A DNA stretch of 64,000 nt from Terriglobia bacterium. GTDB taxonomy: Bacteria > Acidobacteriota > UBA6911. Every line of letters starts with the position of its first letter. Positions within the stretch are counted from its first letter, which is position 1. Of this stretch, positions 1-64,000 are shown piece by piece. The stretch is from contig JAIQGI010000037.1 in assembly GCA_020072565.1 (NCBI GenBank), positions 1 to 64,000 of the forward strand, written 5' to 3'. The notes below the pieces were generated by a model. It ran no database searches. It worked only from the letters and a program-made list of their open reading frames with translations, and was not told the origin of the DNA. The position numbers and the translations under genes are program-made.

Positions 1-74
1 TTTGTAATAACGCCCAGACTGATGTAATCCGTAATGCGGGAGCCGCTTGGAAGCTCAGCAACGGTACGTGCCAT
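1..74 (-). mobile_element. IS4-type transposase, N-terminal fragment (runs off window)
   Basis: Reading leftwards from an ATG at 74-72, 24 codons are open to the window edge and begin MARTVAELPSGSRITDYISL, which I recognise as the start of a group of IS4-family DDE transposases. A strong Shine-Dalgarno (AGGAGG, complement of 81-87) lies about seven bases upstream. The DDE catalytic domain would be outside the window. The DNA just outside the gene (about 98-116) carries a short direct repeat of CCACAG and may include the terminal repeat of the element, but the true end cannot be fixed from one side. Family assignment rests on 24 residues only. Confidence 0.6.
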
Positions 75-209
75 ATGCGGTCCTCCTGTGAAAATTTACC
101 ACAGGATACCACAGTTCGTTTGTTAAGTGAACAGTATTGAGGTTAGAGTGAGCCTATCTATCGAGATCAATGCAAAATTGCGGTCCGGCACTGAAAAGGG
201 GAGGATTAA

Positions 210-1253
210 ATGGGAGCAGGTCGATACTTCAGCTTCACGGCTGGGAAGGGACTCGAAAAGATAGCGGCTCTGGATGAGGCTCTTCGCAGGCGGCGGGGTG
301 ATGGGTTCATCTGGCTCGATTTCACCGATCCGGGCCCTGAGGACCTGACTGCCCTTGCCGAGCCGTTGGGTTTGCACCCTCTCGCCATCGAGGACTGCCT
401 TGATGAAGACCAGGTGCCCAAAATGGAGGAGTTTCCCAAGCACACCTTCATTCTTTTCAACCGCTATCGTCACGACAACGGCGCCGCTCTGGTCGAAGAG
501 GTCAACTTCTTTCTCGGAGAGAAGTTTCTGGTGACGGTGCACTCGCATGGCGGGGGTAATGACTCCTTCGCGGAGCGGCTCGAAGCCACTGTGCGGCGTG
601 ATCTGGAACAGGTGCGACCGGGTGCGGATTTCCTCCTGGAGGTCCTCCTGGACGATATCGTGGATGAGAAGTTCGCCGCCATCGAGGCCCTGCAGGACCA
701 GTTGGACACGGCCGAGGAAGAGATCCTGCAGGGGCGCGTCGACTTCAAGCCTGCGAAGTTGATGCATCTGCGGCGCAACCTGCTGTTCCTGCGCAAAAGC
801 CTGGTCTACGAGCGGGAGATTCTGGTCAAGCTGTGTCGGCGGGACTCGCCGTTTATCAGCGAGAAGGCGATCTACGAGTTCCGCGACATCTATGACCACC
901 TCGCCAAGTTTTTTGAAGTCATCGAGATCTGCAGGGAACTGATCGCGACCATCATGGAGATCCATCTCTCCATGATCAATAACCAGATGGCGGCGGTGGC
1001 GAATAAAACCAATCGCGTCGTCAGGCGGTTGACCATGATCACGACGGTGTTTATGCCGTTGACGATGCTGGCAGGAATCGGCGGCATGTCGGAATGGAGC
1101 ATGATGACGGGTGCGCAGAACTGGCGTATCGCCTATCCGGCGTTCATGGCGGCGATGGCGGTGATCGGCGTTGCTAACTACTATCTGCTGAGGATGTTTG
1201 ACAAGAGAGACGCAAAGAGTGCTGTCCTTCGCCGGCGTCCGGAAAGCCGGTGA
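210..1253 (+). CDS. CorA-family divalent metal transporter with GMS in place of GMN
   Basis: A 347-residue protein with the CorA layout: a large cytoplasmic N-terminal domain, a long helix rich in charged residues (roughly 150-270), and two C-terminal membrane segments (about 275-292 and 305-325). CorA pentamers move Mg2+ and related cations through the inner membrane. The family signature at the end of the first membrane helix is Gly-Met-Asn; here residues 292-294 read Gly-Met-Ser, followed by EWSMM rather than the usual acidic loop. The tail ends in a basic stretch, as expected for a cytoplasmic C-terminus. A clear ribosome site (GGGGAGGA) precedes the chosen ATG. The changed signature makes the substrate uncertain. 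Confidence 0.85.
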   Translation: MGAGRYFSFTAGKGLEKIAALDEALRRRRGDGFIWLDFTDPGPEDLTALAEPLGLHPLAIEDCLDEDQVPKMEEFPKHTFILFNRYRHDNGAALVEEVNFFLGEKFLVTVHSHGGGNDSFAERLEATVRRDLEQVRPGADFLLEVLLDDIVDEKFAAIEALQDQLDTAEEEILQGRVDFKPAKLMHLRRNLLFLRKSLVYEREILVKLCRRDSPFISEKAIYEFRDIYDHLAKFFEVIEICRELIATIMEIHLSMINNQMAAVANKTNRVVRRLTMITTVFMPLTMLAGIGGMSEWSMMTGAQNWRIAYPAFMAAMAVIGVANYYLLRMFDKRDAKSAVLRRRPESR

Positions 1254-1366
1254 CAGGGTGCTGCAAACCGGTTGCCGAATCCTGAGCCGAAGAACTGCGC
1301 CCGGCAAACCTTGCAGACGCGGGGAAACCGGAAGGCTGTGAAATAATCTTCCGCCTTCTCGAATTT

Positions 1367-2362
1367 CTAGTGAATGTTGATGCTGCCGGAACCGGTGCGA
1401 ACATCAATCAGATGGCCGCCACCCCGAACCTTGCCACGGATCTCGTGCTTGCCGAGCGTTCCGGTCACAGTGACCGGTTGGTCCACACTGATCCTGCTGG
1501 AGCTGGAGCGCGCATACAGATCGAATGCGGCATTCGCGTCCAGGTGGAGCGTGACCGCTCCGGATGAAGCATCGAGTTCCCAATCTCCCGCCGGGTTTCC
1601 CGTCACCGTGATTCCGCCGCTGCCGCTCTCTGCTCGGAGCGGCCCGTTCACACCCGACACGTCGATGCTGCCTGAACCGGTGCTCACTTCCACGTTCCAG
1701 ATTGCGCCGCGCTCCGCGGAAGTCTGCGCCAGCGTTATACTCCCGCTTCCGGTATCTGCCTTGACGGACCCGGCGATGCGCTCCCCCCGGATCGAACCAC
1801 TGCCGGTGCGGGCTTCTACCTTGCCTGTTATTTGATCCAGCTCGATGCTGCCTGAACCGGTGTGGGCGATCACATCGTTGCCGATATTGTCCATCGCGAT
1901 CGATCCCGAGCCGGTGCTGGCGTCGACGGGACGGCGAATGCCCTCGACTTTCAAACCTCCGGAACCGGTCTTGGACCGGACCTGGGTCTCCGCAGGAACG
2001 ATGATCTCGTAACTGATGGAAACATTATTTCTGTAGGCTGCGTTGTCGATCCGCCCGATGCGGATGACGTTGCCGTTTTGCTCAATCGGCGGGTTAGCCT
2101 CCAGGTAACGCACTTTTTCCTGCGCGTTGCTCCTCCAATCCTCGCCGGCCCGGATGAGCCCGTGAATCTGTACGGCGGAGGCGCTTCCGGCCCGTATGGC
2201 AATGCTCCCGGATCCCGTGCTGACATCGAGGTTCACCATTCCCGTAACATTCAGGGTGCGATCGAACTGGCCTTCCACGGCGGGATAGGCCAAATCGCAT
2301 CCCGAAAGAGCGATGAGATACATGCCGATACAAAAAGCAGCAATATACCTGGATAGTCTCAT
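1367..2362 (-). CDS. DUF4097-type beta-helix lipoprotein
   Basis: A 331-residue exported protein. The N-terminus has a basic start, a hydrophobic core and a lipobox (LSGC, Cys22), so it should be a lipoprotein. From about residue 45 onward it consists of around ten spaced copies of a TGSGSI-type repeat, each starting a new short beta strand; this is the pattern of the DUF4097 family, which folds as a right-handed beta solenoid. The molecular role of such proteins is not established. The gene converges on the CorA-like gene with a gap of about 110 bases and has no evident operon partner. Family call is good; function is unknown. Confidence 0.8.
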   Translation of the reverse strand: MRLSRYIAAFCIGMYLIALSGCDLAYPAVEGQFDRTLNVTGMVNLDVSTGSGSIAIRAGSASAVQIHGLIRAGEDWRSNAQEKVRYLEANPPIEQNGNVIRIGRIDNAAYRNNVSISYEIIVPAETQVRSKTGSGGLKVEGIRRPVDASTGSGSIAMDNIGNDVIAHTGSGSIELDQITGKVEARTGSGSIRGERIAGSVKADTGSGSITLAQTSAERGAIWNVEVSTGSGSIDVSGVNGPLRAESGSGGITVTGNPAGDWELDASSGAVTLHLDANAAFDLYARSSSSRISVDQPVTVTGTLGKHEIRGKVRGGGHLIDVRTGSGSINIH

Positions 2363-2527
2363 GCCTATTCCCCCTGTCGTCCAATTATTACGATTTTCCG
2401 AGGCAAGAGGTTCAATCTATTCGAGGAGCGCCTTGGAGAAAAGACATGCCGACTCGCAGCCCTGATCCAGACTATTCATGCATGCGCGACCAAAATGCGG
2501 TTTTGGACGCGGGAAAACGCTGCCCGT

Positions 2528-5500
2528 CTATCCGACTGCATCCACGGTTGCTCCTCCGCGGCCGTTCTTCAGGTGCCGTCCGGTGACCGAGTTTTCGTTT
2601 TGGATAATGTCAGGCAGCCGGCCGCTGGCCACGACGTACCCGCCTTTCTCACCGCCTTGCGGCCCGAGATCGATGATCCAGTCGGCATTCAGGATGATTT
2701 GCGGGTCGTGCTCGATCACGAGCAGAGTATGACCCTGGTCGGCGAGTTGATGAAACAGTTTCAGGAGATATTCGATATCGCTGAAGTGCAGGCCCGTCGC
2801 GGGTTCGTCAAACAAGTAAAGAATCTTTCCACTCACGGGTTTCGCCAGTTCCGCAGCCAGCATCAGCCGCTGTGCTTCTCCGCCCGACAGCGAGTCGAGA
2901 GGTTGGCCCAATTGCATATAATCCAATCCTACCCGGCTCAGCATCTCGAGCCGGGCAGAAAGAACCTTTTGGTTCCGGAAGAACTCAGCCGCTTCGCCGG
3001 CCGTCATTGCCAGCACGTCGGCGATGTTTCTTGCCTGATACCGGCAGGCGAGCACCTCCTCCCGATATCGTTTTCCTTTGCACTGCTCGCAGGTCACTTC
3101 CACATCCGACAGGAAATCCATGCTGACCCTGATCCTGCCCAAACCCCTGCAAGTTTCGCAACGCCCCTCTTTGTCGGCAAACGAAAAATGCTTCTTGCCC
3201 AGATGGAGACGCCGGGCATCTTCCGTACCGGCATACAAGTCGCGAATGCGGTCGAGGATGCCGGTGAAGGTCGCAGGAGTGCCCGTTGACCCCGAAAAGT
3301 GCGGTTTTTGATGGACGGCGACCATACGATGGAAATGCTCAAAACCCGTGATCGATGTGCATCCGCAGCCTTTGCCTCTTTCCCACGACTGATAAACGAC
3401 GTCGTAGACCAGGCTGGTTTTTCCGCTGCCCGAGATGCCGGTAACGACAACGATCCCTTCAGAAGGAATACTGACCGAAAGATGTTTCAAATTATTGGCG
3501 CAGGCGCCCACGAGGCTCAAGCCTTCTTTCAGGACTCTATTCCTGGTTGAGACGGCATTTGAGTTATCCGACAGATACCTGCCGGTCATCGATGCCGTGC
3601 TGTGCATTATTTCCTGAGGAGTTCCCTCTGCAACGATCCTTCCGCCCTGGCTGCCCGCGCCGGGGCCCAAATCAATGACGTGATCGGCGGAGAGGATCAC
3701 ATCGCGGTCGTGCTCCACCAAGACAACAGTGTTTCCTGCCTGCCGCAGCATATGGAGCATCTTCATTATTAGTCTGCCGACATCAGCTGCATGCAAGCCC
3801 ACGGTGGGTTCATCCAGAACGTAAGTAACGTCTGTGAGACCGCTCCTTAACTGTGCGGCCAGCCTGACGCGTTGAGCCTCGCCCCCTGAAAGGCTGTTGG
3901 AGGTGCGGTCGATACTCAGATAGGACAGACCCAATTCGTCAAGAAATGCCAGGCGCCGGACAGCCTCCATCGCCAACGGAGCCGCAATTTCGGCCCATGG
4001 CGGCTCTCGCAGAACGTCATCGATGGTCCTGAAGAAATCGAGAGCAGCGGAAACCGGGAACGCCGACAATTCCGCAATATTCAACCCGCCAATGGAAAAT
4101 CGTAACGATTCCGGCCTAAGGCGGGTTCCGTGGCAGGACGGACAGAGGTCCTGTTTCATGAGCGGCAGCATGCGCTGCCCGCGGTGGTCGGCATGTTTGC
4201 GCTCATACTCGGCATTGACCAGGCTGACCAGGCCGGGCCATTTGCCCTTGAACTCGTGTTGCCCGGCATGATTTTCCCTCTTATAGCTCCAGGTGACATC
4301 GTAAACTTCGTCATCGCTACCATAGAGGGCAAGGCTCTTCCCGAATTCCGACAGGCCGGCCCAGGGCTTTGAAAAATCGATATGATGCTGTTGCCCGACC
4401 GCTTTGAGCGTGGCGACATATTGTCCGAAGGGGTCACCGTAAAACCTGCCCGTCTTGGTGCCATCCAGAGCGCCGTCGAGAACTGATTTCTCCGGATTGG
4501 TAATGAGCATTTCCGGGTCGCAGACCGTGATGTGGCCCAAACCGTCACACTCGCGACAGGCGCCTGACTGGTGGTTAAATGAGAAGAGCGAGGAGAATCC
4601 GGGTGTTTCGCCAGCATCCGTAGCAGCCACCCTTGAATACAAGAGACGGTACAAGTCGTAGATTCCAGTCATGGTTCCCACGGTCGAACGTGGATTTGCC
4701 GTTATGGACCGCTGATCGACCGCAAGGGTCGGCGTCAACCCGGTTGCTTCATCAAGATTTGCCCTGGCGCATACGCCGATTTGTGACCGGGCGTATGTGG
4801 AGAAACTCTCCATGAAACGGTTCTGCCCCTCGGCGAAAAGGGTGTCGAAAGCAAGCGACGATTTGCCGCTGCCGGACACTCCGGTGATCACGGTAACCTG
4901 ATTGCGGGGAATGGCGACATCGATGTGTCGGAGATTGTTGGTGGTGACACCACTAAGTTGAATGATCCCAGGCACTGTTCCGCTATCCCCTCGAGGAGAG
5001 GCAGCGGTCTCTCTCGCGACCGGTACGCCGGTGATACTCCGGTCTTGCAGATATTCCTTCAACGCCTGTCCCGTATGCGATTCCGCACACCGGACGACAT
5101 CTTCCGGGGTCCCTTGAACCAGCAAACGGCCGCCATCACTGCCGCCTTCGGGGCCCAGATCCACCACCCAATCGGCTGCGGCGATAAGGCCGAGATGATG
5201 TTCGATCACGATGACGGTATTTTTCTGGACGACCAGCGAATTGAGGGCAAGAAGCAAATTGCCGACATCCGCTTGATGAAGTCCAGTAGTGGGTTCATCG
5301 AGGATATAGAGCGTATGCGCCGCCTGCGGCCTGGCCAACTCCGTCGCCAGCTTGATGCGTTGGGCTTCGCCGCCACTCAGCGTGGAAGAACGCTGCCCCA
5401 ACTTCAGATAACCGAGTCCGAGACTCGCCATGGTTTTGAGATAACGCAGAATGCGGGCATGATCAGGGAAGAAATCTCTCGCTTCAGATACCGAGAAGTC

Positions 5501-7498
5501 GAGCACATCGCCGATGTTTTTGCCCTTGCGGGTGATTTCAAGTGTATCGCCATGAAAGCGTCTTCCGTTGCACTCTTCACATAACACCTCAACATTGCCC
5601 ATGAAGTGCATCCCGATCTGCTGATACCCGGCTCCCTGACAGGCTTCGCATCGGCCGCCCGTGGTATTGAATGAAAACTTGCCTTTATCCCAGCCTCGCG
5701 CTCGTGATGCAGGCAGAGCTGCGAAAAGATCGCGCACGTGGTCGAACAAGCCGGTGTAGGTGGCTGGATTGCTTCGCGGTGTGCGGCCGATGGGCGACTG
5801 GTCGATGGTGATTACTTTGGATATGCTTTCCCAGCCTGCGATCGAAAGACATTTGCCGGGTTTCTCGGAAGAAGCATAGAGTTGATTGCGCAAAAAATTT
5901 CCCAGGACACTGTTGACCAATGTTGATTTTCCGGCGCCGGACACGCCGGTCACCACATTCAAGGCTTCCAGGCTGAAGTGGACATCGACATTTTTCAGGT
6001 TGTTTTCTGTTGCGCCGTGGACCGCGAGCATTCCCCCGCCGCTGCGGCGCCTGTCTGGGATCTCCAGCTTTTCAATGCCCTTGAAGAAGGAAAGGGTACG
6101 GCTTCGGCGGAGTTCTCCCGCGGGGATGTGCCCGATTTTTGAAGTGTCGATGTTTTGGAGCACGCGTCCGCCGTTGACGCCGGCAGCAGGGCCTATGTCG
6201 ATGATCCAGTCGGCGCGGCGGATGAATTCTTCTTCATGTTCCACCACAATTACCGAATTGCCGTCGTCGCGCAGCCCTTCCAGTACCTCGATCAGGCGCC
6301 GGGTATCGCGGGGATGCAGCCCCACCGAAGGCTCATCAAAGATGTAGAGGATTCCCGTCAATCCTGTCCCCGCCTGAACCGCGATGCGCAATCGCTGAGA
6401 TTCCCCGACGGATAGGGTCGTCGATTCTCTATCCAGAGAGAGGTAGGCCAAACCCAGGCGCTTGAGCAAATCAATCCGTTTCGAAATCCTGCTGATGATC
6501 GGAGCTGCGACCTGGTCTTCCCGGTCCGAAAGACGGAGATTATCCAGGGTATCCTGAAGCAGGTTCAACTGGAGTGAAGCAAGATCTGCAATATTGAAGC
6601 CGCAAATCTTTACCGATAACGCGTCGGAGTTGAGCCTGGCGCCCCGGCAAGCGGTACAATCGGAAGTGCGGACGAAGCGCAGGATATTCCTGTTGCGTTT
6701 GTGTTTCAGGATGGCGTCCATTACTGGAACGATGCCTTTGTAAAAACCCATTTCCCTGGGTTTGGCTGTAATGCCGCTCCAGCGCATCCGGGATGCCAGC
6801 GTGTGCTTGCCGTAAGGAATTGCGATCCTTTCGCTGCCGTACAGTACGATGTGCCTCTGTTCCGGCGTCAGATCCTTCCAGGGAATATCGGCATTGAATC
6901 CTTCTGCCCGACAAACCTCGTCAAGCACATCCATGGTTACCTGGGAATAAATGATGTACCCGTTCGGAGCCGTAATCACCATGCAGCCCTGGCGCAGGCT
7001 CTTGTTCTTGTCTGCAATTAGCAAGTCCGGATCCAAACGGTCTTCGACGCCCAGACCCTTGCAGGCGGGACAGGCCCCGGCAGGAGAATTAAAGGAAAAG
7101 AGGCTGCGCTCGATCCTGAAATCCCGTGTGTTGTTCTCCGGTTTTCCCAGACGGGCGAACAACAGGCGGAGGTAATCGTAGATTTCGGTGATCGTCCCCA
7201 CGGTGGAGCGTGGATTTGACAGGACAGATTTCTGGTCGACGGCAATGGCAGGAGACAAGCCTTCGACTCTCTCCACATTCGGGCGCTTCATCCTGCCGAG
7301 AAACTGCCGGGCATAAGAGGAGAATGAGCCAAGATACCGGCTTTCGGCTTCACGATAGATTACGTCAAATACCAGCGACGATTTGCCGGACCCGGAAACA
7401 CCGGTTACTACCACCAATTTGTTCTTTGGGAACGAAAGGCTTATCGACCGAAGGTTATTTTCGGACGCGTTGTGTATGAGAACCGAATCGTTGTGCAT
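2528..7498 (-). CDS. Double-length UvrA-like protein with four ABC ATPase cassettes
   Basis: About 1656 residues, close to twice the length of ordinary UvrA (about 940). Two complete UvrA-like halves follow one another. Walker A motifs of the form TGxSGxGK occur four times (coding positions near 7400, 5940, 4880 and 3430), and four signature motifs are present, the first altered (LSVGES) and three canonical (LSGGEAQR). CxxC pairs of the UvrA zinc modules recur through both halves (CPACKG, CTACRG, CEACQG, CEECNG, CRECDG, CPSCHG, CETCRG, CEQCKG). UvrA is the DNA-damage sensor of nucleotide excision repair; extended forms like this are thought to work outside the standard UvrABC route, and I see no clear UvrB-binding insert. 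Start taken at the ATG at 7498, where UvrA homology begins; an upstream in-frame start at 7603 is possible. Confidence 0.9.
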   Translation of the reverse strand: MHNDSVLIHNASENNLRSISLSFPKNKLVVVTGVSGSGKSSLVFDVIYREAESRYLGSFSSYARQFLGRMKRPNVERVEGLSPAIAVDQKSVLSNPRSTVGTITEIYDYLRLLFARLGKPENNTRDFRIERSLFSFNSPAGACPACKGLGVEDRLDPDLLIADKNKSLRQGCMVITAPNGYIIYSQVTMDVLDEVCRAEGFNADIPWKDLTPEQRHIVLYGSERIAIPYGKHTLASRMRWSGITAKPREMGFYKGIVPVMDAILKHKRNRNILRFVRTSDCTACRGARLNSDALSVKICGFNIADLASLQLNLLQDTLDNLRLSDREDQVAAPIISRISKRIDLLKRLGLAYLSLDRESTTLSVGESQRLRIAVQAGTGLTGILYIFDEPSVGLHPRDTRRLIEVLEGLRDDGNSVIVVEHEEEFIRRADWIIDIGPAAGVNGGRVLQNIDTSKIGHIPAGELRRSRTLSFFKGIEKLEIPDRRRSGGGMLAVHGATENNLKNVDVHFSLEALNVVTGVSGAGKSTLVNSVLGNFLRNQLYASSEKPGKCLSIAGWESISKVITIDQSPIGRTPRSNPATYTGLFDHVRDLFAALPASRARGWDKGKFSFNTTGGRCEACQGAGYQQIGMHFMGNVEVLCEECNGRRFHGDTLEITRKGKNIGDVLDFSVSEARDFFPDHARILRYLKTMASLGLGYLKLGQRSSTLSGGEAQRIKLATELARPQAAHTLYILDEPTTGLHQADVGNLLLALNSLVVQKNTVIVIEHHLGLIAAADWVVDLGPEGGSDGGRLLVQGTPEDVVRCAESHTGQALKEYLQDRSITGVPVARETAASPRGDSGTVPGIIQLSGVTTNNLRHIDVAIPRNQVTVITGVSGSGKSSLAFDTLFAEGQNRFMESFSTYARSQIGVCARANLDEATGLTPTLAVDQRSITANPRSTVGTMTGIYDLYRLLYSRVAATDAGETPGFSSLFSFNHQSGACRECDGLGHITVCDPEMLITNPEKSVLDGALDGTKTGRFYGDPFGQYVATLKAVGQQHHIDFSKPWAGLSEFGKSLALYGSDDEVYDVTWSYKRENHAGQHEFKGKWPGLVSLVNAEYERKHADHRGQRMLPLMKQDLCPSCHGTRLRPESLRFSIGGLNIAELSAFPVSAALDFFRTIDDVLREPPWAEIAAPLAMEAVRRLAFLDELGLSYLSIDRTSNSLSGGEAQRVRLAAQLRSGLTDVTYVLDEPTVGLHAADVGRLIMKMLHMLRQAGNTVVLVEHDRDVILSADHVIDLGPGAGSQGGRIVAEGTPQEIMHSTASMTGRYLSDNSNAVSTRNRVLKEGLSLVGACANNLKHLSVSIPSEGIVVVTGISGSGKTSLVYDVVYQSWERGKGCGCTSITGFEHFHRMVAVHQKPHFSGSTGTPATFTGILDRIRDLYAGTEDARRLHLGKKHFSFADKEGRCETCRGLGRIRVSMDFLSDVEVTCEQCKGKRYREEVLACRYQARNIADVLAMTAGEAAEFFRNQKVLSARLEMLSRVGLDYMQLGQPLDSLSGGEAQRLMLAAELAKPVSGKILYLFDEPATGLHFSDIEYLLKLFHQLADQGHTLLVIEHDPQIILNADWIIDLGPQGGEKGGYVVASGRLPDIIQNENSVTGRHLKNGRGGATVDAVG

Positions 7499-7654
7499 TT
7501 CCGCATCAGGGAGTTTCACGTGGCTGTTCAAGCGGGTTCCGGAGCGCACGGAGGGATTCGGCGCGCACTCGCCCGCCGGAGGCGCTGACACCCACCGCAA
7601 CAAACCTGGCGCCGTCGAGCCATCGGGACCTGCCTCGTCGCGTGTAAGTACAGT

Positions 7655-8059
7655 TCATGCCCGTGGCGCAGTACTCTGCCGCCTCATGGGCGATCGGAGC
7701 CAGGCCCAGATCCCCACGCCCAGGATAGCTCCAATAATATCGATACCCACGTCGGCCGCAGATGGCGAGCGTTCGGGCGTAAACGACTGGTGAAACTCAT
7801 CGGTGAAGGCGAAGAGCCCAGCCAGAATGACTGCCAGGAGCAGCGTGAGTCTGTTGATGCGCTTGGAGTTTGTCAGGGCATGCAAATAGGACGCCCCCAG
7901 CAGGGCGTAGCCGAACGTGTGGCCACCTTTCTTCACCAAGAAATCCCATCCCGCGAAATCAGGCAGATCGCCGCCCGGCGTGGCAGAGGCAAAGAAAATG
8001 AGCGCCATCATCAAGAGTGGCCACCCCCAGCGCAGCACCCAGGCTTTTGGAAAATGCAT
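7655..8059 (-). CDS. VanZ-like family membrane protein
   Basis: A 134-residue protein with four predicted membrane helices. It has the VanZ-family landmarks: a first helix followed by a Ser/Ala-Thr-Pro-Gly turn, KKGGHTFGYALLG in place of the usual KxxHxxxYxxL block, and a third helix followed by FTDEFHQSFTPERSP, the family's DExxQxFxPxRxxxxxD block with D761-like acidic residue following (SAADVGID). VanZ itself gives low-level teicoplanin resistance; most homologues have no known role. A purine-rich GGTGGAG sits before the start. It lies upstream of and in the same direction as the large UvrA gene, about 155 bases away. Confidence 0.8.
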   Translation of the reverse strand: MHFPKAWVLRWGWPLLMMALIFFASATPGGDLPDFAGWDFLVKKGGHTFGYALLGASYLHALTNSKRINRLTLLLAVILAGLFAFTDEFHQSFTPERSPSAADVGIDIIGAILGVGIWAWLRSPMRRQSTAPRA

Positions 8060-8334
8060 CCCTCGAGCTCCACCCCCTCTCTAAAAAGCGACAGATAATA
8101 CAAACTCATAATCTATATGCGGTCAAGGCCGCAGCATACATAATTCGTCGGGCCGTGGCTGGGTTGACCATTGAAATTCGCGCACGGAAGCTGTGGCTCC
8201 CGTCCTTTATCGGTACCGTGAAAATGAGGATCCGTTTGCGTCTGCCCTTGGGTGGTGGACTGATCAGCATGACAGATTGATTGGTAATAGGGCGGGGGGC
8301 ATCCTCGGTTTGCTCGGCCTGCCCCATGGCCCCG

Positions 8335-10797
8335 TTATTCGCACCGCAGGGATGACATGGGGTCCACCTGGGCGGCGCGCCGGGCCGGGACATAACTGGC
8401 AAGCAGCGCCACCAGGATCAAGAGCGTCGGAACTGCGGCAAACGTCAAGCCGTCGGTTGCAGTGATGCCGAACAAGAGGCTTCGCATAAAGCGAGTGAGC
8501 GCAAGAGCTCCGGCCAGGCCGATGCCTGCACCGAAGAGCGCGAGAGTCACTCCCTGGCGAACGATCGAGCCCAAGATGGTGCCTTGCGTAGCACCCAGCG
8601 CGATGCGTATTCCGATTTCCCGCGAGCCCTGGCTTACCAGATAAGCGATCACGCCGTAGGTGCCGATGCCGGCCAGCGCCAGAGCGAGGCCGGCAAAGAT
8701 GCCGAGCAGCAGCATCGAGAATCGGCGCGGAGCCAGCGATTGATCGACGAACTGCTCCATGGTGCGAACATTGTATGCGGGTAAATTCGGATCAAGATCG
8801 CGGATTTCCTTCTTGACTGCCGACGTAAGCGAGGCCGGGTCAGTGCCGCTCCGCAAAACGACGGTCATCGCCCGCGTGGGGATCTGGGTTTGCGGTAGGT
8901 AGAAAGCGATGCGCGGATCAGAGTCGAGCGCATCGTGTTTCACTCTGGCGACCACACCGACAATGGTCAGCCAGGGAACCTTGGATTGTACCTGGTGGAT
9001 GCGCTTGCCGACCGGATCCTGGTTTGGCCAGAACTGCTGGGCCATGCTGTCGTCGATAATGGCGACTCTGGGGGAGTCGGCAGTATCTTGTTCGGTGAAA
9101 AACCGCCCACGCCGCAGCGGAATCTCCATCGCCTGGAAATAGTGCCCGCCGCCGACGCGTTCATCCGCATTAATGAACTTCTCACCCGCAAGGGGCGTGC
9201 GTCCTTCGATCGTGATTGGAGTCCAGGCAAATGTCTGAGTCAGCGGCAGTGCCGTCGTGCCGCCCGAAGCGCTCACGCCGGGCAGGTGTTCGAAACGGTC
9301 CCAGAGCTGGCGATAGGTCGCCAGCACTGCCTGCGGGTCGTTGTACTTGCGGCCGGTCATCGTCAGGCCGAAGGTCAACAGATTGCGGGGATTAAAGCCC
9401 GGATGTACACTCTGCAGGCGCGCGAAACTGCGAATCAGAAGTCCGGCTCCTATCAGCAGCACCACGGATAACGCGAGTTCGGAAACAACGAGCAACCTGC
9501 GCAGGTTGGGACCACGCCCCCACATCATGTTGCCGCCGGCCGAACCCCGGCCTGCTTCCTTCAGGGTCGCATTCAGGTCAACGCCGGCAACCCGCAAAGC
9601 CGGCACCAGGCCGAAAAGAACGCCCGTGACAAGAGATACGAGCAATGTAGAGAGAAGCACCCGTCCATCGATGCCGATGTCCTGCATGCGCGGAACGCTC
9701 TTTGCTCCCAACACATCAATCCAGCTCAGACTCCAGAGCGAGAGGAGGACGCCCAACCCTCCGCCGCATAGAGCGAGCAGAATGCTTTCTGTAAGCAGTT
9801 GACGGATGATGCGGGCGCGGCCTGCGCCCAGCATTGCGCGCACGGCGATTTCCTTCCGGCGGGCCGCCGCACGCGCCAGCAGCAGGCTGGCGACGTTGGC
9901 GCAAGCCACCAGCAGGACCAGGCCGACCGAAGCGAGAAGGATGTGAAGAGGCCGGCGGACGTCGCCCACCACCTGCTCCAGAAGCGGCACGATGCTGAAC
10001 GTGAGACCACCGTTGGGTGGATACAGGTCCGGATATTCCCTCCGCAAGCGGTCTGTGACGGCATCCATCTCGGTCTGGGCTTGCCGGAGCGAAACGCCGG
10101 GTTTGAGCTTGCCCATGAGGTTGTAATCTTCACGGTCGCGAATCTGAGACGCATTCGGTGCCAGCGGCAGCGGCAGGACGATCTCCGCCTGTTCGGCGCC
10201 GCCCAGTGTCGGAAGCACTTCTCGCGGCAAAGAAAATGATCGGGACAGAATGCCGATCACCTGGTAGGGCTGGCCGTTTATCGTAATCGACTTGCCGATT
10301 ACATCGGGATCCGAGCCATAGCGGCGCGCCCACATCCCGTAACTGAGCACAGCCGTTAGCGGGCGGCCCTGCGAGTCCTCTTCCGGAACGAAAAGCCGAC
10401 CCTGGGCCGGCCTCACACCGAGCATGGGCAGGAGATTGGAGGAGACCCGAATGGTTCCAACACGCTCGGGTTCGCCGTCTCCGGTCAGGTTGACATTTCC
10501 GCCGATGGCGATCGCCAGCTGTTCAAAGCCCGTGTGTCCCGCCTTGATGTCAAAATATTGCGCGGTGGAAAACCAGTCTTCGGCTATCCCCAGCCCCGGC
10601 GAGCGGTTCCACAGAATTACCAGGCGATTCGGGTCCTGGTATGGAAGCGGGCGCAGCAGCAATGCGTTCGTAACACTGAAGATGGTTGTGTTGGCGCCAA
10701 TGCCGATTGCGAGAGCGAGGATCGCGGCCGCGGCAAATCCGGGATTCTTCGCAAGGGCCCGAAAAGCGAAGCGGATGTCCCGTCGGAGTGCACTCAT
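8335..10797 (-). CDS. Duplicated orphan ABC permease (ADOP, MacB/FtsX-type)
   Basis: About 820 residues. It contains two copies of the MacB-like arrangement: an N-terminal membrane helix (near residue 25), a large periplasmic domain (about 50-265), then membrane helices of the FtsX type (about 275-420), a second anchoring helix near 440, a second periplasmic domain (about 470-680), and three closing helices (690-815). This tandem layout without an ATPase partner matches the acidobacterial duplicated orphan permeases, and no ATPase or membrane-fusion gene is adjacent. MacB-type permeases couple cytoplasmic ATP use to periplasmic efflux or signalling; the substrate here is unknown. The start is set at MSALRRDIRFAFRAL, where family homology begins; the longer reading frame from 10848 adds a non-homologous leader. 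Confidence 0.88.
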   Translation of the reverse strand: MSALRRDIRFAFRALAKNPGFAAAAILALAIGIGANTTIFSVTNALLLRPLPYQDPNRLVILWNRSPGLGIAEDWFSTAQYFDIKAGHTGFEQLAIAIGGNVNLTGDGEPERVGTIRVSSNLLPMLGVRPAQGRLFVPEEDSQGRPLTAVLSYGMWARRYGSDPDVIGKSITINGQPYQVIGILSRSFSLPREVLPTLGGAEQAEIVLPLPLAPNASQIRDREDYNLMGKLKPGVSLRQAQTEMDAVTDRLRREYPDLYPPNGGLTFSIVPLLEQVVGDVRRPLHILLASVGLVLLVACANVASLLLARAAARRKEIAVRAMLGAGRARIIRQLLTESILLALCGGGLGVLLSLWSLSWIDVLGAKSVPRMQDIGIDGRVLLSTLLVSLVTGVLFGLVPALRVAGVDLNATLKEAGRGSAGGNMMWGRGPNLRRLLVVSELALSVVLLIGAGLLIRSFARLQSVHPGFNPRNLLTFGLTMTGRKYNDPQAVLATYRQLWDRFEHLPGVSASGGTTALPLTQTFAWTPITIEGRTPLAGEKFINADERVGGGHYFQAMEIPLRRGRFFTEQDTADSPRVAIIDDSMAQQFWPNQDPVGKRIHQVQSKVPWLTIVGVVARVKHDALDSDPRIAFYLPQTQIPTRAMTVVLRSGTDPASLTSAVKKEIRDLDPNLPAYNVRTMEQFVDQSLAPRRFSMLLLGIFAGLALALAGIGTYGVIAYLVSQGSREIGIRIALGATQGTILGSIVRQGVTLALFGAGIGLAGALALTRFMRSLLFGITATDGLTFAAVPTLLILVALLASYVPARRAAQVDPMSSLRCE

Positions 10798-10863
10798 GGT
10801 GAGCTCAAAGCCTGAATACCACTTGCAAGAGTAGCTTGGAGGCGTCATGAGCCCCCACGGCGA

Positions 10864-11565
10864 CTATTTGTCACTCAGAAGCCGGGTAACATAGCACTGG
10901 CCGGTCGGCAGGTAACATGGAGTTTCGACTTTGTCTGAGAAAAACTCATCGACTGCCAGTCTTGCCCCCGGACAGCTTCGGAATCCATAGTCATCAAAAA
11001 CCATTATGCCGCCACCCTGCAACCTCGGATAAAAGAAGTTGCAGCAGTCAATGACCGACCGATAAATGTCCACGTCGATGTGGACAAAACAGAAGGTCAA
11101 AGCCTCCACAGGCTTTGCACTATGAGGGAACCAGCCTGCATGGAAGTGGACATTTCTGCAATCCGACAGCAAGGACTTGACGGCTTCCAGCGAGGTATCG
11201 TGGAAATCTCCTTCCCTGTGGAGGTCCTTGCTCTGATCTACGGACGGCATCCCGGTGAAGGTATCAAAAAGATGTATGTTCTTCCCCGTGGGTTCAAGGG
11301 TCTTGGCCAAGAGCCTGGCCGTGCCTCCTTTGTATACGCCGACCTCGGCGATGTCGCCCGCGATCCGGGATGCCTGTCTGGCGAACTGGAACAGCATAAA
11401 ACATCTTGCTTTGTCCACCAGAGTATAGCTGCTGACTTTGCTCATCTGCTCACTGAACTCCGCATGCTGGTCCCAGAGGTGAATGGGATTGGGTCGGCAC
11501 CGTTCGAGCTGATATCCGGTCCTGGACAACCCTTTGTTGATTATGTCCCTGACCTTGATTCTCAT
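10864..11565 (-). CDS. TylF/MycF-type SAM-dependent methyltransferase
   Basis: About 233 residues. It has the TylF/MycF fold landmarks: an AdoMet-binding loop AEVGVYKGGTARLLA near residue 70, the LFDTFTGMP strand-loop, the HIDVDIYRS acidic motif that in this family helps hold the metal and sugar substrate, and VFDDYGF near the C-terminus. TylF and MycF methylate hydroxyls of macrolide sugars, but this broad family also acts on cell-surface sugars. The start is set at MRIKVRDII; the upstream in-frame extension shows no homology. An open frame ends five bases before this ATG (11571), hinting that it was once the second gene of an operon. Substrate unknown. Confidence 0.8.
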   Translation of the reverse strand: MRIKVRDIINKGLSRTGYQLERCRPNPIHLWDQHAEFSEQMSKVSSYTLVDKARCFMLFQFARQASRIAGDIAEVGVYKGGTARLLAKTLEPTGKNIHLFDTFTGMPSVDQSKDLHREGDFHDTSLEAVKSLLSDCRNVHFHAGWFPHSAKPVEALTFCFVHIDVDIYRSVIDCCNFFYPRLQGGGIMVFDDYGFRSCPGARLAVDEFFSDKVETPCYLPTGQCYVTRLLSDK

Positions 11566-11570
11566 AACTG

Positions 11571-11852
11571 TTACTGCCGTCCCCGGTTGGCGAGGCTTGC
11601 GCCGCTTCCGGATAAGTTCTGAATCACCATCGCTTCCGGTCCAAATCGCCGATCGCCCTGCCACAGTGAAGCGGGGCATGGCCTTTGCGGAAGATCAAGT
11701 TCAGCTCTTCGGAACTGAGCCAGGTCGACCCCGGCTTCGAGATGAAGCAAGAGCATGTTAGGGTCGTCGATCCAAGCCCCGGTTGTCAAGACCATGACCG
11801 CCCTCGAATACAGCACCAAAACCACTCGCCGGTCCACCAGTCCCATATCCAA
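11571..11852 (-). pseudogene. Possible decayed gene remnant upstream of the methyltransferase
   Basis: This 93-codon frame ends five bases before the methyltransferase start. Its middle part (a Trp-Ile-Asp-Asp-Pro-Asn block followed by a Leu/His/Glu run) loosely recalls the C-terminal half of sulfotransferases, and a neighbouring frame continues with an FRKG-like stretch, as though frameshifts had broken it. The similarity is weak and was judged by eye. It may equally be non-coding DNA. The remaining part of the gap to 11972 shows no other convincing gene. Confidence 0.2.
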
Positions 11853-11972
11853 TGGGACAAAACGATAACCAAATCAGGACATTCGTCCCATTTTTTGGGC
11901 TTCTCCATTGAGATAAATTCCTCTTACACAACGGATTGAAGCACTCAGCCGGTGTGGGTCGCGGAGGAGAAA

Positions 11973-12824
11973 ATGATGGCTCTCAAGCAGATTTTCCTGG
12001 TGTTTCTGACGCTCTTACTCAGCCCGGTGCCCAAAGTATCAGCACTGACCGTGGTCACCAATTTCATCGGCGGTGCCGCCCCTGCGAACACATCGGGTGG
12101 AGGCAACCTGGTTGAGATCGTGAATGCCGCGGCCCGGATTTGGGAGGCCGCTTATTCCGATCCGGGTACGATCACCATTAGTTTCGGATGGGCGCCTGTC
12201 GGCGATGCCGGAACTCACACTCTCGTCGAACAAGGCGGCATTCCCCACCGGGAGATTGCCGGGATCATCTTTTTCGATAACAGCGGTGCTGTTGCCTTCT
12301 ATCTTGATCCGACCCCGAATTCGGATGAAGAGTATCGGCGCCGGACGGAGGAATACCAGGATCTGGGCGGCGGCCTTGTCAATGTGGCGCGAGTATTCAG
12401 CAGTCCTGTTGGGGATGCCTTGGGCCACGTCGACCTTCTGTCCGTAGCCATACATGAGATCGGGCACGCTTTGGGAATGAGCGCGGCAAACTCTGCCTTC
12501 ATGAAGGAAGGCATCCAAGGTGCAATCCGCCTCAGCGGCGACCTCCCCTTTGCAGGGACGATTATTCCACTGGCGACCAACACGGCCGGCATCACATCTC
12601 ACTTTGATGCGCTGGCAGTCACCTATGGTTCGGTAATGGGAGGAATCGGTGGGGATGAGCGCAGGATACCTTCCGCATTGGACATTCTGGCCAACGCTCA
12701 GGTCAGCGGCTTCACGATGTTAAATCTTGATCCGCAGCAAACACCGCCATCCAGGGTCGCGCCCTCTCGCGGCGTCGGCCACTCCGATGCCGCCGTGCCG
12801 GCACAACGCAGCGCAAGAAGGTAA
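11973..12824 (+). CDS. Secreted HExxH zinc metalloprotease-like protein
   Basis: About 283 residues with a clear Sec signal peptide (MMALKQIFLVFLTLLLSP, cleaved after VSA). The mature part contains HEIGHALG near residue 162, the zinc-binding and catalytic helix of metzincin-like peptidases. In classic metzincins a third ligand (His or Asp) follows at HExxHxxGxxH/D; here that position is Ala, so the third ligand must come from elsewhere or activity is lost. The length and the N-terminal strand-rich region recall matrixin-like bacterial exoproteins. A strong ribosome site (GGAGGAGA, 11962-11970) fixes the start at 11973 rather than the first in-frame codon at 11952. No PEP-CTERM or membrane anchor is seen at the C-terminus. 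Substrate unknown. Confidence 0.7.
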   Translation: MMALKQIFLVFLTLLLSPVPKVSALTVVTNFIGGAAPANTSGGGNLVEIVNAAARIWEAAYSDPGTITISFGWAPVGDAGTHTLVEQGGIPHREIAGIIFFDNSGAVAFYLDPTPNSDEEYRRRTEEYQDLGGGLVNVARVFSSPVGDALGHVDLLSVAIHEIGHALGMSAANSAFMKEGIQGAIRLSGDLPFAGTIIPLATNTAGITSHFDALAVTYGSVMGGIGGDERRIPSALDILANAQVSGFTMLNLDPQQTPPSRVAPSRGVGHSDAAVPAQRSARR

Positions 12825-12848
12825 AATCCTTCCTGAATATGGAGCAAA

Positions 12849-13403
12849 CTACATTCCGGGAATGCGCCGCTGCAATGGTCCGATGTGTGCGCGGTGGTAG
12901 TCCAGGATTGTCTGAACCGTATCGCTCATTACCCGGTGGTCATGATATGGCACCTCATCTTCCTGGAGAAGTTGCACCAGCTTCTGGTCGATGGTCTCTT
13001 GGAACTCGAAATCCACCGAACGGACACCGTCGGGCCGCAGGTACTTGCGGGTGAACGGCACCTTGAACAGCAGGTCGTACGTGCGCACCCAATACCTGGA
13101 TAAGCCGTGTAACTCGGAAATGTGGCCGAACTTGTGGTAGAGGTAGACGTAGTTGTCCAGCACGGACCGGTCACAGATGATATTCGGGTAGATCTTGTTC
13201 AGCTCCAGCTCCCGTCCGATCGTGGTCGTAAGTATCCAGGTCTGAGCTTCCAGACTGGTTTCCTCGTTTATGGGAAACGGGCATCTGCGCGCGATCTCGT
13301 CAATGAACCCGACATCCAGGTGCTGCTTCTTGAGCTCGTTGCAAAGTTCGTAGGCCAGGGTTGTCTTTCCCACACCGTGGGTTCCAATGAATGCGATCTT
13401 CAT
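12849..13403 (-). CDS. AAA_28 (NadR/Ttd14-like) P-loop NTPase
   Basis: A 184-residue protein with a perfect Walker A (GTHGVGKTT, residues 7-15) at the very N-terminus, an FIDEIARR segment near 33-40, and CDRSVLDNYVY near 82-92, which is the DRSxxD motif of NadR-like and Ttd14-like kinases where the Asp/Arg pair contacts the phosphate acceptor. It is therefore probably a small-molecule or nucleoside kinase-type ATPase in the cytoplasm, though the acceptor is unknown. It converges tail to tail with the secreted metalloprotease-like gene with about 24 bases between the stops. Domain call is firm; the specific activity is not. Confidence 0.78.
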   Translation of the reverse strand: MKIAFIGTHGVGKTTLAYELCNELKKQHLDVGFIDEIARRCPFPINEETSLEAQTWILTTTIGRELELNKIYPNIICDRSVLDNYVYLYHKFGHISELHGLSRYWVRTYDLLFKVPFTRKYLRPDGVRSVDFEFQETIDQKLVQLLQEDEVPYHDHRVMSDTVQTILDYHRAHIGPLQRRIPGM

Positions 13404-13862
13404 AGCGTGTGCGCTCGATCATTTTTCACGGATGAAGATACAATAGGTGCGTCTCAGAGGCAACGCGCTTCCCTGTACCGGTTTTGCTCCCGGCCGGCGG
13501 GGAACAGCCCCCCATGTGCGGGGACGGATACATTGCAGAGCAGCCGCGCCTGGCACGTATCTGCCAAATGCCGCCATTCATGAAATTCGTGCCATTCGGT
13601 GCCGCTTTCCTTTTTTGAGGAGTCAAGTTTGAAGCAGTACCGCATGCGCCAGGCGCGCACCCTGCGACGCATCAAAAGCTCATGCTATCCGGTTGGTGAA
13701 CGTCGGTATCGGGATCGGTATCGCAATCGCGGTCGCTATCGGCTTTTGCCGGCTAAGAGTTCCGATTGCGATGGCGATTGCGATCCCGATACCGATTTGT
13801 CTATTTTGGGAGCAGGCGCGACGCATGGACGATGCCGGTTTTCGCCGGATGAGAGACGCCGC
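13404..13862. other. Intergenic stretch containing a long palindrome
   Basis: No convincing gene. The short frames here are low complexity (Gly-Ile/Ala-Ile alternation) and arise from the hexamer-rich palindrome at 13703-13795, which is listed separately. The rest (13404-13702) shows no recognisable signal apart from the presumed promoter of the P-loop gene on the minus strand. Confidence 0.5.
13703..13795. repeat. Hexamer-based imperfect palindrome (intergenic)
   Basis: The left arm (13703-13742) and right arm (13762-13795) are near reverse complements, both reading TCGGTATCGGGATCG then a run of CAATCGC-type hexamers; the left arm carries one extra GTATCG unit. The loop is 19 bases (13743-13761) and itself contains GCCGGC. 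The arms are built from degenerate six-base units (NATCGN), so the element could fold into a very long hairpin in RNA or extrude as a cruciform. It sits between two genes that both run leftwards, downstream of the zinc-ribbon gene and upstream of the P-loop gene. It is too long and lacks the T-tract of an ordinary terminator; it resembles dispersed intergenic palindromes. Confidence 0.75.
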
Positions 13863-14621
13863 TTACGATTGGAGGGTACGCCAGATGCCCGACAGGATCT
13901 GAAAGAGCGAGTCGGATTCTGCCGGAGTTGTCAGGCGCAGGGATGAGTCTTGTCCCAACAGGGTGATCCTGGCAAGATTGCGCTGCTGTTCGCGCAGGTG
14001 CAGCTTTTCCTCTTCCAACCTGGCCCGATCGCGCTCGCGCGCTTTTTTGAGACCACCGCCCTGAATGAACAACACGATTTGCCTGAGTTCATCGCGGTCG
14101 AACCATGTCCCATGCGTCTTGCACCAGTCTACGATGATGCCGGAGCAGCTGCCGAAGTTTGTCCGGTTCATCAGTTTCCTGCACGCCGGACAGGGGATAT
14201 ACAGGCGTTCGTTCCGGCCTGGAGCCGAGCCCTCTTCGATCCGCGGTTTGAACTCGAAGCCGAGCACGGCTTCCTGTTCCTCCTGGCGGTCACAGAGCTT
14301 CTGAAGCGTGTCCTTGTTGAGCCAAAGGCCCCCGCATGAAACGCATTCATGGACGGCTTCATGGCCCAGATTGATGAGCATCAGGTCTGCAGCGCAGCGC
14401 GGGCACTTGAGAACGTCCGGTTGTGCAGGCGTTCCGGCCGAGGCTTCGGTCCCGCACCAGGGACAATGCTTCATTCCTGTGAAAATCGCTCCGTAGCAGG
14501 CGGGACACACGATGGTGGCCAGCGTCGATCTGCAGTAAGCGCAGCGGACGCTCTCGGGCGCCGCCGCGGCCCCACAGTTCGGGCAGTGGTAAACGCCGCG
14601 CTTTATTGCGGTATCGGTCAT
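13863..14621 (-). CDS. Multi-zinc-ribbon protein with TFIIB-like zinc finger domains
   Basis: About 252 residues. At least four CxxC knuckle pairs occur in order: CPNC and CAYC (10-30), CPAC and CPWC (38-58), CPRC then CVSCGGLWLNKDTL (72-105), and CPAC then WCKTHGTWFDRDEL (145-185). The CxxCGGxWLxxxEL pattern is the hallmark of the bacterial TFIIB-type zinc-binding domain (zf-TFIIB), present twice, the second in a divergent form. The C-terminal third is a charged helix rich in Lys, Arg and Glu, probably coiled coil. Such proteins are thought to bind nucleic acid or protein, but their role is not established. Start set at MTDTAIKRGVYHC; the frame is open to 14729. No adjacent partner gene suggests a function. 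Confidence 0.72.
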   Translation of the reverse strand: MTDTAIKRGVYHCPNCGAAAAPESVRCAYCRSTLATIVCPACYGAIFTGMKHCPWCGTEASAGTPAQPDVLKCPRCAADLMLINLGHEAVHECVSCGGLWLNKDTLQKLCDRQEEQEAVLGFEFKPRIEEGSAPGRNERLYIPCPACRKLMNRTNFGSCSGIIVDWCKTHGTWFDRDELRQIVLFIQGGGLKKARERDRARLEEEKLHLREQQRNLARITLLGQDSSLRLTTPAESDSLFQILSGIWRTLQS

Positions 14622-14881
14622 ATCCGGAAGAACTCCATCCCCCGGGTCGCGCCATCGCCGGGGTCCCGCTATGGGATCGGTACATGAAGGCATCGACTTT
14701 AGGGAAACCGGGAAGCCCGGTTTTGACATGGCTTGGGCGCATCAACGGTCTCTGGTAGTAGATACCAGCAAAACCTATGCTTGCAGGTGGTAATCGCGTA
14801 CCATCTCCCCGCTTGCCCGTGGAGGGGAGAAAATGTTCAGGAGATCTTGCCTTACATCACGGATCACTAACAGGAGCGGAC

Positions 14882-17635
14882 ATGTACACGCACTTAATTC
14901 TACGGACTTCCGGCACTGCCTCGCTATTTTTCCTCGTACTCTCTTTTTTGCTGTTTCCCGTTTGTCCAGCACAGGCCCGTCTGCAGGCTCCGCGCGGGAG
15001 CATCGCGGGCATGGTCAAAGACACCAGCAACGGGCTGGTGGTTCGTGCGCGAGCTACCCTGCTTAACTCAAGCCAGGCGTCACTGCGCATGACGGAAACC
15101 GACGGTGGTGGGAAGTTCCGCTTTGATGATGTTCCTCCCGGCGCTTACGAAATCCTGGTAGCGAGTCCGGGATTCAACCTGGAGCGGCGGGCTGTTACCG
15201 TGACCGCGGGCAGCACGAGCGAACTGACGGTGATCATGGCAGTACGCCAGATTACCGAAGTCATAACCGTCACTGCCGAGATCGGGACGGCCAGAGACAA
15301 GGACGCGGTTGCCCAGCAGGTCAATGTGATCGGGGATAATGCCCTCACGCAGCGCGCCACCGCGGTGCTGGCACAGGCCGCAGATGAAGAGGTCGGTATT
15401 TCGCTGCAGCGCACGAGCCCGACTGTCGGCGCCGTGCTGGTGCGGGGCCTGACCGAGGTGGGTGTTTACATTGACGGCGTACGATACACAAATTCCACTC
15501 AGCGCGGCGGCATCAACACCTTCTTCAATCTCAATGATCCGACCAGCCTGGATGCCATCGAGGTGTTGCGCGGTCCGAACACGGCGCAGTACGGATCGGA
15601 CTCCCTCGGCGGGACCGTGCAACTCCTCACCCGCCAGCCGCCGCTGGGCTCCGCTCAACGGGACCTGCACGGCGAATTCAACACCTTCTTCAGCAGCGCC
15701 GATTCTTCTTACGGCAGCAATGCGCTCATGACCTATGGCACGAAGCGTTGGGGAGTGCTGACCAATTTCACCGGCCGTCGTATCAACACGCTGCGCCCGG
15801 GCGGCGGCATGGACAGCCATTCTGCGATCACGCGCTTTCTCGGGCTGCCTTCCAGCATCATCGGATCGTCCAGGCTGCCTGATACCGGCTTCACGCAATA
15901 TGGCGGCACCATCAAACTGAACTATATGCCTGCGGCGGACCAGCAGTTGAGTCTGCACTATCAGCGGGGGCAGCAGGACGGCGGCAAACGCTACGACCAG
16001 TTGCTGGGCGGGGATGGCAATCTGATTGCCGATCTGCGCAACCTGATGCTCGATTTTGTCTACGGGCGCTATTCCAAACAGAGGGCAGGATTTTTTGACA
16101 ACCTCACCGCGACCGTTTCATACAACAGCCAGCGTGAAGAACGCGTCAATCAGGGCGGCAACGGCAATCCGCTGGCCGCCGTCATCCACGACAAGGAGCG
16201 CACGAGCTCCCACGGCGCCAGCTTCTATCTTGACAAGCAATCATTCCACCGCAACAGCTTCCTTTGGGGCGGCGACTTTTACCGCGACCGGGTGAACGCG
16301 CCGTCGTATTCCCTCGATCCGGCTACCGGCATCTTCACGCTGGTGCGGCCTCGCGTGCCTAACGGGGCTCGCTATATTCTGGCAGGGCTTTACGTGCAGG
16401 ATTCCTTCGAGTTGATCCGGAACCGGCTGCGACTGAGCGGTGCGTTGCGGTACAACGTCGGTTCGTATCGCTCGAGGGCTGCGAACAGTCCGCTCGTTAA
16501 CGGTCAGCCGCTGTTCCCCGACGACTCATTGCGGGTCGGCGATTTTTCGGGACGCATCGGTGCGGTGGTGACGCTGGCCGGCGGGTTCAACGTCGCCGGC
16601 AATTACAGTCGCGGTTTTCGCGCGCCGAACATCACGAGCCTGGGCTCGACCGGCCTCGTGGGCGTGGGGTATCAGGTAGCCACCAGCGATTTGACGGGAC
16701 TCGGCGCGACCATCGGGACGACTGCGGATGACAGCGCCGTCTCGACCGGCGTGACGGTGGAACCGCTGCGGTCGGAAATCAGCAACAACTTTGACCTCAG
16801 TCTGCGTTTTCGCAACCGGCGGATCGAGACGGATCTGACCGGCTTCCTGATCGACTACGAGAATACGATCGTCCGGCAGACGCTGATCCTGCCCCCGGGT
16901 GCGGTCGGCACACACCTCGGCAGTCAGGTGATCGAGAGTCAGAATGCCAACGGCGCCGTCTTCGTGCCGCTTTCCTCGAGTCCCGTTCTGGTACAGGCGA
17001 ATTTCGGCGGGACCCGATTGTACGGTGTGGAATACACGCTCGACGTTCGATTAACGGATTCGTGGTCATTGGGCGGCAACTACAGCTACGTGCGCGCACG
17101 AGACAAAGAAACCGGTGTGCCGCCGAATCTGGGCGGCGGCGGTTTGCCGCCGCAAATCGGCTTCCTGCAACTGCGCTATCAGCCGGCCGGGAAGCGATAT
17201 TGGATCGAAGCTTACTCGACCCTCGCAGGCAGACAGGATCGGCTGTCCACGCTCGACCTTTCCGACAGGCGCACGGGCGCGGCGCGGTCGCGTTCGAACA
17301 TCCAGAACTTCTTTCGCCGCGGTGCGTGTGTGTATGGCCTGACCACGCCGGGCCCGGACGGACGCTGTGGCTCGAGCGGCGGCATACTGATCGCCACCGC
17401 TGAGACGCTGGCGCAGGTGCAGAACCGCGTGCTCGGCAGCGCAACCTCGGCGCCTCTGTTCCCGGCCATTCCCGGTTATGGTCTGCTCAATCTGCGTGGC
17501 GGATTCCGCCTCAGTGAGAGCCATGAAATCACGGTTGATTTTGAAAACATCGGGGACAAAAGCTATCGCGCGCCCGGTTGGGGCGTTGACGGCCCTGGAC
17601 GCAGCGTGACGGCGCACTATCGCTTCCGTTTCTGA
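14882..17635 (+). CDS. TonB-dependent outer-membrane receptor
   Basis: About 917 residues. A Sec signal peptide (about 1-32) is followed by a carboxypeptidase-regulatory-like beta domain (about 35-115), then a plug domain (about 125-245, with VLVRGLTEVGVYIDGV and IEVLRGPNTAQYGSDSLGG) and a long beta-barrel ending in an aromatic C-terminal strand (Tyr-Arg-Phe-Arg-Phe). These receptors take up iron complexes, vitamins or glycans using TonB energy. The barrel carries no obvious substrate clue, but the neighbourhood contains many carbohydrate genes. An AGGAGCGG ribosome site just before 14882 decides the start; the frame is open from 14777. It is 82 bases upstream of the dikinase-like gene on the same strand, so the two may be co-transcribed. 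Confidence 0.92.
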   Translation: MYTHLILRTSGTASLFFLVLSFLLFPVCPAQARLQAPRGSIAGMVKDTSNGLVVRARATLLNSSQASLRMTETDGGGKFRFDDVPPGAYEILVASPGFNLERRAVTVTAGSTSELTVIMAVRQITEVITVTAEIGTARDKDAVAQQVNVIGDNALTQRATAVLAQAADEEVGISLQRTSPTVGAVLVRGLTEVGVYIDGVRYTNSTQRGGINTFFNLNDPTSLDAIEVLRGPNTAQYGSDSLGGTVQLLTRQPPLGSAQRDLHGEFNTFFSSADSSYGSNALMTYGTKRWGVLTNFTGRRINTLRPGGGMDSHSAITRFLGLPSSIIGSSRLPDTGFTQYGGTIKLNYMPAADQQLSLHYQRGQQDGGKRYDQLLGGDGNLIADLRNLMLDFVYGRYSKQRAGFFDNLTATVSYNSQREERVNQGGNGNPLAAVIHDKERTSSHGASFYLDKQSFHRNSFLWGGDFYRDRVNAPSYSLDPATGIFTLVRPRVPNGARYILAGLYVQDSFELIRNRLRLSGALRYNVGSYRSRAANSPLVNGQPLFPDDSLRVGDFSGRIGAVVTLAGGFNVAGNYSRGFRAPNITSLGSTGLVGVGYQVATSDLTGLGATIGTTADDSAVSTGVTVEPLRSEISNNFDLSLRFRNRRIETDLTGFLIDYENTIVRQTLILPPGAVGTHLGSQVIESQNANGAVFVPLSSSPVLVQANFGGTRLYGVEYTLDVRLTDSWSLGGNYSYVRARDKETGVPPNLGGGGLPPQIGFLQLRYQPAGKRYWIEAYSTLAGRQDRLSTLDLSDRRTGAARSRSNIQNFFRRGACVYGLTTPGPDGRCGSSGGILIATAETLAQVQNRVLGSATSAPLFPAIPGYGLLNLRGGFRLSESHEITVDFENIGDKSYRAPGWGVDGPGRSVTAHYRFRF

Positions 17636-17717
17636 CCTCCTCGCCTTTTGACTTTCCAGCGCGTTTTGCGGATGATAGGGATTCACACGCGAAACAGGAG
17701 GGCCAAGGAGCGAACGG

Positions 17718-20414
17718 ATGAGCGATCCGAACGCAGCATCCGCCAGCCGCGTCGACGCGGTCCGCAGGATCACCCAAGTCCGGTCGGAGTACATGAGCGC
17801 CCGGCTGATCGCGGAGAGCCTCGATCATCGCCTGGCCGGGACGAAATTCGAACGACTGCCCGGCTATCTGCCGGCGGAGATCGACTACGCGATTGACCAT
17901 GCGCCCCTTTCCACCGTCGCGGTCCGCGACTACGATGTCCGCTTCCTTGACCGTGTCGCCCCGGCGAAAGCGATCGCCCACCTGGACTTGATTCTTCGCG
18001 CTCGCGGCGGTGATCCCAAGGCCCGGCAGGAGCTCGAAGGGAAAGCTTCCGAAACCTATAAAAAGATTGCCGCCAGGTTTACGCAGACGGCCCTCGGCGA
18101 GAGTGAGCACGTCGTTCCCTACACCACGTCCGGGATTTGGCCCGAGGCCCGGATCAGCAACAAGGGGGCCATCCTCCTCGACTTGTCCCGCCGCGGCTTC
18201 GCCACGGCGGATTTCATTCTTCTTGCTGCGAGCGTCTATACGCTCCCGGAAGCCCGGCGGAGGGAGTGTGCCCGGGACGCAATCCGAAATCTCGAAATCC
18301 TCAGCGGCCGCAAGCTCGAGGATCCTGACAATCCCCTGCTCATCGCCATGCGGTCGGCCATGCCGAAATACATCCCCGGTTTTATGCCGACCTACCTGAA
18401 CGTCGGCCTGACTCCCGGCATGCTCCGTGGCCTGCCGCGCCGGTACGGGGAGAACGCCGTGGCGCAGATCCGCCTCGACAACCGCAAAACCATCCTCGAA
18501 GCTCTCGACCCGGAGGCCTTCCGATCCATTGAAAAGGAGATCCGGCCCCATCTGACCCGGCAGGAGAACAATGCTCTGGCGGTCCGGATCGAAGCCCTCA
18601 TCGCCGAGCGCCGGCCCGAGCTCCTGGCCGGTGCCTTTGACCAGATCCTGTTTTTCTTGTGCAAAGCCTATCAATACTATGAAAGCCATCTCGACGCGCT
18701 CCGCAATTTTGTGGTCTGTGGAACACAGTATCCTGCCGTCATTTTCCAGAGAATGGTCTGCAGTGTCATCGACCGGTGGTCGTACGCCGGGGTCCTTTAC
18801 AGCCGCCACCCGCGCCAGGGGACCGGCATCTTTCTCCAGTTCGGCCGGACGGTGTTCGGCGAGGAACTGATGACCGGCCGCCTTCAACCGGAGGAACGGC
18901 ATTTCAAGACACGTGAGGAGGCCAAGAAGGATTTCCCGGCGGTTTATCATTTCTGGAACAGGCTCTCCCAGCTTGAGGACATCTTTCGTGCCCCGGTCAT
19001 GGTCGAGTTCACGGGGGTCCACGGCACGTTCACTACTCTTCAGGTGAATCCTGCAGAGATGTCCGGCGTGGGCATGCTGACGGCTGTCATGGATATGCAC
19101 CGGGCCGGGCGGATCTCCGCCGACCGGGTGCGCGAGCTGATCAAGCCCTATCACGTCCGGCAGATCGAGTCCGACGCCATCGATCCGAAGTCACTTCACA
19201 GCCTCACCCCGTTCTGTCAAGGCATTTCGGTCCTCCCGAGATCTGCGGTCACGGGCCGGATCTGGTTTTCCGCCGGCCGGGCCCGGCAATCCCGCGAGGA
19301 GCGGCCGGGAGAAAACGTTATCCTGACCCAGGAACGTTTCACCCCGGTCGACGCCATCGAGATGCAGAGCGTCGGTGGGATCTGCAGCCTCAGCCCGGCA
19401 GCGATCCACGTCGTGACCGCCGCCCAGAACCTCGGGATCCCGGCCCTGCTGAACCTCGAGGGAAGCGGCGTACGGTTCGACTCCGAGGGTACCCGCCTGA
19501 TCAACCGCGACGGCCTGGCCCTCCGGGAAGGGGAATGGGTCTCGATTTCGAGCCGGCAGCGAACCCTGTACGTCGGAAAAGCTACCTTTGCCCCGGCCAG
19601 ACTGCTCCGTTTCATGGCCGGGGAAAAAGTCGATCTTACTGCTTTGGAGCGGGTGTTGTTCGAAGGCTGGGCGTCGTATTACCGGGAATACCGGATGATC
19701 CTCGAAAGCGTGGATGCACCCGAGTTCAAGAGCCTGCAGGACTTGGGCCACTCCATCCGGTACGGCCGGCTTCAACAGGAGCCGGACAAGGCCGGCTTTG
19801 TGAACCGCTGTTTCGACATCAACCGGCACCGGCTTGTCCGGCGGATGCTCGATGTCACACTGGGGACTCATCTCGTCAACCTGACGGCCTTCGATCTGCT
19901 CTCGCCCGATCGCCAGGTCCGGCTCCTTAAGGACGCCCTGGCAATCTGCGCCGGGAAGGGGATCTCGGGCTACCAGGCCGGCGCGTTCCTGCTCGGCAGC
20001 CTGGTCAAGCCCGGAGCGGGCGTCGCTTTCTGGGAAAGCTTCGAGCCGCACGAGATCGGCCGGTTGATCAACGAATGGGTGCTCCATCAGAAGTATCTGA
20101 ATGTCATCGCGGATCTCGGCGAAAAGAAGGTCAACCGGGCCAAAGACTACATACTCTCGCGCGGGCTGGGCCGGCTCCGGGTTCACAAAGGTCTGGTCAG
20201 GGAGTTCATGCCCCTGAAGCTGAGCCGCGTGGATCTCGGCGCAGTTCTGCATGCCCTCCCTGCCATGGTCGACCTCCAGACGCGGGAGGTCCTGGATCTC
20301 CTGCTCAGGCCGTATGCGGAGTTTTATGATTTCTCGGAGGCCGTCAGCCTTTCCGCGCTCCGGCGGATCTGCGAGAAGGAATGCCGGCCTATGCCCGGCC
20401 CGCGCGATGTTTGA
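17718..20414 (+). CDS. PPDK/GWD-like dikinase: PEP/pyruvate-binding and phosphohistidine domains only
   Basis: An 898-residue cytoplasmic protein. Residues about 225-480 resemble the ATP-grasp domain of pyruvate phosphate dikinase (PTYLNVGLTPGML, then PVMVEFTGVHGTFTTLQVNP and the VMDMHRAGRISADRVRELI helix). Residues about 500-590 resemble the swivelling phosphohistidine domain, with a GWD-like core AIHVVTAAQNLGIPALLN in which His564 is the likely phosphorylated residue. The C-terminal PEP/pyruvate TIM barrel is missing; instead about 300 residues of helical, unrecognised sequence follow. The N-terminal 220 residues are also unassigned. A good ribosome site (AAGGAGCG) precedes the ATG. The acceptor is unknown: a glucan, a protein or a small molecule are all possible. 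Confidence 0.7.
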   Translation: MSDPNAASASRVDAVRRITQVRSEYMSARLIAESLDHRLAGTKFERLPGYLPAEIDYAIDHAPLSTVAVRDYDVRFLDRVAPAKAIAHLDLILRARGGDPKARQELEGKASETYKKIAARFTQTALGESEHVVPYTTSGIWPEARISNKGAILLDLSRRGFATADFILLAASVYTLPEARRRECARDAIRNLEILSGRKLEDPDNPLLIAMRSAMPKYIPGFMPTYLNVGLTPGMLRGLPRRYGENAVAQIRLDNRKTILEALDPEAFRSIEKEIRPHLTRQENNALAVRIEALIAERRPELLAGAFDQILFFLCKAYQYYESHLDALRNFVVCGTQYPAVIFQRMVCSVIDRWSYAGVLYSRHPRQGTGIFLQFGRTVFGEELMTGRLQPEERHFKTREEAKKDFPAVYHFWNRLSQLEDIFRAPVMVEFTGVHGTFTTLQVNPAEMSGVGMLTAVMDMHRAGRISADRVRELIKPYHVRQIESDAIDPKSLHSLTPFCQGISVLPRSAVTGRIWFSAGRARQSREERPGENVILTQERFTPVDAIEMQSVGGICSLSPAAIHVVTAAQNLGIPALLNLEGSGVRFDSEGTRLINRDGLALREGEWVSISSRQRTLYVGKATFAPARLLRFMAGEKVDLTALERVLFEGWASYYREYRMILESVDAPEFKSLQDLGHSIRYGRLQQEPDKAGFVNRCFDINRHRLVRRMLDVTLGTHLVNLTAFDLLSPDRQVRLLKDALAICAGKGISGYQAGAFLLGSLVKPGAGVAFWESFEPHEIGRLINEWVLHQKYLNVIADLGEKKVNRAKDYILSRGLGRLRVHKGLVREFMPLKLSRVDLGAVLHALPAMVDLQTREVLDLLLRPYAEFYDFSEAVSLSALRRICEKECRPMPGPRDV

Positions 20415-20614
20415 TTGAACCGAGGGCACTGCTATCGCGGATTGTACTTCATGATGCGGATCCGTTATCGGGACGGGTCTCCATTGAGTTCCCGGCCATT
20501 TTTATAAATCCGACCGCCCGGACGAATCAGCAGACCTCGCACCCCAACCTATGCTATTCTCCGCCCAGCTCTAGAAAGCGTTCCCCCGTTATTTTATTTC
20601 GAGGTGTTGATATC

Positions 20615-22735
20615 ATGAAAAATTCGCGTGTCATTATGGCTGCCACCCTCGTCCTGTCGCTTGCTGCGACGCTGGCAGCGCAGGCTCCGTCGTCGGGAGG
20701 GGCCGCCCGGCTCCGAGCGCTGTTCTTCCTGCGCGACTTCGAGACGGGCGTCCTCGAGGGCGAGAAGCTGGTGGCCGCATCCCCCAACGCATCCGACCTG
20801 TACGCGTGGTACTTGCTCAACCTGGTGCGCGGCGGTGACGAGAAGCGCGCCGTCTCGCTTGCCGAGGAGATGACAAAGAAGAAGCCGCGGGATCCCTGGG
20901 CCTGGTTTGCGCTCGCGGGCGCCCTCAATTACCAGAGCGAGCGTCCCGCCGACGCCGTGACGGCGGGCGAGACGGCGCTGAAGTTGCTCCCGAACAATCC
21001 CGATATCATCTGGATTCACGCGCAAACGCTTGCGAACGACGAGAAGCGACGGGACGAGGCGATCGCATTCGTGGACGCTCAGCGCGGCCGCCTGAAAAAC
21101 CCCGCGGAGATCCTCGTGACGAAGGGCTATGCGCTGTACCGGAGTGCATCGGGTCCGCCGCGGGACGAAGCCCGGACGAAGCTGGCGTTTGCCGCCTTTG
21201 AAGAGGCGCGCCAGATCGACCCGAAGAATCTGAACGCCTTGTATCTGCCCGGCGCGTATTTGAACGGGCTTCGCCGGAGCGACGAGGCCTATCCGCTGCT
21301 CAAGAGGGCGCTGGCAATCGCGCCCGATTCGACGGTTGTACACCAGGAGTACTGGAATGCCGTGACAGGCAGCCATGATTTCGGGGCCGACAGGAAACGC
21401 CAGGAGATCGAGGCGGACGTGAACGCGTTCCTGAACGGCCGCGGTGACCGTCCCGGCGCTTTGTCGGCGGTGGCTTCCGTGTCGCGAGACATGAAGTGGA
21501 CGGAGAAACAGCGGGATTGCGAGGACAAGATCCTCAAAATGTTTCCCGACAGCTTGGAAGCCGAGTGGATCTTCGCCGCCCGGTGGAGAGAGTTGGGACG
21601 CTCGCCGGAGTCGGCTCGCTCGCCACAGTATCGTCAAATCCTGCGCGAATTCATCGACCGGCCGCGGCACTATATCGACGGACTGCTCGGCGAAGCGTAT
21701 CAGAATTACTTCTATGTCCTCGCGACCGACAGCTCGGTGTCAGGCGACGAACTGTACCGCGTGGCAGAAGGTGCATTGAAGTACGAGACCAACAACCCAC
21801 ACATTACATGGGTGTACACGCCCACCGCGCTTGCCGATCGCAAGGTGCACCTTGCCGACGCTGAACGCATCGCACGCGATGGCATCGAGGTGCTGAAAAA
21901 GAAGATCGATAGCCAGCGATCGGTTTACAAATCCCAAGGGGAATACGATCGGGCCGTCGGCTGGGCGACCGCCAAGGGCTACGACGCGCTCGGCTGGGTG
22001 CTTTTGGCCGAGGGCCGTGTGGACGAGGCGGAGAAGGCTCTCCTGCAGTCCTTCGAACTGGACCACGCAAGCCGGCAGAACCTCGACCATCTCGGCCGCT
22101 TTTACCTGGCGCGCAATAATGAAAGCAAGGCGGAAGAGTTCTTCGTCAAGGGATTGAGCGTGCAGGCGCCCGGCGCCAATCCCTGCGAGACAGCGCTCAG
22201 ATCGCTGTACGAGAAGCGTCGCGGCACTCTCGATGGCATCGATGCCTATTTGGCGAAGCTGAGGGAAGTCGACCGTGACAAACGCAAGGAACGCATCCTG
22301 ACCGAACGAATCGCCAGTCCCGAAACGCTCACAACCTTCAACCTCAAGACACTCGATGGGAAACGCGTCTCGCTCGACAGCCTCAAGGGCAAGATCGTTG
22401 TCATCAACTTCTGGGGCATCTGGTGCGGCTGGTGCGTCCAGGAACTGCCCGAATATCAGAAGCTTTACGAGAAGTACGCGAGCGACCCCGACGTGGCGAT
22501 CCTGACGATCGACAACGATTCGAACCCCGACGACGTGCCGCCGTGGATGGCACAAAAGAAGTACGCGTTCCCGGTCCTCATCGACGACGGGTACGTCAAT
22601 AAGGTTGGGCTCCACACTTTCCCGACCACCTGGTTCGTGGATGCGCAAGGACGCAAGGTTTTCGAAAAAGTCGGTTGGAGCGAGAAGCTGCTCGAGGAGT
22701 TCAGCTGGCGCATCGAAGCCATCCGGACAAAGTAG
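20615..22735 (+). CDS. Secreted TPR protein with C-terminal TlpA-type thioredoxin domain
   Basis: About 706 residues. It has a signal peptide (MKNSRVIMAATLVLSLAATL, Ala-Gln-Ala cleavage site), a long helical tetratricopeptide-repeat region (about 40-560), and a TlpA/ResA-like thioredoxin fold at the C-terminus (about 575-706) with the redox motif WCGWC (residues 603-607) and the cis-proline loop FPTTWF near 670. It should act in the periplasm, where the TPR part would bind proteins or peptidoglycan-linked partners and the thioredoxin part reduce disulfides. The start is fixed by a GAGGTG site eight bases before 20615; the frame is open from 20381, which overlaps the dikinase-like gene. The substrate is not indicated. 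Confidence 0.82.
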   Translation: MKNSRVIMAATLVLSLAATLAAQAPSSGGAARLRALFFLRDFETGVLEGEKLVAASPNASDLYAWYLLNLVRGGDEKRAVSLAEEMTKKKPRDPWAWFALAGALNYQSERPADAVTAGETALKLLPNNPDIIWIHAQTLANDEKRRDEAIAFVDAQRGRLKNPAEILVTKGYALYRSASGPPRDEARTKLAFAAFEEARQIDPKNLNALYLPGAYLNGLRRSDEAYPLLKRALAIAPDSTVVHQEYWNAVTGSHDFGADRKRQEIEADVNAFLNGRGDRPGALSAVASVSRDMKWTEKQRDCEDKILKMFPDSLEAEWIFAARWRELGRSPESARSPQYRQILREFIDRPRHYIDGLLGEAYQNYFYVLATDSSVSGDELYRVAEGALKYETNNPHITWVYTPTALADRKVHLADAERIARDGIEVLKKKIDSQRSVYKSQGEYDRAVGWATAKGYDALGWVLLAEGRVDEAEKALLQSFELDHASRQNLDHLGRFYLARNNESKAEEFFVKGLSVQAPGANPCETALRSLYEKRRGTLDGIDAYLAKLREVDRDKRKERILTERIASPETLTTFNLKTLDGKRVSLDSLKGKIVVINFWGIWCGWCVQELPEYQKLYEKYASDPDVAILTIDNDSNPDDVPPWMAQKKYAFPVLIDDGYVNKVGLHTFPTTWFVDAQGRKVFEKVGWSEKLLEEFSWRIEAIRTK

Positions 22736-23131
22736 CCTGCGCTCTGGAACTTTTCGCCCGGCCCAGCCGAATATCAGTGAACAACGTCACTGCGGGATAG
22801 ACAATCTCATGCCATGGCGCTCACGGCCTCGAACCGGAGTGAGCCCCAAATCCGTCCCCCAAATCCAAAATCCGGGGTGTGTGTCTTGGATTCACACTCC
22901 TGGTCCGGTATCGAACCGCATCAAGAGTGCGCAGGATCTGGTGAGTCCCTTCGACACCATCCCGACTCACCGGGAGCTGACTCAGATTCGGGCAAAAACA
23001 ATAAGATAAATACTGAAGAGTCGCACTCAACGGTCAAGACTCCCGAAACCCGGACCAAAGATATGTTCCAGCCATGAATAATTCAGGCTTATAATTCTTG
23101 ATTCCCAGGAAATTCATACGGAGAGACGCCC
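22736..23131. other. Intergenic region upstream of the GH38 gene
   Basis: About 395 bases without a convincing gene. A perfect TATAAT at 23090-23095 lies about 36 bases before the mannosidase start and could be its -10 box, but no good -35 is spaced correctly, so it is a tentative promoter element only. Nothing else recognisable is seen. Confidence 0.4.
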
Positions 23132-26100
23132 ATGACACGAGACCTAAAACGTTTACCTATTTTGATACTGGCGTGCCTGGCAATGTTCGCCGGCGCGCTG
23201 GGACAGAGCACCAAACCGGCGGGCGTCCAGGATCAGGCTGCCAAGCCGGCGGTCCAGGGACAGAAGCCGAAGCCGGAAAGCCCGGATCTGACCAAGCAGC
23301 CGACTCTGTACGTGGTCGGCTATGCGCATTTGGACACAGAATGGCGCTGGGACTATGTCACCACGATCAAGGACTACATCCCCAAGACCATGCGGCTCAA
23401 TTTCGATTGGATTGAAAAGTATCCGCATTACATCTTCAATTTCAGCGGCGCCAACCGTTACCGGATGATGAAGGAGTACTATCCGGCTGATTACGAAAGG
23501 GTGAAGAAGTATGTGGCCGCCGGCCGCTGGTTTCCGGCCGGTTCGTCCATGGAGGAGAACGACGTCAACTCGCCCTCCGCCGAGTCCATCATCCGGCAGG
23601 TCCTTTACGGCAAAGCCTATTTCCGCCGCGAGTTCGGCAAGACCAGCGCCGAATACATGCTGCCGGATTGCTTCGGCTTCCCCGCATCGTTGCCCACGAT
23701 CCTGGCTCACTGCGGCATTAAGGGCTTCTCCACGCAGAAACTATCGTCGAGCTGGCAGCCGGCAGCCATGGTCGGCGGTCCCGACTCACCGGAAAAAACG
23801 CCCGCGGGCATCCCCTTCAACGTCGGTGTGTGGGAGGGCCCGGATGGCAGTTTTGTGATCGCCGCGCTGAATCCCGGCGGCTATGGCAGCCAGATCGGCA
23901 CGGATCTCAGCAGGAGTCCGCTGCCACCGCCACCGCCGGATCCCAACCAGCCGCAGCGGGGTGCCAGAGGGGCGACGGATTGGCCCGCGCGCATTCAGTT
24001 GAATGGGCAGCTGACCGGCGCGTATGCCGACTACATGTACTACGGCACGGGCGACAGCGGGGGTTCCGCCAATGAATCCTCGATAAAACTGCTGGAAGCA
24101 ATCGTTACCAGGAGCAGGACCGTGCTGCCGTCAGGAGGCGGCCGCGGCCAGGGTGGTCCGCCGCAGACTCCGCCGCCAGCGCCGGGGTCTGAGGTCATGG
24201 TCGGCGATGGCCCGGTCAGGGTGATCTCTGCGACTTCCGACCAGCTTTTCCTGGACCTGAAGCCCGAGCAGATCGCAAAGATGCCGAAATACAAGGGCGA
24301 TCTCGAACTGATCAACCATTCCGCGGGTTCCATCACGTCCCAGGCGCACATGAAGCGGTGGAACCGCAAAAACGAAGTGCTGGCCGATGCCGCTGAAAAA
24401 GCTTCTGTTGCCGCTGAATTGCTGGGCGGCAAGCCATATCCTCTCCAGCGGCTGAACGACGCCTGGACACTGGTTATGGGCGGGCAGTTCCACGACATCA
24501 TTCCGGGCACCTCAATTCCCAAGGCCTATGAGTACGCGTGGAACGACGAACTGTTGGCGATGAACCAGTTTGCCGGCGTGCTCACCAGCGCCACCGAAGC
24601 GGTCGCCTCCGGCATGGACACCCAGGCCAAGGGCACGGCGATCGTTGTCTACAATCCATTGAATATCCCGCGCGAGGATGTGGTGGAAGCCACCATCTCT
24701 TTCGCTGGCGGCATTCCGAGGGCGGTCCGTGTGTTCGGGCCCGACGGCAGTGAAGTGCCCGCGCAGTTGAATGGCGCGGCGGACGGGGCTGCAAAGGTCC
24801 TGTTCGTGGCGAAATTCCCTTCGGCCGGCTACGCGGTATACGATGCTCAGGTTGCGGATGGCGGTGTGGCATCGCAGCTCAGAGTGACGCAATCGTCCCT
24901 TGAAAACGCTCGCTACACCATCAAGTTGGCCCAGAACGGCGACGTCAGCAGCATATTCGACAAGACTCTTAACAAGGAATTGCTTTCCGCCCCAATGCAG
25001 CTGGCGATCATCCTGGACAAGCCCCGCCAATGGCCCGCATGGAATATGGATTTCGAGGACGAGCAGAGAGCGCCGCGTACGATCGTCAGTGGGCCGGCGC
25101 AGATCCGCATAGTGGAGAACGGCCCGGCGCGCGTGGCCATTGAGGTGGCGCGTGAAGCGGAAGGATCCAAATTCTTCCAGACGATCCGGCTTTCCGCCGG
25201 CGATGCCGGCAATCGCGTCGAAATCGGCCATGTCATGGACTGGAACAGCAGAGAAGGCAATCTCAAGGCCGTCTTTCCCCTGACCGCGTCGAATCTGAAT
25301 GCGACTTACAACTGGGACGTCGGCACTATCGAGCGTCCCACCGAAACCGAGCGGCAGTTTGAAGTCGCCTCTCATCAGTTCGTCGATCTCACGGATAAGA
25401 GCGGATCTTACGGCGTGACCATCCTCACGGACTGCAAGAACGCTTCCGACAAGCCCAACGATCATACCCTGCGCCTGACCCTCGTTCGCACGCCGGGCAT
25501 CAGTGACGGTGGGAGAGGCTATCCGGATCAGTCCACGCAGGATATCGGCCACCATGAGTTCGTGTACGGCCTCGCCGGCCATGCAGGAGACTTCCGCCAG
25601 GGACAGACCGACTGGCAGGCGCTCCGGCTCAATCAGCCCCTCGTAGCCTTCCAGAGTCCCAGTCACGCGGGCGCGCTGGGCAAGAGTTTCTCATTGATGA
25701 AGATCAGCAGCAGCCGGATCCGCGCACTGGCCCTCAAGAAAGCCGAGCAGACCAGCGAGCAGAACCGGGATGAATACATCGTCCGCCTCGTCGAGATGGA
25801 TGGCAAGCCGGCGCAGGATGTTCACATTTCGTTTTTTGTACCCGTCATCTCGGCCCGCGAAGTCAACGGCGCGGAAGAAGCCGTCGGTCCAGCCACGGTA
25901 ACCGGTGGCGAGCTGGTCGCGTCGTTCAAGAAGTTCCAGCCGCGCACGTTTGCGGTGAAGTTCGGCCCTGCCCCCAACAAGGTTCTCGCCGTGCAGTCGC
26001 AGGCGGTCAAGTTGACCTACGATCTGTGTGTCACAACGCCCGACGGCAAACCGGGAGCAGGTTACTGGGATAATCAGGGCCGTTCCCTGCCGGCGGAGAT

Positions 26101-26743
26101 GCTGCCCAATACGATTCCCTACGCCGGCATCAATTTCAGTCTCGCTCCTGGCGCCGGGTATGGGAAATACAATGCCGTAATCCCGCGTGGCCAGAACATC
26201 ACGCTGCCTGCGGGCAACTTCAATCGTCTCTACATTCTGATGGCCAATACAAGCTCCACCAGAGCAGACATGCCTGCGGATGTTACGGCCACATTCCTCG
26301 TTGGCGATAAGCCGGTCAGCCTGACCGTCCAGGATTGGAGCGGCTACATCGGCCAATGGGACAACCGGGTCTGGAAACAGGTTCCGGCGCCACCGCCGAC
26401 ACCGGAACAATTGGCTCAGCAGGCGGCGCGACAGGGCGGGGCTGCAGCCGGCCGCGGGGGGCAACAGGGACCGCGCATGATCGACGTGGTGGACACCCTG
26501 ACCCCGGGTTATATAAAGCCCGCGTCCGTGGCCTGGTTCGCTTCCCACCGCCATGCGTCCGACGGCACCAATGAGCCGTACGCTTATTCGTATTTATATG
26601 CATATGCCATCGACGTGCCGGCGGGGGCCAAAACACTGACCCTGCCCGCGAACGAGAGGATCCGCATCCTCGCGATCACCGCGACAAACCAAGCAGCGCA
26701 GGCGCGCCCGGCCCAAGTCCTGACTGACTATCTGGAGAAATGA
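23132..26743 (+). CDS. Secreted GH38 alpha-mannosidase
   Basis: A 1203-residue exported enzyme. After a signal peptide (about 1-25) the GH38 catalytic domain begins at residue 58 with AHLDTEWRW, whose His and Asp bind the catalytic zinc, and continues to LPDCFGFPASLP, where Asp179 matches the family nucleophile. The GH38 middle helical domain (around residues 405-470, PLQRLNDAWTLVMGGQFHD) and the C-terminal beta domains (about 540-1000) follow. GH38 enzymes remove alpha-mannose from N-glycans and mannans. Two low-complexity inserts rich in Gly, Pro, Gln and Arg lie near residues 331-353 and 1090-1113. A GGAGAG site precedes the ATG. Its stop overlaps an ATG of the next frame (26740), although translational coupling there is doubtful because a palindrome intervenes. 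Confidence 0.92.
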   Translation: MTRDLKRLPILILACLAMFAGALGQSTKPAGVQDQAAKPAVQGQKPKPESPDLTKQPTLYVVGYAHLDTEWRWDYVTTIKDYIPKTMRLNFDWIEKYPHYIFNFSGANRYRMMKEYYPADYERVKKYVAAGRWFPAGSSMEENDVNSPSAESIIRQVLYGKAYFRREFGKTSAEYMLPDCFGFPASLPTILAHCGIKGFSTQKLSSSWQPAAMVGGPDSPEKTPAGIPFNVGVWEGPDGSFVIAALNPGGYGSQIGTDLSRSPLPPPPPDPNQPQRGARGATDWPARIQLNGQLTGAYADYMYYGTGDSGGSANESSIKLLEAIVTRSRTVLPSGGGRGQGGPPQTPPPAPGSEVMVGDGPVRVISATSDQLFLDLKPEQIAKMPKYKGDLELINHSAGSITSQAHMKRWNRKNEVLADAAEKASVAAELLGGKPYPLQRLNDAWTLVMGGQFHDIIPGTSIPKAYEYAWNDELLAMNQFAGVLTSATEAVASGMDTQAKGTAIVVYNPLNIPREDVVEATISFAGGIPRAVRVFGPDGSEVPAQLNGAADGAAKVLFVAKFPSAGYAVYDAQVADGGVASQLRVTQSSLENARYTIKLAQNGDVSSIFDKTLNKELLSAPMQLAIILDKPRQWPAWNMDFEDEQRAPRTIVSGPAQIRIVENGPARVAIEVAREAEGSKFFQTIRLSAGDAGNRVEIGHVMDWNSREGNLKAVFPLTASNLNATYNWDVGTIERPTETERQFEVASHQFVDLTDKSGSYGVTILTDCKNASDKPNDHTLRLTLVRTPGISDGGRGYPDQSTQDIGHHEFVYGLAGHAGDFRQGQTDWQALRLNQPLVAFQSPSHAGALGKSFSLMKISSSRIRALALKKAEQTSEQNRDEYIVRLVEMDGKPAQDVHISFFVPVISAREVNGAEEAVGPATVTGGELVASFKKFQPRTFAVKFGPAPNKVLAVQSQAVKLTYDLCVTTPDGKPGAGYWDNQGRSLPAEMLPNTIPYAGINFSLAPGAGYGKYNAVIPRGQNITLPAGNFNRLYILMANTSSTRADMPADVTATFLVGDKPVSLTVQDWSGYIGQWDNRVWKQVPAPPPTPEQLAQQAARQGGAAAGRGGQQGPRMIDVVDTLTPGYIKPASVAWFASHRHASDGTNEPYAYSYLYAYAIDVPAGAKTLTLPANERIRILAITATNQAAQARPAQVLTDYLEK

Positions 26744-26803
26744 ATTTTGCCGCCGCGCCAAGGACAAATGACGCGGCGCGGCACAGCAGCTACCAGATCC
26801 TGA

Positions 26804-26859
26804 CCACGAAATACACGAAACACACGAAATTGCCTTTATGTGTTTCGTATATTTCGTGG
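26804..26859. repeat. CCACGAAATACACGAAA-type palindromic repeat
   Basis: The left arm at 26804-26824 and the right arm at 26839-26859 are reverse complements over 20 of 21 bases, both reading CCACGAAATAxACGAAACACA, separated by a loop of 14 bases. This sequence type is, to my knowledge, a frequent intergenic repeat in several unrelated bacterial phyla. It lies between the GH38 stop and the next likely start. It would form a strong hairpin in the transcript. It lacks a T-tract, so simple termination is not indicated. Confidence 0.8.
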
Positions 26860-26877
26860 CTCAGCCGTCGTGGAGGA

Positions 26878-27849
26878 ATGAGAAATCATTTGCCAGGCGG
26901 AAAGGACTCTTGCGTTCACGCTCCGTTTTGTGTCGATGACCCACTCTCGTGCCCAAAATTTGCCTGTCCATTACACATCTTCATCGAAAACCCCTCAGTG
27001 ATCGAAAAAATCCTGCAGGTCTTCGAGCGCTATAAAAAGAAAGCCGACGAAATCGAAGCTCATCTGGAACTCTATGGTACCCTTCTGCAGAGGTTCGCCA
27101 AATGGTACCAGCCTAGAATCGACTACATCCTCCACGGAGATGCAGAACTGACGTCCAGGCTACCTCCACCCGCAGAGCTGAAAGAGGACAGTGCGGCCGC
27201 CCGGAGCGTGGACCGTGCCCAGGAGATTCTCCTGCGCGGCGACACCAATGAGTGGAAGAATGCCACCGCCGACGGAATGATCGATCCGACAACCGCGGCG
27301 ATGAAGCAATTCGACGTGCTGCAAGCCGATGCACTCACTCTGTCGCTGCCCTTCGGTAAATTTGTCCTGAGAACGAAGAGCGCCGCAATGGATATGAGCA
27401 ACATATTCACTTGCATCCAGTACCTGCGCTATATGGAGGAGTTTGTTGCCTACAGCCGAATTACGGCTGCCGGGGCGAGTTATAGAGATTTGGCAGGCAT
27501 TGCCTTCACGGTCAACGGGTCAAAGATGACCGGCGCCGACGGCCTGACCCGACTAAAGGTCGACCTGCTGATTGACCCTGCGCCCGTTGAATTCAAGACC
27601 GTCAACGGCCTGCACGCGGCCAGGCTGCGCATCACCGTTTTCTACGCGGATGCGAAGGCAAGCTACCTCGGGCAGGACTGGAAGACGCTGGACCTGCAAC
27701 TGCAGGAGGATAGCTATCAGCGGTTTCTGCAATCAGGGATCCCGTTTTCCACCGTCATTCCACTCAAAGCGGCGGGTCAGATTCTCAAAGTGGTGGTCTA
27801 CGACACGGGGAGTGACCGCGTGGGCAGTAAGCTGGTCAAGATGCAATAG
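26878..27849 (+). CDS. Unknown protein with a tail like acidobacterial VWFA-related proteins
   Basis: About 324 residues from the ATG at 26878; a GTG at 26998 (VIEKILQVFERYKKKADEIE) is the next option and may be better, since recognisable order starts there. No signal peptide is evident from either start. The first recognisable segment is an amphipathic Lys/Glu-rich helix (about 40-75 from 26878). The last roughly 120 residues (SYQRFLQSGIPFSTVIPL then LKVVVYDTGSDRVGSKLV) look like the beta domain that closes the acidobacterial VWFA-related proteins, yet no von Willebrand A domain with a MIDAS motif is present. The frame is open back to 26740, but that part is taken up by the palindrome and is probably not translated. 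Function unknown. Confidence 0.55.
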   Translation: MRNHLPGGKDSCVHAPFCVDDPLSCPKFACPLHIFIENPSVIEKILQVFERYKKKADEIEAHLELYGTLLQRFAKWYQPRIDYILHGDAELTSRLPPPAELKEDSAAARSVDRAQEILLRGDTNEWKNATADGMIDPTTAAMKQFDVLQADALTLSLPFGKFVLRTKSAAMDMSNIFTCIQYLRYMEEFVAYSRITAAGASYRDLAGIAFTVNGSKMTGADGLTRLKVDLLIDPAPVEFKTVNGLHAARLRITVFYADAKASYLGQDWKTLDLQLQEDSYQRFLQSGIPFSTVIPLKAAGQILKVVVYDTGSDRVGSKLVKMQ

Positions 27850-27888
27850 CCAGATCGTGCATAAACATCCTCCCGCGGACTTGGAATT

Positions 27889-28686
27889 TCATGCGACGGG
27901 CCGATCAAACCACTCAAGGGCTTGATAACGAAGAAAGCAGCCAATGCCCCCGATTGCCTCCATGCCGGCGCTGTGTTCCACGATTTCGATCGGGCGGCCG
28001 TTCCTCTCCGTCAGGCGAACGATCTCTTCTCTCGTATCGAGCGCTTGGAAGGTCTGATTTTTGCATGCGTCACATTCACGAGGCATTCCTGGTGCGATCA
28101 CCATTTCCTTGCAGGATGAACACAACCACGCCGGATCGGGAGCATATGTATTCGACAGCACCAGCATGCTGGCCCGATCTTCCATCAGGGCCTTTAGACA
28201 GCTGCTCGTTCCCACTGCCACAAGACCACAGCCGTTCGTCTCCGCATGAAGCCGATCCGCCACCGCCAGGCATTCGCGATTTTCAAACTCGAGAAAAGGC
28301 GGAAGTGTCGCCGCTACATAGTAGTTATCCTTCAATGCCACCAGATGGTAAATGTGCGGCATGGAGCTCACCGTCAGGGAATTCGGCAGAGGCGCTCCAA
28401 ATTGCAGCGCCAGGAAGAATGGCCGATTTCCGCAGCGGCAGAAGACGGCCGCTCCCTTGGACTCGGGACGGATCCCAGTGCCGAGAAACACCTCAATGAG
28501 GCCAATGGCCTCCCAAAATGCCGGCCGCCTCGGCCGTTCGATCCCGCCCTTCAACGAGCGAATTCGCTCGTTGAATTGCTCGCGATATCTTGTCTCGAGA
28601 TTGAGATAACAATTCACTATGGATTCGTCTGCTTCCTCGAGGTTCGCGAGCGTATGGATGTGGTGCTGCAGGTTCTTGAATTCCAA
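27889..28686 (-). CDS. Bacterial eRF1-like (baeRF-type) protein with zinc ribbon
   Basis: About 265 residues. The C-terminal half carries the signature of eRF1/Pelota domain 3: HAETNGCGLVAVGTSSCLKALMEDRASMLVLS matches the helix-turn that normally reads YGxxEVxxALexGAVexLLxS, and EIVEHSAGMEAIGGIGCFLRY matches its closing strand. Between them lies a zinc ribbon (CSSC and CDAC). The N-terminal half resembles the baeRF-type domains; no GGQ peptide-release motif is present. Such proteins are thought to act on ribosomes, perhaps in rescue or hibernation. The start is decided by a strong GGGGAGGA site (complement of 28692-28699) that sits five bases before TTG at 28686, so a TTG start is preferred. 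It is divergent from the NhaR-type gene. Confidence 0.65.
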   Translation of the reverse strand: MEFKNLQHHIHTLANLEEADESIVNCYLNLETRYREQFNERIRSLKGGIERPRRPAFWEAIGLIEVFLGTGIRPESKGAAVFCRCGNRPFFLALQFGAPLPNSLTVSSMPHIYHLVALKDNYYVAATLPPFLEFENRECLAVADRLHAETNGCGLVAVGTSSCLKALMEDRASMLVLSNTYAPDPAWLCSSCKEMVIAPGMPRECDACKNQTFQALDTREEIVRLTERNGRPIEIVEHSAGMEAIGGIGCFLRYQALEWFDRPVA

Positions 28687-28802
28687 GTTTTCCTCCCCGA
28701 TCAAGACGGCGGCGCGGTCTTTCCATTCCTCAAGGCCACCCGCCGCCTTCTTCCTTAAAAGATACCAGGTCAGCGCTTATGAGAAAATTAGAAAGTTTGT
28801 AG

Positions 28803-28831
28803 TTGACAGTTAGATTTATTCAAACTATGGT
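28803..28831 (+). promoter_or_regulatory. Sigma-70-type promoter of the NhaR-like gene
   Basis: A perfect -35 box (TTGACA, 28803-28808) and a -10 box TATGGT (28826-28831) are separated by exactly 17 bases. The expected start of transcription, about seven bases after the -10 box, falls on or next to the ATG at 28838, and no ribosome site is visible in between, so the transcript may be leaderless. Confidence 0.55.
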
Positions 28832-28837
28832 GAAATC

Positions 28838-29755
28838 ATGGAATGGCTGAACTACCACCATCTGCAGTATTTCTGGGTTACGGCGCGTACCGGCAGCATC
28901 GCCAAGGCGTCCAGGGAATTGCTCTTGTCTCCGCCCACGATCAGCACCCAGATCAGCAGCCTCGAAAGCAACATGGGGGAAAAGTTGTTTGAGCGTTCCG
29001 GGCGCAGGTTGGTTCTCACGGATATGGGCAAATTGGTGTTTCGCTATGCCGATGAGATTTTTTCGTTGGGCCGGGAACTCACAGATACCCTCAAAGGACG
29101 ACCCACGGGACACCCTCTCAAGTTAGTGGTCGGTCTGGCCGATGTGTTGCCTAAAGGTGTCGCTTACAAGCTGATCGAACCAGCCATGCGCCTTGGGCGC
29201 CCCGTTCGTATCATATGCCGTGAAGATCCGCCCGACCGCCTGCTGGCCCTGCTTGCTCTCCAGGAACTGGACCTGGTTTTGACGGACGCTCCCATCGCCC
29301 TGGGCATCAGGGTCAAGGCTTATAGTCATCTGCTCTGTGAGTCCGGCCTGACCTTTTTGGCCTCCCGCAAACTAGCCCGGGCCTATGGCCGTGATTTTCC
29401 GCGTTCGCTGGACGGGGCGCCCTTCCTCCTTCCCACCGACAATACGGCCATCCGGCAGGAGCTGAATCGCTGGTTTGAAGCCCACGGGGTACATCCGCAA
29501 ATCATCGGGGAATTTGAAGACGATGCCCTGCTAGCCGAATTTGGCAGAGCAGGACTGGGCATTGTCCCGTCGCTCTCCATTCTCGACCAGTTCAAGCGCC
29601 CGCTGGGTCTGCACCGGATCGGCAGCACGGATGAGGCGCTCGGCCGAATTTACGCCATTTCGATCGAAAGGAAACTTAAACATCCCGCCGTGGTGGCAAT
29701 CTGCGAGAAAGCGCGCGACACTTCGCACGGCCCGCGGCTGAACAACCCGCTATGA
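28838..29755 (+). CDS. nhaR: NhaR-type LysR-family transcriptional regulator
   Basis: A 305-residue protein. The N-terminal winged helix-turn-helix (about 1-65) opens with [21 protein letters not shown], which is characteristic of the NhaR branch of LysR regulators (E. coli NhaR starts similarly with NYNHLYYFW). Residues 90-300 form the usual two-lobed effector domain. NhaR activates Na+/H+ antiporter genes in response to Na+ and pH. The downstream neighbour on the opposite strand is a KefB-type antiporter whose stop overlaps this stop by a few bases (29750-29755), which fits a regulator paired with a cation antiporter, although the two genes converge rather than share a promoter. Confidence 0.85.
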
Positions 29756-31732
29756 ACCGGTTGCCTCCGCATCCGGAGCGTTTATTAGTTTCCGGAATCT
29801 CGCTCGCTGTTCCGCGGACCCAAGGACCGCCAGGATGTCGCCCTGCTGGAAAATTCTGCCGGGATCAGGATTTGGGAACGTTTCTTCACCATGAAGCACG
29901 GTCACGATCGATGCGCCCGTTTGCCTGCGGATTTCGGCCTGAGTGGCGCTTTTCCCAATCAGGGGGCAGTCTCCGGCAAGAGGAATCCACTCGATCTCCA
30001 TGGATTGGGTGGCGCGCTGGAGACGCCGCAGGAGGGATGCGTCGGTTTGCGGCTTGTAGAGCGGCTCATAAAGTTCCTTGCGCACGCCGTCGGTAAAGCG
30101 TTGGATTTCGAGAGCCGGCATGTCCAGATGCAACAACGCCTGGCGCACGATTTCCAAACCCGCCTCGGATTCAGGTTGGACCAGATCCTGAACCCCCAGG
30201 GCACGCAGCTGCTCCAATTGACTCACCTGGGCGGAGCGAGCGACGATCGGCAGGCGCGGATTGAGTTGACGGGCTCTCTTGACTATCAGTTCCGCGTCAA
30301 AAACGGCAGGAACGGTCACCAACAGCAGGCGCGCCCGCGATGCGCCGGCGGCCTCCAGCACAACGGGGCTCCCCCCGTCCCCGTAAATCACTGGCAGACC
30401 GGCGGAGCGAGCCTTCCATACGGCGTTCTGATCGATTTCGATGACAACGAATGGAAAGCCGAGCCGCGAAAGCACTCCCGCCGTGAAACTCCCGACACGA
30501 CCATACCCACAGATGATGATGTGCTCCCCCAGCCCCTGCTCCGGCATGTTGGACACATCGGGCTGCTGAATCCGGCGCCAACGCTGATACCATCCCATCA
30601 TCAAAGGGACAAGACGCAGAAAAAATGGCGTCAGCATCATCGTGATTACAGCCGTCGCCAGAACAAGGGAAAAGGTCCCGGGCCGGATGGCCTGAGTGCG
30701 CAGGCCCACACTGCCCAGAAGAAATGCGAATTCTCCGATTTGAAAGGTCCCGAATCCGACGTACAGGGCTGTGGCGAACGGATATCGGAAAAGACGTGCC
30801 AATCCCGCAAAAATGAGGGCCTTCCCCACTATTACAGGCCCCAGCATGATCAGTACGGTGGATGCGTTTCGGTATAGAAATGGAAGATCCAGCAGCATGC
30901 CGACAGAAACGAAGAAGAGCATGCCGAACACATCCCGAAGCGGAATGATGTCGCTCAGCGCCTGATGACTGTATTCCGATTCGCTCAGCACCATGCCGGC
31001 AACGAAGGCGCCAAAAGCGAACGAGAGTCCGACGAGGTAGGAAGCATAACCAATTCCCAATCCGAGCGCCATGATCGACATGATGAACAGCTCGCGGGAA
31101 TTCCAGGCGGCGATGCGTTTCAGGAGCGCAGGAATAATGCGCGTGCCTCCGAAAATCATCGCGATGAGAAATAGTGTGGCTCGGACGACGGCCAATGATA
31201 ATACGCTGATCCCTCGGTCGAGTTGCTGCAGCTCCGGCAGGATGATGATCATAGGCACGATGGCCAGATCTTGAATGATCAGCATGCCGATCATGATGCG
31301 GCCTGACAGTCCGTCAAGCGCTCCCTGGGCTCCGAGCGTTTTCAGGACCACAACCGTACTCGAAACGGAAATGAGAGCGCCCAACCATAGCGATTCGTAG
31401 GGCGCCCAACCAAGCCAGCGGCCAATGCCATAACCCAGTGCTATGGACAGCAGGAGTTGAATCGGCGTTCCCAGGAGGGCGATTCTTCGAACCGGCTGGA
31501 GCTTTTTCAGAGAAAACTCAATGCCGAGCGCAAAAAGCAGGAGAGCCACGCCGATTTCTGCCAGCAGCTCGATATTGTGGATCTCTGTGACGGTATAGCC
31601 GCCCGTGTATGGGCCGACGGCTATTCCGGCAACGATATACCCGAGGATCAGCGGCAGGCGGAGGCGCTGGGCAATGAACCCGCCCAAAAGTGCGGCAACG
31701 ACGATGATCGCGATATCAGCGGCAATTCCCAT
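29750..31732 (-). CDS. KefB-type monovalent cation:proton antiporter (CPA2) with RCK domains
   Basis: A 660-residue membrane protein. Residues about 1-385 hold around twelve membrane helices of the CPA2 family, including the [13 protein letters not shown] segment and the [15 protein letters not shown] segment. It is followed by a TrkA-N/RCK_N domain (about 400-525) with a canonical nucleotide loop GYGRVG and the acidic residue ending strand 2 (VIEID), and then a TrkA-C domain (about 570-650). This layout is that of KefB/KefC and YbaL-type proteins, which exchange K+ (or Na+) for H+ across the inner membrane under nucleotide or glutathione control. The NhaR-type gene next to it suggests pH or sodium homeostasis. 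Confidence 0.9.
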
Positions 31733-32098
31733 TTTGTTGCCTGCCGTGCGGATCGGTTATGAAATCTCGAAAATCCGGCCACTCCCGGCAACTGCATGCA
31801 TCCCCACGCCGCTAATTTTGCTTCAATTCTAGCGGCAAACTCAATAACAGGCACCCGGAAATGGATGACGGAGCATCCAAATCCTCCCGGCGCATATATT
31901 CGGAACATCTTAGCCGATTCACCCGTAGTACCGTCGAACCGGAGGCATCAACTTTCCTCGCGCCGTTGAGAATCTACTGGGTCGAAGGTTCAAAGATCGC
32001 CATAGCAGTCAGCATTCCGGCTGAATTCGTGCCCAATCGGCAGCATCCTGGACCCACCGGGAATGGCGAATTATTGGCTGATTATAAGGGAGGGAGAG
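31733..32098. other. Divergent intergenic region
   Basis: About 366 bases between the starts of the antiporter gene and the next gene. It holds no recognisable gene. Only the GGGAGGGAGAG ribosome site at its right end is clear. Promoters for both flanking genes presumably lie here, but none can be picked with confidence. Confidence 0.4.
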
Positions 32099-33046
32099 AT
32101 GAACAGGCATCCTTCAGCGAAAATGCTGGTGAGCTTTCTTCTCGTGGGAATCATAGGCCAGGCCCTCGGAGCCGGGACCATGGGCCGGCAGCCGGCGCCC
32201 GGGATAAAGATCTGGCGGGAATTCGTATCGCTCCTGAAGAGCGGGAAATTCACGCCCGATCGGATCAGGCCCATGCCGGAAATGGCCGGCAAGGCCGATG
32301 TCCTGATGGGCTTTCTTGATCAGATGAAGCAGCAGGCGCATTGGCAAGAATGGGACAGGAAGCCGGAGATCCTGAAGAACGGGGCACTGACCAATTTCAT
32401 CGTTCCCTTGACGTTCGGCAAAAGCGAGCGGACCTCCTACTGCTTCATGTTCGTTGAGGAGGGTGGGCAATGGTACTTCCAACATCTGGAGGCGATCTTC
32501 ATCCGCCTGGATAAAACGCCCCCACCCCCGACCTCCAAGTTTCCGGACACGAACGAGGCCCAGAAGGCTTGGGACCGTGAGGAAGACTATTGGTCAAAAA
32601 TCATTCAGTGGCGGGGCATCCTGGCCAAGGAGAAGGGAAAAGACTTCTTCCTCGGACTGCTCAAGGACGGCGGCGGGTACTTCGTCTGGGCCAAGAGCCG
32701 GGTGCCGTTCGTACCGACGCATAAGGCCTTCATTCTCTTTCTGTGCTGGGAGCAGGCCAATTTGCGCGGCCCCAACCTGTACGGAGAGGGAGTCCGGCTG
32801 GAAAAGCTGACCGACGAGGAGGCCGTGGTCCGGCTTTCGCCCACCTATTTCATACTGTACCAGAGTGCGGCTCACCTCAAGGGGCAGATCTCCTTTGAAG
32901 ACTACAAAGAAATCTTCGAGACGATCTGGCAGGACCGCGCTCTGGCGGCCGGATGGAACCTCAAAATCGATTATCAGGACACCAAGGGATATACGGAGTG
33001 CGTCTTCCGCTTCAGCCGGAAGCCGGACAAGATGGGATCAGACTGA
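32099..33046 (+). CDS. Exported protein of unknown function
   Basis: About 315 residues. The start at 32099 is supported by a strong purine-rich ribosome site, and the frame before it (from 32063) is probably untranslated. The N-terminus (MNRHPSAKMLVSFLLVGIIG, then QALGAG) looks like a Sec signal peptide. The mature part is rich in aromatic and charged residues, with a Pro run (TPPPPTS) near residue 145. I recognise no domain; the central FIVPLTF...FMFVEEGGQWYFQHLEAIFI block has the feel of an NTF2-like or nuclear-transport-fold strand pattern, but this is a guess. It converges on the DUF5695-type gene with about 40 bases between stops. Confidence 0.6.
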   Translation: MNRHPSAKMLVSFLLVGIIGQALGAGTMGRQPAPGIKIWREFVSLLKSGKFTPDRIRPMPEMAGKADVLMGFLDQMKQQAHWQEWDRKPEILKNGALTNFIVPLTFGKSERTSYCFMFVEEGGQWYFQHLEAIFIRLDKTPPPPTSKFPDTNEAQKAWDREEDYWSKIIQWRGILAKEKGKDFFLGLLKDGGGYFVWAKSRVPFVPTHKAFILFLCWEQANLRGPNLYGEGVRLEKLTDEEAVVRLSPTYFILYQSAAHLKGQISFEDYKEIFETIWQDRALAAGWNLKIDYQDTKGYTECVFRFSRKPDKMGSD

Positions 33047-33088
33047 CAAAACCAGCGGGGACCAAAATCACAGCTATGTCTGCTCCGG

Positions 33089-35881
33089 CTATCTCTTGCC
33101 AATCAACTCGATCCAGGTGATGCCGGTCTTGAGCGGTACGACATAGGCATCGCGCTCGGATTTGAACGCAGTGGCCGGACGATAAGTTCCGACACCGTTC
33201 ACCTTGGCAGGCTGCTCCACGCGCAGGCGCGCCGCGGGTGTGAAGGTCGTGGCGGGGACAAAACCCACGCGCACGACACCTGTTTTGGGATTCACTTCCA
33301 GGCTCGCGAACTTGCCGGCATCGAGCGTCAGCCATAAGCCAACCGGAGCCACGTAAACGCGCATCCTGAAAGAATCGAGCGGTGTGACCTTGACGGTACC
33401 GCCTTCCACTTTGACATTGCCGCCGAACGCCTGCCACCCGAAGTCCGGATCGTTGACGATGTAGGTGGCGGTGTTGAACGCGTAGCCGAAAAAGTTCGGG
33501 CCGTAGTCGCCCGAATACGGATCAAACTTGAGGGTGTCGGGGAAGGAGTGGAACGCGGCCGATGCGAAACCTTCCTGGTCGATGTTTGTAGTCGCACCCA
33601 TCGTGCCGCCGTAACCGACGCGCAGGAGGTAGAGGTCGTCGGGATGGGCGCGATACTCGCTCAGCACCGGGATCGCGTTGATGCCCGAACCGTAGTGGTG
33701 CAGCTGGCGCTCGATCCTGCTGATCTTGCCGCCGTACAGAAAATCCCAGTAGCGGCGGGCACAGCCGTTATAGCCCCAGTGCGGCAGCGTCGGCATGTAT
33801 CCGAGGATGGCGTTGAGCGTCACTTCAGACCTGGCGGTGTCACCGAAGTATCTCGTCCAGGCGTAGACCTCCTCCTGTCCGGTGGAGTCCCATGCCATCT
33901 CGCTGCCGAATGGATACGCCTGGCTCCGCCAACGATCGGCGCGGCTTTTCATCCTGGCCTCGAGGGCTGCGGCCTGCTCGGCCATGCCTTCGCGCTTGAG
34001 GTCGAGCAGAATCTGAACGAAGATGTCCCCTTCCATCTGGCCGAACCGGGTGTAGTAAGCGGCATAGTTCATCATCGCCACCGCCGTCTGATAGGCATTA
34101 TTCAGATACCATTGCCAGGGATGGTTGGTGACCAGACCTTCATGGTTGCGTGCGAGGCGGTACATCACCCAGTGCAGAGCGGCGACGTGGGGATAATTGA
34201 AGGAACGATCGACCTTCTCGGCATCCACCTTTTTCCAGCTCGTCCAACTGCCCCAGTTGAGCTCGCTCCTGTAATAATCGGGCGGCATCTCATCGGGCTG
34301 ATAATAGAAGAGGCTCTTGCGCACGCCGAATTGCCGCGGCCCATCCTTATACTGCAGGCCGCCCCAGAGGACGTTGTCGATGAATTGCTGATATTTGTCG
34401 ATTTCCTCCTTGTCGGGCTGGCCGAACTCCTTCATCACGGCGGTCAGCCACGATCCCGAACCACCCTCGTCGCCCAATCCGGCGATCCAGACGCGGCTAT
34501 CCTGCAGGACAATCTTGTCCTCCTGGCGGTCATAGCTCATGACGGAAGGGCTGCGTTTGAAGGGATCCTTGGGGTCGACGTACCACTGCCTGGTGGTCAG
34601 GAATCGGCCCAGGTCGCTGACGGCGTCGGCCTGCGGCTTGGTCACGAAGCAGTGGATCGCCTGCACGAGGCCATCGTCATAGGTGACGACCACGCGGGCG
34701 CGGCCCCAGGTCTTGCCTTGCAAGGCGTAGGACTTCCAACCACCGGTCGTGGACTTGGCGGTGGCGATCGTTACCGCCCCCTTGGGTTCGACTTCCATGG
34801 ATTTGACACCCTTGGGGTATTTGAGGAAGAGCTGTCCGCTTGCATTCATCGGCAGGACATAGCCCGGGATGCCGACCGCGACAGGACGTCCCTCGGCGGC
34901 GAGCGTTTTCTCGATGTTCCGGATCTCGTCGGATACAAGGAATTTGACGCCGTAATTCTTCACCGCGCCGGGAGCCAGCGTCAGCGAACTGGGAGGATTC
35001 CAGGGCTGGGCTTGCTTCCACTCGTTTTCAGCGTAGGCCCGGCTGTGAACCATCCAGTCAAAGAAGCCTTCAAAAGTCTGGCCGCGGGGCGTGGGATCGC
35101 TGAAGATCGGCCCGGAGCCGCCAGACCCGCGCCGGTTCAGGATCGGGTTATACGCCTCGAAGGGGGTTTTGCCCTCGGGCACCACGATGAGCGCCGGCCC
35201 ATGGCCGCTGAGGCGCGTCACCTGCAGGTAGCCGGCGTCCTCGCCGATGTAGGGGTCGGAGAACGAGCAGATGGTGTGAGCCTCGTCGAGCGAGCGGTTG
35301 GTGATCACATTGTTGAAAATCATCGGGATGCCGAACGCGCCGACCTGAACGGGCTCCGCTGCCTTGTTCTTCAACTCGAAGCGCAAGGCAAGCCTGGCTT
35401 CATCCAGCACCCAGGTGCGCGTAATCTGCAGCGGGCAATCGGAGGGGAGCGTCGGCGTGAGATCGGCGGCCGCCAGGATCTGCCCCGACTCAGGCAGCGC
35501 GGTGACCGGTTTGCGGGCGATGGCCGTCGAATAGTTCTTCCACTCTCCCGTATTTCCCGTGCGCACGCGCAAGTTGAGATCGCCCAGGTGATAGTAGCCG
35601 TTCTGCGAGCGCTCGACGAGCAGGTCGGCCGGCGTGAAATCGAATCCGTCGCCGCCTTTGGGCTTGAGACCGGCCATCGTCTGCGACGACCGCACCAGGC
35701 TCAGGCTGAAATCGGGAGTGTTGAGCTCGATCAGACCCTGTTCCAGCATAGGCCCTGGAGTTGCCTGAGCCGCGCCCTTCTTTGCCTGAGCCGCCGCCTC
35801 ATTCCTCCGCCCCGGCATGGCGCAGAGCAAGAGCAAAAAGGCGAGCACTGTGATTGCTGATCGATATGCGCCGTTTCTCAT
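33089..35881 (-). CDS. Secreted DUF5695-type glycoside-hydrolase-like protein
   Basis: About 930 residues with a signal peptide (MRNGAYRSAITVLAFLLLLC). Roughly residues 45-360 form a beta-sandwich region, 370-450 another beta domain, and about 470-800 an all-helical region with conserved Trp, Tyr and acidic residues that looks like an (alpha/alpha)6 toroid. I assign it to the DUF5695 family with moderate confidence from the overall pattern (for example RRGSGGSGPIFSDPTPRG and ALHWVMYRLARNHEGLV). It probably acts on polysaccharide in the periplasm, given its position next to GH51, but the substrate and catalytic residues are unassigned. Start set at 35881, with GGAG eight bases upstream; the frame is open to 35911. 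Confidence 0.65.
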   Translation of the reverse strand: MRNGAYRSAITVLAFLLLLCAMPGRRNEAAAQAKKGAAQATPGPMLEQGLIELNTPDFSLSLVRSSQTMAGLKPKGGDGFDFTPADLLVERSQNGYYHLGDLNLRVRTGNTGEWKNYSTAIARKPVTALPESGQILAAADLTPTLPSDCPLQITRTWVLDEARLALRFELKNKAAEPVQVGAFGIPMIFNNVITNRSLDEAHTICSFSDPYIGEDAGYLQVTRLSGHGPALIVVPEGKTPFEAYNPILNRRGSGGSGPIFSDPTPRGQTFEGFFDWMVHSRAYAENEWKQAQPWNPPSSLTLAPGAVKNYGVKFLVSDEIRNIEKTLAAEGRPVAVGIPGYVLPMNASGQLFLKYPKGVKSMEVEPKGAVTIATAKSTTGGWKSYALQGKTWGRARVVVTYDDGLVQAIHCFVTKPQADAVSDLGRFLTTRQWYVDPKDPFKRSPSVMSYDRQEDKIVLQDSRVWIAGLGDEGGSGSWLTAVMKEFGQPDKEEIDKYQQFIDNVLWGGLQYKDGPRQFGVRKSLFYYQPDEMPPDYYRSELNWGSWTSWKKVDAEKVDRSFNYPHVAALHWVMYRLARNHEGLVTNHPWQWYLNNAYQTAVAMMNYAAYYTRFGQMEGDIFVQILLDLKREGMAEQAAALEARMKSRADRWRSQAYPFGSEMAWDSTGQEEVYAWTRYFGDTARSEVTLNAILGYMPTLPHWGYNGCARRYWDFLYGGKISRIERQLHHYGSGINAIPVLSEYRAHPDDLYLLRVGYGGTMGATTNIDQEGFASAAFHSFPDTLKFDPYSGDYGPNFFGYAFNTATYIVNDPDFGWQAFGGNVKVEGGTVKVTPLDSFRMRVYVAPVGLWLTLDAGKFASLEVNPKTGVVRVGFVPATTFTPAARLRVEQPAKVNGVGTYRPATAFKSERDAYVVPLKTGITWIELIGKR

Positions 35882-35923
35882 ACTTGCGCTCCATTTTCTA
35901 CTGTTGGCCAAGCATCGACAAAA

Positions 35924-36020
35924 GCAAAAGCTTAACGCGGAGGACGGAGAGCCGCGGAGAGCACAGAGAGTTCAGGATCGAGGCTATCAATGCTCTGCGT
36001 CCTCTGCGTTGGGCTTTTGC
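35924..36020. repeat. GCGGAGGACGGAGAG-type palindromic repeat
   Basis: The 29-base arms at 35924-35952 and 35992-36020 are reverse complements at 25 of 29 positions (GCAAAAGC, then AACGC, GAGGACG, AGAGC in common), with a loop of 39 bases that itself is purine rich and repeats CGCGGAGAGC. The type, alternating GCGGAGGACGC motifs on one arm and GCGTCCTCTGCG on the other, is a common intergenic repeat in many bacterial genomes in my recollection. It fills the gap between the GH51 stop and the DUF5695-type start, so it would lie on any shared transcript. Confidence 0.8.
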
Positions 36021-36025
36021 GTTTC

Positions 36026-38467
36026 TTATTTCACCCGGATTTCGAAGATCGTGGCGCTTGCAGGCGCCACCGTAAGTGTGTCCTCGATTTCGCTGAGAGC
36101 TTTTTCAGTGAACCTGACGATGGGCTCCTTGCCCGGGTCATTATAGTCCATGTCGTCCGGGGAGGTCAGAACCCAGGACTTTGCCTGCCGAGCCAGCTGC
36201 GCACCTTCGACCTTGAATCCGAGCCGGCAAGTCTCGTAGGTCGGATTTATGACGGAAATCGTGAGCGCCTTTTTATCCTTCGTCCAGGCGACGGCAACAT
36301 CGAGCGGTTCGGGTGCCCCTGTAACCGCCACGGGGATGGAGCCGAAGTGGCGGCGGTACATCACGAGAGCCTCGCCGGTAGAGTCAAGCACCGCGGCCGT
36401 CTTGCTCGTCTTGATGGCGCCGATGACGTTGACGGTCTGGGCGTAGCAGGCCAGTGCTATGACGTCGGTGTCCCGGCTGTATTCGTTGATGCCCGCCGCG
36501 ATGCCGAGCGCGTCGCGCATGAAATAGCGTGTGCCGAGTTCACCGAAAACGTGTGGGCCGTACCAGTAATTCCACTCGTCCAGCGAGACCCGGATATTCT
36601 TGCCCTGCATTTGCGGAATTGTCTTGAGGTATTCGCGGTGGGCGTCGGCAATGGCGCGGATGGAGTCGCCGATCTGGCGCACATGGGTCATCAGGCCGCC
36701 CCCGTGCCAATCCTGCTTGTAGAAGTGTTTGCTGTTCAGGTTGATATAGGCGGCACAGTTGGAAAGCAGCTGGCGATCCCAATCGCTGTTGGGCCGGGTC
36801 GCCTCGCCGGATGCGACCAGCTTGATGGACTTGTCGATGTCGAGCAGCGCCTGGGAGAAAGCATTGTGCCGCTTCACGAATTCCTCAATCGGCACGTTGC
36901 CCAATTGCCAGTTGCCGGACATCTCATTGCCTACCGCCCAGTAGGTGCATCGGAACGGCTCGGGATGGCCGTTCGCGGCGCGCAGCTTGCCCATCGGCGT
37001 GTCGGGGCTGCCGTTGACGTACTGCACTTCCTGGACCGCCAGGTCGACGCTGCCCAGGCCGGCGTTGAGGGCGATGAACGGCTGCGTGTTCAGCTCCTCG
37101 AGAAAGGCAAAGTACTCGTGCATGCCGAAGTCGTTGTGTTCGATACCTGTCCAGGCAGGGTTCTTGCGCGGCGGACGCTTGTCGCGGTCGCCGATGCCGT
37201 CTTTCCAGTTGTAGCCGCTGACGAAGTTACCGCCCGGCCAGCGGTAGATGGGCGAATCAAGCTGCCTGAGCATCGCCAGTGTGTCTCTGCGCATCCCCTT
37301 GATGTTGTCGTCGGGCATCAGCGAGGACGTGCCGATCAGGAACTTGCCTTTGCCTCTGCCGACGATCTCGAGAACCGCGTCGTCGGTCGAGCCGCCGGCT
37401 TTGAACTTGAGGGGGTATTTTCTAAACGCTCCCGTGATCTTGTCGACCTTAACCGTCTGGCGTTCGCCGGCGCCGCCGCCCCAGCCGAAGCTCACCTCGA
37501 TGGGCACAGCCGAAGTGTCGCCCGCCAAAATGACGTACCCCACATAGCCTTTCCCGGCGACTACGCCCAGGCCGGACTGCGTGATGCCCTTGGCTGTTCC
37601 GTCGTCGCCCAGGTCCACCTGGGGCGTGTGCTCGCCGACAAAGGCGTTTTCCTTCACCATCGTGACGGAGCTCGCGGGACCGACGGCCTTCCAGGGCGAA
37701 GGAACGAAGGTCTTGTCGCGGCGTGTTTCGCCTACGGCGGAGTAAAACTTGCGGTCCTCGAGCATCTCGGCCCAGATGCCGCCATAGATGCTGCGCCCCA
37801 GGTGTTCTATGAACTGGCCGTAGATGAGGTCAGGCATCGGTTCGCGCGTCTTCGCGGCATCAATCGTTATTGCCGGCTTGAGCTCGCGCGCCGAAAGCAG
37901 CTCCAGCTGCAGGTCGTCGAACCAGGCTTTGCCCGGGGGTACGGCGGCCTCAGCGCCCCGACTGCCCCGAGCGCCCCCTCGACCCAGTGTGGCGGCGACG
38001 ATCACGCTGTCCTGACCTTCGGTATCGAAGGCGATTTCCACTCTGGTCCAATCCCGAGTGCCGTTGATCCTCTGCGCAGGCGAGGTCACAGTGACGCCGC
38101 GCAGCTCATACATGGCACCGCGGTCGCTTGCGGCCGGTATATCCTGGGTCCTGATCCAGCCGGTCAACCTGTATTTTGCGTAGGGTTTGAGGAGTGTCTT
38201 GTTTATCCATGAAACGCCGTTTGCCGAGATCACCAGGCTGCGCGTACCGGCATGGGCAACATCGGACGCGACCTGCGCGCCGGGGGTCGTGTTCGTGCGT
38301 GGGGCAGGGTCGATGGTCCAGTGCGCGGGCTGATTGTTCGCATCCAGCATTTCGACCGACGGATTGACGATTTCACCGATGGGCTGCTTGGGTCCGATGG
38401 CGCCGGCGCCCGAAGCCAGACTAGCGATCACAAGCGCAACCGTCATCATGAATCGCCTGAGAATCAT
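36026..38467 (-). CDS. Secreted GH51 alpha-L-arabinofuranosidase with N-terminal carbohydrate-binding domain
   Basis: An 813-residue enzyme with a signal peptide (about 1-23). Residues 30-190 look like a CBM4/9-type beta-sandwich (NPSVEMLDANNQPAHW at the start, then LDDLQLELLSA-like strand). From about 200 the GH51 domain follows (LIYGQFIEHLGRSIYGGIWAEML). The acid/base Glu lies in YWAVGNEMSGNW (about residue 510) and the nucleophile Glu in VSLDEWNYWYG (about 630). GH51 enzymes release arabinose from arabinan and arabinoxylan. The C-terminal 180 residues are the usual beta-sandwich. A GAGGGGG site precedes the ATG. It is transcribed towards the DUF5695-type gene, so the two may form an operon split by a palindromic repeat. 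Confidence 0.93.
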   Translation of the reverse strand: MILRRFMMTVALVIASLASGAGAIGPKQPIGEIVNPSVEMLDANNQPAHWTIDPAPRTNTTPGAQVASDVAHAGTRSLVISANGVSWINKTLLKPYAKYRLTGWIRTQDIPAASDRGAMYELRGVTVTSPAQRINGTRDWTRVEIAFDTEGQDSVIVAATLGRGGARGSRGAEAAVPPGKAWFDDLQLELLSARELKPAITIDAAKTREPMPDLIYGQFIEHLGRSIYGGIWAEMLEDRKFYSAVGETRRDKTFVPSPWKAVGPASSVTMVKENAFVGEHTPQVDLGDDGTAKGITQSGLGVVAGKGYVGYVILAGDTSAVPIEVSFGWGGGAGERQTVKVDKITGAFRKYPLKFKAGGSTDDAVLEIVGRGKGKFLIGTSSLMPDDNIKGMRRDTLAMLRQLDSPIYRWPGGNFVSGYNWKDGIGDRDKRPPRKNPAWTGIEHNDFGMHEYFAFLEELNTQPFIALNAGLGSVDLAVQEVQYVNGSPDTPMGKLRAANGHPEPFRCTYWAVGNEMSGNWQLGNVPIEEFVKRHNAFSQALLDIDKSIKLVASGEATRPNSDWDRQLLSNCAAYINLNSKHFYKQDWHGGGLMTHVRQIGDSIRAIADAHREYLKTIPQMQGKNIRVSLDEWNYWYGPHVFGELGTRYFMRDALGIAAGINEYSRDTDVIALACYAQTVNVIGAIKTSKTAAVLDSTGEALVMYRRHFGSIPVAVTGAPEPLDVAVAWTKDKKALTISVINPTYETCRLGFKVEGAQLARQAKSWVLTSPDDMDYNDPGKEPIVRFTEKALSEIEDTLTVAPASATIFEIRVK

Positions 38468-38762
38468 TTCTTTTCCCCCTCAAAGTATGGATTCCGGAAA
38501 ATGCGATCATCGTCGTCGGTATAAGTGTGAAATCGTGTACTTAGGTAGCACACCGCTCCTGATACTTTCAATTCAAATTGGATTGCTGATCTTTCAAGAC
38601 GCCCTGGAAACCGGGAAAGAGGCGCAACCCCGGAACTTTCCCGTGACGGGCGAAATCCGCAGAATAGACTAAACTCGCAAGTCGGTCCGGGTCGATACGG
38701 CAGTTGAGCGGCAGTAACCGACAGACGTGGATATCTCCAGCCGCAAAAGGAGTATGCCGGAT

Positions 38763-39143
38763 ATGCGATCTATAATGGGTATGATCGGGCTTCTGGCAGT
38801 ACTGGTCGTAGGCTACTTCATCTACTCCGCGCAAGTCCAGCGAGGAGCGAGTGACAAGCCGGTCGCCGAGCTGATCGATCTGGTTGCTGTCAGGAGTGAC
38901 CTGCTGAGCCTCGGGAGATCGGAGAAGCTTTACCTGGCAACCAACGGCAGCTACGCCAGCCTGGACCAACTCAGGCAATCAGGTAACACCAATCCATTTC
39001 CAGAGGGCAGCCGGCGCGGCTATGTTTACGAAGCTGAAGTAGACGGGGCCGCGCATTTTCGCATCACTGCGAAACCCATGGATTCCTCCAGAACGGATCT
39101 GCCGACCCTCTCCATCGATGAAACCATGCGCATAACCCGGTAA
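38763..39143 (+). CDS. Small membrane-anchored protein resembling a pseudopilin without a prepilin site
   Basis: About 126 residues: one N-terminal membrane helix (MGMIGLLAVLVVGYFIY, residues 5-21) and a periplasmic part whose helix-loop region (RSDLLSLGRSEKLYLATNGSYASLDQL) is very like the segment after the hydrophobic helix in type IV pilins and pseudopilins. The prepilin cleavage signature (Gly followed by Phe-Thr-Leu-Ile-Glu) is missing, so PilD-type processing is unlikely. The rest ends in short strands. A ribosome site (AAAAGGAG) lies ten bases upstream of this ATG; an ATG nine bases earlier is also possible. It stands alone between GH51 and the fucose genes. Confidence 0.6.
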   Translation: MRSIMGMIGLLAVLVVGYFIYSAQVQRGASDKPVAELIDLVAVRSDLLSLGRSEKLYLATNGSYASLDQLRQSGNTNPFPEGSRRGYVYEAEVDGAAHFRITAKPMDSSRTDLPTLSIDETMRITR

Positions 39144-39361
39144 CGCGCTTTCCGCCTCCCCACTTTGCCACCGCACCGGGCTTCACCACGGTCGAGCACT
39201 GTTTGACGAAGATGAGCGCTAGGTCCCAGGATCGCATCGCGCTAGAATAGGCTCATTCTTTTGATGCGCCTGTCGATTCATCGCCGAATTATGATGAATT
39301 GGAGCGCAAGGCATTGGCAAGACCCTGATTGAACGGAATTCATTTTGAAAGGACTCAGGCC

Positions 39362-41179
39362 ATGGGAGGCAGCGATCTCAAAGTGCATGCTCCCTGCAAT
39401 CGTCTCGTAGGGGAGATGCCGAAGATAGGAATTCGACCCACCATCGATGGACGTTTGGGCGGGGTGCGCGAGTCACTGGAAAATCAGACCCTGGCGATGG
39501 CAAACGAAGCCGCGAGATTTCTATCCTCAAACCTCCGGCATGCGAATGGAATGACCGTGGAATGCGTGGTTGCAGACACCTGCATCGGCGGTGTGGCAGA
39601 GGCCGCTCGTGCCGCAGAAAAGTTCCGGCGCGAGGGTGTCGGTGTTTCACTCACAGTGACGCCGTGCTGGTGCTATGGATCGGAGACCATGGACATGGAC
39701 CCACTCATCCCAAAGGCGGTGTGGGGCTTTAACGGCACCGAGCGGCCCGGCGCCGTCTACCTGGCGGCGGTGTCGGCGGCGCATAACCAAAAGGGGTTGC
39801 CGGTCTTCAATATCTATGGACGCGACGTCCAGGATCAGGACGACACCGACATACCCGCGGATGTGCAGCAGAAACTGCTGCAATTCTCCCGAACCGGCCT
39901 GTCTGTAGCCACGATGCGCGGCAAGTCCTATCTGTCCATGGGCGGCGTGTCGATGGGGATCGCCGGTTCGATCATCGATCAGGCGTTTTTCGAGAGTTAT
40001 CTGGGGATGCGCGTCGAGGTTGTCGATATGGTCGAATTTGTCCGCCGCATCGAGGAAAGGATCTTTGATCCGAAGGAGTTTGAGCAGGCCCTGACATGGA
40101 CCCGGCGCAACTGCAAAGAGGGTGCGGATACCAATGCAGCAGGAGTCCGGCGCAGCCGGAAGCAGAAGGACCTGGACTGGGAAGCCTGCGTCAAAATGGC
40201 TCTCATTGCGCGCGACCTGATGGTCGGCAATCCGCGGCTGGCGGAAATGGGATTTGGTGAAGAGGCGCTCGGCCACAATGCGATTGCTGCGGGCTTCCAG
40301 GGGCAAAGGCAATGGACGGATCACTTTCCCAACGGTGACTTTCTCGAGGCTGTCCTTTGCTCGTCGTTCGATTGGAACGGGATCCGTGAGCCTTACATTG
40401 TTGCCACGGAAAACGACGGCCTCAACGGGGCGACGATGCTGTTGGGCCACCTGATGAGTGGTTCGGCGCAGGTTTTTGCAGATGTGAGGACATACTGGAG
40501 TCCTGCTGCGGTGCGAAGAGTGACGGGCCACAAACTGGCAGGCAAAGCCGCGGGCGGGATGCTGCACTTCATCAACTCGGGGCCTGCGGCGTTGGATGGC
40601 ACCGGACGGCAGGAAATCAACGGCAAAGCGGCAATGAAACCTTACTGGGATATAAATTCCCGGGAAGCCGAGGCCTGCCTGAAAGCCACAACCTGGTATC
40701 CGTCGATTGTGGAGTATTTCCGCGGCGGCGGATACTCCTCCTGTTATTCGACCTGCGGCGACATGCCTGTGACCGCCGCGCGCATCAATGTAGTGAGAGG
40801 GCTGGGACCCGTTCTCCAGATCGCCGAGGGATGGACGGTGGAATTGCCCGGCAAAGTCCATCAAATTCTCGACCGGCGGACGAACCAGACATGGCCCACA
40901 ACCTGGTTTGTGCCGATTCTGACCGGCAGCGGGCCCTTCCGGGATGTCTTTTCGGTGATGAACTGTTGGGGCGCCAATCACTGCGCGTATGCTTTTGGGC
41001 ATATCGGAAGCAACCTGTTAACCCTGGCGGCCATGCTGAGGATGCCCGTGTACATGCACAATGTGCCGGAGGAGCAGATCTTCCGGCCGAGCGCCTGGAC
41101 CGCGTTCGGAGCGCATGACCCCCAGGGTGCGGATTTCCGTGCCTGTGCCAATTTCGGGCCGTTGTATGGGAAATACTAG
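39362..41179 (+). CDS. fucI: L-fucose isomerase
   Basis: About 605 residues, the usual FucI length. It starts [12 protein letters not shown] and then [21 protein letters not shown], the conserved opening of the family. [21 protein letters not shown] holds the Asp that binds the Mn2+ with a family Glu, and [14 protein letters not shown] holds the third ligand His. The enzyme converts L-fucose to L-fuculose, and often also D-arabinose, in the cytoplasm. The weak AAAGGA site ten bases upstream picks 39362 over the TTG at 39329. It is the first of three co-oriented genes (isomerase, kinase, transporter) separated by 50 to 100 bases. Confidence 0.93.
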
Positions 41180-41229
41180 GCGAGAAATCAGATCAAAGCA
41201 GAGGGTAGCTGCCCGCTCACGCTGAAACT

Positions 41230-42696
41230 ATGACCCTAGAGCGCTACGTGGCCTGTGATCTTGGTGCCGAAAGCGGGCGTGTTTTGCTCGGCTCTCTGGA
41301 ACATGACCATCTTCACCTGGAGGAGATTCATCGCTTTCCGAATGGTGCTGTCGCCGTCAACAACTCCCTTCGCTGGGATGTGCTGCGCATCTTTGATGAG
41401 TTGAAGGACGGGCTCCGCAAAGTGGCGGGTCGCGGCGTCGCCGTCTCGGGCATCAGCTCCGACTCCTGGGGCGTTGACTACGTCTTGCTGCGCGGAAACG
41501 AGCCGATGCTGACGGCTCCTTATCACTACCGGGACACGCGCACCGAAGGCGCATTGCAGCGCGCATTCCTGGTTGTTCCTGCCGAGCGGATCTTCGCGGA
41601 GACCGGTATTCAATTCATGCCGATCAACACGCTCTATCAACTGCACGCCGACCTGCAGCAGAGGGCCGGACTCCTTGGCTCTGCGGACAGGTTTCTCAAT
41701 ATCGGGGATTATTTCAATTTCTTGTTTTCCGGTGTCGGCAAGTCTGAAGAATCCTTGGCCAGCACCACGCAATTGTATAACCCCTTTGTGCATGGGTGGT
41801 CGGCCTGGCTGATTGAGAAGTTCGGTTTTCCGCCGACGATTTTTCCCGAGACCGTTGCCTCCGGCACGCGGTTGGGCCCGCTGCTGCCTGCAATCGCCGC
41901 CGAGACCGGACTGCAGGGAGTTCAAGTGGTAGCCGGCTGTTCCCACGATACTGCGGCGGCAGTGGCCGCTGTGCCGGCCGAGGGGGAAGGCTGGGCGTAT
42001 CTCAGCTCAGGAACGTGGTCGTTGCTCGGCATAGAGGCTTCCTGTCCGGTTGTCAACATGCGCAGCCGGCAATTTAACTTCACCAACGAAGTCGGCTATG
42101 GCGGAAGCATCCGTTTCCTTAAGAATATCGTCGGTCTCTGGATCGTGCAGGAATGCCGCCGCGCGTGGGCACGGCAGGGTCAGGAATTCAGCTACGAGGA
42201 ACTGGCAGCATTTGCGCGAGAGGCAAAACCGCTCGTGTCGTTCGTCAATCCCCAGGAAGAGAGGTTCGGCAAGCCCGGGGGGATGCCGGACAGGATTGCC
42301 GAGTACTGTCGTGTAACCGGCCAGCCTGTCCCTGCCAATCCGGGGGCCGTGATACGCTGCGCGCTGGAAAGTCTGGCACTGTGCTACCGGCAAACGTTGG
42401 ACCAGCTCGAAAGCATAACCGGGAACAGGCCGAACAGGCTCCACATCGTCGGCGGTGGCAGCAAAAATGACCTGCTCAACCGGTTTACTGCGGATGCCAC
42501 GGGGATCCCCGTTCTGGCCGGACCGGCTGAATGTACGGGGATCGGCAACGTCCTGGTGCAGGCCATCGCCCTGGGCAGATTGCCATCGCTGGAGATTGCG
42601 CGGCAGATCGTGCGCGAGTCGTTTCACCCGGCGCGCTATGAGCCGGAAAACACCGCACTTTGGAAAGAAGCCTACAACAGATTCCGTCAGTTGTGA
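41230..42696 (+). CDS. FGGY-family sugar kinase (rhamnulokinase/fuculokinase)
   Basis: A 488-residue two-domain kinase of the FGGY family. The N-terminal ATPase-fold loop reads ACDLGAESGRVLLG, with the conserved Asp, and NSLRWDVLRIF and SDSWGVDYVLL follow as in RhaB. The C-terminal lobe has AYLSSGTWSLLGIE and LHIVGGGSKNDLLNRFTADATGIPV, the second ATP-binding loop. Sequence similarity is greater to rhamnulokinase than to the canonical FucK, but the place between fucI and fucP implies that L-fuculose is a substrate, and RhaB-like kinases may serve this role. The product, L-fuculose 1-phosphate, needs an aldolase that is not in this window. Confidence 0.85.
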   Translation: MTLERYVACDLGAESGRVLLGSLEHDHLHLEEIHRFPNGAVAVNNSLRWDVLRIFDELKDGLRKVAGRGVAVSGISSDSWGVDYVLLRGNEPMLTAPYHYRDTRTEGALQRAFLVVPAERIFAETGIQFMPINTLYQLHADLQQRAGLLGSADRFLNIGDYFNFLFSGVGKSEESLASTTQLYNPFVHGWSAWLIEKFGFPPTIFPETVASGTRLGPLLPAIAAETGLQGVQVVAGCSHDTAAAVAAVPAEGEGWAYLSSGTWSLLGIEASCPVVNMRSRQFNFTNEVGYGGSIRFLKNIVGLWIVQECRRAWARQGQEFSYEELAAFAREAKPLVSFVNPQEERFGKPGGMPDRIAEYCRVTGQPVPANPGAVIRCALESLALCYRQTLDQLESITGNRPNRLHIVGGGSKNDLLNRFTADATGIPVLAGPAECTGIGNVLVQAIALGRLPSLEIARQIVRESFHPARYEPENTALWKEAYNRFRQL

Positions 42697-42796
42697 GCGG
42701 GAGTCGCATCCGCAATCGTCAAAATCCCGGCAGAAATTCCGACGATCGCAGATACAACCCCACTGGAATTCCACACCAGCGAAAGGGCGCTTCAAT

Positions 42797-44110
42797 ATGG
42801 CATCAGGCTTAAAGGCGGAAAATCACGCGCATGGCGCACGGAGGCTGTTTCCATCCCAAAACGCGGTCCCGTTCGTCCTGGTGACCGCCCTGTTCTTTCT
42901 TTGGGGCATTCCCAACAATCTGAATGATGTCCTGATCAGGCAGTTCATGAAGTCCTTCGAGATCACGCGCTTCAAGGCAGGACTGGTTCAGTCGGCCTTT
43001 TACATGGGATATTTCCTGCTCTCCATGCCGGCGGCGCTGATCATGCGCAAGTATAGCTACAAGACCGGACTCGTGACGGGATTGCTTCTTTATGGCGCCG
43101 GTACCATGTTGTTCTGGCCTGCCGCGATCGTCCGCGATTATGGTTTCTTCCTGTTTGCCCTGTTCGTAATCGCCAGCGGTCTGGCATTCCTGGAAACGGG
43201 GGCAAATCCTTTCATCGCGCGCTTGGGTGATCCCGCGAGTTCGGAAAGGAGGTTGACTTTCTCACAGGCGTTCAATCCGGTGGGATCGATCACCGGGGTA
43301 TTGATTGGCACAGCGTTTATTTTTTCGGGCATTGAACTGGGGAGTCACGAAGTGAACGCGCTGAAGACCGCAGGGCAGTACGACGCCTACCTGCGCCAGG
43401 AAACCCTGAGGGTGATTACTCCTTACCTGGTCCTCGGTGCGGTCGTGTTTCTTTGGGCCCTCCTGATCATCAGAACGAAATTTCCTGTAATCGCCGAAGA
43501 GGGACAATCCACGACCGGCCGCGACAAAGGCAGGTTTAAGGAGCTTTTTCGGTACCCCCATTTCATTCAGGCTGTCGTCGCCCAGTTTTTCTATGTGGGA
43601 GCACAGGTGGGGACCTGGAGCTACTTCATCCAGTATACTCAGGATTACACGCATCAGCCTGAAAAGATCGCGGGGTACTTTTTGACCGGGACCCTGATTG
43701 CTTTCGGCGTGGGAAGATTCGCGTCCACCTACCTCATGAAGTTCTTTCGCCCCAACAAGCTGATGGGCGCCTTCAGCCTTGTCAACCTGCTGCTGGTGGG
43801 TGTAGGAATCCTGTTCCCAGGCTGGGCAGGGCTCTGGGCGATCTTCCTGACCAGCTTCTTCATGTCGCTGATGTTTCCGACGATTTTCGCGCTTGGCCTC
43901 AAAGAACTGGGTCCCAACACAAAACTGGGCGGTTCGATGATCGTGATGGCAATCGTGGGGGGCGCAGTGTTCACGCCCATCATGGGGCTGGTTTTCGAAG
44001 CCACCCGAAGCATGGCAGCTGCCATGCTGATCCCTATGTCTTGCTACGCATTCATCGCGTACTACGCCTTCGCCGGATCAAAGGTGCGCGTTCGTCAGGC
44101 AGTGGGTTAG
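42797..44110 (+). CDS. fucP: L-fucose:proton symporter, FucP-type MFS permease
   Basis: About 437 residues with twelve predicted membrane helices. The first helix contains FFLWGIPNNLNDVLIRQF, whose Asp matches the essential Asp46 of E. coli FucP, and helix 4 contains AFLETGANPF, whose Glu matches Glu135; both residues drive proton-coupled sugar transport. It should bring L-fucose (or a related sugar such as L-galactose or D-arabinose) through the inner membrane. The start at 42797 is chosen because homology begins soon after and AAAGGG lies nine bases upstream; the frame extends back to 42455, which overlaps the kinase gene. It is the last gene of the fucose cluster. Confidence 0.92.
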   Translation: MASGLKAENHAHGARRLFPSQNAVPFVLVTALFFLWGIPNNLNDVLIRQFMKSFEITRFKAGLVQSAFYMGYFLLSMPAALIMRKYSYKTGLVTGLLLYGAGTMLFWPAAIVRDYGFFLFALFVIASGLAFLETGANPFIARLGDPASSERRLTFSQAFNPVGSITGVLIGTAFIFSGIELGSHEVNALKTAGQYDAYLRQETLRVITPYLVLGAVVFLWALLIIRTKFPVIAEEGQSTTGRDKGRFKELFRYPHFIQAVVAQFFYVGAQVGTWSYFIQYTQDYTHQPEKIAGYFLTGTLIAFGVGRFASTYLMKFFRPNKLMGAFSLVNLLLVGVGILFPGWAGLWAIFLTSFFMSLMFPTIFALGLKELGPNTKLGGSMIVMAIVGGAVFTPIMGLVFEATRSMAAAMLIPMSCYAFIAYYAFAGSKVRVRQAVG

Positions 44111-44225
44111 ATTCTGCGGGATCCTGCGGAAATGCAGCACCATGAAGAGGGCTTCCTCCTCGCGACACATTCCGGACTGTAGTCGACGAGGGTGGCACCG
44201 GCGTTCATGGGTCGAAAGCGAGCAG

Positions 44226-44609
44226 CTACTTCTTGTCTTTCAGCAAGGCGTCAAGACCCGCAAATGGCTTGTAAGTAGAAGCCGGCTTTTGCTCGCCGCC
44301 CGGGGTCGGTTCTTCATACCACTCCGCCACTGAGTAGCGAGAGTGCTCATTGTCGTGGCAATAGAGACACAGCAACTCCCAGTTGCTGCCATCGAGCGGA
44401 TTGTTTTCGTGGTCGTGATCCTTGTGGTGTACGGTGAGTTCCCGCAGCCTCTTGCCTTCGAATTCCCGCCCGCAGCGTGCACAAATCCATGGGAACAGCT
44501 TGAGCGCCCGCTCGCGGTAGCCGTTCATCCGCAGCTCTCTTTCGCGCCGGGCTTCCGCGATCATTCGGTCCGTCGTGTCGCCATCTGCGCGCGGCCTGTT
44601 CGGTGACAT
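44226..44609 (-). CDS. yajD: YajD-family HNH nuclease
   Basis: About 127 residues, highly similar in layout to E. coli YajD. CARCGREFEGKRLRELTVHHKDHDHENNP carries the first zinc CxxC pair and the HH/D of the HNH motif, and DGSNWELLCLYCHDNEHS holds the second CxxC-like pair and the HNH Asn and His; the C-terminus ends with YKPFAGLDALLKDKK, as in YajD. HNH nucleases cut DNA through a single metal ion; the physiological role of YajD is unknown. GGAGAG seven bases upstream picks the start at 44609. It converges on fucP with about 115 bases between stops, and no partner gene is evident. Confidence 0.88.
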   Translation of the reverse strand: MSPNRPRADGDTTDRMIAEARRERELRMNGYRERALKLFPWICARCGREFEGKRLRELTVHHKDHDHENNPLDGSNWELLCLYCHDNEHSRYSVAEWYEEPTPGGEQKPASTYKPFAGLDALLKDKK

Positions 44610-44657
44610 CTGTTTGCTCTCCAGCCATCCAGTGTACGGCAAAATCCCCGCTTACAC

Positions 44658-45851
44658 TCAAGGATCGCCATGCGTGCGCTTTTGGATGGGCTTGGGCTTT
44701 GCGTCCGGCGCTTTTGACGCTGCTCCCGTCGCAAAGAGCAGATTCGCGTGCTCCTTGGTGCCGTAACCGCTCTTGAATGGAAGCGGCCTTGCCGCGCCTG
44801 GCGCTTGGTAGGCTTTTCTCAAATCTCGCTGTTCGGCCCAGGGGACTTCGCTGATCGGCCCATAATAATTGCCGTAGAGCATGATCCTCCATCTCTCCGG
44901 GCTGAAAGCCCGGTAGGGGATCCCCGAGTCATCCTGCAAGACCGAAGAGCTCTGCGAAAGCAGAAAGTCGCGAATCAGAGCGAAACTTTTTGAATGCATC
45001 AGGTACGACGCTGCTTTCAAGTAGCTGTTAGCCCGGCCCAGCGTGCCCAAGTAATTGAGGAAACGCTTGTCCCGTTCCAGAGCCTGATCGGACAGGTCGG
45101 TGCGGAAATAATCCAACTCCTGCGTGGGCGCGCCCGCCTGGCGCACAAACGTTATCCTGACTCCACGCGCGCCCGCTTTGATCGGATCTTCTCCTGGCAG
45201 CAGGATGACATCGCCCGATTCGCTGAGCTTGACATACTGCACGCCGGTGATCTCATTGCCGGAGCGCACGACCAGGACATAAAGCAGCGGGAGCACACCA
45301 TACGCATCGCCCTTCAGCAACTTGCTGCCCATTTCCTTGGTGATAAAAAAGCCCATGTCAAGCGCCGGTTTGAGAGACATTCCGAGATTGTTCAGGTCGG
45401 CTGCAATCCTCTCCTCCGGCAAGTTCTCGAGCGGAGGGACTCTGCCTATGGTTTCAAGTCCGCACAGTACATATTTCGGCGCGCCCGGGTAGATGAGATA
45501 AGCGTTCAGAAAATCCGGACCGCCAAACATATAGAAAACCGGTGCACCGTTGTCGATGAACGGTCTGATCTCGGTTCCCGCCCATGACGTCATCACATCC
45601 CACCTGGTTTTCTGTTTCGCCTGCCATTCCGCGTCCAGGAGTTCGGCGTGCTCCTGATAGGCCGGCAGCTGCTCGAACTTCTTCAGTGGAGAGGTTTCCT
45701 GCAAAGGCAGCGCAGCAAGATAACGAGCGCGGTCGTTGGGCGAGGAAACTCGAGACTGTCCCCATGACCACTGAGTCGCAAGCCCCAGGACGACAAAAAT
45801 GACGACGGAGCGAAAAGGACGAAACCGGGAGATCATAAGTGTTCTTGGCAT
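44658..45851 (-). CDS. Exported protein of unknown function
   Basis: A 397-residue protein with a signal peptide (RPFRSVVIFVVLGLATQWSWG, shown in short: basic start, hydrophobic core, cleavage near residue 31). No known domain is recognised. Conserved-looking blocks are VFYMFGGPDFLNAYLIYP near 105-122 and SFALIRDFLLSQSSSVLQDDSGIPYRAF near 300-325; the first resembles a motif seen in hypothetical exported proteins from several phyla. The C-terminus is low complexity (Lys-Pro repeats). It is the gene behind yajD on the same strand with a gap of 48 bases, which is probably not meaningful. The first in-frame ATG is used; another lies at 45836. Function not inferred. Confidence 0.6.
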   Translation of the reverse strand: MPRTLMISRFRPFRSVVIFVVLGLATQWSWGQSRVSSPNDRARYLAALPLQETSPLKKFEQLPAYQEHAELLDAEWQAKQKTRWDVMTSWAGTEIRPFIDNGAPVFYMFGGPDFLNAYLIYPGAPKYVLCGLETIGRVPPLENLPEERIAADLNNLGMSLKPALDMGFFITKEMGSKLLKGDAYGVLPLLYVLVVRSGNEITGVQYVKLSESGDVILLPGEDPIKAGARGVRITFVRQAGAPTQELDYFRTDLSDQALERDKRFLNYLGTLGRANSYLKAASYLMHSKSFALIRDFLLSQSSSVLQDDSGIPYRAFSPERWRIMLYGNYYGPISEVPWAEQRDLRKAYQAPGAARPLPFKSGYGTKEHANLLFATGAASKAPDAKPKPIQKRTHGDP

Positions 45852-46235
45852 TCAGCCGCTTATTGCACGCTTAACTGCGAGGGTCATGTAAACCTGCTTC
45901 AAGACTGTCAGGTTGGCAGTACCCGTGCTCCATTCCGAACTCAAAGCTGCTGGGTCAGCAGTACCGATGCCGGCGCTGGGATTGAAGCGCCCGGAAACGC
46001 AAGACAAACTGGGACCAAAGGACGGTGAAACCCAGAACCTCCGCTCCCATACTACATTATAGTCCCTTCTTTGTCTCAATCCACGGGCACAACGCGCAGC
46101 CAAACAGCCGCCGGCTCTGATCGGCACCGCCGGTCTCAGCCAGATATTACCCAATCCAGCCTTGTATCATTTCATCGGCCGGGAGCCAAGATTTTTTCTC
46201 GAAAATAACCCGAAGAACCCTTTTTTCGATAGAAT
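45852..46235. other. Intergenic region
   Basis: About 384 bases. A minus-strand frame (45852-46154) has no homology that I recognise and is Trp/Arg rich; I do not call it. The right end has a T-rich stretch (46180-46230) just before the tRNA-binding protein gene, which may contain its promoter. Confidence 0.35.
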
Positions 46236-46595
46236 ATGCCAATGCCAACTGCCCCCGTAAAGCCCGCGATCTCTCTCGAGACTCTAAACCAGGTAGATAT
46301 CCGCGTCGGGAAAATCGAGGCGGTGGAGGACGTGCCCGGTTCCACAAGGCTGGTGCAATTGCGCGTCAGCTTTGCCGACCACACCCGGACGATTGTCGCC
46401 GCTCTCAAACAGGAACGCGCGCACCCCAAGGAGATCGAAGGCAAGCAAGCCCTGTTTGTCGTGAACCTGGAACCAAAAAAGATACATGGCGTCGTTTCTG
46501 AAGGGATGCTGTTCGACATCGGCTACGCGGACGGGATCCGCCCCGTTCTGGCGATTCCGGAAGCACCGGTTCCCGACGGCACCCGCGCGGGCTAG
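46236..46595 (+). CDS. csaA: CsaA-type tRNA-binding protein
   Basis: A 119-residue OB-fold protein. It has the tRNA-binding EMAP/CsaA pattern: DIRVGKIEAVEDVPGSTRLVQLRV at the start, IVAALKQERAHPKEIEGKQALFVVNLEPKKIHGVVSEGML in the middle (the family's GIxxxYxPEEL-NLxPxKxxGxxSxGML region in short). It ends with VPDGTRAG, matching the PGxxV-like end. CsaA forms dimers and binds tRNA; a chaperone role in protein secretion has been described in Bacillus. The gene is single, with ATG codons at 46236 and 46242 and no obvious ribosome site. The length is normal for CsaA and rules out the MetG C-terminal domain. Confidence 0.82.
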   Translation: MPMPTAPVKPAISLETLNQVDIRVGKIEAVEDVPGSTRLVQLRVSFADHTRTIVAALKQERAHPKEIEGKQALFVVNLEPKKIHGVVSEGMLFDIGYADGIRPVLAIPEAPVPDGTRAG

Positions 46596-46635
46596 TTGCC
46601 ACGGCGTAGATATTGACCGTGCCGTTGGGAACTCA

Positions 46636-47877
46636 CTAACGCGTCTGGGCCGGCACCTTGCGGGTGGTTTGCTGCACACCGGCGGTCTTTTCCAGGTCCT
46701 TGAGGCGGGAGCGTACCTTATCCGCTATGGCTGACTGCGGAGCATATTGAAGGTAGTTGCGCAATTGATCCGCCTCGCCTGCAGAATCCTTCCTCTGATT
46801 GAAAACACCCGCCATGATCAGGAATGCCTCCGGGAACCGGTGCAGCGTATCCAGACGCTCCAGCTTGCGAGCACTTCCCTCTGCCGCATCCAGCCTGCTC
46901 AGGGTATAGTTGGCCAGTGAGTTCAGGTAATATCCTTCCGGGAAATCGACCGGATCGAGTTCCAGAGCGCGCTCCGTCAAATCCGCGGTTTCCTGCCATT
47001 TTGCTTCTGTGGCAGCCAGCTGTGCCAGCTCGATGATTGGATTCACGTAGTTTTTGTCGGCTGCTAATGCCTTTGAGAAAGCAGTGCGCGCTTCCTCGAC
47101 GCGATGAGATTGTTCATAAACCCGCCCCAGCTCGTACCAGGCAGTCGCGTAGCCAGGATACACTTTAAGCGCAGCCTCAACGTCCTTTTCAGTTTCATCG
47201 AAGTTCTTCTTTTGAAATGCCTTCTCCGCTTTCTCGAGCGCCTTTTTCGCTTCCTTGGGCGCCGCCAGATTGGTAGCGCTTATGGTAGTACCCGGAACCC
47301 TCTCCGCCGGGTAAAGTACGATGGTTCCCACATCCAGCATGCCCATCGTCTGATTCACTGCCAGGAGCACATGACTGGAGCGATAGCCGCCGAGCCGAGC
47401 ACGCAGCTCACAACCGGCGAGCCACGAAGCCGGAGTCCAGCCCGAACTGGAAAACGGCCCGGAAGGCGATGCAACCGGATCCCAGGGTGTGCCCGGGCCG
47501 CTCTCGCTGGCGTCCGGCAAGACACGGTTGTCGACGCCAACCTGGAATCCGAAACTCCCATTCGGACTTACATGCGCCTCCCTGGTCGTCCTGCCGCCGC
47601 AGTCGCGCTCGATGACCACCCCCATCGGAGGAGGACTTCCGTCGTCCAGCACGACAGACCCGGAAATGAAGAGTAATGGCTCCCGCTGGAATTGTGATTG
47701 GCTGTCAGGATTCTTATCCGAACCGATCCTGCCGCTCCCGTTGCCTGTGTTGTTGCTGCCGTTGTTGTTCGTAGTACCTCTTCCCGTCTGACCGCCATGC
47801 TGTGCCGGCGCAAACGGAACGAGAATGGACACCGTCAAGCTCAGTGCGACGGTGCGCAGAAATACTCTGAATCTCAT
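46636..47877 (-). CDS. Exported TPR protein with carboxypeptidase-regulatory-like domain
   Basis: About 413 residues. A signal peptide (about 1-25) is followed by an Asn/Gly/Thr-rich linker (about 28-60), a beta-sandwich domain of the carboxypeptidase-regulatory or transthyretin-like type (about 65-200, starting FISGSVVLDDGSPPPMGVVIE), and then a run of tetratricopeptide repeats (about 210-395, with AWYELGRVYEQSHRVEEARTAFSKAL). It probably works in the periplasm as a protein-binding scaffold. This arrangement is frequent in Acidobacteria. A GGGAGAA site precedes the chosen ATG; the frame is open to 47895. No neighbour points to a specific role; its 3' end lies 40 bases from the csaA stop. Confidence 0.75.
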   Translation of the reverse strand: MRFRVFLRTVALSLTVSILVPFAPAQHGGQTGRGTTNNNGSNNTGNGSGRIGSDKNPDSQSQFQREPLLFISGSVVLDDGSPPPMGVVIERDCGGRTTREAHVSPNGSFGFQVGVDNRVLPDASESGPGTPWDPVASPSGPFSSSGWTPASWLAGCELRARLGGYRSSHVLLAVNQTMGMLDVGTIVLYPAERVPGTTISATNLAAPKEAKKALEKAEKAFQKKNFDETEKDVEAALKVYPGYATAWYELGRVYEQSHRVEEARTAFSKALAADKNYVNPIIELAQLAATEAKWQETADLTERALELDPVDFPEGYYLNSLANYTLSRLDAAEGSARKLERLDTLHRFPEAFLIMAGVFNQRKDSAGEADQLRNYLQYAPQSAIADKVRSRLKDLEKTAGVQQTTRKVPAQTR

Positions 47878-48228
47878 CGGAATTCTCCCATGCATTGGGC
47901 GAGATCGGCCGGTTGCCGGCCTGAAGCTGTTGATTGACGAGCCGTGTAAGCTGGCAAAATGTCAATGAGTTGCCCAATGCCCTACACCCTTTCCCCAACT
48001 AAGATAATTCTGCGCCTGCCCAGAGTCCTCGGCAAGCTGAGTCTCCGGCGCCGCGATCTCGAGATCCGGCGACGAGCTATCATGTGCGGGAATTCACGGC
48101 ATTCCCGAAACGATGATCGCCGCCGGCGAAAGCAGCAATTGCGCAGCAACTTCCGTTCAAGAATGAAACCGCCCCCGAATGCGGATGAGCCTCGCGCGGC
48201 TTGACTTCGATTGAGGGCCGGCGATAGC
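47878..48228. other. Divergent intergenic region
   Basis: About 350 bases between the TPR gene and the GH31 gene, which point away from each other. Small frames present here have no recognisable homology. No distinct promoter or structured element could be identified. Confidence 0.35.
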
Positions 48229-50499
48229 ATGCGGCGCATGACAAACCCGCTAACCCGTCGTGATGCGTTGAAGCAGCTTGGCACAGCCGGCGCCGGCATG
48301 ATCCTGGGGCGCAGCATCATCCGCGGCCAAGCCACAGATATTGTAGTCGCAGGCAAACCGGTGGAGATTGTGGTTTCCTCGCTCAGCCCTGCAACGGTTC
48401 GCCTCAGCGTGCTGCCACTCGAAACCGGGCGTGCGGCCCCTGTTCCGATGGACGGCGCCGTCGTGCCTGAGGGTGAGGGGCGCGCCATCGTGCGCTGTCG
48501 TGCTCGCGAGCGCTTCGACGCCGTGCGTACCGGCAACCTCGTGGTGAAGTTCACGCCTGAGCCGCCGACGCTTCGGGTTGAGACCCGCACGGGCCAGCCC
48601 GTGCAGCGGCTGACGCTGGACGCGAAGACCGCGGGGATGTCGTTTCTTTTGAGCAAAGGGCCGCTTCTCGGGCTCGGGCAGGGCGGGCCGCAATTCGATC
48701 GCAAAGGTACCACGGACCGGATGCGAAGCGGGCAGGGCGGGTATCAGCTCGGCACGCACGGCGGCCGCGTGCCGATCCAGTGGCTGGTGGGCACGGACGG
48801 CTGGGGCATGTTCATCCATCACCCCCTGGGCACGTTCGACTTCACCGGCGCGGAAGGGAGGTTCGCAGCGCCGGACGAGGGTCTGCCCCTCGACGTGTTC
48901 GTTGTCTCCTCCTTAAATCCGGCGGAAATCATGCGGGAGTACGCGCGCATAACCGGGTACGCCGAGTTGCCGGCGCTCTGGACGATCGGCTACATGCAGT
49001 CGCACCGAACGCTGGCGGGCCCGGAGGAGGTCCTGGGCGTCGCCCGAACGATGCGCGAGAAGAGACTTCCTTGTGATGCATTGATCTACCTGGGTACTGA
49101 GTTCACGCCGTCCGGGTGGAATACGCGCAACGGCGAGTTCACATGGCACGGCGGCAACTTCCCCGAGCCGAAAGGCATGATCGACACGCTGCACTCGCAG
49201 CACTTCAAGGTGGTTTTGCACATCGTCATTGAAGGTAGGCTCCTGACCGGAACGGTGCAGGAACTGTGCGATCCGAAAAACGCCGTTCCCAGCGGTCGGT
49301 CGCCGGACAACCGTTGGCCCGACAACCGCAACGTGCCGTGCTACTGGCCGTACCACAAACCGCTCTACGACATCGGCGTAGACGGCTGGTGGCCTGACCA
49401 GGGGGATGGCTATGACGCACCGTCCCGTTTGAATCGCAACCGGATGTATTGGGAAGGGTCGCAGCTCTGGCGGCCGAACGAGCGGCCCTTCGCTCTGCAT
49501 CGCAACGGCTATGCCGGCATGCAGCGTTACGCGGCGTTTCTCTGGTCGGGAGACGTGCAGTCGCGCTGGGAAACACTGCGCACGCACGTGCCGGTTGCGG
49601 TCAACACCGGTCTTTCGGGAATTCCCTACTGGGGCACCGACATCGGCGGATTCATACCGACGCAGGAATATACAGGCGAACTTCACGTGCGCTGGTTCCA
49701 GTTCGGTGCGTTCTGCACGTGCTTCCGCGCACACGGCCGGCACTGGCACTTGCGCCTCCCCTGGGGCTGGAACGGCGGCGACGGCGGCCCGATGGAGACC
49801 ACGACCTTTAAGCCGGATCCCGTCGAACTGAAAAATCCTCAGGTAGAGCCGATTCTAAAAAAGTACCTCGAACTGCGATATCGCATGCTGCCGTACACCT
49901 ACACAGCGGTGCGGGAATGTTGCGACACGGGCCTGCCGATCATGCGCGCTCTTTGGCTGCACTATCCCGACGACCCGGCGGCAGTCGCGCGCGGCGACCA
50001 GTACTTGTGGGGACGTGACGTGCTCGTGTCGCCGGTCGTCGAGAAAGGCGCCTCGAACCGGCGTCTTTACCTGCCGCGCGGGACCTGGTTCGATTTCTGG
50101 ACCGAAGAGCGCGTCGTCGGCGGCCGCGAAATCGAGCGCAAGGTCGATCTCGAAACCATGCCGCTGCACATACGAGCGGGCTCCATCCTGCCACTGGGTC
50201 CCGTCAAACAGTACGCAGACGAACACGTCGACGCTCCTTTGACGCTCGTCGTCTATCCGGGCGCCGATGGTGCATCCACCCTCTATGAGGACGATGGCAG
50301 GACCTTTGAATATCGGAAGGGAGCGTGGATGCGGATCGAAATGGGTTGGCGGAATGTGGAGCGCCGCCTGACGCTGCGCCTGGCGCGGGGCTCGCGCATG
50401 CTGCCCCCGGCCTGGAGAACGATCGAAGTGCGCCTCGCGGGCGAGCGGGCGACACGAACCCTCATCTTCGACGGGCGCCCGGTGGAAGTGCGCATGTGA
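48229..50499 (+). CDS. Exported GH31 alpha-glycosidase with Tat-type signal
   Basis: About 756 residues. The N-terminus has a twin-arginine-type signal (LTRRDALKQLGTAGAGM, near residues 7-23). The GH31 fold follows: an N-terminal beta-sandwich (about 40-235), the barrel with YMQSHRTLAGPEEV (opening strand), GVDGWWPDQGDGYD (about residue 385, containing the Asp nucleophile), IPYWGTDIGGF, and RWFQFGAFCTCFRAHGRH, and a C-terminal beta domain with SPVVEKGASNRRLYLPRGTWFDFWT. GH31 includes alpha-glucosidases and alpha-xylosidases; the motif WWPDQGD differs from the usual Trp-x-Asp-Met-Asn-Glu, so specificity is open. Tat export suggests folding in the cytoplasm before transport. Start set at 48229; ATG 48238 is an alternative. 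Confidence 0.9.
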   Translation: MRRMTNPLTRRDALKQLGTAGAGMILGRSIIRGQATDIVVAGKPVEIVVSSLSPATVRLSVLPLETGRAAPVPMDGAVVPEGEGRAIVRCRARERFDAVRTGNLVVKFTPEPPTLRVETRTGQPVQRLTLDAKTAGMSFLLSKGPLLGLGQGGPQFDRKGTTDRMRSGQGGYQLGTHGGRVPIQWLVGTDGWGMFIHHPLGTFDFTGAEGRFAAPDEGLPLDVFVVSSLNPAEIMREYARITGYAELPALWTIGYMQSHRTLAGPEEVLGVARTMREKRLPCDALIYLGTEFTPSGWNTRNGEFTWHGGNFPEPKGMIDTLHSQHFKVVLHIVIEGRLLTGTVQELCDPKNAVPSGRSPDNRWPDNRNVPCYWPYHKPLYDIGVDGWWPDQGDGYDAPSRLNRNRMYWEGSQLWRPNERPFALHRNGYAGMQRYAAFLWSGDVQSRWETLRTHVPVAVNTGLSGIPYWGTDIGGFIPTQEYTGELHVRWFQFGAFCTCFRAHGRHWHLRLPWGWNGGDGGPMETTTFKPDPVELKNPQVEPILKKYLELRYRMLPYTYTAVRECCDTGLPIMRALWLHYPDDPAAVARGDQYLWGRDVLVSPVVEKGASNRRLYLPRGTWFDFWTEERVVGGREIERKVDLETMPLHIRAGSILPLGPVKQYADEHVDAPLTLVVYPGADGASTLYEDDGRTFEYRKGAWMRIEMGWRNVERRLTLRLARGSRMLPPAWRTIEVRLAGERATRTLIFDGRPVEVRM

Positions 50500-50931
50500 T
50501 TGCTTACCGAGGCGCATGACGGACTGCTCAGAAGCCGGTTGGATCCAAATGCGTGTTGCCTCGCTGCGGATCGCCTGTATTAGGACAACCATTCCAGCTC
50601 ACAGCGGCGGGCTCTATAAGGTCACCCCAACGAAGGGACCACCGGCAGGGCGGATCTGAAGTGAATCCGGATGATTTCCAGCTCGGCGGATGGTATTCTG
50701 CTGCGACCACGTGAAAGCGCGTTAGGTTTTCCTGAAATGCACTGTGAGAAATTACCGTCTTTTCCGAACATGAATGCCTGCAATGGACTGTCTTCTCTTT
50801 GAGGCCGGATCTCGTGCCTGTGGAATAGCCTGCCGGAGGACGATCATCTCCGGAACTGGAGGGGAAATTCCCCGCAGTCTTATGTCACGAGATTTGAAAT
50901 CACGGTCAATTTATTACTCTGGAGGTTTCTT
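50500..50931. other. Intergenic region upstream of the S9 peptidase
   Basis: About 432 bases with no gene that I can support. A small inverted repeat (CCGGAG at about 50833 with CTCCGG near 50848) is present but short. TCTGGAGG at the right end is the ribosome site of the peptidase. Confidence 0.4.
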
Positions 50932-53887
50932 ATGAAGCGGATGCGCACTTCCGCCATTCTGGTTTTGTTGGTGGTTTGCGTCGTGTTGGCGCCGGTTGCG
51001 GCCCAGAACGGCGCCAAGCGCCCGATGGAACTCGACGATATTCTTGCCTTTCGCAGCATCGGTCTGAACACGTTGTCACCGGATGGGCAGTGGCTGGCCT
51101 GTCGAATGTCGCCGCTCCAGGGAGACAGCGAGGTCATTGTCCGCAGTACGACCGGCGACAAGGAAATGAAGTTCCCGGTCGGCGAAGGTGCCGGCGGCTT
51201 GATGGCGTTCTCGGATGACTCAGCCTGGATCGCCATTGGAACTGCGCCGACCCGCAAGGAAGCCCAGGCGGCGCAAAAGGCGCGGCGTCCGGTCCAGAAC
51301 GGTGTGACGCTCGTCAACCTTGCGAGCGGCGAGAAGACAAACATCGCCAAGATCCGGCGTTTCGCGTTCAACGGCGAGATGGGCGGCTGGATTGCGCTAC
51401 ATCGCTATGGGCCGGATGCCGCGGCCGGCGGCCGGAGGCGGGCGGGGCGGCGGTGTGGGCGCCGCTGCAGACGCACCGCGCGACACGCGGCCGCGGGGCA
51501 CCGATCTTGTGCTGCGCGAACTCGCGACCGGCACCGAGCTCAACATCGGCAATGTGTCTGAGTTTGCATTCAACAGGAGCGGCAAGCAGCTCGCCATCGT
51601 GATCGACGCGGCCGATCAGGCCGGCAACGGCGTCGAGATTCGCGAGATGGCGACGGGCGTCATCACTCCGCTCGAGACCGACAAAGCGTTCTACGAGCGC
51701 ATGACGTGGACGGAGGAGGGCGATGCGCTGTCAGTCCTGAAGGGACACGACGACCGTGCCTGGAAGGAGCGGCTTTACGCCGTGGTGGGATTCTCCGGCT
51801 TCGGCTCCGGTGCGCCGAAGAAGGTGTCCTACGATCCTGCCAAAGACAAGTCGTTCCCCGCCAACATGTCGATCAGCGGCAACCGCGCGCCGCAATGGAC
51901 GGAAAGTCGCGACGCAATCCTCTTCGGCATCACGGCGCTCAACAAGGTCGAGCGCAGGGGCGGTGGCGGCCCCGAGGAGACTGCTCCGGGCGACACTCCG
52001 CCGCAGACGCCTCCTGCCGCCAGCCAGGATACCACCGAACGGCCGGACCTGATGATATGGCACTACAAGGATCCGCGCCTGCAGTCGCAGCAGCAGGTGC
52101 AGGAGAACAACGACAAGCAGTTCAGCTATCTGTCGATCTTTCGCGTGGCCGAGAACAAATTCATCCGTCTCGCCGATGACGAAGTGCGTTCGGTGACTCC
52201 CGCGCCGAAGGACAAGTGGGCGATCGGCAGTGATGTCCGGGCCTACGAACTCGAGGGCAACCTCAGCGGCCGGAACTTCCGCGACGTCTACGCGATCGAC
52301 ATGACCACCGGCGAGCGCAAACCGATCAAAAAGCAGGTGCGCTGGGGATACAGCCCCTCGCAGGACGGCACGAAGTGGTTTTATTACGAGAACCGCAACT
52401 TCTTCGTGTATGACCTCGCCGGTGGAACCGTTCGCAACATTACGGCGGGGCTGCCCACCTCGTTCGTCGACGTCGACGACGATCACAACGTTGTCGACCC
52501 GCCCTTGAGTCCGATGGGCTGGACGTCTGACAGCGCCTTCCTGATCCTGTCGGACGACTGGGACCTCTGGAAGGTGCCCGTCGCTGCCGGTGTGCCGGCG
52601 GTAAACCTCACCGTCAACGGCAAGAAGGACAGCATTCGCTACCGCAGTCGCGTGCGCGTGGATCCGGATGAAAAGGGCATCGATCTCTCGAAGCCCCAGT
52701 ACTTCAGTGCCATAGCGGAGTGGACCAAGAAACAGGGCTATGGCCTGCTGACGCCGGGCAAGCTCGGCGTGAAGATGCTCACCTGGGACGACGCCGCGTT
52801 CGGCCGGCTGGCAAAGGCGAAGAAGGCGGACGTCTGGATCTACAGTCGCGAAACCACCCAGAACTCGCCGGAGATTTACGTAACCAATGCGGCCCTTGAG
52901 AACGGCCGCAAGCTTGCCAGCATGCAGGCTGAAGTCGAACCGTTCCTCTGGACGAGCGGGTCCATGCTCATCGATTTCAAGAATGACAAAGGCGAGCGCC
53001 TGCAGGCATCACTTTCCCTGCCGGCCGGCTACGAGAAAGGCAAACAGTATCCGACGATCGTTTACATCTACGAGCGGCTCACGCAGGGGCACAACAACTT
53101 CCCGCGGCCGTCCATCCCCGGATCCGGCTTCAACCTCGCGTATTACACAAGCAACGGCTACGCGGTGTTGCAGCCCGACATCAAGTACTACGTGAATGAT
53201 CCGGGCATGTCGGCAGTGTGGGCGATCGTGCCGGCAGTGAAGGCCGCGATTGCGACGGGCGCCGTCGATCCGAAGCACATCGGGTTGCACGGCCACTCGT
53301 GGGGCGGCTACCAGACAGCGTTTACCATCACGCAGACGGACATTTTCGCGGCCGCGGTGGCCGGCGCGCCCCTGACCGATATGATCAGCATGTACAGCCT
53401 GATCTATAAAAATACCGGCGGCACGAACGGGGCGATTTTCGAGAGCAGCCAGGGCCGCTTCACGGGCGGACCGTGGGATCTTTGGGAAGCCTATTCGCGC
53501 AACTCACCCGTCCACTGGGCCAAGAACGTGAAAACGCCGCTCATCATCCTGGCCAATGACAAAGACGGCGCCGTCGACTTCACGCAGGGGATCGAGTACT
53601 ACGACACGCTGCGCCGGATGGGCAAGCCGGTGGTGCTGCTCGAGTATCCGGGTGAGAATCATGGGCTGGCCAAGATGCCCAACCAGCAGGACTACATGAT
53701 CCGCATGAAGGAGTTCTTCGATCACTACCTGATGAACAAGCCTTCTCCCGACTGGCTCGAAAACGGCGTGCCTTTGCTCAAGATGCAGGACCACATCAGC
53801 CAGCGGCTGAAGCAGCGCGAGGACCAGAAGAAAAAAATTGAGCCGGCCACGAACGCGACCAAAAAGGTTGGAGGGGGAGATCGCTGA
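50932..53887 (+). CDS. Secreted S9-family prolyl-oligopeptidase-type peptidase (frameshifted)
   Basis: The gene is read in two frames. The first (50932 onward) gives a signal peptide and the start of the beta-propeller (LDDILAFRSIGLNTLSPDGQ) down to RYGPDAAAGG at about 51430; the second continues without interruption to 53887 with the rest of the propeller and the alpha/beta hydrolase domain. Ser in GHSWGGYQ (about 53290), Asp in NDKDGAVDF and His in GENHGLAK form the expected triad. The break is a +1 shift inside a Gly/Arg-rich G-tract. Joined, the protein would be about 985 residues. It may be a sequencing error, a pseudogene or a switch. Such enzymes trim peptides in the periplasm. Confidence 0.85.
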
Positions 53888-54040
53888 CGGGGCAAGACTG
53901 GAACTCAGAACTGATACGCAGCAAGCCAGCGGCATCGTCTGCAGCGGGCCCGCCGGTTTTATGGCCTGACCTCCTTGATTGCGGGAACGTGAGATCTCGA
54001 CTCCGCGTCCGGGATTACGTCGACTTGGAATGGCTCTCTG

Positions 54041-56851
54041 ATGAGCACTCCGATTAACTGCTGTTCCGCACCCGCTGACAAGATTGCCCTCTTTCGCTCT
54101 CTTTTCCGCGGCCGGGAAGATGTCTACCCCCGCCGTTTCGAGAGCCGGCAGACCGGCAGGTCCGGCTACCAGCCGGCCTGCGCCAACGAGTGGATTCATG
54201 GCTTGTGCGAGAAGCGGAGGGTGAAGTGCGCCGAGTGCCTGAATCGCCGCTTTCTTCCGGTCACGGACGAGGTGATCCGGTGGCATCTTAGCGGCTGTGA
54301 TGACACAGGACGCGAATTTGTCGCAGGCGTCTACCCGATGCTGCGGGACGAAACCTGCTATTTCCTGGCAGCGGATTTCGACAAGGAATGCTGGCGCGAG
54401 GATGCCGAAACGTTTCTGCAGACATGCCGCCGGCTGAAATTGCCGGCCGCGCTGGAGCGGTCACGTTCCGGCAATGGCGGGCATGTCTGGCTGTTTTTCG
54501 ATGAGGCCCTGCCGGCCGGTCTGGCGCGGAAGCTGGGATCGTACGTTCTGACCGAGACGATGGAACGACGGCCGGATCTGGGGCTGGACTCCTACGATCG
54601 GTTCTTTCCCAATCAGGATACTCTCCCTCATGGCGGGTTCGGCAATTTGATCGCTCTGCCTCTTCAAAAGCAGCCACGGAACCGTGAAAACAGCGTCTTC
54701 CTGGATGAGGGTTTTGCGCCCCATCCCGACCAATGGATGTATCTCGCCACAATTACGAAGATCAGACGGGTTCAGGTTGAGGACCTGGTACGGGATGCCG
54801 AGAGCAGGCGGCAAGTCGTCGGGGTGCGTCTCGTGCCGGCAGAAGAGGATGATGTTCTGCCGTGGACGGCACCGCCCGCGCGCCGCCAAAGAGAACCTCC
54901 GATCGCCGGACCCTTACCTGAACACCTCGAACTGGTTCTTGGAAATCAGATCTACATCACCAAGGACGCGTTGCCTCCCGGGCTGCGCAATCGATTGCTC
55001 CGGCTGGCGGCTTTCCAAAATCCGGAGTTCTACAAAGCGCAGGCGATGCGTCTGCCGACATACGGTCGGCCACGCATCATCGCCTGCGCCGAGGATGGCC
55101 CGCATCACATCGGCTTGCCGCGCGGCACCTGGGAGGACGTGGGAAGGCTGCTATCTGATCTGAAGATCCGGGCTGTGATTCGCGACGAACGCAACGGCGG
55201 CAAACCTCTGGGTGTTTCCTTTCTGGGCGTCCTGCATCCCGAGCAAAAGGCTGCAGCCGATGCAATGGCAGCTCACGACATGGGAGTTCTTTCCGCCGCG
55301 ACGGCCTTCGGAAAAACTGTTGTGGCTGCGTGGCTGATTGCGCAACGCGGCGTCAATACGCTGGTTCTCGTCCACCGCAGACAGCTGCTGGAACAGTGGG
55401 TGGAGCGATTGGCGATGTTTCTGGGGCTGCCCATGAAAGCCATCGGCCGAATCGGCGGCGGACGCAACAGGCCGACCGGCCTCCTGGACGTGGCGATCAT
55501 GCAGAGCCTGGTTCACAAGGGCGTAGCGGATGCTCGGCTGGCTGAATATGGCCATGTCATAGTGGATGAGTGCCACCACGTGTCGGCGCTGAGCTTTGAG
55601 CAGGTCGTACGGCAGGCGCGGGCGAAATATGTCACGGGCCTGTCCGCCACGGTCGTGCGCAAAGACGGCCATCACCCGATTGTTTACATGCAGTGCGGGC
55701 CCGTCCGGTATCGCGTCGATGCGAAAAAGCAGGCCCTCACGCGGCCCTTCGCACATGTGGTATATATCCGTCCCACGGCGTTTCATTCGCATCACGCAGC
55801 CAGCCTCGAGCTGCCAAGTCAGTTCCACGAGCTCTATGCCGAACTGATCGCTGATGGGACCCGCAACCGACTCATCTGCGAGGATGTCATCCAGGCCGCG
55901 CGCGACGGGCGGTCGCCTCTGGTGTTGACGGAACGTACCGGCCACCTGGACGATCTGGAAGAGCGGCTGTCTGCCGAGATTCGCCATCTTGTCGTGCTTC
56001 GGGGCGGCATGGGCAGGAAAGAACTGGGCCGCTGTCTGGCTCGGCTGGCCGCCATTCCTGAAGGTGAAGAACGGGTCTTGCTGGCAACCGGGAGATTCAT
56101 TGGAGAGGGTTTTGACGACGCGCGGCTGGACACATTGTTCCTGGCCTTGCCGGTATCGTGGCGGGGGACGATTGCGCAGTACGCCGGGAGGCTGCACCGT
56201 CTGCATTATGGCAAGCGTGAGGTCCGCGTCTACGATTATGCCGACCTGAACGTGCCCATGCTGGCACGGATGTTCGACCGGCGCTGCAAAGGCTACGAGT
56301 CCATTGGATACGCGCTTCGACTGCCCGCCAGTGCCGTGCCTGGCTGGCCCGTCGAAGTTCCGCTGCCCGTCGATCCTGAATGGAAAAGGGACTATGCCGC
56401 CAGTGTCCGACGGCTCATACGGGATGGCGTGGACGCGCCGCTGGCGTCCCTCTTCCATCACGCGGCGCTCCCCATTCCCCCTGATGCCGAGGGTGCCGGT
56501 CGCGCCCGCAGTGCAACTGAGGCTTTTCTCTATCGCCGGCTGCAGACGCTGCCGGAAACCGCGGGGCGGTTCCTCTTAAACGCTGCCTTGCCCATTCCCT
56601 TCAGCGGCTCAGGCCACATGGAGGTGGATTTGCTCTGCCCTGACCTGCGCCTGGCCCTGGAACTGGATGGCGATCAGCATTTGGACGATCCTGAAGCTTA
56701 TCGCCGCGATCGCCGCAAGGACGCGTTGCTGCAGGAAAACGGATATTTTGTCTTGCGATTCCTGGCTGAGGATGTCGGCAAACGTCTCGACGATGTTCTC
56801 GATGCCATTCTGCGGTTGTTGACGCATCAGCAGCGAAAGCAAGCCCACTGA
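54041..56851 (+). CDS. Single-chain primase-helicase-nuclease protein of TOTE conflict type
   Basis: A 936-residue protein with three units. Residues 15-260 are an archaeo-eukaryotic primase domain of the TOTE type: an N-terminal Cys cluster (Cys47, 56, 63, 66), the catalytic DFD at 112-114, SGNGGHVW at 143-150 and DRFFPNQD at 186-193. Residues 395-750 are an SF2 helicase: AFGKT at 422-426, DECHH at 509-513, GLSAT at 533-537 and QYAGRLHR at 713-720. Residues 820-930 are a DUF559/Vsr-like nuclease with EVD at 861-863 and ELDGDQH at 874-880, followed by RRDRRKD. Such proteins are thought to act in conflicts with foreign DNA. No ribosome site is obvious at this ATG. It is flanked by peptidases and no mobile element is close. 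Confidence 0.88.
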   Translation: MSTPINCCSAPADKIALFRSLFRGREDVYPRRFESRQTGRSGYQPACANEWIHGLCEKRRVKCAECLNRRFLPVTDEVIRWHLSGCDDTGREFVAGVYPMLRDETCYFLAADFDKECWREDAETFLQTCRRLKLPAALERSRSGNGGHVWLFFDEALPAGLARKLGSYVLTETMERRPDLGLDSYDRFFPNQDTLPHGGFGNLIALPLQKQPRNRENSVFLDEGFAPHPDQWMYLATITKIRRVQVEDLVRDAESRRQVVGVRLVPAEEDDVLPWTAPPARRQREPPIAGPLPEHLELVLGNQIYITKDALPPGLRNRLLRLAAFQNPEFYKAQAMRLPTYGRPRIIACAEDGPHHIGLPRGTWEDVGRLLSDLKIRAVIRDERNGGKPLGVSFLGVLHPEQKAAADAMAAHDMGVLSAATAFGKTVVAAWLIAQRGVNTLVLVHRRQLLEQWVERLAMFLGLPMKAIGRIGGGRNRPTGLLDVAIMQSLVHKGVADARLAEYGHVIVDECHHVSALSFEQVVRQARAKYVTGLSATVVRKDGHHPIVYMQCGPVRYRVDAKKQALTRPFAHVVYIRPTAFHSHHAASLELPSQFHELYAELIADGTRNRLICEDVIQAARDGRSPLVLTERTGHLDDLEERLSAEIRHLVVLRGGMGRKELGRCLARLAAIPEGEERVLLATGRFIGEGFDDARLDTLFLALPVSWRGTIAQYAGRLHRLHYGKREVRVYDYADLNVPMLARMFDRRCKGYESIGYALRLPASAVPGWPVEVPLPVDPEWKRDYAASVRRLIRDGVDAPLASLFHHAALPIPPDAEGAGRARSATEAFLYRRLQTLPETAGRFLLNAALPIPFSGSGHMEVDLLCPDLRLALELDGDQHLDDPEAYRRDRRKDALLQENGYFVLRFLAEDVGKRLDDVLDAILRLLTHQQRKQAH

Positions 56852-56985
56852 TCGGATGAACCATAAGAGTGCGGAGGATGCGCTCGCGTCGGCGACTACA
56901 GGCTGCCGGCAGGGTCGGAAACCGCAGACGCGCGCGGGTTGTTATCCGCGAGCATCTGCGGTTGTGAGGATCGAGGATCTGGTAA

Positions 56986-59900
56986 TTATCTCTGATCCAG
57001 CTTTCGCCCGGCGTTCAGGCTGTCGAAGTTCAGGATCGTGTTGAAGACCATGAAATAGCTGCCGATCGTTTCGCCGCGATAGATTGGGTTGTTCGCGAAC
57101 AGCACAACATGGCCCTGACCCACCGGCACATCGACGACCACCGGCCGCTGCGCGACATCTGTGCCGCCGTCCAGCAGTCCCGAGACGAGCAGGGTACTCT
57201 GGGCGTCGAAGCGCAGTGCCACGCGCGGGCGGAATTCCGGCGGGATGATGTTCGGCGGATTGTTCTTCAACTGCTCTTCCGTCGGCAAGGCGTATTGCCA
57301 GGGCTGCGTCGGCGGCCGCTCGGGCACCGGTTTCAGGTTCGTCCCCTCCAGCAGCGGCCGGCCCTGAACCACATCCTGATCATCCTGCGTGCCGCGTCCG
57401 GTCGGCCGTCCCCCGCCGCCCCCGCCGCCCCGTCCGCCGCCGGGAGCCGCTGCCGCCGGAGGTGCGCCGCCCCCTCCGCCGCGTCCGCCGCCACCCGCGG
57501 TGGCGCTGACGCTGAAGGCCGCGCCGTTGCCGCTGTACATCGCAAGGTTTTCCGGCACCCCGTACACGATCGGGCTCGTGTCATCGACGAGCTTCGTGCG
57601 CAGAAGCGAACCCACCACGCGCGTCGTCGAGCCGGGGCTGACCGTGCTGACACCGTAAGTGAAGTTGTTGTTGATGGCAAAGTCGGCACTGCTGTTCGAG
57701 CCGATGTAGACGCCGCCTTTGACAACGAATTCACGGAGATGCATGAGCCCTTCCAGGCCCATGCCGATCCGTGTGTCGTCCGTCTGCGCCCAGGTGCCGA
57801 TGTTCGGCATCTCAGGCGAGTTCCTCCACGGGATCGGGTTCTTCCACAAGGGAGTCCCCTCGACCGCGCCCTGCCCGCCGCCTGGCCCGAAGATGATGAC
57901 ATCGTATTTGTCGCGCAGATTCTCCGTTTTCCTGATCGTCTCCGGGTCGATGTAGTCGTAAGGGATCCCGTAGATGTCAAAGGCCTGGCGCCACCAGCCT
58001 TCCGTCTGGGTGTTGCTCCACTGGTGCAGGATCGCCACGCGGGCGGCACGCGCAGGATGGGTCTTCACCGAAGGCGCCGCCGCGAGCGGATACGCCTTGA
58101 GTCCGAGATCGTTCGTGATTTTGTCCAGATCCGCCTGCGCGACCCCATTGATGATGAACGAGCCGCGGTTGAATTTCGTGCCGTTCGATTCGAACGGCTC
58201 TTCGGCCATTTGGATGTCGGCGTCTTTCAGCTTGTAGCGCAGCGTGATCAGGGCATTGTCCGCATTGTGGTTGATCGCGAACATCGTCCCCTGGCCGCCG
58301 GCGCCGCTGGGCGCCTTGACCTCGCCCTTGACAGGTTCCATCGAGACATCAAGCACTTTAGCGTCGGTGATGCGCACCGCCTGGACGCCGAAGCCTTCGG
58401 GGAAGGTCCAGCCGGTGTCGTCGTAGGGGCGCGTCTGCGCGTCGTTCCCCGCCCAGTACTGGTAGTCGAGCAGCGTGTCGGCGATGCGCGAGTAGGGCTG
58501 ATCCATGCGCACGATGTAGCTGCCGGCTGGGAACTCACGAGTGGTAGGAGGGGGGGGTTGGGCTGGTTGGGCCGCCTGTGCAGGCGCTTCGCCTGCCGCC
58601 GCTCCTGCCGCTGCCGCTCCTGCCGCCGCCCCACCGCTCCTGCCGCCGCCTCGGCCACCGCGTCCAGCGCCGGTGGCAGCCGGGCGAGTCGGCAGGTTCA
58701 CCGTAAAGGCAGCCGTTGCGCGCGAAATTTCAACACCCTGCTTCTGCAGCACGCGCAGGAGTTCGGCTTGAGTTCCGAGGCGCGGATCGGTCGCGGGCAA
58801 CACGTACGCTGCCGGCCCTTCGGTCTTTGCCTTGAGGATCGACCGCTTGCTCTTGTCGTAGAAATTGCGCAGGAAGGTGATCCGGTTGTTCGCGATGTAG
58901 TTGAGCGAGACGATGATGCCGGTTTGCTCGTAGTTGTTGTTGTTCCGGAGTGACCAGCGCACACGCCCGATCGGCGGGTTTTGGCGGAACCACGTGCGCG
59001 CCGTCTCGTTTCCCGAGAGCGTGCGCTCCTCCGTGTCCGCGTTGCCGCCGTTGCCGAACGTTTCGTACAGGCGGCTGATACCGTTGTGCGTGGCCGCGAT
59101 AAAAAACAGGTAGCCGGGCGACCAGGTGTCGAACGTGCCCCAGGCGAAGACTCCGGGCATTCCCATGCGGGTCATCTCGTTGACGTTATTCCACCCGATC
59201 AGGTGCCATTCATTGGTGAGAATCGGATCGAGCCATGCGTTGTACGGGCCGTTGCCGACCGTATTGTCGTAGAGGAATGAGCCCGACTCGTGCAGATCAT
59301 GCAGTATCAGCGCCTTCCACTCCAGGTAGGTGTTCAGGATGTTCTGAGTGAGCTTGAGGGTGAGGCCCATCGAGTCGCGGTTGTTGTCGTGCCCGACGTA
59401 GTGGCCCGAGTAGATGGCGCTTGGCGGCGTGTCCTTCGGGTGCTTTTTCTTATACTCGTAGACGTCGACGACGCGGTCGCGCCCGTCGGGTTCCACCACA
59501 GGCGTGATGAGCGTGATGACGTGCTCACGGATATTGCGGATATAGAGGCTGTCGTCGACGGCCAGACGATAGGCCAGTTCCATGAGGGCCGTTGGCGCCC
59601 CAGCTTCGTTCGAATGGATCGCGCCCGTGATGTAGTAGATCGGCGCGGTGCGCTTTGAGATCTCATCCGCAACCGCATCGTCCATCTTGATCGTCCGCGG
59701 ATCTGCGAGCTTGGCGAGGTCGGCCTTGTTCTGGTCGAGTTTCGCCATCAGCGCCTCGGATGCCACTGCGACCGCAATCATCTCACGGCCCTCTTCGCTC
59801 GTGCCGATGGTGTAGACCCTGACACGCGGTGTCGACTTTGCCAGCAGACGCATGTAGTCGTACACCTCTTTGGTGTACGGCAGTTTTCCTTCTGCGCCGG

Positions 59901-60243
59901 CGATGTCGCCGAGAATGGCCTTGGGCGTCGGAACGGTCGTCGACGCCGGCATATAATCAATGACCGGCGAAAGGAAGAAGGTCTCGGTAGTGTACTCCTT
60001 GATCTTCTTCGTGTACTCCTCGTCGATGGGCTGATTCGGGTCGCGTCCCGGCTTCGCTGTTGCCAGATCCGCCTCCGTAATCGGCTGGGGCTTCGCGGCC
60101 TTAGCCGATCTGGTCTGTTGGGGCTTGGCCTGTTTGGCCTGTTCAGGCTTGGTTTGCCTGGCTTCTTGGGCCAATAACAGAAACGGGGTCGCCGCAACAA
60201 CGAGAGCCAGCAGTAGTCGTTTTTTGATGGGATTGCTATTCAT
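56986..60243 (-). CDS. Exported M14-family zinc carboxypeptidase
   Basis: About 1085 residues with a signal peptide (KKRLLLALVVAATPFLLLA). The M14 domain (about 100-400) has HSNE (near residue 213) with the zinc-binding His and Glu, the PVVEPDGRDR loop, the NNRDS substrate-binding block and LHDLHESG, which supplies the third zinc ligand region. The rest, about 670 residues, is a C-terminal extension whose core (about 590-930) has a glutamine-amidotransferase-like or beta look, found in other large M14 relatives. Two inserts of Gly/Arg/Ala/Pro run (coding positions about 58540-58690 and 57390-57500) separate its parts. It should cleave C-terminal residues of peptides or peptidoglycan outside the cytoplasm. 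Start set at 60243. Confidence 0.88.
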   Translation of the reverse strand: MNSNPIKKRLLLALVVAATPFLLLAQEARQTKPEQAKQAKPQQTRSAKAAKPQPITEADLATAKPGRDPNQPIDEEYTKKIKEYTTETFFLSPVIDYMPASTTVPTPKAILGDIAGAEGKLPYTKEVYDYMRLLAKSTPRVRVYTIGTSEEGREMIAVAVASEALMAKLDQNKADLAKLADPRTIKMDDAVADEISKRTAPIYYITGAIHSNEAGAPTALMELAYRLAVDDSLYIRNIREHVITLITPVVEPDGRDRVVDVYEYKKKHPKDTPPSAIYSGHYVGHDNNRDSMGLTLKLTQNILNTYLEWKALILHDLHESGSFLYDNTVGNGPYNAWLDPILTNEWHLIGWNNVNEMTRMGMPGVFAWGTFDTWSPGYLFFIAATHNGISRLYETFGNGGNADTEERTLSGNETARTWFRQNPPIGRVRWSLRNNNNYEQTGIIVSLNYIANNRITFLRNFYDKSKRSILKAKTEGPAAYVLPATDPRLGTQAELLRVLQKQGVEISRATAAFTVNLPTRPAATGAGRGGRGGGRSGGAAAGAAAAGAAAGEAPAQAAQPAQPPPPTTREFPAGSYIVRMDQPYSRIADTLLDYQYWAGNDAQTRPYDDTGWTFPEGFGVQAVRITDAKVLDVSMEPVKGEVKAPSGAGGQGTMFAINHNADNALITLRYKLKDADIQMAEEPFESNGTKFNRGSFIINGVAQADLDKITNDLGLKAYPLAAAPSVKTHPARAARVAILHQWSNTQTEGWWRQAFDIYGIPYDYIDPETIRKTENLRDKYDVIIFGPGGGQGAVEGTPLWKNPIPWRNSPEMPNIGTWAQTDDTRIGMGLEGLMHLREFVVKGGVYIGSNSSADFAINNNFTYGVSTVSPGSTTRVVGSLLRTKLVDDTSPIVYGVPENLAMYSGNGAAFSVSATAGGGGRGGGGGAPPAAAAPGGGRGGGGGGGRPTGRGTQDDQDVVQGRPLLEGTNLKPVPERPPTQPWQYALPTEEQLKNNPPNIIPPEFRPRVALRFDAQSTLLVSGLLDGGTDVAQRPVVVDVPVGQGHVVLFANNPIYRGETIGSYFMVFNTILNFDSLNAGRKLDQR

Positions 60244-60787
60244 GGAAGACCTCACGGTGAGGGAATTGTAATCGTGGCGGGTCGCAGAAGATCACGAGAG
60301 CCTTCGTCGGCAAGAAAGTGAGATTCTTCTTGACCTTCATTGTGAAATGGGTCGGCGTGATCAAGGTAGTTTCACATTCCTCGCTGATCCTGGCGCGCGC
60401 CGGCGCGTTCGCGCCGGCTGCCGCCATGCCCTCGGCCAAGACCTGCCGGACCGTTCCGCCCTTCTTCGCCGATCCCGACTGCTGCGTCGAGACCTGCACC
60501 GGCAGTTCGACTTATGGAAGAAGCATTTCTATCCTGAGTGGCGGTCGAGAGCAAGCGAATTTCGGCAGGCGGTGTGGAGGTGGTCCTGAGTTCCGGCTGA
60601 GGTCAGACTGAGATGAAGGATTCCGGCGATGCGACCTCGGGATTTTGCGCGATGAAAGTGTCCGCGGCAAAACCCTCGTCAGCATTGGTCAGGTTGATGT
60701 TCGGGCCGCGCGTCCGGCCGCTCTGAGCGCGGCCGAAGCGGGATAATCGAGGAGATCACCTCCTGCTGCCATCCGGCTCCTAGGCCG
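60244..60787. other. Intergenic region with possible gene remnant
   Basis: About 540 bases between two minus-strand genes. Frames here are short; a plus-strand piece (about 60480-60590) and the minus-strand piece listed at 60603-60752 have codon-like character, suggesting eroded genes, but I could not name either. Confidence 0.35.
60603..60752 (-). pseudogene. Possible C-terminal remnant of an unidentified gene
   Basis: Reading leftwards, about 49 codons are open and end in TGA at 60605-60603. The translation (ending PEVASPESFISV) has G or C at most third positions and looks like the end of a real protein. An in-frame stop lies directly before it and no start codon or ribosome site precedes it. 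It could be the tail of a gene removed by deletion, or chance. Confidence 0.2.
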
Positions 60788-62050
60788 TCAGCGATCAAAG
60801 ATACTCCTCGCCCATTTGATCGCCTGCAGGTAGAGATCCTGGAGTGATTCCTCATCAATTTCCAGGTAGTCTATGCAGTCCCGCAGCCCGTCCCAGTCTC
60901 CCCGCTCCAGCGCCACAGCCGCGTTGAGCACGTGGCAAAACCTGTTGTTGGCTGCGAGCAGGCCTGCCTTAACTTCCTTCGTCACCGGTAGTCCGGCCAG
61001 GATGTCTTCGATGGGGCGGTTTAAAATGGCATCCATTACCGAGAGCAAACCGAGCAGGAACAGATCGGTCTCGCGCTTGTAAAGGTCAAGCGGCCGGGCC
61101 AGCAACTCGCAAAATCGGGCACGTGTAAGGGAAGTGACGACCAACTCCGCCGGCTTGTCTCCGGCCAGGTCCAGCATGGCTACGATCGATGTCCATTTGC
61201 GCAGGTTGCGCTCGCCGAGCAGGGCCAGGATGTGACGGATCGAAGTGACTTGACCGCGCAAAGCGAAACCGGCGGAATTCAGATAGCGCAGCAGCTTGTA
61301 GAGCAGTGACGGCTCTTGCCGGAGTATCTCCTCGACCTCCCTGAAGTCCACCTCCTCCCGGTTGATGGCCTGAAGGATACGCAGATAGTTGAGCTTGAAA
61401 CCCGGAATGCTGCTCGTCAGGAACACCTGCGGCTTGCAGAAGAAATAGCCTTGAAAATAGGTATATCCCAGATGCTGAGCGTCGGCGGCCTCGCGCTGGG
61501 TTTCCACCTTCTCAGCCAGCATCTTGACTCCATGCGGCGAAAAGCGGCGCACCAACGCCTCACGCTCCACAGGCGGGGTAGCCCGGAAGTCCACCTTTAT
61601 GATGTCGGCATAGGCTGTCAGGGGATTCGCCGTCTTTTTAAAGGAAAAATCGTCGAGGGCAATCGTGTAGCCTGCCCGCTTCAAGCGGCGGCAAGCCGCA
61701 AGAATGTCATCATCGGGCTGAATATCCTCAAGAATCTCCACCACCACCTGTTTGCATGGCAGCAATGTCGGGTAGTCTCTTAACAGGGCTTGCCGCGTGA
61801 AGTTGATGAAAGCCTTACGTCCGCCGGTAAGCGTCTCGATCCCCATGACCAGATACTTGTTGACGACGTGCTGCGAAGCTTGTTCGTCGCATGGCGACTG
61901 AAAATAGTTGTCCAGGCTGGAGCGGAAGAGTAACTCATAGCCGAGAACCAGCTGGTGACGATCTAAAATAGGCTGTCGTGCCATGAATTTCTGCAGCTCC
62001 GGATTTTTGTCAACGATGGTCTTCATGCGGATCCAGAATCCATGTTTCAT
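60788..62050 (-). CDS. EAL-HDOD signalling protein with degenerate EAL domain
   Basis: About 420 residues with two domains. Residues 15-215 are an EAL fold in which the catalytic motif is LGYELLFR instead of ExLxR, and the metal-binding site reads ALDDFSFK with Lys at DIIKVDF kept; several acidic residues of active enzymes are therefore absent and c-di-GMP hydrolysis is improbable. Residues 220-410 are an HDOD domain, which lacks the HD metal residues as usual. This is the YuxH-like EAL/HDOD family that probably works by protein binding or c-di-GMP sensing. The gene is divergent from the intact EAL gene. Start set at ATG 62050; GTG 62107 and ATG 62026 are alternatives, none with a clear ribosome site. 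Confidence 0.82.
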   Translation of the reverse strand: MKHGFWIRMKTIVDKNPELQKFMARQPILDRHQLVLGYELLFRSSLDNYFQSPCDEQASQHVVNKYLVMGIETLTGGRKAFINFTRQALLRDYPTLLPCKQVVVEILEDIQPDDDILAACRRLKRAGYTIALDDFSFKKTANPLTAYADIIKVDFRATPPVEREALVRRFSPHGVKMLAEKVETQREAADAQHLGYTYFQGYFFCKPQVFLTSSIPGFKLNYLRILQAINREEVDFREVEEILRQEPSLLYKLLRYLNSAGFALRGQVTSIRHILALLGERNLRKWTSIVAMLDLAGDKPAELVVTSLTRARFCELLARPLDLYKRETDLFLLGLLSVMDAILNRPIEDILAGLPVTKEVKAGLLAANNRFCHVLNAAVALERGDWDGLRDCIDYLEIDEESLQDLYLQAIKWARSIFDR

Positions 62051-62487
62051 TGAGGGCTTGCCAGAAGGGGCCGTTGCAAACCCTAGTTTTCGCGGCCTGA
62101 AGGGCACACCCTAGCCAGTCGAGAAGTACTTCTCAAAACTCTTCGGCAAGATCCCGCGGATTAGTTAGCTCTGAGGCGCTTTGGTGACATTGGAGTTCGA
62201 GAGAATTGCGCACTCCCCGCGATTCAAGCGAGTCACCTGGCACCACGAGCCAGGGGGGAGCAAAACGCCGGCAGCAGACATGTAACGCCGCAGGCTTCAC
62301 ACCCGGCCGGGATCGGGAAACATGAGGTTCCGCTGCCGATGTAGAAGGGTTGCAATTGATCCCCCAAAAGCTTTACTCTTAGACGTTCCCAGGCATGCTG
62401 CGGCACTGCCTATTCCGGGCACATTCTGGACGCGAGCCGTAAACCGGCCCACTTTCTGCCTTCTTCCGCCGAGGCAAAGGTATTGGT
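62051..62487. other. Divergent region between the two EAL genes
   Basis: About 440 bases, presumably carrying both promoters. A perfect short hairpin (CCTGGC / GCCAGG, about 62238-62256) is visible. I looked for a c-di-GMP riboswitch and saw no match to either known class. No gene is supported. Confidence 0.4.
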
Positions 62488-63714
62488 ATGATCGAGTCGC
62501 TCCCTGTCTATTATGAGAAGGTTCCCAACCTGGCGCAGGAACTGGAAAACAGCGGTAACCTGGCCGTACTCGTCCTGGATGCTTCGCGCTTCGCTGCGAT
62601 CGAAGAGCAATACGGCACAGAGACCTACATGGCGGTGCGCCAGCGCATTTTCAAGCTGTTTGCAGACCAATCCGGCAAGGAATTCCGCGAAGAGGACATC
62701 CTCGCGCTCGACGAGCCGCGGGGGCTGCGCTTCATCCTGTTCCTGGGCCGGAAGCGGAAGGCGACTCCCAACGTTTACGCGAATCTCGAATCTCTGCGTG
62801 AGCGCCTTGCGAGCGTGTTCATTCCCAAGCTTGCGCGCACGGCCCTGCCTTATCTCAAGAATCCTCCGGATATTTCCATCGGCATCGGGCTGGCCCTGCA
62901 CAATCCGCTGGTTCATCCGCACCGCATCATAGTCCGTGCGCTCCGGGAAGCGTATGAACACGCCGACTGGCAGCGCTGCGCGGATGACCTGCAGGTCCGG
63001 CAGCGGCTTCAGGAGATCATCCTGCGCGGGCGCGTGGTCACTGCATTCCAACCGATCGTCAGGATTCAAGACCGCAAGGCTCTGGGATTTGAAGCCCTCT
63101 CCCGCGGCGCCCCCGGCACGAGCCTGCAATCGGCCGATCTCCTTTTCGGTGCGGCCATCAAGCACAATCTCCTGGTGGAACTCGACCGGCTCTGCCGCAT
63201 GCGGGCCCTCCTCTGTTCCAACCGTCTTCCCGCGGACGTGCAGATTTTCGTCAACACGCTTCCGGCGACGATTCGGGATCCGGAATTCCGGGGCAAGCAC
63301 CTGATCGGATTTCTGGAGAAGGCGAAAGTCACCCCCAACCGGATTGTCATCGAGATCACCGAGAAGCTGGTGATCGAAAACCTGAGCCTGTTCCAGGACG
63401 CCATGTCCTATTTCACAGATCTTGGCATGGCGCTGGCGGTGGACGACGTCGGCAGCGGATATTCCGGACTCGAGACCATCGCGCGCCTGCGGCCTGCTTA
63501 TCTCAAAGTCGACACCGCGCTCGTGCGCGACGTGCATGTCAGCCTTGTCAATCGTGAGATGTTGAAAGCCATCATATCGCTGGGACGCGGCATCGGATCC
63601 AGGGTGATCGCCGAAGGGATTCAAACCGCCGAGGAGCTCAATACTCTCTTGTCCATGGGCGTAGAATACGGCCAGGGCTTTTACCTGGGCCGCCCGGAGC
63701 TGCTGCCGGAGTAG
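62488..63714 (+). CDS. EAL-domain c-di-GMP phosphodiesterase with degenerate N-terminal GGDEF-like domain
   Basis: A 408-residue cytoplasmic protein. Residues about 20-165 have the size and strand order of a GGDEF domain without the GGDEF motif. Residues 175-405 form a complete EAL domain: FEALSRG with Glu202, FVNTLP with the Asn, VIEITE, VDDVGSGYSG with Asp319 and Asp320, YLKVDT with the Lys, and VIAEGIQTAEE with the last catalytic Glu. All residues needed for c-di-GMP hydrolysis appear present. AAAGG sits about eight bases upstream. The gene is divergent from the degenerate EAL-HDOD gene, implying joint control of c-di-GMP signalling. Confidence 0.9.
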   Translation: MIESLPVYYEKVPNLAQELENSGNLAVLVLDASRFAAIEEQYGTETYMAVRQRIFKLFADQSGKEFREEDILALDEPRGLRFILFLGRKRKATPNVYANLESLRERLASVFIPKLARTALPYLKNPPDISIGIGLALHNPLVHPHRIIVRALREAYEHADWQRCADDLQVRQRLQEIILRGRVVTAFQPIVRIQDRKALGFEALSRGAPGTSLQSADLLFGAAIKHNLLVELDRLCRMRALLCSNRLPADVQIFVNTLPATIRDPEFRGKHLIGFLEKAKVTPNRIVIEITEKLVIENLSLFQDAMSYFTDLGMALAVDDVGSGYSGLETIARLRPAYLKVDTALVRDVHVSLVNREMLKAIISLGRGIGSRVIAEGIQTAEELNTLLSMGVEYGQGFYLGRPELLPE

Positions 63715-64000
63715 CCTGCGCCGCATTCTCTCCGTTGGTCTTTTGTTATTAAACGATCGAATTGTGATCATTGTCATGGCGCACCAGGAGAATAGCGCCG
63801 AAGATCACACGTGGAATGGTGCGGATCGAATCGACCCGCAGGAATTCTCCAAGATGAAAACAAGGCCGGGGGCCAGGATGCCCCTGAACAGCAGTTGTCC
63901 GAACTCTTGAGGGGTTACGAATCTCATGGCTGGCAAATCCGGTATATCGTTTGCTGACTTCGCAGCGCGGGTTTTTTGTCGAGGCTGGCTGCGGGCGTGC
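63715..64000. other. Right end of the window, no supported gene
   Basis: Short frames occur on both strands (for example ending at 63955 on the plus strand), but none has a start with a ribosome site plus recognisable homology. A gene may begin beyond the edge. Confidence 0.3.

Follow-up and report, generated by a model that had tools for sequence, protein, structure and literature searches.

A barrel-less dikinase-like gene and its neighbors

The window, the 64,000-nucleotide stretch of a Terriglobia bacterium contig analyzed here, carries on its forward strand an open reading frame for a dikinase-like protein of 898 aa (the window dikinase). This gene, its parts and the genes beside it are:

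14777-17635, + strand: TonB receptor, upstream of the dikinase gene
17718..20414, + strand: barrel-less dikinase-like protein, whole gene, 898 aa (open reading frame, TIGR01828 match, orthologs, dN << dS)
17718..18137, + strand: orphan N-terminal module, residues 1-140 (invariant R22, P48-G49-Y50 and D73)
18138..19202, + strand: PPDK-type ATP-grasp region, residues ~141-495 (PPDK alignment, conserved residues, predicted fold)
19203..19586, + strand: phosphohistidine swivel domain, residues ~496-623 (PF00391, E 0.024; Foldseek match to 2fm4)
19407..19409, + strand: His564 codon, presumed phosphoryl acceptor (invariant in 13 alignment rows)
19587..20411, + strand: orphan helical domain at the C-terminus (residues 624-898), which replaces the PEP/pyruvate TIM barrel
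20381-22735, + strand: TPR-thioredoxin gene, whose listed start overlaps the dikinase gene

GC content by codon position in the dikinase frame is 0.65/0.44/0.79. Three orthologs from Candidatus Aminicenantes assemblies (L022-L024) align over nearly the full length at 70-71% identity, and dS against them is ~5 to 8 times dN, indicating purifying selection. The high third-position GC and the excess of dS over dN thus identify 17718-20414 on the + strand as a real, constrained gene. Two antisense ORFs (17529-19154 and 19191-20429) were rejected as genes, as they hold no domains and the codon statistics favor the + strand frame.

An NCBIfam profile search matched residues 186-627 to PPDK (TIGR01828, E 5e-27) at 94 bits, short of the curated cut-off of 843 bits for that family. 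PPDK sequences in the PDB matched residues 187-629 (E 1e-20). The Pfam scan of the protein gave a sub-threshold match to the PEP-utilizer mobile domain alone (PF00391, residues 532-585, E 0.024) and none to the PEP-binding barrel family. The TIGR01828 match, the invariant His564 and the lack of a barrel family bear out a sequence-only reading of this DNA, which had described the gene as encoding a dikinase-like protein with a phosphohistidine domain and no PEP barrel.

The TonB receptor and the TPR-thioredoxin gene had also been put forward as context for the dikinase. Both are present on the same strand, but the pair is missing at all of the ortholog loci, and it was therefore given no functional weight. 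At L023 and L024 an unrelated TonB-type gene lies upstream of the dikinase gene in the opposite orientation. A likelier start for the TPR-thioredoxin gene is the in-frame ATG near 20615, where its signal peptide begins. Elsewhere in the window, the ORF at 2528-7603 on the - strand encodes 1691 aa, ~2 times the usual UvrA length, with domains of the ABC and UvrA DNA-binding types.

The ATP-grasp region and the swivel domain

The segment ISNKGAILLDLSRRG (residues 145-159) aligns with the PPDK GGKGANLAEMT strand, which makes Lys149 the equivalent of PPDK Lys22. Furthermore, the TIGR01828 alignment of a distant ortholog (L034) starts at model position 13. Both place the start of the ATP-grasp region at ~141 and leave an orphan N-terminus of ~140 aa, shorter than the 220 unassigned residues of the sequence-only reading. 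This module (residues 1-140) had no relative in the PDB.

The remaining PPDK equivalents are R212 for Arg92, E430 for Glu323, Q442 for Gln335 and H564 for His455, and the PPDK PG turn corresponds to P220-G221. K149, R212, E430, Q442 and H564 do not vary among 12 full-length members, some as diverged as 38%. The proposed PPDK-like nucleotide-binding region thus stands, with its main ATP-grasp residues in place, but the equivalents of two PPDK residues are replaced. Asp321 is M428 in the window dikinase and M or T across the family, and Arg337 is N444 and N or D across the family. Both residues are kept in the PPDK reference and in 35 of 35 viral PPDK-type sequences.

His564 aligns with the catalytic His455 of PPDK. 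The loop that precedes this residue in the dikinase superfamily has the motif T/SxxGGxxxH (PMC12167813). This motif is missing before His564 across the dikinase family: the window dikinase has SLSPAAI in place of the PPDK TxxGGxTS loop, and the family pattern is SL(S/T)(P/S)xA(I/L/V), for example SLSPAAIH or SLTSAA(I/L/V)H, with the GG lost in every member. The PPDK Arg at His+6 is replaced by Gln, or in one member by His. All 35 of the viral PPDK-type sequences, many of them likewise barrel-less, keep both the GG loop and the His+6 Arg.

The alignment behind a model of the whole protein (pLDDT 78, pTM 0.68) combined the window dikinase with its three orthologs and with 33 viral relatives of PPDK cut off at the swivel; an earlier model from 4 close sequences (pLDDT 43) was discarded. 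PPDKs ranked first in a Foldseek search with the whole model, and the best match of the swivel was 2fm4, a PPDK carrier domain on its own (rmsd 2.2, TMt 0.83). The first two domains are therefore predicted to take the PPDK ATP-grasp and carrier folds, an agreement that is supportive and, since the model alignment contained PPDK relatives, not fully independent. Around His564 this model, of reasonable confidence, has the fold of the PPDK carrier. Of the two results that the sequence-only reading had named as refuting it, missing ATP-grasp residues and another fold around His564, neither was obtained. The core around His564 had been called GWD-like; this label was dropped, as no GWD family scores, the domain order is that of PPDK and the best swivel match is 2fm4.

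A C-terminal domain in place of the barrel

The 275 residues that follow the swivel (624-898) are predicted to be all-helical, at lower confidence than the rest of the model. With no barrel family detected, this agrees with the earlier proposal that unassigned residues replace the TIM barrel. Neither a PDB profile search nor Pfam scans of family members found a relative of this domain, and Foldseek with the whole model returned nothing specific to it. We also compared the C- and the N-terminal modules with the helical stretch of the enolase-dikinase fusion described below; hhalign gave probabilities of 0.3% and 0.1%, respectively, and a relationship was rejected.

The domain is conserved about as strongly as the ATP-grasp part. 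Its invariant residues are R628, R631, E636, N696, D700, H718, R732, Y752, W772, E779, E786, W787, K792, Y793 and E802. So many invariant polar and aromatic residues, at ATP-grasp-level conservation, are what would be expected of a working site.

Distribution of the family

The C-terminal domain is carried by 7 of 396 sampled genomes of the phylum. In a tree built from the ATP-grasp region and the swivel, 12 family members lie beyond one long, fully supported branch and fall into two subclades, one of five Aminicenantes-type sequences that include the window dikinase and one of seven enolase-paired sequences. One contig of genome G336 (L032) is the reverse complement of the Candidatus Aminicenantes contig L024, which links the sampled phylum to Candidatus Aminicenantes.

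No relative belonging to the family was found on viral contigs. Many viral contigs (IMG/VR, L081-L127) code for barrel-less PPDK relatives of 590-730 aa (ATP-grasp, swivel and a short tail), which have fully canonical catalytic residues. On plasmids the best matches were annotated PPDKs at ~24% identity, none of which covers 80% of the query.

Pairing with a permuted enolase

Of 299 genomes belonging to one class of the phylum, 7 carry the dikinase C-terminal domain, and an M50-like domain is found in exactly those 7; the other 292 carry neither. In all seven the gene for the dikinase and that for a protein combining the M50-like domain with a permuted enolase are adjacent and convergent, and an eighth pair lies in another family (L037). 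The tail-to-tail gap at the eight loci is 3 to 500 bases. Genes flanking the pairs mostly differ, some being common to two close relatives. It seems that the two genes are retained or transferred together, and as they may move as one cassette the 7 co-occurrences are not 7 independent events. An integrase fragment lies beside one pair, and genes read from their sequences as HSP20 small heat-shock-like and CBS-like lie near two pairs; the coordinates of these flanking genes are L034:9569-10132, L034:11912-12409 and L037:7341-10126.

In the partner protein (~800 aa), an M50-like membrane domain comes first, Enolase_C (E 5e-57) second and Enolase_N third. Enolase_C before Enolase_N is the reverse of the normal order, that is, a circular permutation. 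The M50-like domain matches PF02163 below the curated cut-off (E 2e-5), and its HExxH and LAVxAxGP motifs and a later Asp are invariant in 14 sequences. The enolase part scored 245 bits against TIGR01060, under the 300-bit cut-off. When the permutation was undone, all of the enolase catalytic residues were found to be kept in five stand-alone and three fused sequences; we take these residues to be E167, E208, D245, E289, D316, K341, H369-R370-S371 and K392 (E. coli numbering). A search of the open-access literature found no description of the permuted enolase, of its M50-like fusion or of its association with a dikinase.

The pairing does not extend to every carrier. At the window and its four nearest ortholog loci the enolase gene is not adjacent to the dikinase gene, and in two carriers (G336 and G380) no M50-permuted-enolase gene was found. 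In another family the M50-permuted-enolase gene adjoins an ordinary enolase gene, not a dikinase gene (L053:3522-6017 with L053:6050-7423; L054:3001-5496).

One nearly complete genome in 8 contigs (G274) has the permuted enolase alone, with neither an ordinary enolase nor an iPGM-type phosphoglycerate mutase. The ordinary enolase and iPGM genes are neighbors in its sister genomes, so that both may be missing through a single deletion or gap in the assembly. Because iPGM is missing too, we did not accept the lack of an ordinary enolase in this genome as establishing a glycolytic role for the permuted enolase.

An enolase-dikinase fusion in the genome of the window

The genome of the window has no adjacent pair of this kind. 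It does encode a single 2064-aa ORF (G000:C16, L049:4801-10992) in which the M50-permuted-enolase is fused to a barrel-less dikinase. The layout is M50-like domain, permuted enolase, a helical part of ~600 aa, PPDK-type ATP-grasp and a swivel with TAKGGSTSH, without a barrel. Two related genomes have the same fusion (L050:205-6678 and L052:2858-8974; the ORFs are 2040-2160 aa), and one has it split into two adjacent genes (G015; L051:2744-9162), with the enolase gene directly before that for a barrel-less dikinase. In the tree the fusion dikinase forms a lineage separate from the window family, so the permuted enolase has come to be linked with two distinct kinds of barrel-less dikinase. The fusion shares the barrel-less PPDK-type ATP-grasp and swivel with the window dikinase, but differs in its near-canonical residues (R337 and the TAKGGSTSH loop) and its different helical part. 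A canonical full PPDK (G000:C14, 1360 bits) and ordinary enolases are also encoded in this genome.

Proposed function and alternatives

We favor, at a probability of about 0.5, a cytosolic barrel-less dikinase with its acceptor on the C-terminal domain and an activity coupled to enolase. ATP would bind the ATP-grasp part (residues 141-495) and His564 of the swivel would become phosphorylated from it. The swivel would then carry the phosphate to an acceptor on the C-terminal domain (624-898) in place of pyruvate. Enolase function would be linked, physically or metabolically, to the product formed or to the nucleotide state. Glycerate is a candidate acceptor: its phosphorylation would give 2-phosphoglycerate, which enolase could convert to PEP, but we regard this choice as a long shot. 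The window dikinase may have the same role; as its gene is not beside an enolase gene, its tie to enolase is drawn from homology and from the fusion encoded at another place in this genome. The sequence-only reading had suggested that the phosphate is perhaps passed to some unknown acceptor. This is consistent with all of the findings, but that reading had missed the family-wide loss of the Asp321, Arg337 and Gly-loop equivalents. We tentatively entertain a further idea, namely that the M50-like permuted enolase and the dikinase make up a new two-protein or fused enzyme. In it, an active permuted enolase on a membrane-embedded, metalloprotease-type M50-like domain would be coupled to a dikinase that charges a new acceptor (glycerate, for example, giving 2-phosphoglycerate that the enolase would convert to PEP at the membrane), or whose nucleotide state would let glycolytic and energy status gate intramembrane proteolysis.

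With Asp321 and Arg337 replaced and the GG loop lost, turnover could itself be lost. The main rival to a dikinase with a new acceptor is therefore a pseudo-dikinase that binds ATP or AMP without the dikinase reaction and serves as an energy sensor or scaffold controlling the M50-enolase. These losses are family-wide, the His+6 Arg is Gln in all but one row, and the partner keeps the M50-protease motifs HExxH and LAVxAxGP and the downstream Asp. M50 proteases with nucleotide-sensing parts exist, as in SpoIVFB with its CBS domain. However, the invariance of the Lys22, Arg92, Glu323, Gln335 and His455 equivalents goes beyond what pure binding would need, and in a sensor H564 could drift. Nor need the loss of one metal-site acid be fatal: in RPH, Lys22 is essential, yet activity survives replacement of the Mg-ligand Glu297 (PMC4844700), so that the residue pattern does not decide dikinase activity. 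On balance we consider the sensor unlikely.

A VadK-like regulator directed at a protein, in which the H564 phosphate is passed to the permuted or ordinary enolase or the dikinase binds it, appears improbable. VadK (Mycobacterium tuberculosis Rv1127c, ~50 kDa), a barrel-less PPDK relative, autophosphorylates its His and pulls down methylcitrate-cycle enzymes (PMC13400623), and the steady gene pairing with one enzyme would fit a dedicated protein partner. Yet VadK ends after the swivel, whereas every member of the window family has the 275-aa C-terminal domain. That this domain is kept even in G336 and G380, where no enolase gene was found, argues for a built-in acceptor site. That the protein is a usual PPDK or PEP synthase whose barrel has diverged is scarcely credible: PPDK is the best named family, but the match is 94 bits against 843, no barrel family was detected, the C-terminus is predicted to be all-helical and a canonical full PPDK is encoded elsewhere in the genome.

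An active protein would open a new route, or a new point of control, at the PEP node; an inactive one would be a natural example of a pseudo-dikinase sensor. In the searchable literature this is the first tie of a dikinase to an enolase, and the enolase concerned is permuted and joined to a membrane domain resembling a metalloprotease.

Comparison with known dikinases

Glucan water dikinase transfers phosphate from ATP by way of a His to an acceptor other than pyruvate, has its swivel before the ATP-grasp and carries glucan-binding modules. Membership of the window dikinase in this group was rejected, as its domain order is the opposite and no glucan water dikinase family was detected in a Pfam scan with E up to 1.

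The window dikinase resembles PPDK (TIGR01828; 1KBL/1DIK) in having the ATP-grasp followed by the swivel, in the equivalents of K22, R92, E323, Q335 and H455 and in the predicted carrier fold. Unlike PPDK, it has no barrel, D321, R337, the GG loop and nearly always the post-His Arg are replaced, and it has an extra 140 aa at the N-terminus and 275 aa at the C-terminus.

Barrel-less PPDK relatives and dikinases with other acceptors are already known, VadK being an example of the former and RPH and HpeHI of the latter. RPH combines an ATP-grasp and a His swivel with a domain for a non-pyruvate acceptor (PMC4844700), and the HpeHI phenolic dikinases share this make-up (PMC12167813). The structural similarity of RPH and HpeHI to the window dikinase model is weak and lies mainly in the ATP-grasp. 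The order in RPH is ATP-grasp, acceptor domain, swivel, whereas in the window dikinase it is ATP-grasp, swivel, orphan domain. VadK, a short PPDK of the PRK05878 type, is closer in being a barrel-less ATP-grasp and His domain protein. Its profile NF004531 matches the window dikinase with E 2e-21, at 76 bits and so far short of the cut-off of 456. VadK has nothing after the swivel, whereas the window dikinase adds 275 conserved residues. Dikinases are modular, in that the swivel can serve differing acceptor domains, and to this the present family adds a domain without a known relative and an altered His loop.
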